The notes under the pieces: generated by a model
What the model saw: only the letters and a program-made list of their open reading frames with translations
The model's database searches: none
Told to the model about the DNA's origin: nothing
In this document: positions 1-34,385 of the stretch, one piece after another
Layout: the number at the start of each line of letters is the position of its first letter
How positions within the stretch are numbered: position 1 is the stretch's first letter
DNA from: Candidatus Aminicenantota bacterium
GTDB lineage: Bacteria; Acidobacteriota; Aminicenantia; S016-38
Assembly: GCA_026991555.1 (NCBI GenBank)
Contig: JALXBI010000115.1
Location: forward strand, 1 to 34,385
Direction: 5' to 3'
Length of the DNA: 34,385 nucleotides
Program-made: the position numbers and the translations under genes

Positions 1-23
1 ATCTTGTTCTATTTCTTTATTTC

Positions 24-36
24 GGACCTGTCCCTA
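24..36 (-). repeat. REP-like motif, inverted copy of the one before the transposase
   Basis: Read on the minus strand this is TAGGGACAGGTCC. It closely matches TAGGGACAGACC at 34269-34280 next to the probable transposase, in opposite orientation. A weaker relative (minus strand AGGGACACCT) lies at 153-162. Motifs of this kind often flank REP-associated tyrosine transposases; that link is inferred here. Confidence 0.4.
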
Positions 37-209
37 TATGTTAGGAAATAGAAATAAGAAGGGAAAGAGATTTAGGGTTGAAATGGCAAAGGTAATGGTT
101 GAAAAGGAGGCAGGAAAATGGTTTAATGTCTCACCACCCCTCCCTTTCCTATAGGTGTCCCTTTTTGACTTTTTTAAAGAAATTTTCCTAAAAAGGAAGT
201 TTTGTCCGG

Positions 210-218
210 TGGTATAAT
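210..218 (+). promoter_or_regulatory. argS promoter, extended -10
   Basis: TGG followed by TATAAT (213-218) is a perfect extended -10 element. No good -35 lies 16-18 bases upstream. Transcription should begin near 224-226, only two to four bases before the argS ATG at 228, giving an essentially leaderless message. Confidence 0.7.
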
Positions 219-227
219 GAAATACTG

Positions 228-2093
228 ATGTTGGGATTTAAACGAAAACTGGGAGAGAAGATATCCCGCCTTCTTTCCCTTTCCCCCGAAGATGTGCGCT
301 TTGATTATCCCCCTAATTTATCCTTGGGGGACCTGAGCCTTCTTTCTGCTTTTATTGTGGGAAAAAGGGAGGGGAAAAACTTGGTTTCCCTTGCCAGGGA
401 ATATGCCTCTAAATTGGAAGACCTCCCCATGGTGGAAAGGGTTGTTACCGCGGGGCCATTTATAAATTTTAAGTTGAAAAGGGACGAGTTTTTCCTTTAT
501 GCTTGGGAAAGCAGGGATGAGGTGAAAGTTTTCCCCAGGGAAGGAAAAAACTTGGTGGAGCATACCAATATAAATCCCAATAAGGCTGCCCATGTGGGTC
601 ATTTAAGGAATGCGGTGATAGGGGACAGTTTCTCCAGGTTGCTTTCCGTGGTAGGGGAGGTGGTGGAAGTTCAAAATTATATTGATGATACTGGGGTTCA
701 GGTGGCGGATGTTGTTTATGGACTTTTGAAAATGAAGGGCCTCCCCCCTGAGGCCTGGGACGGAATTGGGGAAAAATTTGACCACTTCTGCTGGGACCTT
801 TATGTGGAAGTGGAAAGGGAAATGGAGACCAATCCCAGCGCCCAGCAGGAGAGAAAAAGGATTCTCAAGGCCCTGGAAGAGGGCGAGGGGTCCTACAGCG
901 AAGCCGGTCGGAAACTTGCGCATAAGATAGCATCCCTTCATCTTCAAACCATGGAAAACCTGGGTATAGAATATGACCTGCTTACCTGGGAATCCCATAT
1001 AATTTCCTTGGGCCTCTGGGCCAGGACCTTTGAGCTTCTCAGGGAAAAGGGAGTTATAAGAAAGGCCGATAAAGGCCCCAATGCCGGTTGCTGGGTTATG
1101 GACATAGAGGAAGGAGGACAGCTCAGGGAAAAGGTAATAGTCCGTTCCAACGGCACAGCTACCTATGTGGCCAAGGATATAGCCTATCAGATGTGGAAGC
1201 TGGGTCTTCAGGACAGGGATTTCAAGTATCGGGTTTTTAAGAAATATCCCTCTGGAAGGCTCCTTTATACAACAACCCTGGAAGACGGGGAGGACATGGA
1301 TTTTGGAAGGGCCGCCAGGGTTTACAATGTTATAGATTCCAGACAGGGATATCTTCAGAAAATAGTTAAGGAAGCGGTAAGGAGGTTGGGATTCGAAAAG
1401 GAGGCAGAAGGTTCAATTCACCTTGCTTACGAAATGGTGGCTCTGAGTAAAAGGTCAGCAGCTTCCATGGGTTTTGAGGTGGATGGAGAGGCAGTGTCCA
1501 TATCAGGGAGAAAAGGGGTTGGAATAAAGGCGGATGACCTTATAGGGGAGGTGAGGAAAAGAGCGGCTCAGGAGGTGGAGAAGCGTCACCCGGAACTTTC
1601 TCTTGAGGATAGGGAGGCTATAGCAGAAAAGATAGCCTCCGCTGCCATAAGGTATTACATGCTCAAGTTTACCAATAATTCGGTGGTTATTTTTGATATA
1701 GAGGATGCCCTTAGCTTTGAAGGGGAAACCGGTCCTTATCTTCAATATACCCTTGTTAGAATGAATAGCATAAGAAGGAAGCTAAGGGAGAGGGGCGTTT
1801 CCCTCCTTAGTCCCCGATGGAGGGAGAACGACGATTATTGGGATCTGGTGCACAGGGCCTCAAGGTTTGATGAGGTTCTTGATAAGGTCAGGGAGAACAT
1901 GGAACTTTCCCTTCTCGCCAAATACCTGTTTTCCTTGGCTCAGGCCTTTAATGTTTTTTACGCTAAGTATCCGATTTTGAATGAGGCAGATCCCGGGGAG
2001 AGATCCCTGAGGTTTGCCATAATGGAACTGGTGGAAGCAAAATTGAAAAAGGGTGCATATATACTTGGCATAGAAATTCCTGAACGGATGTAG
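228..2093 (+). CDS. argS: Arginyl-tRNA synthetase
   Basis: Class I synthetase that charges tRNA-Arg with arginine in the cytoplasm. The 621 residues fall within the usual family range. The N-terminal additional domain is followed by the HIGH motif as HVGH (residues 122-125, inside NPNKAAHVGHLRN). A KMSKS-loop equivalent, SGRKG, lies at 426-430, and a helical DALR-type anticodon-binding domain ends the protein. The ATG at 228 has no Shine-Dalgarno and sits nine bases after a TATAAT box, so the mRNA is probably leaderless. The gene heads a plus-strand operon: the next gene's ribosome binding site overlaps its TAG stop. Identity is clear; the start rests on promoter position and N-terminal homology. 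Confidence 0.95.
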   Translation: MLGFKRKLGEKISRLLSLSPEDVRFDYPPNLSLGDLSLLSAFIVGKREGKNLVSLAREYASKLEDLPMVERVVTAGPFINFKLKRDEFFLYAWESRDEVKVFPREGKNLVEHTNINPNKAAHVGHLRNAVIGDSFSRLLSVVGEVVEVQNYIDDTGVQVADVVYGLLKMKGLPPEAWDGIGEKFDHFCWDLYVEVEREMETNPSAQQERKRILKALEEGEGSYSEAGRKLAHKIASLHLQTMENLGIEYDLLTWESHIISLGLWARTFELLREKGVIRKADKGPNAGCWVMDIEEGGQLREKVIVRSNGTATYVAKDIAYQMWKLGLQDRDFKYRVFKKYPSGRLLYTTTLEDGEDMDFGRAARVYNVIDSRQGYLQKIVKEAVRRLGFEKEAEGSIHLAYEMVALSKRSAASMGFEVDGEAVSISGRKGVGIKADDLIGEVRKRAAQEVEKRHPELSLEDREAIAEKIASAAIRYYMLKFTNNSVVIFDIEDALSFEGETGPYLQYTLVRMNSIRRKLRERGVSLLSPRWRENDDYWDLVHRASRFDEVLDKVRENMELSLLAKYLFSLAQAFNVFYAKYPILNEADPGERSLRFAIMELVEAKLKKGAYILGIEIPERM

Positions 2094-2102
2094 GAGGTGA
2101 AC

Positions 2103-2828
2103 ATGATTAGGGCCGAGAACCTAACCAAGTATTATGGAACGGTCAGGGCAGTGGAGGATTTAACCATGGAGGTTTTCGACGGGACTATTCTGGGCTTTTT
2201 GGGGCCCAATGGGGCTGGAAAAACCACTACCATGAGGATGCTTACCGGCTATACTACCCCCACTAAGGGCAGGGCTATCATAGAGGGTCTTGACATCCAG
2301 AAGGAGCCCCTCAGGGCCAAAAGGCTCATCGGATACCTTCCGGAAATCCCCCCTCTATATCCAGAACTCAAGGTGAGTTCCTTCCTGAACTTCGTAGCGG
2401 AAGTTAAAGGTCTTCACGGAAAAAGGAAAAAACAGGAGGTGGAAAGGGTGATCTCCCAGGCGGGCCTTGAAAAGGTGGCATTGCGGAGAATAAGGAACCT
2501 CTCCAAGGGATATCGCCAGAGGGTGGGTATTGCCCAGGCCCTTCTTGGTGATCCCAAGGTCTTAATCCTGGACGAGCCCACCATAGGGCTTGACCCCAAG
2601 GAGATCGTGGAGATAAGGAGCCTCATCAAGTCCTTAGGAGGGGAAAGAACTGTAATACTTTCCACCCACATACTCCAGGAGGTTACCTCGGTCTGCGATT
2701 CCATAGCCATAATCAACGAGGGGAGGCTTATAGAATTCGGCAAGATTGAGGAGGTCCAGCAGAAATATGGCTCCGCAAGCCTTGAGGAAATTTACATTTC
2801 AGCCATTTCCAGAGGAGGTGAAGCATGA
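2103..2828 (+). CDS. ABC transporter ATP-binding protein (GldA/CcmA-like)
   Basis: ATPase subunit of an ABC-2 type exporter, 241 residues. Walker A is GPNGAGKTT near residue 34, the signature is LSKGYRQR near 132, and Walker B is LILDEPTIGLDP near 155, followed by the switch histidine in STHILQE. ATG at 2103 is chosen because AGGAGG lies five bases upstream; a GTG at 2097 falls inside that ribosome binding site. The gene follows argS by nine bases and its end overlaps the permease start by four bases. The following genes resemble GldF and GldG, so this is probably the ATPase of that complex. The substrate is unknown; the Gld comparison is by family resemblance and does not imply gliding. Confidence 0.92.
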   Translation: MIRAENLTKYYGTVRAVEDLTMEVFDGTILGFLGPNGAGKTTTMRMLTGYTTPTKGRAIIEGLDIQKEPLRAKRLIGYLPEIPPLYPELKVSSFLNFVAEVKGLHGKRKKQEVERVISQAGLEKVALRRIRNLSKGYRQRVGIAQALLGDPKVLILDEPTIGLDPKEIVEIRSLIKSLGGERTVILSTHILQEVTSVCDSIAIINEGRLIEFGKIEEVQQKYGSASLEEIYISAISRGGEA

Positions 2829-3592
2829 GAAACATGTGGGCAATAGCCAAAAAGGAATTGAAAATATACTTCTCTTCTCCCACTGCCTACATAGTCATTT
2901 CCCTCTTCCTTCTTCTGGCCGGATTTATGTATTATGTGATAATTTCCAATTTCAGCCTGCTTTCCCTAAGGGCAGGGAACAATCCCTATTTTTCCTCCCA
3001 CCTGAGCCTTAATCAGAGCGTATACATACCCTTTTTCTCAAACGCAGCGGTGGTGCTCCTGCTTCTTCTTCCCATCCTTACCATGAGGCTCTTCGCAGAA
3101 GAAAAAAGGCAGAGAACTGAGGAGTTGCTTTTTACCCTTCCCCTCACCAATACCCAGATAATAATAGGAAAATACATCGCGGCAGTGGTGGTTCTTACAG
3201 TCATGCTCGTGGCCACTGCTCCCTATGTTTTCTATCCCTTTTTCATAACCAAACCGGAACTTGCCCCGGTCCTGACAGGATACTTAGGGCTTTTCCTTCT
3301 GGGAGCTTCCTTCATTTCCTTTGGGCTTTTCGCTTCTTCCCTGACGGAAAATCAGATAGTCGCCGCGGTGTTCAGTTTTGCCATTCTGCTTTTGTTATGG
3401 CTCATATACTGGCTTACCTATGTCACCTCATCCATGGGAGGTTTCCTGAGGTTTATTTCCTTCTTCGGTCATTTCGATAACCTCTCCAAGGGTGTTGTGG
3501 ATACAGCGGACCTGGCCTACTATGTGAGCTTCACCCTGGTGGGCCTTTTCCTGACCTATGCGGTTTTAGAGGTAAGAAGGTGGTGGAGGTGA
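2825..3592 (+). CDS. ABC-2 type permease (GldF-like)
   Basis: Integral membrane subunit of the exporter encoded with the preceding ATPase, 255 residues. The N-terminus (IAKKELKIYFSSPTAYIV) is typical of GldF/NosY-type ABC-2 permeases: a short amphipathic segment, then the first transmembrane helix. About six hydrophobic segments follow, and the central EEKRQRTEELLFTLPLT stretch is the usual cytoplasmic coupling region. A strong AGGAGGTG lies just before the ATG, which overlaps the ATPase stop as ATGA. Only four bases separate it from the GldG-like gene, so the three are certainly co-expressed. Family assignment is good; the transported substrate cannot be read from sequence. Confidence 0.9.
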   Translation: MRNMWAIAKKELKIYFSSPTAYIVISLFLLLAGFMYYVIISNFSLLSLRAGNNPYFSSHLSLNQSVYIPFFSNAAVVLLLLLPILTMRLFAEEKRQRTEELLFTLPLTNTQIIIGKYIAAVVVLTVMLVATAPYVFYPFFITKPELAPVLTGYLGLFLLGASFISFGLFASSLTENQIVAAVFSFAILLLLWLIYWLTYVTSSMGGFLRFISFFGHFDNLSKGVVDTADLAYYVSFTLVGLFLTYAVLEVRRWWR

Positions 3593-3596
3593 AAAA

Positions 3597-5084
3597 ATGA
3601 AGAGGACCAATCTAATAATCTGGATAGCCATACTGGCCCTGCTGGTGGCCATAAATCTGGGTTATCTCCTGGGTAACAATGTTGTTTTCATAGTGGGTAT
3701 AGCCATAGCTGGCATAGGATTTGTGGCCTACGCCCTGGTTAAGATAGTGGATGCCATGGGTATAAACCTGTTCATATCCGTGGTGCTCGGGCTTGCCATA
3801 ATAGGAGTGGCAACCTACGGCCTGGCGAAATTTCACAAGAGGTTTGACCTTACCAAGGAAAAGGTCTTCAGCCTTGCTCCCCAGACGGTTAAGGTGCTTA
3901 AAAACCTGAATACCAAGGTTGAGGTGGTGGGATTTGCCGAGGAGAAGTCCCAGACAAGAACCAAAATGGAAGAGCTCCTTTCCCTTTACAGGGAAGAAAA
4001 CCCCAAGTTCTTCCATTACGAGATAATAGACCCCTATAAATCCCCGGAGGCGGTCTCAGAATACGGAAAGGTGGCCTTAGGAAGCGTGGTGGTTAAGGTG
4101 GGAAAGAGGAAGGATATAATCGACGATTTCACCGAGGAAAACCTTACCAATAGCATAATAAAACTAACTTCCAAGGGCGGAAAAAAGGTCTATTTCGTGA
4201 AAGGACATGGGGAGGCTTCCATAGAGGTTTTCGGGAAAACGGGGATTTCAACGGCTTCTTCCAGACTTAAGGACCTGGGTTACGATGTGGGGGTTATAAG
4301 CTTAGCAGAAGGCGATGTCCCAGAGGATGTTAAGGTTCTGGTGATTGCGGGCCCCAAGACCGATTTCCTGCAGGTGGAGGTCAAGAGGCTGGATCGGTTC
4401 CTAAGAAGGGGAGGAAGCGCTATTTTGATGATTGACCCTGAACAGAAAAAAAGAAAGAACCTCTACGGGCTTCTCAGGAAATACGGTATTTCCCTGAAGG
4501 ACGGCTTTGTAGTTGACATGGTATCAAGGATATTCGGAGTGAATCCGTTGGTGCCGGTGGTGACCAATTACAAATGGCATGAGATAACCAGAAACTTCAG
4601 GTTAATGACCTTTTATCCCATAGCCCAGGGTGTTTTCTTAGCGGATCCGCTTCCCGAGGGGGTGAGCGGCGTGGAAATAGCAGAGACCAGCGACAAGAGC
4701 TGGGAGGACTTCAATTACAACAGCAAGGTGGCCCGTTTTGACCCGGGGGTGGACATAGCAGGGCCCATACCCCTGGCGGTGGCCGTGGAAATTAAGGGAC
4801 TGGAAAAGGACAAAAAGGGCAGGTTGGTGGTCTTCGGTGATTCCGATTTCATAACCAATGCCTATTTTGACCAGCAGGGAAACGGGAACCTGTTTGAAAA
4901 TGCGGTCAACTGGTGCAGCAAACAGGAAAATCTCATAGCCATAAGTCCCAGGAGCTTCAAATCCTCAACGTTAATTCTCACCGCCGCTCAGCAGAGGTTT
5001 ATAGGATTCCTTTCCATAATACTTCTCCCGGAAATTTTCCTGCTCATAGGGCTCTGGATATGGATTAGAAGGAGGTGGCAATGA
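3597..5084 (+). CDS. GldG-like ABC transporter auxiliary protein
   Basis: Membrane-anchored auxiliary subunit of a Gld-type ABC system, 495 residues. Three hydrophobic segments at the N-terminus (about 5-25, 28-48 and 57-77) precede a large soluble domain containing RFDLTKEKVFSLAPQT, the hallmark start of the ABC_transp_aux/GldG region. A GATase-like fold follows (VKGHGEASIE, VLVIAGPKTDF, AILMIDPEQ), and a C-terminal transmembrane helix ends in RRRW. The start ATG follows GGAGGTG. Its TGA overlaps the next gene's ATG. The domain is related to the IFT52/GldG family and probably binds a ligand or partner outside the membrane; the exact role is unknown. Confidence 0.88.
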   Translation: MKRTNLIIWIAILALLVAINLGYLLGNNVVFIVGIAIAGIGFVAYALVKIVDAMGINLFISVVLGLAIIGVATYGLAKFHKRFDLTKEKVFSLAPQTVKVLKNLNTKVEVVGFAEEKSQTRTKMEELLSLYREENPKFFHYEIIDPYKSPEAVSEYGKVALGSVVVKVGKRKDIIDDFTEENLTNSIIKLTSKGGKKVYFVKGHGEASIEVFGKTGISTASSRLKDLGYDVGVISLAEGDVPEDVKVLVIAGPKTDFLQVEVKRLDRFLRRGGSAILMIDPEQKKRKNLYGLLRKYGISLKDGFVVDMVSRIFGVNPLVPVVTNYKWHEITRNFRLMTFYPIAQGVFLADPLPEGVSGVEIAETSDKSWEDFNYNSKVARFDPGVDIAGPIPLAVAVEIKGLEKDKKGRLVVFGDSDFITNAYFDQQGNGNLFENAVNWCSKQENLIAISPRSFKSSTLILTAAQQRFIGFLSIILLPEIFLLIGLWIWIRRRWQ

Positions 5085-6388
5085 GAACGAGAACTCCAAT
5101 CATTCTGCTTATAATCCTTCTCCTCCTTATAGGAGGGATTTACTTCCTTTCCAAATATCAGGAGAAGAAAAAGGCCGGGGAAAACCTTTTGGTTAAACTG
5201 GAACACGAAGTTAATAGGGTGGAGCTCATCAGGAAGGACGGGGCTGATCTGGTATTCAAGAAGGAAGCAGGCCGCTGGATGATGGTGAAACCCAAAAAGG
5301 TCCCGGCAGACGGATATATACTGGGAAGGATTGCGGACGAGGTTAAGGAACTCCATTACAGAAGATTGGTGGAGGAGTCCCCCCAGGACCTTAAAAAATA
5401 CGGCCTGAAGGATCCCAAGGCCATCCTCAAGGTATGGGAGAGGGGAAAGACCTCCCCGGTGGTTATAAAAGTGGGGGACAAGAATCCCCTTAATTTCAAC
5501 CGGTATGCTCAGCTTGAGGGGGACAACAGGGTGGTTCTCCTGTCTTCCCTTTTCACTGACCTCCTGCTGAAGGCCCCCTCCCAATACAGGGACAAGAAAA
5601 TAGCCCGGTTTGACGAGTCTAAGGTGGACAGGATTGAAGTTTCCGGCAAGTCTTCCTATGTCCTCGTCAAGAAAGGGGAGGACTGGTGGCTGGAAAATCC
5701 CGTCAAGTCCATGGCGGACAACTACAAATGTGAAGACCTCCTTTATACCCTTACTGGAACCGATGCCAAGTTCTTCGTAAAGGACGAGGCTGAGGAAAAG
5801 GACATAAAGGAATACGGCTTGGACAAACCTGAACTTGTAATCAAAATATACATTCAGGGAAAGAAGGAGCCCTTAGTCCTTAAAATAAGCAAGAAGGACG
5901 ATAAGTATTACCTGCTAAAGGGAAATTCCATAGTGGAGGTGGACTCCAGCCTTTATGATACCTTTGCCAAGGAGGCCAAGGACCTGCGGGAAAGGAAACT
6001 GGTCAAGTTTTACAGTTTTGATGTGAAGGGATTTTCCTGGAAGAGGGGAAAGGAGGTCTTTGAGGCCCGGAAAAAGGCCAAGGAATGGGAGGCCCTGAAA
6101 CCCTTTAAAGGAGCCCTTGATCCCGAAAAGGTGGACGGATTCCTAAGGACCATAGAGGACCTTCAGGCGGAGGATTTTGTGGATTCCCCTTCGGGATTCA
6201 AACCTGAGGTGGTGGTGAACTTCAAACTGGATAAGAAGACGGTTACCGTTGAGTTCGGGGAAATGGACGGGAAATTGGTGGGAAGGATGAAGGGCCTCGG
6301 ATATCTTCTCAAGTTTGACAAGAAACTCTCGGATGTCTTCCCGGAGGATGTAAAATCCTGGAAGAAAAAGGAGAAGGAGGGAAAATAA
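5081..6388 (+). CDS. DUF4340 membrane-anchored protein
   Basis: 435-residue protein with one N-terminal transmembrane helix (about residues 6-24) and a long extracytoplasmic region. That region has repeated modules: VNRVELIRKDGADLVFKKEAGRWMMVKP, later VDRIEVSGKSSYVLVKKGEDWWL, and a third, weaker copy near residue 320. DYILGRI-type spacer helices and KYGL/EYGLDKP motifs are typical of DUF4340. Such proteins are often encoded directly after GldG-like genes and are thought to be part of the same envelope complex. ATG at 5081 is preferred over GTG at 5075, because the GGAGG ribosome binding site covers the latter. The 3-prime end carries GGAGGG, which appears to serve the following rarA. Confidence 0.85.
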   Translation: MRTRTPIILLIILLLLIGGIYFLSKYQEKKKAGENLLVKLEHEVNRVELIRKDGADLVFKKEAGRWMMVKPKKVPADGYILGRIADEVKELHYRRLVEESPQDLKKYGLKDPKAILKVWERGKTSPVVIKVGDKNPLNFNRYAQLEGDNRVVLLSSLFTDLLLKAPSQYRDKKIARFDESKVDRIEVSGKSSYVLVKKGEDWWLENPVKSMADNYKCEDLLYTLTGTDAKFFVKDEAEEKDIKEYGLDKPELVIKIYIQGKKEPLVLKISKKDDKYYLLKGNSIVEVDSSLYDTFAKEAKDLRERKLVKFYSFDVKGFSWKRGKEVFEARKKAKEWEALKPFKGALDPEKVDGFLRTIEDLQAEDFVDSPSGFKPEVVVNFKLDKKTVTVEFGEMDGKLVGRMKGLGYLLKFDKKLSDVFPEDVKSWKKKEKEGK

Positions 6389-7620
6389 AAAGACCCTTAG
6401 CCGATAGAATAAGGCCTCAGGCCTGGGAAGAATTCGTGGGTCAGGGGAAGGTGGTGAGAATTCTTCGCCATCTTCCCCCTACCTCCCTTCTCCTTTGGGG
6501 GCCTCCGGGAACCGGGAAGACCACCGCTGCTTATCTTTTAGCCAAGCAGTGGGGCCTGGCCCCCCTTTATTTTTCCGCAGTGGTTCATTCCATAAGCGAA
6601 GTAAAGAGGGCCATGGAGGGCGAGGACCTTCTGGGCCCCAAGCTCATTTTCCTGGACGAGCTCCATCGTTACAACAAGGCTCAGCAGGCAGCCTTCCTTC
6701 CCTATCTTGAGGACGGAAGGGTCATCCTCATAGCCACCACAACAGAGAACCCGTCCTTTGAGGTTATTCCTCCGCTTCTCTCCAGAATGAAGGTTTTCAG
6801 GTTTGAGCCCCTTAGCCCTGAGGAGATAAGAAGGATTCTTGAAAGGGGCATAAAGAACTTGGGAGCCAGGCTCTCCAGCCAGGCCATGGAGAAATTGGTT
6901 TCCCTTAGCGGCGGGGATGCCAGGGTTGCCCTTACCACATTAGAGATAGCCCATGGGCTTGCCAGGGGGGAGGAAATAAAACCCTCCCATGTGGAAGAGG
7001 CAGCTGGAGAAAGGCACGGGCCCTACGACAAAGCCGGAGATTACCACTATGACATCATCTCCGCCTATCACAAGTCCCTGAGGAATTCTGACCCGGATGC
7101 TGCCCTTTACTGGCTGGCCAGGATGGTGGTGGGGGGTCAGGATATGGGCCCCATACTCCGCAGGCTTATTATGGCCTCGGTGGAGGATGTCAGCTTAGCT
7201 GACCCCATGGCCTTTGAAATTGCCGTAAGAGCTCTCCAGGCCTATCAGTTTTTAGGTTCCCCGGAGGGGGACTTAGCTGTGGCCTACGCCACCATATATG
7301 TGGCCCTGGCTCCCAAGAGCAACTCAGCCTACAGGGCCTGGAACAAAGCGAAAAGGAAGGCCAAGGAAACCTCCCACCTCCCTGTTCCCCTTCATCTGAG
7401 GAATCCTGTCACCTCCCTAATGAAAAAACAGGGCTATGGGGAGGGCTACCTCTATGCCCATGATTTCCCCCAGGGAACCACTCCCATGGAATGCTTTCCC
7501 CAGGGGATAAAGGAGAGTTTCTACGTTCCCGGGGAGAGGGGCTTTGAAAGGGAAATGGCTAAACGCCTCCGCTGGTTCCAGAAAATTAAAAAGGAAATGG
7601 AAAAAGGGGAAAACTTCTAA
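6385..7620 (+). CDS. rarA: RarA/MgsA-type replication-associated recombination AAA+ ATPase, probable ATA start
   Basis: AAA+ ATPase of the clamp-loader-like RarA/MgsA/WRNIP1 family, acting at stalled replication forks. Walker A is GPPGTGKTT, Walker B is LIFLDELHRYNKAQQ, the sensor is TTTENPSF, and the MgsA C-terminal tetramerisation region ends the protein. The conserved family N-terminus (RPLADRIRPQAWEEFVGQ) lies upstream of the first ordinary start, GTG at 6436, so that start would delete conserved residues. In frame between the upstream TGA at 6316 and that GTG there is no ATG, GTG or TTG. ATA at 6385 follows GGAGG by four bases and overlaps the preceding TAA stop, as an ATGA junction would. 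From ATA the protein is 411 residues. CTG at 6358 is a weaker alternative. The stop overlaps the convergent arsR stop. Confidence 0.85.
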   Translation: MKRPLADRIRPQAWEEFVGQGKVVRILRHLPPTSLLLWGPPGTGKTTAAYLLAKQWGLAPLYFSAVVHSISEVKRAMEGEDLLGPKLIFLDELHRYNKAQQAAFLPYLEDGRVILIATTTENPSFEVIPPLLSRMKVFRFEPLSPEEIRRILERGIKNLGARLSSQAMEKLVSLSGGDARVALTTLEIAHGLARGEEIKPSHVEEAAGERHGPYDKAGDYHYDIISAYHKSLRNSDPDAALYWLARMVVGGQDMGPILRRLIMASVEDVSLADPMAFEIAVRALQAYQFLGSPEGDLAVAYATIYVALAPKSNSAYRAWNKAKRKAKETSHLPVPLHLRNPVTSLMKKQGYGEGYLYAHDFPQGTTPMECFPQGIKESFYVPGERGFEREMAKRLRWFQKIKKEMEKGENF

Positions 7621-7991
7621 GGCTTTGTTTTTCTATTTAAAGGAAAGCTTTCTTTTATGTTATTAAAACCCTTTACGATTTCCTTAAAAACGTCGGGTAT
7701 TCTCTCTACCTCCGACGGAATTTTAAGGAAATCGTAAAAATCAATAACGAGCTTGTCCAGTTCCTCCCTGTTTAATTCGTAAAATACGTTCTTACCTTCT
7801 CTGGTTCCGGTCACGAGCCCCTCTCTTTCGAGCAATTTCAGGTTCCTGGAGGCCAGCGTGGAAGATATATTTGTTATTCTCGCTATTTCAGAAACACATA
7901 GCCTTTTGCTTGAGATAGCTTTGAGAATACACAGCCTATTCCTATCAGAAAGGAGTTTAAATTTTCTGGTAAAGGAGATTACTTTCTTCAT
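7617..7991 (-). CDS. ArsR/SmtB-family winged-helix regulator
   Basis: 124-residue DNA-binding repressor of the ArsR family. FKLLSDRNRLCILKAIS is the typical entry helix, CVSEIARITNISSTLASRNLKLLEREGLV is the helix-turn-helix, and TREGKNVFYEL is the wing. Cysteines sit near residues 21 and 32, but there is no CxC metal site of the classic arsenic type, so the signal is unknown. The ATG has AGGAGG six bases upstream. The gene lies 41 bases after the SPW gene on the same strand, separated by a GC-rich hairpin, and is probably co-transcribed. A TGAA-N6-TTCA site on the SPW promoter suggests autoregulation. Its stop overlaps the rarA stop by three bases. Confidence 0.88.
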   Translation of the reverse strand: MKKVISFTRKFKLLSDRNRLCILKAISSKRLCVSEIARITNISSTLASRNLKLLEREGLVTGTREGKNVFYELNREELDKLVIDFYDFLKIPSEVERIPDVFKEIVKGFNNIKESFPLNRKTKP

Positions 7992-8004
7992 AAACCGCCT
8001 CCTT

Positions 8005-8026
8005 AGGGAGGGGGGGCCCCCTCCCT
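8005..8026 (-). other. GC-rich intercistronic hairpin between SPW gene and arsR
   Basis: AGGGAGGGGG and CCCCCTCCCT are perfect inverted arms around two G bases; a real loop would open one or two pairs. No U-run follows on the minus strand, so it is not a classic terminator. The next bases are the arsR Shine-Dalgarno AAGGAGG, which could pair with the same CCCTCCC arm. The hairpin may tune arsR translation or protect the upstream mRNA. Confidence 0.6.
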
Positions 8027-8032
8027 TTCAGT

Positions 8033-8359
8033 TCATGCTGTTTTGGGTTTCTGCAGGGCTGCTATAAGGGCCACTGCGAGAATGATTATACCGGAAATCA
8101 GGTCGTTCCAGAGATTACCGGTTTTCTTTCCTACTATTCCAGGAATGAAGGCAGCGATGATTAACCATATACCCATTACCACATTAATCCAGCACAGAGC
8201 TTTTTTGGCGCTTATGGCCACAAAAGCAAAAATAAGAACCAGAATGCCCACGATCAGGTCATTCCAGAGGCTTGCGCTTTTGGAGGTAGTTATGGAAGGT
8301 ATAAATCCCGCAATTACCAGCCAAATTCCCAGCACGAAATTAACCCAATTGGCCCACAT
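8033..8359 (-). CDS. SPW-repeat integral membrane protein
   Basis: 108-residue protein of four hydrophobic helices formed by two tandem copies of a motif of the SPW family. Copy one has WVNFVLGIWLVIAGFIP followed by LWNDLIVGILVLIFAF; copy two has WINVVMGIWLIIAAFIP followed by LWNDLISGIIILAVAL. The function of SPW proteins is not established. A strong AGGAGGTG precedes the ATG, and a good promoter lies upstream. It is the first gene of a two-gene unit with arsR, so its level is probably set by that repressor in response to a metal or other small signal. Confidence 0.85.
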   Translation of the reverse strand: MWANWVNFVLGIWLVIAGFIPSITTSKSASLWNDLIVGILVLIFAFVAISAKKALCWINVVMGIWLIIAAFIPGIVGKKTGNLWNDLISGIIILAVALIAALQKPKTA

Positions 8360-8388
8360 TTTTCACCTCCTAATTTTATTCTATTTAT

Positions 8389-8416
8389 ATTATAGCACAA
8401 CTGAACAAATTTTCAA
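8389..8416 (-). promoter_or_regulatory. Promoter of SPW-arsR unit
   Basis: On the minus strand TTGAAA (8416-8411) and TATAAT (8394-8389) are separated by 16 bases, and TGC before the -10 makes it an extended -10. The start codon is about 30 bases downstream with a normal ribosome binding site. Confidence 0.75.
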
Positions 8417-8421
8417 CAGTT
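8399..8421. promoter_or_regulatory. Probable ArsR-family operator overlapping the -35 region
   Basis: The site contains TGAA-N6-TTCA (8402-8415), the core spacing seen in CzrA/SmtB-type operators. Outer arms AACTG (8399-8403) and CAGTT (8417-8421) form a second, wider inverted repeat. It covers the -35 and spacer of the SPW-arsR promoter, where repressor binding would block transcription. Assignment to the neighbouring ArsR protein is inferred. Confidence 0.6.
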
Positions 8422-8423
8422 CA

Positions 8424-8523
8424 TCTGTTTTATTGTTTCAATTTTCTTTTGTGTGAGGATTTCTCTTTAATTACAACTGTTCTGGGATCGGTTCTGCCCT
8501 TGAGAATGAGGCTGGTAAACCGT
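8424..8523. other. Short intergenic region after the alpha-galactosidase gene
   Basis: About 100 bases between the SPW promoter/operator and the alpha-galactosidase stop. AT-rich, with no gene, no hairpin plus T-run and no further promoter that I can support. Confidence 0.5.
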
Positions 8524-9705
8524 CTATTTTTGCCTTGTTAGCCTAAGCAGAATCACGTCGTGGGGTGGGACTTTTACCCTGAAAGTCTTTGCGGTGGTCC
8601 CCACAAAACGGTGTTTCCAAAGGTCCCTTATCCTGTAAACTCCCTTTAGCCCGAATTTCCTCATAAAATATCCCCATCTAATGACAGCATTTACGGGGCT
8701 AAGACCCCTGTTGAGGAGGGCAACGGCCAGTTCTCCTCCCTGGAGTTCCTTGGCCCATATTTCGTAGTCTCCCACATCGGTTACCTTAACCCCCTGTTTT
8801 CCCAGAGGATCCTGGTCAATGGCTATAACTTCCCTGTTCAAAAGAATTTCCTTGGTCTCCCTGTCCATTTTCCTTATATCATTTCCGGCCATGAGGGGGG
8901 CTGCCAGCATACACCACATGCTGAAATGGGCTCTGTATTCGTTGGTGGTCATTCCTCCGTTTCCCACTTCCAGCATGTCAGGATCGTTCCAGTGGCCAGG
9001 ACCTGCGTATTTCTCAAGTCCCACCTGTTTGTCCAAGATCAGGGTCCAGCCCATCCCTCCCCATTCGTTTACACAATCCCAGCAGTCCTGGATGTCTTCG
9101 GTGGTGCGCCAGAGGTGTCCTATGTCCCTCGCCCAGGTCCATGGCTTGGTGGTTCCCCACTCGCATATGCTGAAAACCACGGGCCTTCCTGCTTTGTAAA
9201 GGGCATCCCTCATGAGTTTATAAGAAGCCTCGGAATTCTGTTTTCCGTGGTAGCACCAATCATACTTTAGATAATCAACCCCCCAGCGAGCATAGGTCCT
9301 TGCGTCCTGGAATTCGTATCCCCTGCTTCCGGGAAGGCCCTGGCAGGTTTTTCTCCCTGCATCCGAGTAAATCCCGAATTTTAACCCCTTTGAGTGAACA
9401 TAATCTGCAAGGGCCTTTATACCGTGGGGGAATTTCTGGGGATTGGGTATTATGTTACCGTTTTCGTCCCTTTTCCACTGCCACCCGTCGTCTATTACTA
9501 AATAAACATATCCCGCATCCCTCATTCCTGTAGAGACCATGGCGTCGGCAATCTCCTTTATCAACTTCTCGTTTATATTGGGTCCAAAGCAATTCCAGGA
9601 ATTCCATCCCATGGGTGGGGTAAGGGCGAGGTTCTTAAATTTCTGGGCCTTTACCCATGGGGCCAGAATTAAAAAAATGAGGGAAACTAAAAGAATTTTT
9701 CTCAT
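8524..9705 (-). CDS. GH27 alpha-galactosidase, secreted
   Basis: Retaining glycoside hydrolase removing terminal alpha-galactose, 393 residues. A signal peptide (residues 1-20, cleavage after VKA) sends it to the periplasm or outside. The GH27 opening LALTPPMGWNSWNCF is followed by VYLVIDDGWQ. The nucleophile is Asp149 in YLKYDWC and the acid/base is Asp204 in RTTED. The NDPDMLEVG motif and a C-terminal beta domain are present. GGAGG lies four bases before the ATG, which overlaps the coaBC stop as ATGA. It is the last gene of a housekeeping operon, an odd place for a secreted glycosidase, and no sugar transporter or regulator is nearby. GH27 also includes alpha-N-acetylgalactosaminidases, which cannot be ruled out. 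Confidence 0.92.
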   Translation of the reverse strand: MRKILLVSLIFLILAPWVKAQKFKNLALTPPMGWNSWNCFGPNINEKLIKEIADAMVSTGMRDAGYVYLVIDDGWQWKRDENGNIIPNPQKFPHGIKALADYVHSKGLKFGIYSDAGRKTCQGLPGSRGYEFQDARTYARWGVDYLKYDWCYHGKQNSEASYKLMRDALYKAGRPVVFSICEWGTTKPWTWARDIGHLWRTTEDIQDCWDCVNEWGGMGWTLILDKQVGLEKYAGPGHWNDPDMLEVGNGGMTTNEYRAHFSMWCMLAAPLMAGNDIRKMDRETKEILLNREVIAIDQDPLGKQGVKVTDVGDYEIWAKELQGGELAVALLNRGLSPVNAVIRWGYFMRKFGLKGVYRIRDLWKHRFVGTTAKTFRVKVPPHDVILLRLTRQK

Positions 9706-10865
9706 TCTTCCTCCCTTTTAAGGATTATTTCAATTATTTTTCTGGCTACCTCTTCTTTTGAGGAAAGAGGGATTTCGAAAACTTCCCCTTCCCTGGAGAT
9801 GAGCCAGCCCTGATTTTCGTCCGAGGCAAACCCCTTTCCTTTTCCTATGGGGTTTACGAAGATGTAATCTAAGGATTTTTTCAGGAGTTTTTCCCTTCCC
9901 CGCTCCAGGAAGTTCCCCGTCTCCGCTGCAAAACCCACTATTACCTGACCGGGTTTTTTCCGGGAGGCGATTTCTTTAAGAAGGTCCGGAGTGGGCTCCA
10001 GACGGAGAACCAATTCCCCTTCCCTTTTCAGTTTGCCCTTAAATTTTTCCCGGGGGGCAAAATCCCCCACCGCCGCTGTCATAAACAACCAGTGAAAATC
10101 GCTGCTCAGAACCTTTTTTAGAAGGTCCTCCGAAGAGGAAAACCGCTGGGTTTTAACTAAGGGTTGCAGGGGGGAGGCTTCCGAAAGGAGTAGCACCACC
10201 TCGGCTCCCATAAGGCTCGCCTGCTCCGCCAAGGCTGCTCCCTGTTTCCCTGTGGAGGGGTTTGATATAAACCTCACATCGTCAATGTATTCCCTGGTAG
10301 GCCCTGCAGTAACCAGAACCTTTTTTCCTTTCAATTCCTTTCCCAGGGCAGAGAGGACTTCAAAGACAATTTTCCTGGGCTCTGGCAGTCTTCCAAGCCC
10401 TTCGTCCTCACAGGCTAAATATCCCTTTTCCGGTTCAATTATTCTTATTCCCCAGCAGCGGAGGGTTTCAAGGTTCCTGCGGGTGGCGGGATGAAGGAGC
10501 ATACCCTGGTTCATGGCAGGGGCCACGAAAACAGGTTTCTGGCAGGCCAGAAAGACCGAGGACAGAAAATCATCTGCCAGCCCTGAGGCCATTTTGGCTA
10601 TGAAGTCTGCGGTGGCCGGGGCTATAAGAAGGGCCTCGGCTTCCTTGCATAGGGTTATGTGTTCTAAGGACTGGACATCCTCAAATTGCTTTACTATAAC
10701 CCTGTTTGAAGAAAGGGTTTGAAGGGTCAGGGGGGATATGAACTTAGTGGCTGCTTCAGTCATGGCAACCTGAACTTCCCAGCCTCTTTTCTGGAATTCC
10801 CTCAGTATCTCCGCACCCTTATATGCTGCTATGGAGCCTGTTATTCCCAGTATTATTTTTCCCAA
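9702..10865 (-). CDS. coaBC: Bifunctional phosphopantothenoylcysteine decarboxylase / phosphopantothenate-cysteine ligase
   Basis: Carries out two consecutive steps of coenzyme A synthesis, from 4-phosphopantothenate and cysteine to 4-phosphopantetheine; 387 residues. The flavin-dependent CoaC half opens with ILGITGSIAAYKGAEI. It keeps the active His in LEHITL, the PAMN motif and the active Cys in ACEDEGLGR. The CoaB half begins near residue 185 with KKVLVTAGPTREYIDDVRFISNPSTGKQG. The start is TTG at 10865, with GGAGG five bases upstream; this overlaps the end of gmk. Family neighbours usually have rpoZ between gmk and coaBC, but there is no room for it here. Confidence 0.95.
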   Translation of the reverse strand: MGKIILGITGSIAAYKGAEILREFQKRGWEVQVAMTEAATKFISPLTLQTLSSNRVIVKQFEDVQSLEHITLCKEAEALLIAPATADFIAKMASGLADDFLSSVFLACQKPVFVAPAMNQGMLLHPATRRNLETLRCWGIRIIEPEKGYLACEDEGLGRLPEPRKIVFEVLSALGKELKGKKVLVTAGPTREYIDDVRFISNPSTGKQGAALAEQASLMGAEVVLLLSEASPLQPLVKTQRFSSSEDLLKKVLSSDFHWLFMTAAVGDFAPREKFKGKLKREGELVLRLEPTPDLLKEIASRKKPGQVIVGFAAETGNFLERGREKLLKKSLDYIFVNPIGKGKGFASDENQGWLISREGEVFEIPLSSKEEVARKIIEIILKREEE

Positions 10866-11458
10866 ATTATCCTCCTTGCCTCCTCCTCCATTCTATCCCT
10901 GCGATGCCTTTCCCCTATGATTATACTCTGGACAGTTCTTATGGTCCTTTCCAGGTCCTCGTTCTTTACTATGTGGGTAAAGTGAGGATAATGCTTGAGT
11001 TCCCAGATTGCCTTTTTTAGCCTTTCTTCCATCTGTTCAGGGGAAGTATCTCCCCTTTTTAACATCCTTTCCCTGAGAGCCTTCAGGGAGGGAGGGAAAA
11101 GTATGATTCTGACGCTCTGAGGATAAAGCTTCTTTATGGACAGGGCTCCCTGGACATCAATGTCCAGGAGCACATCCCCCATCCTGAATTTTTCCTCGAG
11201 TTCCTTTTTGCTGGTCCCGTAAAGGTGTCCAAAGACCTCTGCCCACTCTACAAATTCCCCCCTTTCTATCATTTTCCTGAACTCCTCCTGGCTTACGAAG
11301 TAATAATCCCTGCCGTTAACCTCCTTACCCCTGGGGGGTCTGGTGGTATGGGATACTGAAAAGAAGAGCCCATCAAGGGATGCCTGGACAGCCCTGGCTA
11401 CCGTGGTCTTCCCTACCCCTGATGGTCCTGAAATTACCACAATCAATCCCCTATTCAC
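10853..11458 (-). CDS. gmk: Guanylate kinase
   Basis: Phosphorylates GMP to GDP with ATP. The 201 residues are of normal length. The P-loop is GPSGVGKTT at about residues 11-19. The GMP-binding stretch SHTTRPPRGKEVNGRDYYFV is intact, as are the EWAEVFGHLYGTSK and DIDVQGA motifs. The start is GTG at 11458, overlapping the remA TAG stop. The gene sits in the conserved yicC-remA-gmk-coaBC order found in many bacteria. Confidence 0.96.
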   Translation of the reverse strand: MNRGLIVVISGPSGVGKTTVARAVQASLDGLFFSVSHTTRPPRGKEVNGRDYYFVSQEEFRKMIERGEFVEWAEVFGHLYGTSKKELEEKFRMGDVLLDIDVQGALSIKKLYPQSVRIILFPPSLKALRERMLKRGDTSPEQMEERLKKAIWELKHYPHFTHIVKNEDLERTIRTVQSIIIGERHRRDRMEEEARRIIWEK

Positions 11459-11708
11459 CGGGGGCCTCCTCCTCTATTCTCATGATTATGGTGGTGGGAG
11501 CCAGGGCGGATATTATTATATGGCCGCTATCAGTGATGATAACGGACCTTTCCTTTTTACCGGTGGTGGCATCCACCAAAAGCCCTTTTTCCTTTGCCGC
11601 CTCCTTTAGTCTTTTTACCGGAAGGGAATCTACCCCGAGAACTGCAACTATCCTATCCCTCATAACCGCATTCCCGAAGCCTATGTGAATCATCCTTGGC
11701 ATTTTCAC
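11451..11708 (-). CDS. remA: RemA/DUF370-family regulator
   Basis: Small DNA-binding protein family; in Bacillus subtilis RemA activates biofilm matrix and osmoprotection genes. The 85 residues contain the family core IHIGFGNAVMRDRIVAVLG and the TGKKERSVIITDSGHIIISA region. The open frame starts at GTG 11708, overlapping the yicC TGA as GTGA; ATG at 11702 is an equally possible start, and neither has a strong ribosome binding site. The position between yicC and gmk is the classic one. The role in this organism is unknown. Confidence 0.88.
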   Translation of the reverse strand: MKMPRMIHIGFGNAVMRDRIVAVLGVDSLPVKRLKEAAKEKGLLVDATTGKKERSVIITDSGHIIISALAPTTIIMRIEEEAPGE

Positions 11709-12556
11709 TCTAAATTGTGGATCTGTTCCCTGAGTTCCTCCACGGTGGTCTTTATAATTATAGAGCGTTTTATTATCTTAGGGTCCTGGGTTTTGGAGTT
11801 GATGGTGTTGGCCTCCCTGAGTATTTCCTGGGCTATGAAGTCAAGTTTTTTCCCACCATCGTCCAGACTTCTCCTGAACTCCTGGAGGTGAAATTTTATC
11901 CTGGCCAGCTCTTCAGTGATGTCATAGCGGGAAATAAGGGCTGATACTTCCTGAATGAGTTTTCCCTGATCCACCTCTGGAAGGAGCTCCTGGATTTTCT
12001 CCCGCAGTTCCTTCTTCATTTTCTCCTTAAGGGAGGAAAAAAGCCTTTCCATTTCTCCCCTTTTCCTGCTTATGAGCCTGAGCCTTTGCTTGAGGAAATC
12101 CTCTATTTTCTTTCCCTCCCTCTCCCTTGCTTTTTTAAGACAGTCCAGGACGTCCTTTACCCCTTCCAAGATGAACTCCCTTTCCTGCGGGGAAAAACTT
12201 TCATCGTCTACCACATATTCCACCATTCCCGGCAGCCGGAGGAGCCCGTCCAGGGAGAGGGTTCCCGAATTGGTGAAGGGCCTAAGCTGGTGAATAAGTT
12301 CTGCCAGAAGGGGGGAATTAATGAAAACCCGCTGTTTTTCCGCAGAGGTGAATAAAATGTCCATGTATATTTCTATCCTTCCCCGGCGGAATTTTTCCTT
12401 CACAAGCCTTCTCACCTCTTCTTCCAAGGGACGCAGGAAAAAACCGCTCTTAACTATAACATCCAGGTATTTATTGTTCAGTGACCTTGTCTGGATTCTC
12501 AGGTCAAAGGAGGGATGGGAAAATTTTTTGCTACAAAAACCCGTCATGGACTCCAT
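11705..12556 (-). CDS. yicC: YicC-family endoribonuclease
   Basis: YicC proteins are stress-linked endoribonucleases. The 283 residues start with the family hallmark MESMTGFCSKKF and contain IQTRSLNNKYLDVIVK near residue 22. A charged coiled-coil middle follows, and the conserved C-terminus TINSKTQDPKIIKRSIIIKTTVEELREQIHNLE ends the protein. The ATG directly follows the msbA TAA, with GGAGG inside the msbA end serving as ribosome binding site. It is translationally tied to msbA upstream and remA downstream. Confidence 0.93.
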   Translation of the reverse strand: MESMTGFCSKKFSHPSFDLRIQTRSLNNKYLDVIVKSGFFLRPLEEEVRRLVKEKFRRGRIEIYMDILFTSAEKQRVFINSPLLAELIHQLRPFTNSGTLSLDGLLRLPGMVEYVVDDESFSPQEREFILEGVKDVLDCLKKAREREGKKIEDFLKQRLRLISRKRGEMERLFSSLKEKMKKELREKIQELLPEVDQGKLIQEVSALISRYDITEELARIKFHLQEFRRSLDDGGKKLDFIAQEILREANTINSKTQDPKIIKRSIIIKTTVEELREQIHNLE

Positions 12557-14320
12557 TTATGCCTCCATCTGCGTTCTATAAAGTTTGGAATAAAAGCCTC
12601 CGAGTTTAAGAAGCTCCTCATGAGTACCCTCTTCCACTATTTTACCGTCGTGAAGAACCAGAATTCTGTGGGCCATTTTCACCGTGGAAAGCCGATGGGC
12701 AATTATTATGGTGGTCCTTCCCTTTACGATTTTCCAGAGGGCTTCCTGGATTTTCCTTTCCGAATCCGCATCCAGGGAGGATGTTGCCTCGTCAAGAATC
12801 AGTATTCTGGGGTCCTTAACGATGGCCCTGGCAATGGAAAGTCGCTGTCTCTGGCCCAGGGAAAAATTAAAACCCTTCTCGTCCAGAACCGTGTGATAGC
12901 CCCGGGGAAGTTCGTTTATGAACTCGTGAACATGGGCCACCTCAGCGGCCCTGAGTATTTTTTCCATGGGGAGAGCACCTGAACCATAAGCTATGTTTTC
13001 CGCCACGGTTTCGTTAAATAGGAGAATGTCCTGGGTAACCACCCCTATCCGGGTTCTTAGCCATTTCAGGTCGTAGCGGCTCACCTCCACCCCATCTATG
13101 AGAACCTTACCCTTCTGGGGTTCGTAAAATCCAAGAATTAGTTGGGTAATAGTAGTTTTCCCCACCCCCGAAGAGCCCACCAGGGCCACGGTTTCCCCTG
13201 GAGAAATGAGAAAGTTTACTCCCCTTAAAACCTCCCTTTTTCCATCATAGGAGAAATGGACATCGCAAAATTCAATCTCTCCCCTCAATTTTTCAGGCCT
13301 GTATGTTCCTCCTAAGGTCCTGTATTTTCTGGCTTCTTTCATTATCTCCTCTATCCTTTCCAGGGCAGCCCCTCCTTCCTGAAGGAGATTGTTGGCCCCG
13401 GAAAGCCTTCTTATGGGGGTGTACATGTAGAATACCGAAGCGATAAAGGTGGTAAACTGGCCCGGGGTCATTATTCCCTGCCGGATGAGGCGGGCGCTTA
13501 TGTAAATCAGGACTGCTGCCACGAATCCGCCCACGAATTCTATAAAGGGGGAAGATAAGGTCCAGACCTTGACGAATTTAATGTTGTCCCTGAAATTCCT
13601 TTCGTTCACCTTCCTGAATTTTTCCTCCTCGTAATCCTCTGCAGCGAAGGTCTTTACTATGCGTATGTTTGAAAGAACCTCGGTAATTCTCCTGGATATT
13701 TCCCCCACGGACCTCTGCCTTCTTTCCCCCAGGGTTTTTACCTTTTTGCCAAAAATCACTACCGGAACTGCTGCCAGGGGAAGAATGGCTAAGGCTATGA
13801 GAAAGAAGCCGGGGTTGTTCACTATTATGACCACCATCAGGGCAAAGACCGTGAGGGATTCCCTTATCATTCTGATTACCCCATCAGAAAGGCTCCTTTC
13901 AAGAACATCCACCTCGTAGAAAAACTTGGACGAGATGCTGCCGCTGTGCATTCTGTCGTGGAAGGGCAGGGGAGAACGAAGGAGCAGGGAGAAGAATTCT
14001 TCCCTGAGTTCTTTTATTATTCTCTGGGCCAGGGCTCTCATGCTGTAATTGGAAAGGAAAGTGAAGAGAGCTTTTCCGAGAAATACTACCAGGACCAGCA
14101 GGGGAATAACCACGGGATTGGAAAGGTCTAAGAATTTGTGGAGGAATTTTCCAAACTTAAAGCCAGCAGCGGATTTATTGTAACTCTGAAAAAGGTCGTC
14201 CATTATGGGCTGAAGTATAAGGGCCGCCAGGGCGGTAAAACCCGCTGCCAGGGCAGAGTAAACCAGGGCTAAGGCAAGCCTCCAGCGATGAGGTTTGAGC
14301 AGTCTGAAGAGCTTATTCAT
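12557..14320 (-). CDS. msbA: MsbA-like lipid A/phospholipid ABC exporter
   Basis: Half-size ABC exporter, 587 residues, expected to flip lipid A core or phospholipid across the inner membrane. The N-terminal half has six transmembrane helices (residues about 15-300). The ATPase half has Walker A GSSGVGKTT near residue 380, the signature as FSLGQRQRLS (one residue off the usual LSGGQ) and Walker B ILILDEATSSLD near 505, followed by the switch histidine in IIIAHRLST. It overlaps the preceding gene by eight bases. Its place among phosphatidylethanolamine synthesis genes fits an envelope lipid role. Substrate assignment is by family and context; a generic multidrug exporter is possible. Confidence 0.85.
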   Translation of the reverse strand: MNKLFRLLKPHRWRLALALVYSALAAGFTALAALILQPIMDDLFQSYNKSAAGFKFGKFLHKFLDLSNPVVIPLLVLVVFLGKALFTFLSNYSMRALAQRIIKELREEFFSLLLRSPLPFHDRMHSGSISSKFFYEVDVLERSLSDGVIRMIRESLTVFALMVVIIVNNPGFFLIALAILPLAAVPVVIFGKKVKTLGERRQRSVGEISRRITEVLSNIRIVKTFAAEDYEEEKFRKVNERNFRDNIKFVKVWTLSSPFIEFVGGFVAAVLIYISARLIRQGIMTPGQFTTFIASVFYMYTPIRRLSGANNLLQEGGAALERIEEIMKEARKYRTLGGTYRPEKLRGEIEFCDVHFSYDGKREVLRGVNFLISPGETVALVGSSGVGKTTITQLILGFYEPQKGKVLIDGVEVSRYDLKWLRTRIGVVTQDILLFNETVAENIAYGSGALPMEKILRAAEVAHVHEFINELPRGYHTVLDEKGFNFSLGQRQRLSIARAIVKDPRILILDEATSSLDADSERKIQEALWKIVKGRTTIIIAHRLSTVKMAHRILVLHDGKIVEEGTHEELLKLGGFYSKLYRTQMEA

Positions 14321-15260
14321 CCCTAAGAGCCCTGAAACCTATGGATATTGCGTTGAAGGCCGGTTTTTTCAGGTTATCAAAAACCGTCCATAGCCACAAG
14401 TTTCCCCCGTTTCCCTTCCTTATTTCCCCGGCATATACGAAGAATCCCTCTTCATCTTCAATTTTGGCCGGGGAGAAGGGCTTTTTTTCAAGAAGCACCG
14501 AGGGGTTATCCTCGAGGGCTTCTTCAAAGGCCTTTATGGAAGGGGTTCCTTTGGAAAATCTGAGGTTTATGAGGACAGAATAACGATGAAAAACCCCTGT
14601 CCTCAAAATTATGGCTTCGGATTTTATCCCCAGCAATTTTTCTATGTGCCTGGAGATTTTAAGTTCCTCTTTGGTAAAGCGTCCCTTCCCTCTCTTTCCC
14701 CTTTTGGGAAAAAGGTCAAAGGCCAGGATGTCCCCCAATTTTTTTTGAGGGACATCTTCCATGTTTAAAACGGAAATGGCCTGGGAAAACAGCTCATCCA
14801 TGGCCTCTTCCCCCAAGGAGGATACGGGTTCGAATACTATAAACGATGCTGCGGAGGGCTTCCAGGGCAGGGAGGAAAGCAGGGTGGCAATGCCTACAGC
14901 TGCAGGATGGGGATTTGCAAACCTTTTTTCGCGAATCCTCTCGGTTATACCCTCAAGGTAAACCGGAAGTTCTTCTCTCGTTCCGCTTAGATCCACGGAT
15001 ATACCAGGAGCTTCAAATAATTCGTTCTCCACCCTGACAGTAAAAAAGACCAGGTCCCTCCTCTCCAGTTCCTCCTTTCTGGGCTGGGTAACCACCCTGG
15101 CCTCGCCCCTGAAGGAGTCAATAAGGGCGTATTCCTTAACCCCGGGTTCGTAGAGGTATGCATCTTTTATCGGAAATTTAGACCTTTCCAGAACTTCCTT
15201 CAGGGTCTTTCCAAATATGCTCCTTACCCCTACTATAGCTATCTTAGGCTCCGAGGCCAT
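14313..15260 (-). CDS. Aspartate-semialdehyde dehydrogenase-like protein (USG-1 type), probably non-catalytic
   Basis: 315 residues related to the Asd/ArgC family. The NADP-binding start IAIVGVRSIFGKTLKEVLE is present. At the position of the catalytic cysteine motif (ANPxC) the sequence is ANPHPAAVG (115-123), so the nucleophile is missing. A dimerisation-type C-terminal half (PVSSLGEEAMDELFSQ onward) remains. This matches USG-1-like paralogues, whose role is unknown. ATG at 15260 is preferred to an upstream start at 15329: GGAG lies seven bases before it, homology begins there, and the ATG overlaps the pssA end. It lies between pssA and msbA, which suggests a link to envelope lipids or simply operon membership. 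Confidence 0.75.
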   Translation of the reverse strand: MASEPKIAIVGVRSIFGKTLKEVLERSKFPIKDAYLYEPGVKEYALIDSFRGEARVVTQPRKEELERRDLVFFTVRVENELFEAPGISVDLSGTREELPVYLEGITERIREKRFANPHPAAVGIATLLSSLPWKPSAASFIVFEPVSSLGEEAMDELFSQAISVLNMEDVPQKKLGDILAFDLFPKRGKRGKGRFTKEELKISRHIEKLLGIKSEAIILRTGVFHRYSVLINLRFSKGTPSIKAFEEALEDNPSVLLEKKPFSPAKIEDEEGFFVYAGEIRKGNGGNLWLWTVFDNLKKPAFNAISIGFRALRDE

Positions 15261-16026
15261 CCTCTTGCTCCACCGGTTTTTTCTTTTTAAGCAACAGAAT
15301 AATCCCCCTGACAGGTCCTGAGAGCACATAAAGAGTGGTTAGGAAGAAAATCACATACCGGGGCCAGGCTGCAAGGGCTGAGAGAACCAGGGCAAAAAAC
15401 AAAACCGTAAGATAATGTTCCCTGCTTTTAAGATTAATGTCTTTGAAACTGCGATACTTCACCTTTGAGACCATCAGGAAGGGCAATGTGAATATGACTC
15501 CTGCCAGCAAAGGGATGAATACAGGAGACGAGGGCGGGGTTTTAAAAAATAGCACGGTGGATACCGGAACCATGGAGGCCGAGGGAATGGGGAGCCCTTC
15601 AAAATAATACCTGGCGCTTATACCCCGGGCAGCAAGAACATTATAACGGGAAAGCCTCAGGGCCCCTCCCACGAGATACACGAAGGCTATAAGGGAACCT
15701 ACCTTGGGTAGGTCCTTAAGGGCCCAAAGGTAAATCAGAATAGCAGGAGCAACTCCGAAGGATATTATGTCTGCCAGCGAATCCAGTTCCCTCCCTATGG
15801 GTGATGAAATTTTAAGGGCTCTGGCGAGCCTTCCATCCAGAAGGTCCATTATGGCAGCGAAAATCACCAGGACCGCGGCCAGGTCAAATTTTCCCTTGAT
15901 GGAAAAGTTTAAGGATAGAAATCCTAAGTAAAGGTTAGTCACGGTAAGGAGGGAGGGGGCGAAATATACGAGGTTTAAATTCTTCCTGGGGTTGTTTTTC
16001 CTCTTATTTTTCCTTCTAATTCTCAT
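15244..16026 (-). CDS. pssA: CDP-diacylglycerol-serine O-phosphatidyltransferase
   Basis: Makes phosphatidylserine from CDP-diacylglycerol and serine in the inner membrane, 260 residues. The CDP-alcohol phosphotransferase signature DG-x2-AR-x8-G-x3-D-x3-D is complete in the stretch beginning DGRLARALK, with GRELDSLAD ending it. About seven hydrophobic segments surround it, and a basic N-terminal tail (RIRRKNKRKNNPRKN) precedes the first. ATG at 16026 is chosen because AGGAGG lies four bases upstream; the open frame extends to 16047. The start lies inside the end of psd, whose product acts on the next step. The serine assignment rests on this pairing and the overall length. Confidence 0.92.
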   Translation of the reverse strand: MRIRRKNKRKNNPRKNLNLVYFAPSLLTVTNLYLGFLSLNFSIKGKFDLAAVLVIFAAIMDLLDGRLARALKISSPIGRELDSLADIISFGVAPAILIYLWALKDLPKVGSLIAFVYLVGGALRLSRYNVLAARGISARYYFEGLPIPSASMVPVSTVLFFKTPPSSPVFIPLLAGVIFTLPFLMVSKVKYRSFKDINLKSREHYLTVLFFALVLSALAAWPRYVIFFLTTLYVLSGPVRGIILLLKKKKPVEQEDGLGA

Positions 16027-16621
16027 ATTTCCTCCTGGCCAAAACACTAAGTCCTGCCTTCACCTTTTCCCCGTCGGCCACTGATGGCTGGAACTGCTTC
16101 GGGAAGTATAGGTCGGCCCTGGAGCCCAGCAAGATTATACCTATTCTTTCCCCCATCTGCACCCTGTCCCCGGGCTTCTTGTAAGGTTTTATTCTTCGGG
16201 CCAATATTCCTGCAATGAGCACCAGTTTTATTTTCCACGGGGAACAACCTAAGAGAAATATTACCTTTTCGTTTTCCTCAGATTCCCTTTTATAAGCAGG
16301 AAGGTGTCCTCCCCCACGATGTTCCATTTCCAGAATTTCCCCGGCGCAGGGAGACCTGTTCACATGGACATCCAAGGGGGACATAAAAATGCTTATTCTC
16401 CATTCATCTCCCATTTTTTCCACGGACATCACCTTTCCATCCGCCGGGGATAGGAGGACTTCCCCTTTCTCCGCGGGTTTTCTCCCGGGGTCCCTGAAAA
16501 AGAAGGCAAGGAGCAGGGCAAAGATAGCAAAAAGGGCAGCGGGCAAAAATAAATGGAGCACAAAAAATCCCAGGGATATTAGAGCCACGGGCAGGACGAA
16601 GTAAAATCCCTCCTTAGCCAA
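16016..16621 (-). CDS. psd: Phosphatidylserine decarboxylase, short proenzyme form
   Basis: Converts phosphatidylserine to phosphatidylethanolamine. The 201 residues match the short form of the enzyme that self-cleaves at a Gly-Ser bond to make the pyruvoyl cofactor; the site is LLGSRADLYFP near residue 170. Two hydrophobic segments at the N-terminus anchor it. FFRDPGR, LSPADGKV and the MSPLDVHVNRSP motif are all present. The start is TTG at 16621, overlapping the previous stop by eight bases, with GGAG eight bases upstream. Adjacent to pssA, it gives a complete two-step phosphatidylethanolamine pathway. Confidence 0.93.
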   Translation of the reverse strand: MAKEGFYFVLPVALISLGFFVLHLFLPAALFAIFALLLAFFFRDPGRKPAEKGEVLLSPADGKVMSVEKMGDEWRISIFMSPLDVHVNRSPCAGEILEMEHRGGGHLPAYKRESEENEKVIFLLGCSPWKIKLVLIAGILARRIKPYKKPGDRVQMGERIGIILLGSRADLYFPKQFQPSVADGEKVKAGLSVLARRKYEN

Positions 16622-16841
16622 TCCTTTTCTCCCTTTCCTTCACCAGAATTTCCTGCATTTTATCTTTAATTTTTAGCTTTAATTTTTTTATTTTCTTTAT
16701 CTCAACTTCCTCCTCTGGACTAAGAGGCCTTCTGGAAAGGAGTTTTTCAAGTTCTTTTTCATATTCCCTGTGTTTTTCGTAAAGTTCCCTGAATTCAGAG
16801 TTTTCCCTTAAGAGGGCTTTCTTGAGTTCGTTTTCCTTCAT
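16614..16841 (-). CDS. DUF465/YdcH-like protein from an internal start within thiE
   Basis: The ATG at 16841 is preceded by AAGGAGGG with three to four bases of spacing, one of the best ribosome binding sites in the window. It opens a 75-residue helical protein, MKENELKKALLRENSEFREL to the frame end, with the DUF465 layout: two helices around RRPLSPEEEVEIKKIKKLKLKIKDKM. Free-standing DUF465 proteins of this size are common. It is in the same frame as thiE, so translation from here would yield the domain alone as well as the fused form. Function of the family is unknown. Confidence 0.6.
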   Translation of the reverse strand: MKENELKKALLRENSEFRELYEKHREYEKELEKLLSRRPLSPEEEVEIKKIKKLKLKIKDKMQEILVKEREKRIG

Positions 16842-17465
16842 TTTCCCTCCTTTTTCCTTGAAACTTAAATAGTATAACATTTTCTCCTTAAAAAATGCTG
16901 CCTCCTCCCCAGGGGCGGGTGCAGAGAATATGGCGGAAGATATAGCTATTAAATCGGGTTCTAAAGAGAGCACCCTGAGGAAGTTTCCGCGGTTAATTCC
17001 ACCTATGACGCATATGGGAATATTTAATAGCCCTTTAGCGGCCTTTATTGTATCGAATTCCACCAGAACATAATCTTCCTTGGTTCGGGTGGGGAAAAGG
17101 GAGCCAAAGGCCACGTAATCCGCCCCTTCCCCTTCCGCTTTCAGTGCCCTTTCAATCTCGTTGTAGCAGGATACCCCTATTATACCCCGGAAATTTTGCC
17201 TTATTTCTTGAAGAGAAGGGTCGTTTTTTCCTATGTGCACTCCATCGGCTCCCAGTTCCTCGGCAATGCCAGGAAAGTCGTTGACTATAAAAACAAAGGG
17301 GAGCTCCCGCCTTAACCTGTTTAGCCTTATCCCCACTTTTTTAAGTTTTTCCTGGTTTTTTATTCTCAGTTGAACCCAGTCTACCCCGCCCTTTAAGCTT
17401 TCCCTGACTCTCTCTACGAATTCATCATCTGGATAATTTCCCGTAGCTATAAGGTAAAGCTTCAC
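16614..17465 (-). CDS. thiE: Thiamine-phosphate synthase fused in frame to a DUF465 helical domain
   Basis: 283 residues. Residues 1-208 are a ThiE TIM barrel joining hydroxymethylpyrimidine diphosphate and thiazole phosphate. Visible motifs are DWVQLRIKN, FIVNDFPGIAEELGADGVHIGKND, IGVSCYNEIERAL, FGSLFPTRTKED and CVIGGINRGN, covering the usual substrate-binding residues. Residues 209-283 are a charged two-helix domain of the DUF465/YdcH type. There is no stop between them; the joint FKEKGGKM is encoded by a Shine-Dalgarno plus ATG. The product may therefore be a fusion, or two proteins may come from one frame. ATG at 17465 overlaps the Rrf2 TGA. No other thiamine genes are nearby. TenI-like function is less likely given the intact motifs. 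Confidence 0.88.
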   Translation of the reverse strand: MKLYLIATGNYPDDEFVERVRESLKGGVDWVQLRIKNQEKLKKVGIRLNRLRRELPFVFIVNDFPGIAEELGADGVHIGKNDPSLQEIRQNFRGIIGVSCYNEIERALKAEGEGADYVAFGSLFPTRTKEDYVLVEFDTIKAAKGLLNIPICVIGGINRGNFLRVLSLEPDLIAISSAIFSAPAPGEEAAFFKEKMLYYLSFKEKGGKMKENELKKALLRENSEFRELYEKHREYEKELEKLLSRRPLSPEEEVEIKKIKKLKLKIKDKMQEILVKEREKRIG

Positions 17466-17848
17466 TTTATGTCAAGGGTAAGTTTCGTGAAAAATTCCTT
17501 TGTTAAACGGTAATATTCGTTCCAATATTTTCTTACCAAACACTCATTGTAAGTAGGACAATTTTCTGGGTTTTTCCCCAGACATGGAACCGGAGAGATT
17601 CCCTCCCCCACCGCCTCCATAACATCATACCAGGAAATCTTTCCCTTAGGCCTTGCCAGCACATATCCTCCCCTGGCACCCCTTTTCCCCCTGACCAGTC
17701 CGGCTCTTTTGAGCTTGAGAAAAACCTGTTCTAAAAATCTTTCGGGTATTCTTTCCTTCTGAGAGATTTCCCTTAAGGACTTAGGCTGGTCCTCGCTGAG
17801 GTGAAGTAAAGCCCTTATGGCATATCGGGTATATGTGGTAAACCTCAC
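17462..17848 (-). CDS. Rrf2-family transcriptional regulator with three clustered cysteines
   Basis: 128-residue regulator. It has the Rrf2 winged helix: RFTTYTRYAIRALLHL opening, RIPERFLEQVFLKLKRAGLV recognition region and RGARGGYVLARP wing. Three cysteines follow as C-x7-C-x5-C (PCLGKNPENCPTYNEC), resembling the IscR/NsrR cluster site (usually C-x5..8-C-x5-C). An Fe-S-sensing role is plausible but inferred. The start is GTG at 17848, six bases after a TATAAT box and without a ribosome binding site, so its mRNA is probably leaderless. It heads an eleven-gene operon of phospholipid, cofactor and nucleotide genes and may autoregulate it. Confidence 0.9.
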   Translation of the reverse strand: MRFTTYTRYAIRALLHLSEDQPKSLREISQKERIPERFLEQVFLKLKRAGLVRGKRGARGGYVLARPKGKISWYDVMEAVGEGISPVPCLGKNPENCPTYNECLVRKYWNEYYRLTKEFFTKLTLDIK

Positions 17849-17854
17849 AAGGAT

Positions 17855-17863
17855 ATTATATCA
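17855..17863 (-). promoter_or_regulatory. Rrf2-operon promoter, extended -10, leaderless start
   Basis: On the minus strand TGA plus TATAAT (17860-17855) forms an extended -10. The gap to GTG at 17848 is exactly six bases, placing the transcription start at or next to the first base of the start codon. No -35 match is seen; that position falls in the tRNA-Glu 3-prime end. Confidence 0.7.
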
Positions 17864-17878
17864 AAAAGATAGGAAAAG

Positions 17879-17952
17879 CGCCCCCGACGGGACTTGAACC
17901 CATGCCGCCGCCTTGAAAGGGCGGTGTCCTAACCTGGCTAGACGACGGGGGC
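17879..17952 (-). tRNA. tRNA-Glu (anticodon TTC)
   Basis: Folds as a standard cloverleaf of 74 bases. The acceptor stem GCCCCCG pairs with CGGGGGC, with discriminator G. The anticodon stem is CCGCC/GGCGG with loop CTTTCAA, and the T arm is GGGTTCAAGTCCC. No CCA is encoded. It follows tRNA-Lys by five bases on the same strand. Confidence 0.95.
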
Positions 17953-17957
17953 GCATC

Positions 17958-18030
17958 TGAGCCGTGCGGGATTCGAACCCGCGACTCCCGGCTTAAAAGG
18001 CCGGTGCTCTGCCTGCTGAGCTAACGGCTC
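17958..18030 (-). tRNA. tRNA-Lys (anticodon TTT)
   Basis: 73-base cloverleaf. The acceptor stem GAGCCGT pairs with ACGGCTC, with discriminator A. The D arm is GCTCAGCAGGCAGAGC, the anticodon loop is CTTTTAA on a CGGC/GCCG stem, and the T arm is CGGGTTCGAATCCCG. No CCA is encoded. A promoter lies just upstream. Confidence 0.96.
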
Positions 18031-18040
18031 AAGGCCTCTT

Positions 18041-18070
18041 ATTTTAACAGAAGCCGCCTTTTTCTGTCAA
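18041..18070 (-). promoter_or_regulatory. tRNA-Lys/tRNA-Glu promoter
   Basis: On the minus strand a consensus TTGACA (18070-18065) and TAAAAT (18046-18041) are 18 bases apart, and the tRNA-Lys gene begins ten bases further. The spacer region also contains an ACAGAA/TTCTGT inverted repeat that could help end the upstream lipoprotein transcript, although no T-run follows. Confidence 0.75.
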
Positions 18071-18073
18071 CTC

Positions 18074-18925
18074 TTACTTCTTCTCATTTTCCTGGGTTTC
18101 TGCCGGTTCCTCTTCAGGTTCCTCAGTTTTTTCCTTGGCTTCTGCCGTGGGAGCTTCCTTTCCTTCAGATTTTTCCATTTTTTCCTTGGCTTCCTCTTCT
18201 GGGGTTTCTGCTTTCTCTTCAGCTTTTGTCCCTTCGTTAGGGAGAATTTCCTCTATCTTTCTAACCACCCACCTTCCCCTAATAGGCTGGGTGGCACCGG
18301 GTTTAGTGAGCTCATACCTTACCAGGTAGAACTTGAATTTTCTTGTCTTGCCGTTTTTGTCAGTTCCCTCAATGACAATCTCTTCCTCATAGGCTTTGCC
18401 CGACATCTTCTCTAATTCGGGAATATCTCCTACGGAAAGGGCCTGAAGCTTCTTCTCAAAGTTGAACTTTTCCAGAACCTTGTTGTAGTCGTCCTTGGCT
18501 GCCAGGAACTGGGCCTTAAGGTCTTCATACTTGGATTTCAGTTCTTCGTATTTTTTCTTGTTCCTTCTCTTGAGTCCCCTGGGCCATTTTTCGTATTTCT
18601 TGGCAAAGTCGTCAAAGTCCAATTTAGCTAAAGCTGCGTTCTGCTGGAGCTCATTCATTTTCTTCTTGGCTTCAAGGACTTTCTTTTTAAGGTCGGCTAA
18701 GGAGACCTTTTTCTCTACAGGCTGGGTCTTTTCCACGATCTTCCACTTGGTTAGATTTACTGCCACGGGATTGGGGGTGATCTTGGTCAGGGTGTCCTTG
18801 TCATTCATGTTAACCGCCTGGATGTAGCGGCTAATGAGGGTCTGTTCTGGAGAGCCGCAGCCCACCAGCACCAGGGATGAAAGGACTAAAACTCCCGCCA
18901 AGATGAATACCATTCCCTTTCTCAT
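18074..18925 (-). CDS. Putative lipoprotein with acidic repetitive tail
   Basis: 283 residues of unknown function. A lipoprotein signal peptide ends in LVGC with the lipidated cysteine at residue 23. The following region (SPEQTLISRYIQAVNMNDKDTLTKI) resembles the small NTF2-like or DUF4878-type lipoprotein opening. A long charged helical or coiled-coil segment spans about 70-160. A domain around 165-225 ends in RGRWVVRKIEEIL, and a low-complexity tail rich in Glu, Lys, Ala and Pro finishes the protein. It starts three bases after the gatA stop, with AGGAGGT upstream, so it is co-transcribed with the GatCA genes, although an envelope role is unrelated to amidation. Confidence 0.8.
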   Translation of the reverse strand: MRKGMVFILAGVLVLSSLVLVGCGSPEQTLISRYIQAVNMNDKDTLTKITPNPVAVNLTKWKIVEKTQPVEKKVSLADLKKKVLEAKKKMNELQQNAALAKLDFDDFAKKYEKWPRGLKRRNKKKYEELKSKYEDLKAQFLAAKDDYNKVLEKFNFEKKLQALSVGDIPELEKMSGKAYEEEIVIEGTDKNGKTRKFKFYLVRYELTKPGATQPIRGRWVVRKIEEILPNEGTKAEEKAETPEEEAKEKMEKSEGKEAPTAEAKEKTEEPEEEPAETQENEKK

Positions 18926-18928
18926 TTT

Positions 18929-20329
18929 TTACACCTCCTTTTGAATCAATTTATTTTTAAAACTTATTTCCTTCTCCATTAAATAAGCCAGGCGAAACAT
19001 ACCAAGTTCATTATACCACTTTGAAACAATCTGAAAGCCTATGGGGAGCCCATTAATTAGCCCCCAGGGAATGGAGATGGCTGGAAGCCCGGCCAGGTTC
19101 ACGAACACGGTGAAAAAGTCCTCCAGGTACATTTCCAGAGGCTCCTGTTTCTCCCCAAGTTTGAAGGCTGTGTGGGGAGTAGTGGGTATCAGGAGAAATT
19201 CAGCGCTGGAGAAGAGCTCCTCCATGAAAGAGGCTAAGGCTTTTCGGAAGGATACAGCCTTGCCGTAGTATCCCTCGTAATATCCCCTGGAAAGGACAAA
19301 GCCCCCGGTGAGTATCCTCCTTTTTACTTCAGGGCCAAACCCGGTGGTTCTTGTTTTTATATACATTTCAAGAAGGTCCTTTGCCCTTTCCCTGAGGCCG
19401 TAGCGCACTCCGTCATACCTTGCGAGGTTTGAACTGGCTTCTGCATTGGCCACTATGTAATAGGCCTCCATGGCGTAATCTAAAAGGGGCATTTTCACCT
19501 GTTTACCCCTGCCACCCAGTTTTTCCGCCAGTTTTACGAAAAGGGAAAATTCCTTCCTGACTTCGGGTTCTGCCCTTTCCAGAAGTTCGTCGTCAGGAAA
19601 CACGAAGGTGAAATTTTCAGGGAGTTCAGCGAAAATTTCACTGTAATCAGGCACGGGGGCCCTGGAAGATGTGGAATCCTTGGGATCGTGGCCGGCAATT
19701 ATGGAGAATATTAGGGCCGAGTCCTTCACATTGGTGGTGAGAATCCCTATTTGGTCTAAGGATGAGGCGAAGGCCACCAGGCCGAATCTTGAGATTCTTC
19801 CATAAGTAGGCTTGAGCCCCACCACCCCGCAAAAGGAAGCTGGTTGCCTTACGGAACCTCCGGTGTCAGAGCCCAGAGCAAATTTCACCGCACCGGCAGC
19901 CACCGCTGCTGCAGACCCTCCACTGGACCCCCCTGCAGTTCTATCGAGGTCCCAGGGGTTTCTTGTGGGTCCATAATGGGAATTTTCAGTGGAGGACCCC
20001 ATGGCGAATTCGTCAAGATTGGTTTTGCCCGACAGTGAAAACCCTGCGGAAGATAACCTTTCCCAGGCTGTGGCTGAATAGGGCGCGATGTAATTTTGAA
20101 GTATTCTGGAAGCGCAGGTGGTGGGAAGGCCCTTAACAGTTATATTATCCTTTATCCCTGCGGGGATTCCGTTTCCTTCCATGCGGTTTACCGTTGTTAT
20201 GAAGGAATTAATCCGGGGCTCCCATTCCTCCCTTTTTTTGAGAAAAAACTCCCATACCTGCTGGGGAGTGACCTTTCCTTCTTCCTGGAGTTTAAGAATT
20301 TCCTCTATGGTCATGAGGGAGAAATTCAT
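18929..20329 (-). CDS. gatA: Aspartyl/glutamyl-tRNA amidotransferase subunit A
   Basis: Amidase subunit that releases ammonia from glutamine for conversion of Glu-tRNA-Gln or Asp-tRNA-Asn; 466 residues. The Ser-cisSer-Lys triad is visible: Lys in GIKDNITVKG, and the serines in TAGGSSGGSAAAVAAG and GSDTGGSVRQPASFCG. The family motif GLKPTYGRISRFGLVAFASSLDQIG follows. ATG at 20329 overlaps the gatC stop as ATGA. gatB is not in this window, so the B subunit must be encoded elsewhere. Confidence 0.95.
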   Translation of the reverse strand: MNFSLMTIEEILKLQEEGKVTPQQVWEFFLKKREEWEPRINSFITTVNRMEGNGIPAGIKDNITVKGLPTTCASRILQNYIAPYSATAWERLSSAGFSLSGKTNLDEFAMGSSTENSHYGPTRNPWDLDRTAGGSSGGSAAAVAAGAVKFALGSDTGGSVRQPASFCGVVGLKPTYGRISRFGLVAFASSLDQIGILTTNVKDSALIFSIIAGHDPKDSTSSRAPVPDYSEIFAELPENFTFVFPDDELLERAEPEVRKEFSLFVKLAEKLGGRGKQVKMPLLDYAMEAYYIVANAEASSNLARYDGVRYGLRERAKDLLEMYIKTRTTGFGPEVKRRILTGGFVLSRGYYEGYYGKAVSFRKALASFMEELFSSAEFLLIPTTPHTAFKLGEKQEPLEMYLEDFFTVFVNLAGLPAISIPWGLINGLPIGFQIVSKWYNELGMFRLAYLMEKEISFKNKLIQKEV

Positions 20330-20589
20330 AGAACCCTCGGCACAACGAAAAATCCGTCCTTTATTTCCGGCGCCAGGGAAAGGAGGCTTTCCCTTTCCTT
20401 AAAAAGGATAACCCTATCTTCTCTGGCCAGGAGGGATAATCCCGGAGGATAAAAGGCATATTCCTGATTTAACTCAAGGGACTGAAGCTTTCCTACCCAT
20501 GAGAATATGCGACCCAGCTGGGAGGCCAGCTCCTCGTCTTCCTCTATCCTCAGGAGCTTGAAGGATTCACTGGCAGGTCTTCTATTCAT
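20326..20589 (-). CDS. gatC: Aspartyl/glutamyl-tRNA amidotransferase subunit C
   Basis: Small scaffold subunit of the GatCAB complex, 87 residues. The C-terminus APEIKDGFFVVPRVL is the family signature, while the N-terminal helical region (LLRIEEDEELASQLGRIFSWVGKLQSL) is divergent. It overlaps DUF4388 by eight bases upstream and gatA by four bases downstream, so expression is coupled. Confidence 0.9.
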   Translation of the reverse strand: MNRRPASESFKLLRIEEDEELASQLGRIFSWVGKLQSLELNQEYAFYPPGLSLLAREDRVILFKERESLLSLAPEIKDGFFVVPRVL

Positions 20590-21130
20590 TCTCCAGAGTT
20601 ATAAGGCCAGCGGTAATGAGCTCATAAAGGATTTTGCCCACTTCAAATACCGGAAGGCGAACTTCCTTAGCTATTTCCTTTATGTTCCTCTTTCCATCCA
20701 CCTTGGAAAGAACCAGCCACATGGCCGGGGTGAGGGTAATTTTCCTTTTGTCATTTAAGTCAAAAATCACAAATTTGGGAACTGCCTGAACCGATTTTAT
20801 CTTTCTCTGAAGAACCTTCCACTCGTCAAGTCTCCTGGCAGCCTCCATCATAAGGGATGCGTTGGATTTTTTTATGCTTCTCTTGGGGGGGGGCACATTT
20901 GGCTCAAACACAAACTCCCCCTTTGACCAGGGAGCAATTTTATATACTGCAAATTCTCCCTCTATATTTCCCACTTCGGCGTGAACTATCTGTCCATCCT
21001 CAAGATAAACATAACCTATTTCCTCCTCGTCCTCATTTTTAAGGACGAACCTTCCCGTTTTCCTTTGCATGCTCATCACCTGAATGAGGTCGGGAAGTTG
21101 AAGGTCTTGAAGGGAACCTCTCATTGCCAT
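20582..21130 (-). CDS. DUF4388 (PATAN-type) domain protein
   Basis: 182 residues. The N-terminal DUF4388 domain shows its standard features: GSLQDLQLPDLIQVMSMQRKTGRFVL, then YVYLEDGQIVHAEVGNIEGEFAVYKIAPWSKGEFVFEP. A second region (about 115-180) ending in VDGKRNIKEIAKEVRLPVFEVGKILYELITAGLI looks like a winged-helix. Such proteins are usually adaptors in signalling systems of Acidobacteria, Myxobacteria and relatives, often with receivers and kinases; the kinase with a receiver-like domain at 25481 is the only candidate partner here. GGAGG lies nine bases before the ATG. Encoding directly upstream of gatC is unusual. Confidence 0.85.
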   Translation of the reverse strand: MAMRGSLQDLQLPDLIQVMSMQRKTGRFVLKNEDEEEIGYVYLEDGQIVHAEVGNIEGEFAVYKIAPWSKGEFVFEPNVPPPKRSIKKSNASLMMEAARRLDEWKVLQRKIKSVQAVPKFVIFDLNDKRKITLTPAMWLVLSKVDGKRNIKEIAKEVRLPVFEVGKILYELITAGLITLENE

Positions 21131-21158
21131 AGCAAAAAACCTCCTTTTTCCGGGGGGA

Positions 21159-21167
21159 ATTTTAGCA
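21159..21167 (-). promoter_or_regulatory. Possible promoter before the DUF4388 gene
   Basis: On the minus strand TGC plus TAAAAT (21164-21159) is an extended -10 candidate about 28 bases before the DUF4388 start. No good -35 is seen, and the gap after the peptidase gene is only 40 bases, so read-through is also possible. Confidence 0.35.
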
Positions 21168-21170
21168 TAT

Positions 21171-22463
21171 TCATTTGAATTTCTCCAGAATCGGTTTAGC
21201 AGGGTCCTTGTGTAAAAATATGGTTAGCATTTTGAGTTTTATGTAGTCCTCCCGGTAGAAGTAATATCCCTTAAACTTTCCCCATCGGGAACTGCGGGCT
21301 GAATCCTTAATAAGGAACCAATCCCATCCCTTGACCTTAGTGTAACCCACCAGGTGTATTCCATGGTCATCAGTGGTGGTCTTGTTGTAAATCCTGAATT
21401 CCCTGGCACTCTGGTTTATCATCCTGGGAGGAATGTCAAAATCCGGGATTATTGCAGCGTCCTCAAACCCGTTGTAACCGGGCTCTGTAACGTCGCCTCC
21501 TATAACCAGACTATAGCCGTGGGTGATGGCATTTTTGATGAGCCAGTAGAAATCTTTAAGGGGAACATTATGATAATCCCGGGCCCTTCTCCAGTTATCC
21601 GGAACATCAAATAAGCCTGTAGTATAGAAGGGAACAGATAGGGTGGACATGAAGCCCACATAGTCGTCAAGATTGAGCCTCAGAACCTGCTCGAGGAATT
21701 GTTTCGGGGTGTATTCCTTTCCCCTGAATACGAATTTTTCCGGGGGCCTTCCCATGTATTTATCCAGTATGGCCCTTATGTGCTTGATTATTATTTTCTC
21801 GTCCCAGAAATTCTTCTGGCGGCAGTATTGAAGAAATTCCTTCATCCTGCGGAACATTATGTAATGGTCGTATCTTCCATCCTTGGCCGTAACCCCCTTA
21901 TAAGCTGAGGCAGGGACTATGCCATATTTCTTCCATATCCTTGGAACAGCGTCGCTTTCTGAGCCCTGCCCGAAAAAGGAATGTCCCCTTTCCCTTACAT
22001 ACCTCCTGGCCTTTTCCACGTATTCCCAGTAGGCAGTATACATCTCGGATAATTTGATTTTCTGGCCGGTGAGCCTGTATACCTCAGATTCAAAGAAGGA
22101 TGTGGTGGAAAAATCCCAGCAGGTTCCTGTAAGGTATTGGGCCACGGGAGGGAAGTGCCATACCCTGTATTTGAAGGCCTGAGGGGAGGCTGGTTTTACC
22201 ACTCCCTCAAAGGAGAACCTTAGAACCTTCCTGTTTTCCTTCTTTTTCTTTTCAAGTTCCCTGTATTTTTTATCTATCTCCTCGGTCTTTTTTCGTTCCT
22301 GTTCCAGGAGTTTTTTATCCCGGTCTATCATCTCCTTTATCACGGGGTCCACATATCGCTTGGTATAATAGGCCCTTTGCCTTTTAACCTTGGCGTTGAC
22401 GGTTCCCGAAATACCCAGCATTAAAAAAGAAATAGTGAAAAGACTTAAGATTTTTTCTCTCAT
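21171..22463 (-). CDS. C1-family cysteine peptidase (bleomycin hydrolase/PepC-like), secreted
   Basis: 430 residues. A signal peptide (1-24, ending VNA) is followed by a highly charged coiled-coil segment (about 35-80). A papain-fold domain then carries Gln109 and nucleophile Cys115 in QYLTGTCWDFS, and catalytic His370 in DDHGIHLVGYTKVKGWDWF. Where most C1 enzymes have Asn in NSWG, this protein has Asp387 in IKDSARSSRW. The large insert and late histidine resemble the C1B branch. A GGGAGG ribosome binding site precedes the ATG, and the gene follows DUF2061 by 34 bases. Export distinguishes it from cytoplasmic PepC. Peptidase activity is likely but the Asp change leaves some doubt. Confidence 0.85.
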   Translation of the reverse strand: MREKILSLFTISFLMLGISGTVNAKVKRQRAYYTKRYVDPVIKEMIDRDKKLLEQERKKTEEIDKKYRELEKKKKENRKVLRFSFEGVVKPASPQAFKYRVWHFPPVAQYLTGTCWDFSTTSFFESEVYRLTGQKIKLSEMYTAYWEYVEKARRYVRERGHSFFGQGSESDAVPRIWKKYGIVPASAYKGVTAKDGRYDHYIMFRRMKEFLQYCRQKNFWDEKIIIKHIRAILDKYMGRPPEKFVFRGKEYTPKQFLEQVLRLNLDDYVGFMSTLSVPFYTTGLFDVPDNWRRARDYHNVPLKDFYWLIKNAITHGYSLVIGGDVTEPGYNGFEDAAIIPDFDIPPRMINQSAREFRIYNKTTTDDHGIHLVGYTKVKGWDWFLIKDSARSSRWGKFKGYYFYREDYIKLKMLTIFLHKDPAKPILEKFK

Positions 22464-22497
22464 ATTAATCCTCCCTGTATAAATTTTGGTTTATTTT

Positions 22498-22797
22498 CTA
22501 ATCCAGATATCCAAGGTCTTTGAGGACTTCCTTTATTTTCTCTTTATCTTCTTCTTGGATGGGTTTATGCACCTCAATATCCTCAAGGGGATGTTTTTTC
22601 TTCCCTATGGGTATTATCTGCCACAGTCTCTCGTGGAAATAGTAAACTATGATTTTTACCGCAGAATCAAGAAGTCCCACCCCCAGGGCAAGGTTCCCCT
22701 TTCCTGTAAATATGTAGACCAGGGTCCCGGTGATGATGGACGCCAAGATTCTCCAGCTTATAGCCTTAAGTATGCTCCTGGTCTTTGTTTCACTCAC
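22498..22797 (-). CDS. DUF2061 membrane protein
   Basis: 99 residues. The DUF2061 core is clear: RSILKAISWRILASIITGTLVYIFTGKGNLALGVGLLDSAVKIIVYYFHERLWQ, with two transmembrane helices and the conserved KxxxYYxHERxW end. A short acidic/basic cytoplasmic tail carries LEDIEVHKPIQEEDKEKIKEVL. Function is not known. The GTG start at 22797 has no ribosome binding site but follows a TTGACA/GAAAAT promoter by seven bases, so the message is likely leaderless. Confidence 0.85.
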   Translation of the reverse strand: MSETKTRSILKAISWRILASIITGTLVYIFTGKGNLALGVGLLDSAVKIIVYYFHERLWQIIPIGKKKHPLEDIEVHKPIQEEDKEKIKEVLKDLGYLD

Positions 22798-22804
22798 GAT
22801 TTCT

Positions 22805-22833
22805 ATTTTCTTTCAATTGGGTTATTTTGTCAA
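22805..22833 (-). promoter_or_regulatory. DUF2061 promoter, leaderless start
   Basis: On the minus strand consensus TTGACA (22833-22828) directly follows the nadA TGA and lies 17 bases from GAAAAT (22810-22805). The GTG start is seven bases beyond. Confidence 0.6.
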
Positions 22834-23733
22834 TCAGGATACTTCCAGCATCCTTTTTATACTTTCCCTTGCCCTGCGGGCCACTTCTTCTGGGACCTCC
22901 ACAGGATACCTCATTTCCTTAAGGGAAATGTAAATGGAATTCAGGTTAATCTTCTTCATATCCCTGCATATGCCCTTCATTCCCGGGGAGAGAATTTTTT
23001 TATTAGGATGTTTTCTCCTAAGCATTTCTAAAAGTCCCTCCTCGGTAACAACTATGAACTCCCCGGCGGAGCTTTTTTCCACATATCTGAGCATCCCTGA
23101 GGTGGAAAGGACCTGGTCTGCTAAGGCTACTACCTCTGGCCTGGCCTCCGGATGGACAAGCACCACGGCCTTGGGATGCTCCCTTTTCAACTCTTTTATT
23201 TTTTGGGGATCAAAATTCTGGTGGACATAGCAGTAACCGTAGAAGGGGATTATTTCCTTGTGGGTATTTAGGGATACCCAGTGGGCCAGGTTTTTGTCCG
23301 GAAGAAATAATATCCTTTTCTGGGGAAGGGATTCCACAACCCTCACCGCATTTGCTGAGGTGCATATTATATCCACCTCTGCTTTAACATCGGCATTGGT
23401 GTTAACATAAGCCACGAAGGCAGCCTCAGGGTAACGCTTGCGAAGTTTTCGCACCTCCTGGGCGGTTACCATATCCGCCATGGGGCAGCGGGCATCCCTT
23501 TCCGGTATGAGAACGGTTTTTTCCGGATTGAGTATTTTGGCGGTCTCTGCCATGAAATAAACGCCTGCGAAAACGATAATATCTGCGTTCACCCTTTGGG
23601 AAAGGCGGGCAAGCTCTAAGGAATCACCCACGAAATCCGCTACTTCCTGAACCTCCTGTATTTGATAATTATGGGCCAGAACCACTGCCCTCCTTTCCCT
23701 TTTAAGTTCTTCTATCTGGCTTTTTAGCTCCAT
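22834..23733 (-). CDS. nadA: Quinolinate synthase
   Basis: Iron-sulfur enzyme condensing iminoaspartate with dihydroxyacetone phosphate to quinolinate in NAD synthesis. 299 residues is the short form known from thermophiles. The three cluster cysteines are C83 (ARCPMADM), C168 (GYCYVHQNF) and C256 (GICRDMK), matching the spacing of the Thermotoga enzyme. ATG at 23733 is chosen because GGAGG lies five bases upstream and the ATG overlaps the smpB TAA; the open frame itself extends to 23745. nadB and nadC are not present here. Confidence 0.95.
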   Translation of the reverse strand: MELKSQIEELKRERRAVVLAHNYQIQEVQEVADFVGDSLELARLSQRVNADIIVFAGVYFMAETAKILNPEKTVLIPERDARCPMADMVTAQEVRKLRKRYPEAAFVAYVNTNADVKAEVDIICTSANAVRVVESLPQKRILFLPDKNLAHWVSLNTHKEIIPFYGYCYVHQNFDPQKIKELKREHPKAVVLVHPEARPEVVALADQVLSTSGMLRYVEKSSAGEFIVVTEEGLLEMLRRKHPNKKILSPGMKGICRDMKKINLNSIYISLKEMRYPVEVPEEVARRARESIKRMLEVS

Positions 23734-24185
23734 TAATACCTCCATTTTTTGAGCTCGGCTTTCATTTCCCTTTCTATATCCTTTTCCTTTAGTTTTTGCT
23801 TCTTTTCATAAGCTTTTCTTCCCCGGGCCACCGCAATTTCCACCTTTACCTTCCCTCTTTTATTGAAGTAAACCCTGAGGGGAATCACCGTGAGCCTACT
23901 TTCCCTTATTCTGGATATTATGCGGTCTATTTCTTTCCTGTGTAGCAATAGTTTTCTCTGGCGGAGGGGATCGTGATTAAAGGCGGTTCCATGATGGTAA
24001 GGGGATATGTGGGCTCCCACTAAGAAAAGTTCCCCATCCTTGGCCCTTACAAAACTATCGTTGATGTTGATCCTTCCTTCCCTTATGGATTTAACTTCAG
24101 TTCCCCTGAGCTCAATCCCGGCCTCGTAGGTTTCCAGGATATCGTAATCCCTTTTAGCTTTCCTGTTGGTGGCCACTACTCTCAT
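23733..24185 (-). CDS. smpB: SsrA-binding protein
   Basis: Binds tmRNA for rescue of stalled ribosomes; 150 residues. The family start NRKAKRDYDILETYEAGIELRGTEVKSIREGRININDSFVRAKDGELFLVGAHISPY is intact, as are the RKLLLHRKEID region and the basic tail GRKAYEKKQKLKEKDIEREMKAEL. It overlaps the CBS protein end by 32 bases and shares one base with nadA. Confidence 0.97.
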   Translation of the reverse strand: MRVVATNRKAKRDYDILETYEAGIELRGTEVKSIREGRININDSFVRAKDGELFLVGAHISPYHHGTAFNHDPLRQRKLLLHRKEIDRIISRIRESRLTVIPLRVYFNKRGKVKVEIAVARGRKAYEKKQKLKEKDIEREMKAELKKWRY

Positions 24186-25413
24186 CTTTTTTCCTTGCCT
24201 CTACCTCAACTATGTAGTTCTTCAGCATCCTTCTGATTTTAAACTCCCAGCCCTGGAAATGGAAACTTTCTCCTTCCTCAGGAACCCTTTCCATGGCCTT
24301 GAGGACAAAACCGGCAAAGATGTTAAATCCCTCGTCGGGAAGGTCTATTCCCAATTTTTCCTCCACTTCCCTGGGGCTTGCATCGCCCTTTATCAGGAAA
24401 AATCCCGGGCGAATTTTCTTTACCTTATCTTCTTCCCCTGGGGTTTCATATTCGTCCCAAATTTCTCCCACTATTTCCTCAAGGAGATCCTCTAAGGTTA
24501 CCAGTCCTCTTACCGTACCGAACTCGTCAACAACCAAAGCCATATGGATCCTCTTTTTTCTCATGGTATCAAAAACCTCGTCAATTTTGGCATAGAGGGG
24601 GAAGAAATGGGCGCTTTTTATTATATCCTTCAGGCGAAATTGCTGGAGGGGAACTGATATGAAGTCCTTCACATTTAAAATTCCGGATATCCTGTCTATC
24701 TCTCCTTTATAAACCGGATATCTTGAAAAGCGGTGCTTTCTGATTGCCGACAGCACCTCTTCGTAGGAAGCGGCTTCATTTATGGCCACCATTCTGACCC
24801 GAGGAACCATAACCTCTGCCAGTTTTTTGTCCTCTAAAAGAAGGAGCCTTTTTAGCATGAAAAGCTCTTCTGTTTCCGTTCCTGAAAATACCAGGGCTTT
24901 GAGTTCTTCTCTGGTAAGGGATGAAAAGGGCTCCCTGGTTTTAAGACCCAGAATTCCCATCATTCCCCTTACAAGCCAGGTAAAGGAAAGGGCTAAGGGT
25001 TTGAATAAGAGCATGAAAAATTTTATCCAGGGGTATTCCCGGAAACTCAATTCTTCCGGGTAATTGGCCGCCACTGTTTTAGGAAACATTTCTGAAAGAA
25101 CAAGAATAAGCACTGTGGATATAACGGTAGCCCAGAATACCGAACTGGCTCCCTGACCAAGAGACTCTCCCAACACATAGGTGGTAAGGGAGGCTAAGGC
25201 GGCATTGGAGAGGGTGTTTCCTATAAGGATAGTTGATAAGAACAGGTCTATCCTGTTTAAAATTTCTTTAATGCCCCTGGCCTTTTTATTTCCCTGCCTT
25301 TCCAGGGCCGATAGTTTGAGTCGGTTCAGGGAAAGAAATGCCGTTTCCGAGGAGGAAAATAGTCCGCTTAGCAGGAGAAAGGTGAGTATTAAAAAAACAA
25401 TCTCCCCACTCAC
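24154..25413 (-). CDS. CNNM/CorC-type membrane protein with CBS pair
   Basis: 419 residues. A DUF21 (CNNM) membrane domain at 1-190 has three or four helices and the motif SETAFLSLNRLKLSALERQG. Two CBS domains at about 200-330 include VMVPRVRMVAINE and MALVVDEFGTVRGLVTLEDLLEEIVGEI, and a CorC_HlyC domain forms the C-terminus. Family members are linked to magnesium/cobalt export; hemolysin is a historical name. The start is GTG at 25413, six bases after a TATAAT and with no ribosome binding site, so probably leaderless. It is divergent from the kinase gene and heads the unit with smpB and nadA. Confidence 0.92.
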   Translation of the reverse strand: MSGEIVFLILTFLLLSGLFSSSETAFLSLNRLKLSALERQGNKKARGIKEILNRIDLFLSTILIGNTLSNAALASLTTYVLGESLGQGASSVFWATVISTVLILVLSEMFPKTVAANYPEELSFREYPWIKFFMLLFKPLALSFTWLVRGMMGILGLKTREPFSSLTREELKALVFSGTETEELFMLKRLLLLEDKKLAEVMVPRVRMVAINEAASYEEVLSAIRKHRFSRYPVYKGEIDRISGILNVKDFISVPLQQFRLKDIIKSAHFFPLYAKIDEVFDTMRKKRIHMALVVDEFGTVRGLVTLEDLLEEIVGEIWDEYETPGEEDKVKKIRPGFFLIKGDASPREVEEKLGIDLPDEGFNIFAGFVLKAMERVPEEGESFHFQGWEFKIRRMLKNYIVEVEARKKDESSGHQQES

Positions 25414-25419
25414 GACCCC

Positions 25420-25450
25420 ATTATACTAACTGAGTTGTCAAATTTTCCAA
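25420..25450 (-). promoter_or_regulatory. Promoter of the CBS protein/smpB/nadA unit
   Basis: On the minus strand TATAAT (25425-25420) stands six bases before the GTG start. TTGGAA (25450-25445) lies 19 bases upstream as a weak -35. A perfect TTGACA at 25441-25436 is only ten bases away, too close to serve. Confidence 0.6.
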
Positions 25451-25464
25451 TCCTGTTCTATAAT
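25435..25464 (+). promoter_or_regulatory. Promoter of the kinase/accD operon
   Basis: TTGTCA (25435-25440) and TATAAT (25459-25464) are 18 bases apart. The leader is about ten bases long and contains GGAGGG (25471-25476) before the ATG. It overlaps the divergent promoter on the other strand. Confidence 0.75.
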
Positions 25465-25480
25465 AAAAAAGGAGGGAAGT

Positions 25481-28357
25481 ATGAAGAAAGTCCTTTTGGT
25501 GGATTACGATGAGAATCATTTGAGGGAGCTCAGGAGAATTCTGGAAGGATTTGATGTGGAGGTGGAGGAGGCGAAAACCGGCACGGCGGGATTTGAAAAA
25601 TTGAAAAAGGGAGAATATTCCCTTGTAATAGCCTCCACAATATTGCCTGGAATCAATGGGTTTGAACTGACCAGAAAAATAAGGATTGAGCTTGGAAAGA
25701 GCAAGCTCCCGGTCATACTTGTTTCCTCAGTTTATAAGGGGGCCCGGTATAAATACGACGCCCTTCATGTTTACGGGGCGGACCATTTTTATGAATTCCC
25801 CTTGAATGAAAAGGAGTTTCTCTCTACCCTTAAAAAATACATACCTGAAAAGGCCCCTACCACCACCATGAGGATGGAGACCGTCTCGGAAAAATCCCCT
25901 GTGGGGATAGAGGAGTCTGAACCTCTAATCACCACCGATGAACTTTTCGGGGATATACTTCAGGAAGTAGAAAAGGAGGTGGGGGGTAAAAAACAGCAGA
26001 AGTTTGAAGAACCAGGACCAGGGGAGGAGCCCACTACCGAGGTGCATAGGGAAGTCCCTTCTGAAGAGTTTAAGAAAAAGGTCCAGCCCGATGAGCTGCT
26101 TAAAGATATCCTGAAGCCCAAGTCTGAGAAGGGGAAGGCCTCACGAAAGAGAGAAGATTTCATAGATAAGATTCTGGAAGAAACCCTCTCGGGTATAACT
26201 GGCGGAAAGGACTCAGGGGAAAAACCGCATGAGAAGCCCGGGGACAAGCAGGAGAGTGCGGAAAAAGCGACTCCTCCAGTAGAAGAGGTAGTGGTAAAGG
26301 AGAAGCCGGAAAAACTTAGTCCCTCTAAGGTCCCTGGCGTAAGGAAAAAGGAGGAGACGGGACCCGGGGAGGTTCCTGAACCTTCTGCCGAGGAGCCAGA
26401 GGAAGGAGTAGGGGAATTAGGGGAAATCCTGGAAGAGGAGCCCTTTGGGCCTTTAGAAGAACAGCCGGTTCTTGGCGAATACATTCTCCTTGAAAAAATA
26501 AGCACCGGCGGAATGGCTGAAGTATACAAGGCCAAGAAAAAGGGAGTTGAGGGCTTTGAAAAGATTGTAGCCTTAAAAAAGATTCTTCCCCATCTGGCAG
26601 AGGATGAGGAATTCATAGAGATGTTCATCGATGAGGCGAAACTGGCCTCCAAATTGAATCATCCCAACATAGCCCAGATTTACGACCTGGGTAAGATAAA
26701 TGGCTCCTACTTCATAGCCATGGAATATGTCCTCGGGAAGGACCTTAGGACTATTCTCAGAAAAATAAAAAAGGAGAAAAGACCCCTTCCTCCCATAGAA
26801 ATTTCCTCGTATATAATAATGAAAGTGGCCGAGGCCCTGGATTACGCCCACAGGAAAGTTGACGAGAACGGAAAACCCCTCAACATAGTGCACAGGGATG
26901 TGAGTCCCCAGAACATACTCATATCCTACGAGGGGGAGATAAAATTAGTGGACTTTGGAGTGGCCAAGGCCTCAATAAGGGCCCATCATACTGTGGCAGG
27001 TTCACTGAAGGGAAAGCTTCTCTACATGTCTCCTGAGCAGGCCAGGGGGGTGAAAACCCTGGATGGAAGGTCCGATATTTTCTCCTTAGGTGCTGTTTAT
27101 TACGAGTTGGTTACCGGAGAAAAAGCTTTCATGGCTCATTCCGAAGCTGAGGTTCTGGACAGGGTAAGGAAAGGAAAGTTTAAACCCCCCAGGGCCATCC
27201 GTCCAGACCTTCCCGTGGAAGTGGAAAGAATAATAATGAAGGCTATGAATCCTGACCCGGCCAAGCGATATCAGAGAGCCTCCGAGATGAGGAATGATAT
27301 AGAAAAATTTCTGCTTTCTTATAAAGGATATATCCCCAGCGCCAGGGATGTGGCGGAGTTTATGTATAGCTTGTATAAAGATGAGATAAAAAAGGCCGGG
27401 ATTGATGTCCAGATACTCAAGGCTCCCAAGAGGAAGATAAAGGTGGAGAAGAAGGAAGAAACCGAGGAGAAGGTAGCTGAGAAAAGGGAAGTGAAGGTGC
27501 CCAGCTTCGGGATAGCCGAGGAGGAAGAGGAAAGGAAATCTAAAATACTTCCCATGATTCTTGTGGTGGTGTTGGTAGTTATTCTGGGAGGAGGAGTCTT
27601 CCTCTTCCTGGGAAAGGGAAAGAAAACCCCACCGGCACCAGTAAAGAAGGAGGAAGCCGTAAAAGAACAACCTTCCCCACCTGTAGAGGAACAGGCCGTT
27701 CCGCAACAGGAGCCTGCTTCCCAGGAACAGGGCACCCAGGCTCAAAATGTTATCCCGGAGACCCCTCAGACCCCGCCCCCAGCTCAACAACCTGCCCAAA
27801 CCCAGCCCTCTCCGTCACCAAAACCCAAACCTGCTCCGAAAACTACCAAGAAATCCCCTGTTACTGTAAAGAAAACTCCCACGAGGAAGCCATCTCCCAG
27901 GCCTAAACCACAACCCAAGCCTACCACTCCCGCTGAACAAAAACCCCAGCCGAAGCCTCAGCCAAATACACAGGAGGTTAAACCGACTCCTCCTAAACCG
28001 ATACCCGCTCCCAAACCTCAGCCCCAGACCCAGCCTAAACCTCCTGCCCCCAAGCCGCAGCCTAAACCCCAGATAAAAGAGGGGGATGTCGTTCCATATC
28101 CTCTTCTGGATAGCAAGCCCAGGCCGATAAAGACCGTAGCTCCTACTAAACCGAGATTTCCCAAACTTAGTGGTATCGTGTTTTTAAGCGTTCTCGTAGG
28201 ACCTGACGGAAAAGTGGAGCAGGTGAAATTAATAAGGGGGATACACCCCAGATATGATGAGCAGGCGGTAAAGGCGGTGAAAAAATGGAAGTTTACTCCG
28301 CCTATAAAACATGGTAAAAAGGTCCGCACCTGGACCACTATAACCATAAAATATTAA
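25481..28357 (+). CDS. Pseudo-receiver / Ser-Thr protein kinase / TonB C-terminal fusion protein
   Basis: 958 residues. Residues 1-125 are a receiver-like domain with the acidic DYD start, but Ser52 replaces the phospho-Asp (IASTILPG) and Phe106 replaces the conserved Lys (EFPL), so it cannot use normal phosphotransfer. An acidic linker runs to about 325. The Hanks-type kinase (331-610) has STGGMAEVYKA, Lys366, HRDVSPQN (471-478), DFG (491-493) and SPEQARG, all intact. One transmembrane helix lies near 688-712. A Pro/Lys/Gln-rich linker with PQPKP repeats (about 715-865) would span the periplasm, and a TonB C-terminal domain (867-958, with VGPDGKVEQVKLI and AVKKWKFTPP) ends it. It could couple an outer-membrane event to cytoplasmic phosphorylation. 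No ExbBD or receptor gene is nearby. Confidence 0.9.
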   Translation: MKKVLLVDYDENHLRELRRILEGFDVEVEEAKTGTAGFEKLKKGEYSLVIASTILPGINGFELTRKIRIELGKSKLPVILVSSVYKGARYKYDALHVYGADHFYEFPLNEKEFLSTLKKYIPEKAPTTTMRMETVSEKSPVGIEESEPLITTDELFGDILQEVEKEVGGKKQQKFEEPGPGEEPTTEVHREVPSEEFKKKVQPDELLKDILKPKSEKGKASRKREDFIDKILEETLSGITGGKDSGEKPHEKPGDKQESAEKATPPVEEVVVKEKPEKLSPSKVPGVRKKEETGPGEVPEPSAEEPEEGVGELGEILEEEPFGPLEEQPVLGEYILLEKISTGGMAEVYKAKKKGVEGFEKIVALKKILPHLAEDEEFIEMFIDEAKLASKLNHPNIAQIYDLGKINGSYFIAMEYVLGKDLRTILRKIKKEKRPLPPIEISSYIIMKVAEALDYAHRKVDENGKPLNIVHRDVSPQNILISYEGEIKLVDFGVAKASIRAHHTVAGSLKGKLLYMSPEQARGVKTLDGRSDIFSLGAVYYELVTGEKAFMAHSEAEVLDRVRKGKFKPPRAIRPDLPVEVERIIMKAMNPDPAKRYQRASEMRNDIEKFLLSYKGYIPSARDVAEFMYSLYKDEIKKAGIDVQILKAPKRKIKVEKKEETEEKVAEKREVKVPSFGIAEEEEERKSKILPMILVVVLVVILGGGVFLFLGKGKKTPPAPVKKEEAVKEQPSPPVEEQAVPQQEPASQEQGTQAQNVIPETPQTPPPAQQPAQTQPSPSPKPKPAPKTTKKSPVTVKKTPTRKPSPRPKPQPKPTTPAEQKPQPKPQPNTQEVKPTPPKPIPAPKPQPQTQPKPPAPKPQPKPQIKEGDVVPYPLLDSKPRPIKTVAPTKPRFPKLSGIVFLSVLVGPDGKVEQVKLIRGIHPRYDEQAVKAVKKWKFTPPIKHGKKVRTWTTITIKY

Positions 28358-28371
28358 AGGAGAGGTGAGCC

Positions 28372-28584
28372 ATGGCATTACCAAAGGAACAGGAAGCCTT
28401 TTACAAACAAACCCTGGAAAATGCAAAGAACGAAATCAAGAGGATTGAGGCTGAGATGGAAAGGGAAGTGGCGGAGTTCAAGGCGAGGATGGCAGAGCTG
28501 CAAAAACAAAAGGAGGCGGTGAGGCAGATTTACGACGGTGCAGCTGCCATTCTCGGCGTGCCCAACGAATTTGAGGAGGAGTAA
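28372..28584 (+). CDS. Small coiled-coil protein of unknown function
   Basis: 70 residues, almost entirely one charged helix (residues 5-52, heptad-like KNEIKRIEAEMEREVAEFKARMAELQKQKEAVRQIY), with a short tail ILGVPNEFEEE. GGAGAGGTG lies before the ATG, a good ribosome binding site. It follows the kinase by 14 bases and precedes accD by 13. Not recognised as any named family; it could be a partner or substrate of the kinase, by position only. Confidence 0.7.
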   Translation: MALPKEQEAFYKQTLENAKNEIKRIEAEMEREVAEFKARMAELQKQKEAVRQIYDGAAAILGVPNEFEEE

Positions 28585-28597
28585 TCTTTAATCGCTT

Positions 28598-29380
28598 ATG
28601 TGGACCAAATGCAATGTATGCAAAAGAATAGTCTATAAGCAGGACATAATCGATAATCTTTACGTATGTCCTCACTGTGGCTTCCACTTTCGCCTTACCG
28701 CCCGCAAAAGGCTGGAATTGCTTTTTGACGATGGCAAATACCAGGAACTTTTTCCCAATCTTATATCCCAGGATCCCTTGAATTTTGTGGACAGGAAGCC
28801 ATACCCCCAGAGACTTAAGGAAAGTATGGAAAAAACAGGGGAAAAGGAGGCTGTGGTGGTGGCCCGGGGCAGCGTAGGTGAAATTGAGGTGATAGCTGCG
28901 GTGATGGAGTATTACTTTATAGGGGGATCCATGGGTTCCGTGGTGGGTGAGAAAATTACCCGGGCAGTGGAGACTGCGCTTGAGGAAAAAATTCCCCTTG
29001 TCATAGTTTCGGCCTCGGGAGGAGCGAGGATGATGGAGGGAATCTATTCCCTTATGCAGATGGCAAAAATTTCCGCTGCCCTGAAGAGCCTTCACGAAGA
29101 GGGCATCCCCTATATTTCAGTGCTTACCAACCCCACCACGGGAGGAGTTACCGCCAGTTATGCCATGCTGGGGGATGTGAACATAGCTGAGCCCCAGGCT
29201 CTTATCGGGTTTGCTGGTCCCAGGGTTATTGAGCAAACCATAAGGCAGAGGCTCCCTGAGGGTTTTCAGAAGTCGGAGTTTCTCCTGCAGCACGGCATGC
29301 TGGACATGGTGGTTCACCGCAGGGAACTTAAAGACACCATTGTTAGACTTCTCCGCCTCTTCCTCAACCGTCCCAGTTGA
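28598..29380 (+). CDS. accD: Acetyl-CoA carboxylase carboxyltransferase subunit beta
   Basis: Part of the enzyme producing malonyl-CoA for fatty acid synthesis; 260 residues. The N-terminal zinc ribbon has C5, C8, C24 and C27 (KCNVCK, VCPHCG). The carboxyltransferase core shows SVVGEKITRAVE, IVSASGGARMMEG and NPTTGGVTASYAMLGDVNIAEP. The ATG at 28598 is the only usual start, since an in-frame TAA lies nine bases before. Its nearest GGAG is about 16 bases upstream, so translation may depend on coupling to the small gene before it. accA is not in the window. Confidence 0.95.
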   Translation: MWTKCNVCKRIVYKQDIIDNLYVCPHCGFHFRLTARKRLELLFDDGKYQELFPNLISQDPLNFVDRKPYPQRLKESMEKTGEKEAVVVARGSVGEIEVIAAVMEYYFIGGSMGSVVGEKITRAVETALEEKIPLVIVSASGGARMMEGIYSLMQMAKISAALKSLHEEGIPYISVLTNPTTGGVTASYAMLGDVNIAEPQALIGFAGPRVIEQTIRQRLPEGFQKSEFLLQHGMLDMVVHRRELKDTIVRLLRLFLNRPS

Positions 29381-30639
29381 ATTACCGCCAGGCCCTGTCC
29401 TATTTAGAATACCTTCAGAATTTCAGGATAAAATTGGGGCTGGAGAGAGTCCAGACCCTGATTCAGACCCTGAATTTTCCCAATCGGGATTATTATTATG
29501 TAATTATCGCAGGAACCAATGGAAAGGGTTCGGTGGGGGCCTTCCTTTCCTCCATCCTTTCCCGCCGATATAAGGTGGGCTTTAACTCCTCCCCCCACCT
29601 TATAACCCCCAGGGAGAGGATAAGGATAAACGGGGAGGCAATTTCCGAAGAAAAATTTGCCTATTATATAGGAGAGGTGGCAGAGGCCTCTTCTAAAATA
29701 AATTCCCTTTTCCCTCATCCCATAACCTTTTTTGAAACCCTTACTGCTGCAGCTATGCTGGCCTTCAGGGAAGAAGGGGTGGAAATAGGAATATTTGAGG
29801 TGGGGATGGGGGGAAGACTGGATGCCACCAATGCCTATCCTGCGGACCTCAGCATAATAACCGAGATAGGGCTGGACCATACCGGACATCTCGGCAAAAG
29901 CGAAGAGGAAATAGCCCGGGAAAAGGCCTTCGTCATAAGAAGGGGAAGGGCTGTTATAGGAACCCGCAAGGAGAAACTTCTTCCCATTTTCCTTAAAAGG
30001 GCGGAGGAAAAGGGGGTGGAAGCTAAGGTGGTTTTCCGAGGGGATAATTTCAAACAGCTTTCCCCATCAAAGTTTCTATACAGGGGAGAGGAGGAATACA
30101 TACTGGAGCCATCCTTAGCCGGTCCCCATCAGGGACAGAACGCTGCCATAGCCGTAGCGGCCGCTGAAGAGCTCTCCCGCCAGGGTTTTTCCCTCACCAA
30201 GGAAGATATTCTTAAAGGAATATCCAAAGCCTTCTGGCCAGCCCGGTTAGAGAAAATTGGAAACCTGGTCCTGGACGGGATGCACAATTGTCATGCCTCC
30301 TTTCCCATAAGGGAATATCTTGCCCAGAGCGGCCCCTGGGACACCCTGATTTTCTCCCTCCTAAGAGACAAGGATTATAGGTGCATAGGGAGGAACATAT
30401 TCCCCTTCTTCAAAACCATAATCCTCACCGAAGCCCCATCCTACAGGAGGCTCCCTGCCCATCATCTCCTTCCCTTGGCTTCAAGGTATGCCGAGGTCAT
30501 TGTTGAGAGGGAGCCGCTTTCCGCTCTTGAAAAGGCCAGGGAGATTTCCGAAGGTAAAATCTTGGTGGCCGGCTCCCTTTACACCGTGGGTAAAATAAGG
30601 GAGAGGCTAATGAAGGAGGGAAAAATAGATAGATTATGA
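29377..30639 (+). CDS. folC: Folylpolyglutamate synthase / dihydrofolate synthase
   Basis: Adds glutamate to dihydropteroate or folates; 420 residues. The P-loop is GTNGKGS at residues 46-52. SSPHLITPRERIRING, FETLTAAAMLAF, EVGMGGRLDATN and DHTGHLGKSEEEIAREKA are standard Mur-ligase-type motifs. The usual DGAHN is DGMHN here. The start is TTG at 29377, overlapping the accD stop as TTGA; accD-folC adjacency is common. Its end overlaps rlmN by four bases. Confidence 0.95.
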   Translation: MNYRQALSYLEYLQNFRIKLGLERVQTLIQTLNFPNRDYYYVIIAGTNGKGSVGAFLSSILSRRYKVGFNSSPHLITPRERIRINGEAISEEKFAYYIGEVAEASSKINSLFPHPITFFETLTAAAMLAFREEGVEIGIFEVGMGGRLDATNAYPADLSIITEIGLDHTGHLGKSEEEIAREKAFVIRRGRAVIGTRKEKLLPIFLKRAEEKGVEAKVVFRGDNFKQLSPSKFLYRGEEEYILEPSLAGPHQGQNAAIAVAAAEELSRQGFSLTKEDILKGISKAFWPARLEKIGNLVLDGMHNCHASFPIREYLAQSGPWDTLIFSLLRDKDYRCIGRNIFPFFKTIILTEAPSYRRLPAHHLLPLASRYAEVIVEREPLSALEKAREISEGKILVAGSLYTVGKIRERLMKEGKIDRL

Positions 30640-31670
30640 GGAACATCCTCTCCCTAACCAAGGAGGAGGCCGAGGAGATAATCACCTCCTGGGGTTATCC
30701 CCGCTACCAGGCCAGCAATCTTTTTAAATGGCTTTACACCAAAAGGAACAGGGATTTTTCTTCCATGACCGACCTTCCCAAATCCCTCAGGGAAAGGCTT
30801 TCGGGCGAATTTCGCATTGAATACCCAAGGGTTCTTCAGGTCAGCGAAGCCCAGGACGGGACCAAAAAATACCTTCTTTCCCTGGAGGATGGGGAAGCAG
30901 TGGAGTCAGTATGGATTCCCGAACGGGGACACACCACCTTCTGCCTCTCTACCCAGGTGGGTTGCAGGATGGGATGTCGTTTCTGCGCCACAGCCACCAT
31001 GGGACTAAGGAGGAATCTCCACTGGTGGGAGATAGTGGGGCAGGTTCTAAGGCTCCTGGAAGGGACCGAGGGCAGGGTGAACATAGTTCTCATGGGGATG
31101 GGGGAACCCTTAGATAATTGGGAAAATGTCTCCCGGGCCATAGGAATCTTGAAGGACTGGATGGGATTTTCCCCCAGGAGAATAACCCTCTCCACCGTTG
31201 GACTCCTTCCCCTCCTTCGAAGGGCCTTGGAGGAATTTCCCAACCTAAGGGTGGCGGTTTCCCTGAACTTTCCGGATGACGAAAGAAGGACGAGGTTCAT
31301 GCCCATAAACAGGAAATACCCCGTGGGGGAGATTATTAAAACCCTGAAGGAGCTTCCCATAAGCAGGAGAGAAAGGGCCACTGTGGAATATGTTCTTTTT
31401 AAAGGAATAAACGACTCATTAAAGGACGCCGAAGCTTTAGCCCTTCTTTTAAGGGGAACCAAGGTCAAGATTAACCTTATTCCCTATAACGAAAACCAGG
31501 CCTTTCCCTGGAAAAGGCCTTCCGACGAGATGGTGGAAGAGTTCGCTTCCGCCCTGAGGAGAAGGGGATATTCTGTTTTCGTAAGGTATAGCAAGGGAAA
31601 TGAAATCAAGGCAGCCTGTGGACAGCTTAGAACTTCGTGGGGTAAGGGTTCACAACCTCAAGGGGATTAA
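30636..31670 (+). CDS. rlmN: Dual-specificity 23S rRNA A2503 / tRNA A37 methyltransferase (C2)
   Basis: Radical SAM methyltransferase of 344 residues. The [4Fe-4S] motif is C110-x3-C114-x2-C117 (VGCRMGCRFCATATMG). GMGEPLDNWENV is the SAM-binding glycine-rich region, and the C-terminal methyl-carrying cysteine is Cys328 in AACGQL. ATG at 30636 overlaps the folC stop. The C-terminal 53 bases overlap the start of uvrA, so the two are tightly linked. Confidence 0.96.
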   Translation: MRNILSLTKEEAEEIITSWGYPRYQASNLFKWLYTKRNRDFSSMTDLPKSLRERLSGEFRIEYPRVLQVSEAQDGTKKYLLSLEDGEAVESVWIPERGHTTFCLSTQVGCRMGCRFCATATMGLRRNLHWWEIVGQVLRLLEGTEGRVNIVLMGMGEPLDNWENVSRAIGILKDWMGFSPRRITLSTVGLLPLLRRALEEFPNLRVAVSLNFPDDERRTRFMPINRKYPVGEIIKTLKELPISRRERATVEYVLFKGINDSLKDAEALALLLRGTKVKINLIPYNENQAFPWKRPSDEMVEEFASALRRRGYSVFVRYSKGNEIKAACGQLRTSWGKGSQPQGD

Positions 31671-34251
31671 TCTTTCCCTCCCCCACGGAAAAATAATAGT
31701 AATAACCGGGGTGAGCGGTAGCGGAAAGAGCTCCTTGGCCTTTGATACCATTTATGCTGAAGGCTACAGGAGGTATGCGGAAACCCTCTCAGCCTATGTG
31801 AGGCAATTCCTTGAGAGGATGGAAAGGCCTGAGGCAGATTCCATAGAGGGGATAGCCCCTTCTGTGGCTATAACCCAGATGCAGGGTCCAAAAAATCCCC
31901 GCTCCATCGTGGCCACGGTCACCGGGCTATACGACCTGTTCAGATTGCTTTTTGCCAAAAAAGGGGTTCAGCACTGCGTAAAATGCGGAAGGGAGGTGAT
32001 GCAGGCCACTGCCTCGTCCGTCTGGGCTGAGCTCCTTAAAAGAAAGGGGGAAAGGGTCCTTATTGGCTTTGAGCCCGTTCTTCCCCTCAGGGAAATAAGG
32101 AAACTGGGGTTTACCAGGGTGATAAGGGAAGGGAAGGTTTTATACTGGGAGCAGGCAGGGAGGATAAGGGAAGGGGACTTGGTGCTGGCGGACCGGTTCG
32201 TTGTGGAGGAGGAAGAGGAGGAAAGGGCCAAGGAAGCCATATCATGGGCCTTCAACTACGGGGAAGGGAGGGTGCACCTTCTCTTTGATGATGAGCACCT
32301 CGTTTTTTCAAACCGCAGGGAGTGCCCCTATTGCCGGATAGATTACCCTGAACTGGAACCCACCCTTTTTTCCTTTAATTCTCCCAAGGGGGCCTGTCCC
32401 CGTTGTTCCGGAATGGGGGAAGAGGCGGTTCTGGACTGGGACAAGATTATTCCAGACCCCTCCCTTTCCTTGGAGGAGGGAGCCATAGCCCCTTTTAACA
32501 CTGAATCCAATTACGATTACTGGATGGAGATGGTGGAGGAGGAAGGCATAAGGGCCGATGTTCCCTATGAGGAGCTTTCCCCCCGGGAAAAAGCCTGGGT
32601 TAAGGATGCGGTGGAGGAGTTCTTTGCCTGGCTGGAGAGGAAGAGATACAAGGTGCAGGCCAGGGTGGTTCTTGCAAGATACAGGAAATACATCCCCTGC
32701 AGGGCCTGTGGGGGTCGTAGGTTGAATCCCACTTCCCTTTCCGTTCTTTACAGGGGGAAAAACATTGCAGAAATCACCGAGATGAGCATATCCCGGGCCA
32801 TGGATTTTTTCCAGTCCATTGTCCCGGAAGATGAAGCTGAGGGAAGAATACTTGAGGAGATCCGCCAGAAGCTGGAATTTCTTCACAGGGTGGGCCTTGA
32901 TTACATTACCCTTAATCGAATGAGTTTTACCCTGAGCGGGGGAGAATGGGAAAGGGTTTCCTTAGCTTCTGCCCTGGGCTCCTCCATAACCGGGGCGATT
33001 TATGTTCTGGACGAGCCTTCCATAGGACTTCACCCCAAGGATGTGGCCCAGCTCATGGGAACACTGTCTAAACTGAGGGACATGGGGAACACGGTAATAG
33101 TGGTGGAGCACGAGAGGGATGTGATAGAGGCCAGCGATTGGGCGGTGGAACTGGGGCCTGGAGCAGGGGAAAAGGGAGGGGAGGTTCTTTACTCTGGCCC
33201 GGTGGAGGGTTTAAGAAGTTCCCAAACTCCCACCGGGAAATACCTTAAGGGGGAGATTCAGTTTCCCGAAATAAAGGATTTCCACAAGGGGGAATGGATT
33301 GAGGTAAGGGGAGGGCGGAAATTTAACCTGAAAAGCGTAGATGCTTCCTTTCGCTGGGGCTCCCTCAACTGCATAATTGGTGTTTCCGGAGCAGGAAAAT
33401 CCACCCTCCTTTACGAGGTCCTTTACAGGGGGATAAAGGGGGAGGCTAAGGCGGGTAGGGATTTTGAAAGGATTGACCTTCCCCCTTCCTTCAGGGAAGC
33501 GGTTATGGTTTCCCAGCACTCCATACCCCGCTCTCCAAGGGCAATTCCCGCCACCTTTATGAAGGCCTTTGACCCTATAAGGAAGGCTTTTGCCTCCACG
33601 CCGGAGGCGAAAAAAATGGGATTTACCCCTGGGCATTTCTCCTTCAATTCTCCCTTGGGAAGGTGTCCTGTTTGCAGTGGGGCAGGATGGATAAAGGTGG
33701 AGATGTATTTCATGGAGGATGTGTATGTGAAGTGCCACCAGTGCGGGGGAAGGAGGTACAAGGATGAAATCCTGAAGGTCAGATATAAGGGAAAGAACAT
33801 TGCAGAAGTTCTGGAACTTACGGTTTTTCAGGCCCTGGAACTTTTCAGGGAGGAAGGGGAAGTTTTGCGGTCCCTGTATCCCTTGGCGGAACTGGGTCTT
33901 GGATATTTGAAACTTGGCCAGCCCCTTTCCACCCTTTCTGTAGGGGAGGCCCAGAGGCTCAAACTTGCCCAGGCCTTCAAGGAGGGCAAGGGAGGAACCC
34001 TTTTTCTCATGGATGAGCCCACCTCAGGGCTTCACGCCCAGGACATAGAAAAACTCCTTTCCGCCATATCCAGGCTCCTTGCCGAAGGAAACACCTTCAT
34101 TGTGATAGAACACAACATGGACTTCGTAAGGAGGTGCCACTGGATTTTAGAGCTGGGACCCGAGGGGGGCGATAAAGGAGGCTACCTCATAGCCCAGGGC
34201 CCTCCTGAGAAAATAAAAGAATTCTCCACTCCCTCTTCCTCCTTCCTTTAA
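31618..34251 (+). CDS. uvrA: Excinuclease ABC subunit A
   Basis: DNA damage recognition ATPase of nucleotide excision repair. It is 877 residues from GTG 31618, chosen because the family N-terminus (LELRGVRVHNLKGINL) starts there and AAGG lies six bases upstream; the frame opens at ATG 31600. It has two ATPase modules, with Walker A GVSGSGKSS and GVSGAGKST. Zinc cysteines occur in CPYC/CPRC, CRAC and CPVC/CHQC modules. Signatures are LSGGEWER and LSVGEAQR, the latter lacking one glycine. It is about 60 residues shorter than the common form, mostly between the first Walker A and the first zinc module, where UvrB binds. It could be a divergent UvrA class rather than the main repair protein. Confidence 0.88.
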   Translation: MDSLELRGVRVHNLKGINLSLPHGKIIVITGVSGSGKSSLAFDTIYAEGYRRYAETLSAYVRQFLERMERPEADSIEGIAPSVAITQMQGPKNPRSIVATVTGLYDLFRLLFAKKGVQHCVKCGREVMQATASSVWAELLKRKGERVLIGFEPVLPLREIRKLGFTRVIREGKVLYWEQAGRIREGDLVLADRFVVEEEEEERAKEAISWAFNYGEGRVHLLFDDEHLVFSNRRECPYCRIDYPELEPTLFSFNSPKGACPRCSGMGEEAVLDWDKIIPDPSLSLEEGAIAPFNTESNYDYWMEMVEEEGIRADVPYEELSPREKAWVKDAVEEFFAWLERKRYKVQARVVLARYRKYIPCRACGGRRLNPTSLSVLYRGKNIAEITEMSISRAMDFFQSIVPEDEAEGRILEEIRQKLEFLHRVGLDYITLNRMSFTLSGGEWERVSLASALGSSITGAIYVLDEPSIGLHPKDVAQLMGTLSKLRDMGNTVIVVEHERDVIEASDWAVELGPGAGEKGGEVLYSGPVEGLRSSQTPTGKYLKGEIQFPEIKDFHKGEWIEVRGGRKFNLKSVDASFRWGSLNCIIGVSGAGKSTLLYEVLYRGIKGEAKAGRDFERIDLPPSFREAVMVSQHSIPRSPRAIPATFMKAFDPIRKAFASTPEAKKMGFTPGHFSFNSPLGRCPVCSGAGWIKVEMYFMEDVYVKCHQCGGRRYKDEILKVRYKGKNIAEVLELTVFQALELFREEGEVLRSLYPLAELGLGYLKLGQPLSTLSVGEAQRLKLAQAFKEGKGGTLFLMDEPTSGLHAQDIEKLLSAISRLLAEGNTFIVIEHNMDFVRRCHWILELGPEGGDKGGYLIAQGPPEKIKEFSTPSSSFL

Positions 34252-34268
34252 TTCTTCCAATAGTTATT

Positions 34269-34280
34269 TAGGGACAGACC
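34269..34280 (+). repeat. REP-like motif before the transposase gene
   Basis: TAGGGACAGACC stands 22 bases before the transposase start. An inverted near-copy is at 24-36. Such short GGGACAG motifs often flank REP-associated transposase genes; copy number in the genome cannot be seen here. Confidence 0.4.
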
Positions 34281-34286
34281 CCTTTC

Positions 34287-34295
34287 TGGTATAAT
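34287..34295 (+). promoter_or_regulatory. Transposase promoter, extended -10
   Basis: TGG plus TATAAT (34290-34295) stands six bases before the ATG at 34302, with no ribosome binding site. The same TGGTATAAT string precedes argS at the other end of the window. Confidence 0.55.
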
Positions 34296-34301
34296 TCCCC
34301 C

Positions 34302-34385
34302 ATGGCCAGAGTCGCCCGCACATACATCAAATTCCCCTCCGCCCACTACCACATCTTCACCCACCTCGCCGACGAACTGCCCTAC
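34302..34385 (+). CDS. Probable REP-associated tyrosine transposase, N-terminal part (cut by window end)
   Basis: Only 28 codons are visible: MARVARTYIKF then PSAHYHIFTHL. The pattern of a short basic start, then a P-S-A-x-Y-H-I stretch, resembles the opening of Y1-type REP-associated transposases, which usually start MARPxR...GAxYHV. The catalytic HUH and tyrosine lie beyond the end. Codons end mainly in C (CGC, GCC, CTC), unlike the AGG-rich neighbours, which suggests acquired DNA. Assignment is tentative because so little is present. Confidence 0.5.
   Translation, partial: MARVARTYIKFPSAHYHIFTHLADELPY

Follow-up and report, generated by a model that had tools for sequence, protein, structure and literature searches.

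Same-frame (phase-0) overlaps, in which two genes share a frame and the downstream one is an internal start of a longer open reading frame, are the closest described systems to the locus studied here. The available text of PMC2542354 counts 187 such cases (0.26%) in its data set, and the portions of PMC3887535 and PMC2542354 at hand set same-frame overlaps aside as alternative starts of one gene. In the N-terminal proteoform pairs mapped by Ribo-RET, according to the available part of PMC11005335, one frame with two starts likewise gives two proteins, as is predicted here; those pairs are isoforms of one gene, however, while the short product at our locus belongs to another family, whose history is independent. 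A further comparison is with ATGA gene pairs that are translationally coupled. This arrangement is found at the joint of one relative (G003), whereas the joint in the window lacks a termination, so that no termination-reinitiation would take place between thiE and DUF465. Moreover, ThiE is one domain of a longer chain in its fusions to thiamine enzymes (bifunctional 3nl2, NCBIfam PRK09517), but DUF465, the partner here, is no thiamine enzyme, and the fusion occurs in only two of the three readable species of one genus. A literature search found no paper on a thiE-DUF fusion and, among the titles listed, none on the function of the DUF465/YdcH family.

On the whole, the present locus appears to belong to the known same-frame overlaps, with two genes on the same strand and in the same frame, a shared stop and separate predicted starts. 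Two features seem unusual compared with the phase-0 cases in the available parts of PMC2542354 and PMC3887535. The frame runs across a conserved promoter-like element as well, and the steps by which the overlap arose can be followed in relatives, where the two genes are either separate or joined by an ATGA overlap. We consider it probable that this is a phase-0 overlap of two separately started genes, of which the fusion is an expected by-product, and that DUF465 would also be made alone. The overlap would be old and probably accidental, not a purpose-built fusion.

The open frame and its two parts

The window is the whole stretch of 34,385 nucleotides analysed here, and its source genome (G000) has 1.9 Mb. 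On the minus strand, which the original prediction did not name, a single open frame of 283 codons (16614..17465) runs from a GTG start at 17465 to a TAA stop at 16616-16614. Our re-reading agrees with the original prediction that the thiE frame is open through a ribosome binding site and the ATG at 16841, that the codons AAA-GGA-GGG-AAA at the joint are read as Lys-Gly-Gly-Lys, and that the codon counts give 283 and 75 residues. The thiE part, a TMP-TENI barrel of residues 1 to about 202, occupies 16860..17465 (minus strand) according to Pfam, the PDB and B. subtilis alignments and the model. The DUF465 gene, assigned by Pfam and found as a separate ORF in G003-G006, occupies 16614..16841 (minus strand) with its own ATG at 16841-16839, 75 codons and the TAA stop. 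Its ribosome binding site AAGGAGGG (16845..16852, minus strand) lies within the fused frame, and AAGGAGGGAAA precedes the ATG at 16841, from which the last 75 of the 283 codons are counted.

Both domain assignments are made from profiles and structures. Pfam TMP-TENI (PF02581) matches residues 3-179 with an E-value of 2.1e-43 and 148.2 bits against a gathering cut-off of 27, and the thiE equivalog of NCBIfam (TIGR00693) scores 142.6 bits, which is 2.5 below its cut-off of 145.1; we therefore describe this part as a TMP-TENI family member, probably ThiE. In addition, it matches the PDB ThiE 1xi3 (E 6.4e-30), and B. subtilis ThiE aligns as far as residue 199 of the fused frame, the substrate-binding motifs Q-x-R-x-K, N-D, DGxHIG and PTxTK being present in this alignment; we take these motifs to have catalytic roles in ThiE. 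Pfam DUF465 (PF04325) matches residues 225-274 (E 4.9e-6, 26.9 bits, cut-off 25), and scores 29.5 bits against the same cut-off on the 75-residue part alone; a relative in the PDB is HP1242 (1zhc, E 2.5e-4). The predicted model of the fusion (mean pLDDT 91.2, pTM 0.72, 10 sequences) contains two separate folds, namely a complete ThiE barrel to residue 204, closed by a helix at 185-204, and an all-helical DUF465 part at 211-282, with a low-confidence joint at 205-208. Since both parts fold separately in the model, the fusion need not harm either of them.

Internal ATGs behind a strong ribosome site are uncommon, though not unique, and arise by chance. Among 733 in-frame internal ATGs of 190 greedily called ORFs in 200 kb of G002, six have AGGAGG at 3-9 nt. 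These six sites lie in five ORFs; in the four ORFs scanned with Pfam, four sites (three ORFs) lie inside ordinary proteins, MnmG and two class-II tRNA synthetases, and one within an ArsA-like match. The ATG at 16841, however, falls exactly where a gene begins that four of the six family loci have as an ORF of its own, and chance does not explain this. By RNA folding, the ribosome site pairs with downstream sequence, not beyond shuffles (z -1.07).

The neighbours on the same strand are closely packed. Upstream of thiE lies an Rrf2-family regulator gene (17462..17848, minus strand), whose TGA overlaps the thiE GTG by 4 nt (GTGA). Downstream, the TTG start of psd (phosphatidylserine decarboxylase-like; 16016..16621, minus strand) overlaps the DUF465 stop by 8 nt, and a pssA-like gene (CDP-alcohol phosphatidyltransferase; 15244..16047, minus strand) is next in the operon. 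The names Rrf2, psd and pssA in the window are putative. The regulator (17462-17848) has three cysteines near its end, arranged as C-x7-C-x5-C, and this end presumably resembles that of the Fe-S sensing members. Further upstream, at about 17870-18035 on the minus strand, two tRNA-like stretches are identical in three congeners, and are the longest runs shared among G000, G002 and G003.

Frames and stops in related genomes

The family sample includes seven genomes, and six of them (G000, G002-G006) hold the locus. All six have the gene order Rrf2-thiE-DUF465-psd-pssA, with psd as the downstream neighbour of DUF465 in each. The seventh, G001, is left out; its contig C80 starts inside psd, and the genome has no thiE or DUF465 match and one match to the Rrf2 query at 34% identity, which is probably a different family member. 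The original prediction had proposed aligning relatives for a stop between the two parts, and such a stop is present in G004, G005 and G006, at 27-38 nt ahead of the DUF465 ATG. In G003, thiE stops after 209 codons with a TGA overlapping the DUF465 ATG (ATGA), so that DUF465 is a separate ORF in four of the six loci (G003-G006). G002, at 68% protein identity to G000, has the same uninterrupted thiE-DUF465 frame, of 284 codons. Relative to DUF465, the thiE frame is in phase in G000, G002 and G005, with one TAA intervening in G005; it is shifted by one in G003 and G006 and by two in G004. The phase of thiE and DUF465 thus appears to drift in the family, which, in these six genomes, argues against selection for the fusion.

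Within the genus, a tree of four proteins gives ((G002,G003)100,G000), with G002 and G003 as sisters at full support, and the leaders of these two differ by one C, located in a short C run. An ancestor like G006 but without its stop would have a thiE frame reaching exactly the ATGA of G003. An ancestor of the genus that was in frame, with one loss in G003, and one that was ATGA-like, with two gains, appear equally parsimonious. When the -10 boxes described below are lined up by eye, a gap of about 9 nt results in the genus, while the MAFFT alignment placed a gap of 7 nt and left these boxes unaligned. The original prediction considered a recent loss of a stop codon; the loss itself is borne out, but it does not seem recent, because it is common to G000, G002 and G003, and among these three species the thiE third codon positions agree at only 36-54%.

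These relatives bear on the alternative that a dual-product gene has been selected, in which the fusion has a function of its own and the internal start supplies free DUF465. Such selection would be in keeping with the in-frame state of two genomes at 68% identity, with the folding of both parts in the model, and with the two in-frame leaders, whose lengths from the -10 hexamer to the ATG (29 and 32 nt, counted by eye) differ by exactly 3 nt, as selection for the fusion would give. Nevertheless, we find it unlikely, as a single base puts G003, the sister of G002, out of frame, the phases in the family look random (three of six in the DUF465 frame, one of those with a stop), and a search of 396 phylum genomes for both parts without a stop between them gives only G000 and G002 among the matches listed. 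The deliberate nested arrangement which the original prediction had entertained is thus not supported, and G002 is the only case of the uninterrupted two-domain architecture beyond G000 among those matches. A genome contig scan returned only distant matches (7 loci), none reaching the DUF465 part, and a viral contig scan for thiE-DUF465 returned no match.

An error of assembly or sequencing, in which a base miscounted within a short run conceals a real stop or an ATGA overlap, is very unlikely. Its support comes from the single C in a short run that separates G002 from G003, and from an A5 run in G000. However, the same state is found in two separately assembled genomes, and a single-base error would change the phase only, since none of the three congeners retains the old thiE stop. 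In particular, the sequencing error in this genome that the original prediction had allowed for appears unlikely, because the congener G002 has the same in-frame read-through at 68% identity.

The promoter-like element before DUF465

The phase-0 overlap of two separately started genes is further considered with respect to the sequence ahead of the DUF465 start, where the original prediction missed a conserved promoter-like element crossed by the thiE frame. A 23-nt block GAAAATGTTATACTATTTAAGTT (16862..16884, minus strand; -43 to -21 from the DUF465 ATG) is identical in G000, G002 and G003, and is the longest identical DNA of the three congeners across the 3.6-kb locus, tRNA genes aside. At the thiE codon-position identities, the expected number of 23-nt runs between G000 and G002 is 0.008-0.015. 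Another identical block of 17 nt, AAAGGAGGGAAAATGAA, lies over the ribosome site and start codon, and two further identical runs of 19 nt are found elsewhere in the locus. The 23-nt block contains TGTTATACT (16871..16879, minus strand), a predicted extended -10 element for the DUF465-psd-pssA operon, assigned by its conservation and located inside the thiE frame, where the -10 box is translated as Met-Leu-Tyr-Tyr. Its TG stands 38 nt before the DUF465 ATG.

Over the family, a TGn directly before a TATAAT-like hexamer is present in five of six loci at a conserved distance from the gene, and G004 has no exact match to the -10 pattern. The element, which is TGATATACT in G005 and G006 and TGATATATACT in G004, stands at or after the thiE stop in these relatives, and after it in G004 and G006; the conservation is therefore at the level of DNA and not of coding. 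None of the six family loci has a correctly spaced -35 TTGA. In promoters of the extended -10 type, a TTGACA-like -35 hexamer is dispensable. The consensus promoter scanner reported no promoter at the site of the element, and in the window alone the -10 pattern is not above chance, occurring 4 times where 2.75 occurrences are expected. The 23-nt block may instead be a site of a different type. The conserved start signal of DUF465 consists of the predicted extended -10 box together with the ribosome site. A true and complete fusion, with the 283-residue protein as the sole product and the internal ATG as a relic, would suit the one uninterrupted frame, but it is scarcely credible given how few runs of at least 17 nt outside the tRNAs are identical in the genus. 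The -10 block and the ribosome site plus ATG both belong to these runs, although the thiE third positions are only 36-54% identical.

Across the class, we compare 64 DUF465 loci, six of this family (f1) and 58 of nine other families, made up of 18 of the 20 regions of one set, 40 further regions and the six family loci. Left out are L048, whose genome is also in L091, L050, which is a thiE region, and the second match in G004. Overall, 46 of the 64 loci have TGNTATNCT in the 75 nt ahead of the DUF465 ATG; the loci are drawn from the matches listed and include close relatives, the counts being not independent. In 200 dinucleotide shuffles, the number of loci with the pattern averages 0.18 and never exceeds 2. 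Every locus of f3, f4, f7, f8, f9 and f10 has the pattern, as do five of six of f1, and it is absent from f2 (5 loci), f5 (11) and f6 (1). A correctly spaced TTGA -35 is found in 42 of the 64, none of them in f1. Across the class, the operons headed by DUF465 (window 14313-16841, minus strand; L040-L099) often stand behind TTGAAA and TGnTATnCT.

The downstream genes are psd-pssA in f1, f2 and f6, pssA in f5, and mostly asd in f3, f4 and f7-f10, where three loci have a match to msbA and none to asd; in two loci (G007, G026) none of the queried neighbours is found. The recurrent association of DUF465 with phospholipid-synthesis and asd genes may be a clue to its role. A ThiE match near DUF465 is found in none of the 58 loci outside f1, for 40 of which about 0.4 kb upstream is covered. 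Taken together, DUF465 normally stands at the head of an operon and has a promoter-like signal of its own; thiE would have arrived in front of it in f1.

Several other loci deserve mention. In f5 (L084, which is G014, with the DUF465 ATG at 418; L051; L099), another upstream gene reaches up to or over the DUF465 start with its 3' end. This is an overlap at DUF465 distinct from the one with thiE; it is out of frame in at least one genome (G014), and the -10 box is absent. A weak second DUF465-like match (L106, G004:C43:23840-24025; 36%, E 9.3e-4) lies inside an open frame of 383 codons. One contig, G098:C51, was considered as a second thiE-DUF465 neighbourhood (residues 106-279) and rejected; inspection by eye shows a gene other than thiE upstream, no ThiE match was found, and the initial match was an over-extended alignment. 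Likewise rejected are the long open frames around DUF465 in G045 and G055, which have MsbA downstream and no ThiE.

Proposed origin, products and meaning

From the frames, the synteny, the conserved element and the drifting phase, all of which are observed directly, we propose the following course for the same-frame overlap with two starts. DUF465 would be the first gene of an older operon DUF465-psd-pssA, which starts with an extended -10 box, a short leader, a strong ribosome site and the ATG at 16841. The Rrf2-thiE pair would have come to sit directly upstream of DUF465 in the family, and the thiE stop would have been lost in the ancestor of the genus, before the genus split, with the thiE frame then continuing through the -10 box and the ribosome site. 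Small changes in leader length would since decide whether thiE ends at ATGA (G003) or stays open (G000, G002). In the window, the Rrf2-thiE transcript would give the 283-residue ThiE-DUF465 protein; a second transcript may begin just downstream of the -10 box and supply free DUF465 with Psd and PssA, and ribosomes starting at 16841 would make the free 75-residue DUF465 from either transcript. The original prediction's expectation of two products is thus supported, as far as predicted start signals go. We infer the promoter activity and both protein products from these signals, and the fusion would be tolerated rather than selected.

It is improbable, in our estimate, that the genus instead has a selected gene within a gene, with two promoters and two starts, fused and free DUF465, and a frame switchable between fused and ATGA by one-base changes of the leader. 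If true, a ThiE-DUF465 protein would tie thiamine synthesis to the partners of DUF465. For annotation, the locus indicates that gene callers can hide a gene, since the frame in G000 and G002 is expected to give a single call of 283 or 284 residues, missing the free DUF465 start and its predicted promoter. Worked phase-0 examples are useful because such cases are set aside in the available parts of PMC3887535 and PMC2542354. For this family, the six genomes provide a comparative case of how a same-frame overlap may originate, with separate genes, loss of the stop, ATGA overlap and read-through.

Follow-up and report, generated by a model that had tools for sequence, protein, structure and literature searches.

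A family of predicted transmembrane Ser/Thr kinases joining a pseudo-receiver to a TonB-type C-terminal domain in Acidobacteriota

Bacterial pseudo-receivers (PsR) have the PF00072 fold without the residues for phosphotransfer, the second acidic, metal-binding position (DD2) being the one most often lost (PMC12632262). Their mode of action without phosphorylation was listed as an open question in a 2025 review, the text of which mentions neither TonB nor Acidobacteria (PMC12632262). Among systems that pair a Ser/Thr kinase with a degenerate receiver, the nearest analogue that we found is the fungal kinase Rim15; many species have Glu, Ala or Gly in place of its receiver Asp, and some lineages lack the receiver altogether (PMC8510515, PMC12632262). 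Two further systems bear on the protein described here: the PASTA kinases PknB and StkP, with a Hanks-type cytoplasmic kinase, one transmembrane (TM) helix and an extracytoplasmic sensor, and the energy transducer TonB of the TonB-ExbB-ExbD system, in which the Ser-X3-His of the SHLS motif contacts ExbB (PMC12215075).

We analysed a stretch of 34,385 nucleotides from Candidatus Aminicenantota bacterium (GCA_026991555.1 JALXBI010000115.1:1-34385; hereafter the window), which encodes a 958-aa protein with elements of each of these systems (Table 1). Its N-terminal receiver resembles the PsR in its fold and in the loss of DD2, but it is fused to a transmembrane Ser/Thr kinase, and in relatives to a TM helix and a TonB C-terminal domain (TonB_C). 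In Rim15 the receiver is C-terminal, and that kinase is not described there as a TonB-bearing membrane protein; the resemblance is an analogy between architectures that are not homologous. Compared with PknB and StkP, the window protein has a TonB C-terminal domain on a Pro/Lys arm in the sensor position and adds an N-terminal pseudo-receiver with a long linker. It shares the C-terminal domain fold and the Pro/Lys periplasmic arm with TonB, but lacks the His of the SHLS motif and carries a kinase and a receiver N-terminal of the TM helix, the true TonB being separate. No description of a kinase-TonB fusion, or of this architecture in Acidobacteria, was found in the openly accessible literature searched.

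Table 1 Features of the kinase gene and its downstream neighbours, with positions counted from the first nucleotide of the window.
Feature	Position	Strand	Basis
Whole gene: pseudo-receiver, linker, Ser/Thr kinase, TM, Pro/Lys arm, TonB_C	25481..28357	+	Pfam, orthologues
Pseudo-receiver, residues 1-125 (Pfam 4-115), CheY-like fold	25481..25855	+	Pfam, model, PDB matches, dN/dS
Tyr9 at second acidic (DD2, metal-binding) position	25505..25507	+	Alignment
Ser52 at phospho-acceptor Asp position	25634..25636	+	Alignment; same-genome receiver control
Phe106 at conserved Lys position (Lys retained in most orthologues outside the window's family)	25796..25798	+	Alignment
Linker motif 1, TTDELFGDILQEVE (151-164), [TS][STA]-x-[DE][IL]FGD[ILV][LI]	25931..25972	+	Motif counts; only in kinase-bearing forms
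Linker motif 2, IDKILEETLSGI (228-239)	26162..26197	+	Motif counts
Hanks-type Ser/Thr kinase domain (335-598); K366, E385, HRD 471-473, DFG 491-493, T504	26483..27274	+	Pfam, alignment
Single TM helix (689-711), without TonB His	27545..27613	+	TM prediction, TM comparison
Predicted periplasmic arm rich in Pro and Lys (712-862; 151 residues, 47 of them Pro and 24 Lys)	27614..28066	+	Composition; fast-evolving
TonB C-terminal domain (863-958; Pfam 895-958)	28067..28354	+	Pfam, model
70-aa predicted coiled-coil protein, 14 bp past the kinase stop, behind AGGAGAGG	28372..28584	+	ORF, homologues; no Pfam family
accD (acetyl-CoA carboxylase beta), conserved neighbour	28598..29380	+	Next gene, same strand
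Mur-ligase-family gene, folC-like by synteny, conserved neighbour	29377..30639	+	Synteny

Read from its ATG start, the protein matched Response_reg (PF00072, E 8e-12), Pkinase (E 4e-40) and TonB_C (PF03544, E 3e-14) in Pfam, and its one predicted TM helix is preceded by about 690 predicted cytoplasmic residues. AlphaFold2, run on orthologue alignments, predicted a CheY-like fold for residues 1-125 (pLDDT 97.1), resembling many solved receivers in a PDB comparison, and a TonB C-terminal fold for residues 863-958 (pLDDT 92.6), the top PDB match of which was the FoxA-bound TonB C-terminal fragment (6i97_D). A preliminary description of this DNA had proposed the order receiver, kinase, TM helix and TonB, with the TonB domain on a long Pro/Lys linker; Pfam, the TM prediction and the models of both ends bear this out. 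A chance fusion or an assembly chimera was ruled out, since the fusion recurs in independent genomes.

By alignment, the receiver has lost three active-site residues: Tyr9 stands at the position of CheY Asp13, and Ser52 and Phe106, both correctly named in the preliminary description, replace the phospho-Asp and the Lys. Tyr9 is an addition to that account. As a control, all 19 distinct other receivers of the same genome retained the phospho-Asp and the Lys, and 18 of them DD2, that column being unaligned in the remaining one. The Pfam match, the modelled fold and the loss of one or more of the five active-site residues indicate that this is a pseudo-receiver within PF00072; given its residues, Asp phosphorylation should be unable to operate it. 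Loss of Asp and of DD2 is the general rule, whereas loss of the Lys is restricted, within the class, to the window's family (7/27). The phospho-site lacks Asp in 53 of 55 kinase-fused receivers, comprising 27/27 from the class (16 Ala, 7 Ser and 4 Glu) and 26/28 scored at the phylum level (Ser, Thr, Asn, Arg, Tyr or Glu; L184, a second class paralogue, is among the 28). A search for homologues in which the Asp was restored gave two of these 28 (L151 and L170), with DD2 missing in both. The observations named in the preliminary description as refuting it, a missing receiver or TonB fold or many relatives that had regained the Asp, were thus looked for and not seen. Relatives without the kinase carry Glu at the site in 18/18 cases, as do stand-alone relatives in 34/35, all 34 thus without Asp.

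This distribution bears on the idea that the chemistry was switched, the fused Ser/Thr kinase phosphorylating the residue that replaced the phospho-Asp, which is Ser or Thr in the window's family and in many others, and the kinase-less forms having fixed the mimic Glu. Ser or Thr occupies the site in 24/55 kinase-fused receivers and in 0/53 kinase-less or stand-alone ones, where Glu is found in 52/53. The pattern is, however, phylogenetically confounded, since the Glu forms all belong to one class and related fused members also have Glu; Ala (16/55), Asn, Arg and Tyr occur at the site as well, and the site itself, lying where a buried strand ends, is a poor substrate for a kinase. We give the idea little credence.

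Pairwise Nei-Gojobori dN/dS values against a same-genus orthologue, for which some synonymous values were near saturation, rose from about 0.015 in the kinase domain to 0.03 in the receiver and 0.09 in TonB_C, with the first linker and the arm evolving freely. Judged by these rates, strong purifying selection acts on the dead receiver, which is not decaying. That it is a neutral relic carried on an ordinary transmembrane kinase would accord with the loss of three catalytic residues and with replacements that vary by family, the dead site having changed at least nine times on a quick kinase-domain tree. Against such a relic stand the receiver's dN/dS, its intact modelled fold and the retention of pseudo-receivers as stand-alone proteins, and we consider it extremely unlikely.

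The kinase domain of the window protein retains the Gly-loop, K366, E385, HRD, DFG and the activation-loop T504. Across the class, the Gly-loop, the VAIK Lys, the Glu, HRD, DFG and an APE-like motif were invariant in 29/29 orthologues, and TonB_C was present in 25/25 C-termini. The closest solved kinase structures were PknB and StkP. Pfam detected no PASTA repeats in the window protein, and the PASTA-kinase equivalog model scored 283 bits, below its cut-off of 450. With the kinase as query, orthologues scoring above 300 bits were found at 29 loci among 60 relatives searched, paralogues remaining below 190 bits, and the record titles of the class members named Candidatus Aminicenantes and Acidobacteria. 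A kinase profile located the orthologue in 114 of 396 sampled Acidobacteriota genomes, mostly metagenome-assembled, at essentially a single copy each. Most phylum-level loci examined encode the receiver, kinase, TM helix and TonB_C in that order, so the architecture sketched in the preliminary description recurs across Acidobacteriota and Aminicenantota. In a quick tree, the kinase domains formed one clade separate from four paralogues of the same genome. From this distribution, the kinase family proves to be old and conserved in Acidobacteriota/Aminicenantes. In a pattern-limited, receiver-based contig scan, the matches from outside Acidobacteriota were without this kinase. Five Desulfuromonadales/Geobacteraceae proteins of about 670-700 aa (L132, L136, L141, L143 and L146) had a related N-terminal receiver and were unmatched by the kinase profile.

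The C-terminal domain was compared with dedicated TonBs. The TM core is without His in all 80 proteins examined. A TM His is present, by contrast, in the dedicated TonBs of the same genus and family (L203, L205, L226 and L227) and in most of the remaining TonBs of the phylum, for example in LSIVFHLIII; in those of the same genus it belongs to the Ser-X3-His of the SHLS motif. Because this His is missing from the family and present in ordinary TonBs of the same genus, canonical TonB energy transduction by the kinase family is judged unlikely. Three same-genus genomes encode separate TonB-ExbB-ExbD sets elsewhere, so the possibility that the kinase serves as the cell's only TonB was rejected. 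The window's own assembly (G000) lacks a dedicated TonB and has no more than a weak MotA/ExbB-type match, which most likely reflects an assembly gap, since the same-genus genomes carry these genes. The kinase gene showed no linkage to exbB or exbD; ExbB/ExbD matches lay on other contigs or far off, and its neighbours in the window are accD and folC.

The preliminary description had laid its emphasis on TonB's passing of energy, tied here to phosphorylation. In a working TonB of this sort, ExbB and ExbD would move the arm and so power receptors in the outer membrane, while the kinase would modulate or report the process. The modelled TonB fold, the long Pro/Lys arm and the TonB-dependent receptors encoded in the genome are what such a protein would need. 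However, the 80 TM cores lack the His that TonBs of the genus and phylum possess, sister genomes have a separate set, and about 690 cytoplasmic residues precede the TM helix; a working TonB is in our estimation quite improbable. Overall, the earlier account stood as regards the dead receiver and the intact kinase, the latter judged from the catalytic motifs in the class orthologues. Its suggestion that the TonB-type domain is a trans-periplasmic sensor or anchor of the kinase also gains support from the comparisons. Its proposal that energy passing by TonB is tied to phosphorylation found no support, in view of the missing His and the separate sets. Outside its scope lay the downstream coiled-coil gene, the phylum-wide conservation and the kinase-less variants.

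The reading that we favour, with slightly more belief than doubt, is that of an envelope kinase resembling PknB, with a periplasmic sensor or anchor of the TonB type and a receiver that controls it independently of phosphorylation. The TonB domain would occupy the place of the PASTA repeats in PknB-type kinases, the receiver and kinase probably being cytoplasmic and TonB_C periplasmic. The Pro/Lys arm would in principle be long enough to span the periplasm with the TonB fold at its tip. Arm and TonB_C may dock to an outer-membrane or cell-wall partner; the TonB-dependent receptors of the genome make a docking target possible. Docking or tension would then alter the state of the kinase, probably through dimerisation. 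Because it is strongly conserved despite its dead site, the pseudo-receiver may be a protein-binding or dimerisation module that controls the kinase, probably with the co-encoded coiled-coil protein. Pointing to the sensor-kinase reading are the kinase motifs, the TonB_C in 25/25 C-termini, the selection on the protein, the single clade, the partner gene, the receptors and linker motif 1; pointing away from it are the loss of the kinase in several Aminicenantia families, the absence of TonB_C from one family and the faster evolution of TonB_C than of the kinase. If the TonB domain is the sensor, the protein would be a diderm counterpart of the PASTA kinases able to reach the outer membrane.

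The gene following the kinase encodes the predicted coiled-coil protein, an ORF smaller than the usual 100-aa filter and without a Pfam match above cut-off. Homologues occupied the same position at nearly all kinase loci with enough flank, in the class and across the phylum, including those of the family lacking TonB_C, and the dN/dS of the gene in the same-genus pair was about 0.004. It is, on this conservation, a new and undescribed candidate partner conserved across the phylum. From gene spacing and shared strand, we infer that kinase, coiled coil, accD and folC form an operon in the window's genome. Downstream accD and/or folC were found at the majority of class loci and at roughly half of those from the phylum; because the linkage is present in many loci, not all, we take it as a hint alone, which weakly suggests that the outputs include membrane-lipid synthesis. 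The linkage may be inherited gene order. On the other side of the kinase gene, about 4.3 kb upstream, the window encodes a 182-aa protein (20582-21130, minus strand) with a DUF4388 and a weak winged-helix match, and a relative is similarly placed in same-genus loci.

The sequence that links the receiver to the kinase varies freely except for two short conserved motifs. The first, motif 1, was matched in 53/69 kinase-bearing proteins (0.02 expected from shuffles, a figure that expresses conservation and is no independent test of discovery, since the motifs were derived from the sequences on which they were counted) and in 0/18 kinase-less ones. Motif 2, around LEETLSGL, was found in 43/69 and 5/18, respectively. 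The Thr or Ser three residues ahead of the first acid of motif 1 was invariant in the 54 tabulated matches and may either cap a helix or be phosphorylated. As motif 1 occurs only alongside the kinase, it may be a docking or autoregulatory segment.

Five Aminicenantia families (f4, f7, f8, f10 and f88) lack the orthologous kinase and have instead receiver-TM-TonB_C proteins of about 520-790 aa (L249-L262, L265, L266, L268, L093 and L102), most of them with the same coiled-coil gene downstream. Many kinase-lacking Aminicenantia genomes add a stand-alone pseudo-receiver of about 150-190 aa directly before accD-folC; those with Glu at the phospho-site include many among L073-L107, together with L263:2912-3448 and L264:3798-4256. 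In family f31, the kinase, TM helix and coiled-coil gene are kept and TonB_C is missing. In the receiver tree, which is poorly resolved because the domain is short, stand-alone forms clustered together and kinase-less forms clustered with one kinase-fused member. These variants indicate that the modules can be lost separately, and the persistence of receiver, TM helix, TonB_C and coiled-coil gene after loss of the kinase indicates that phosphorylation is dispensable for part of the protein's role.

The kinase-less forms that keep the coiled-coil gene, and the pseudo-receivers retained beside accD-folC even as stand-alone proteins, are what would be expected of a trans-envelope scaffold or tether, with pseudo-receiver and coiled coil inside, TonB_C holding on to the wall or outer membrane outside, and the kinase as an added regulatory module dropped in some lineages. 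The kinase, however, is the slowest-evolving of the domains and occurs in every phylum-level relative, although these were retrieved with a kinase query, by which kinase-less forms outside the class would be missed. Moreover, f31 retains the kinase without TonB_C, and the loss of motif 1 from the kinase-less forms implies that function probably changed there. A scaffold of this kind has some substance but is, in our judgement, unlikely. The sensor-kinase reading can be extended to a kinase that would read outer-membrane receptor or wall engagement via its own TonB domain, without ExbBD or an anti-sigma factor, and would signal through the phosphorylation-independent receiver and the coiled-coil partner to envelope-lipid synthesis; that this constitutes a hitherto undescribed, Acidobacteriota-wide route we hold to be improbable.

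As far as the comparisons reach, the coiled-coil gene, both conserved linker motifs and the deletion variants appear to be newly found here. One phylum offers many natural variants of one pseudo-receiver, which is joined to a kinase, joined to TM-TonB_C alone or encoded as a separate protein next to accD-folC; they span Ser, Thr, Ala, Glu, Asn, Arg and Tyr at the dead site and come with a conserved candidate partner gene.

Degenerate kinases were also seen. A second receiver-kinase protein of 593 aa in family f3 (L184:96-1874, G008 contig C12) is without TM helix and TonB_C, and its kinase is without HRD and DFG. The window's genome encodes a second kinase-TM-TonB_C protein of 627 aa (L005:1306-3189, G000 contig C34), a pseudokinase in which HRD is HNL and DFG is NFG; TonB_C ORFs of 604-633 aa, near it in length, occur in genomes of the same family.
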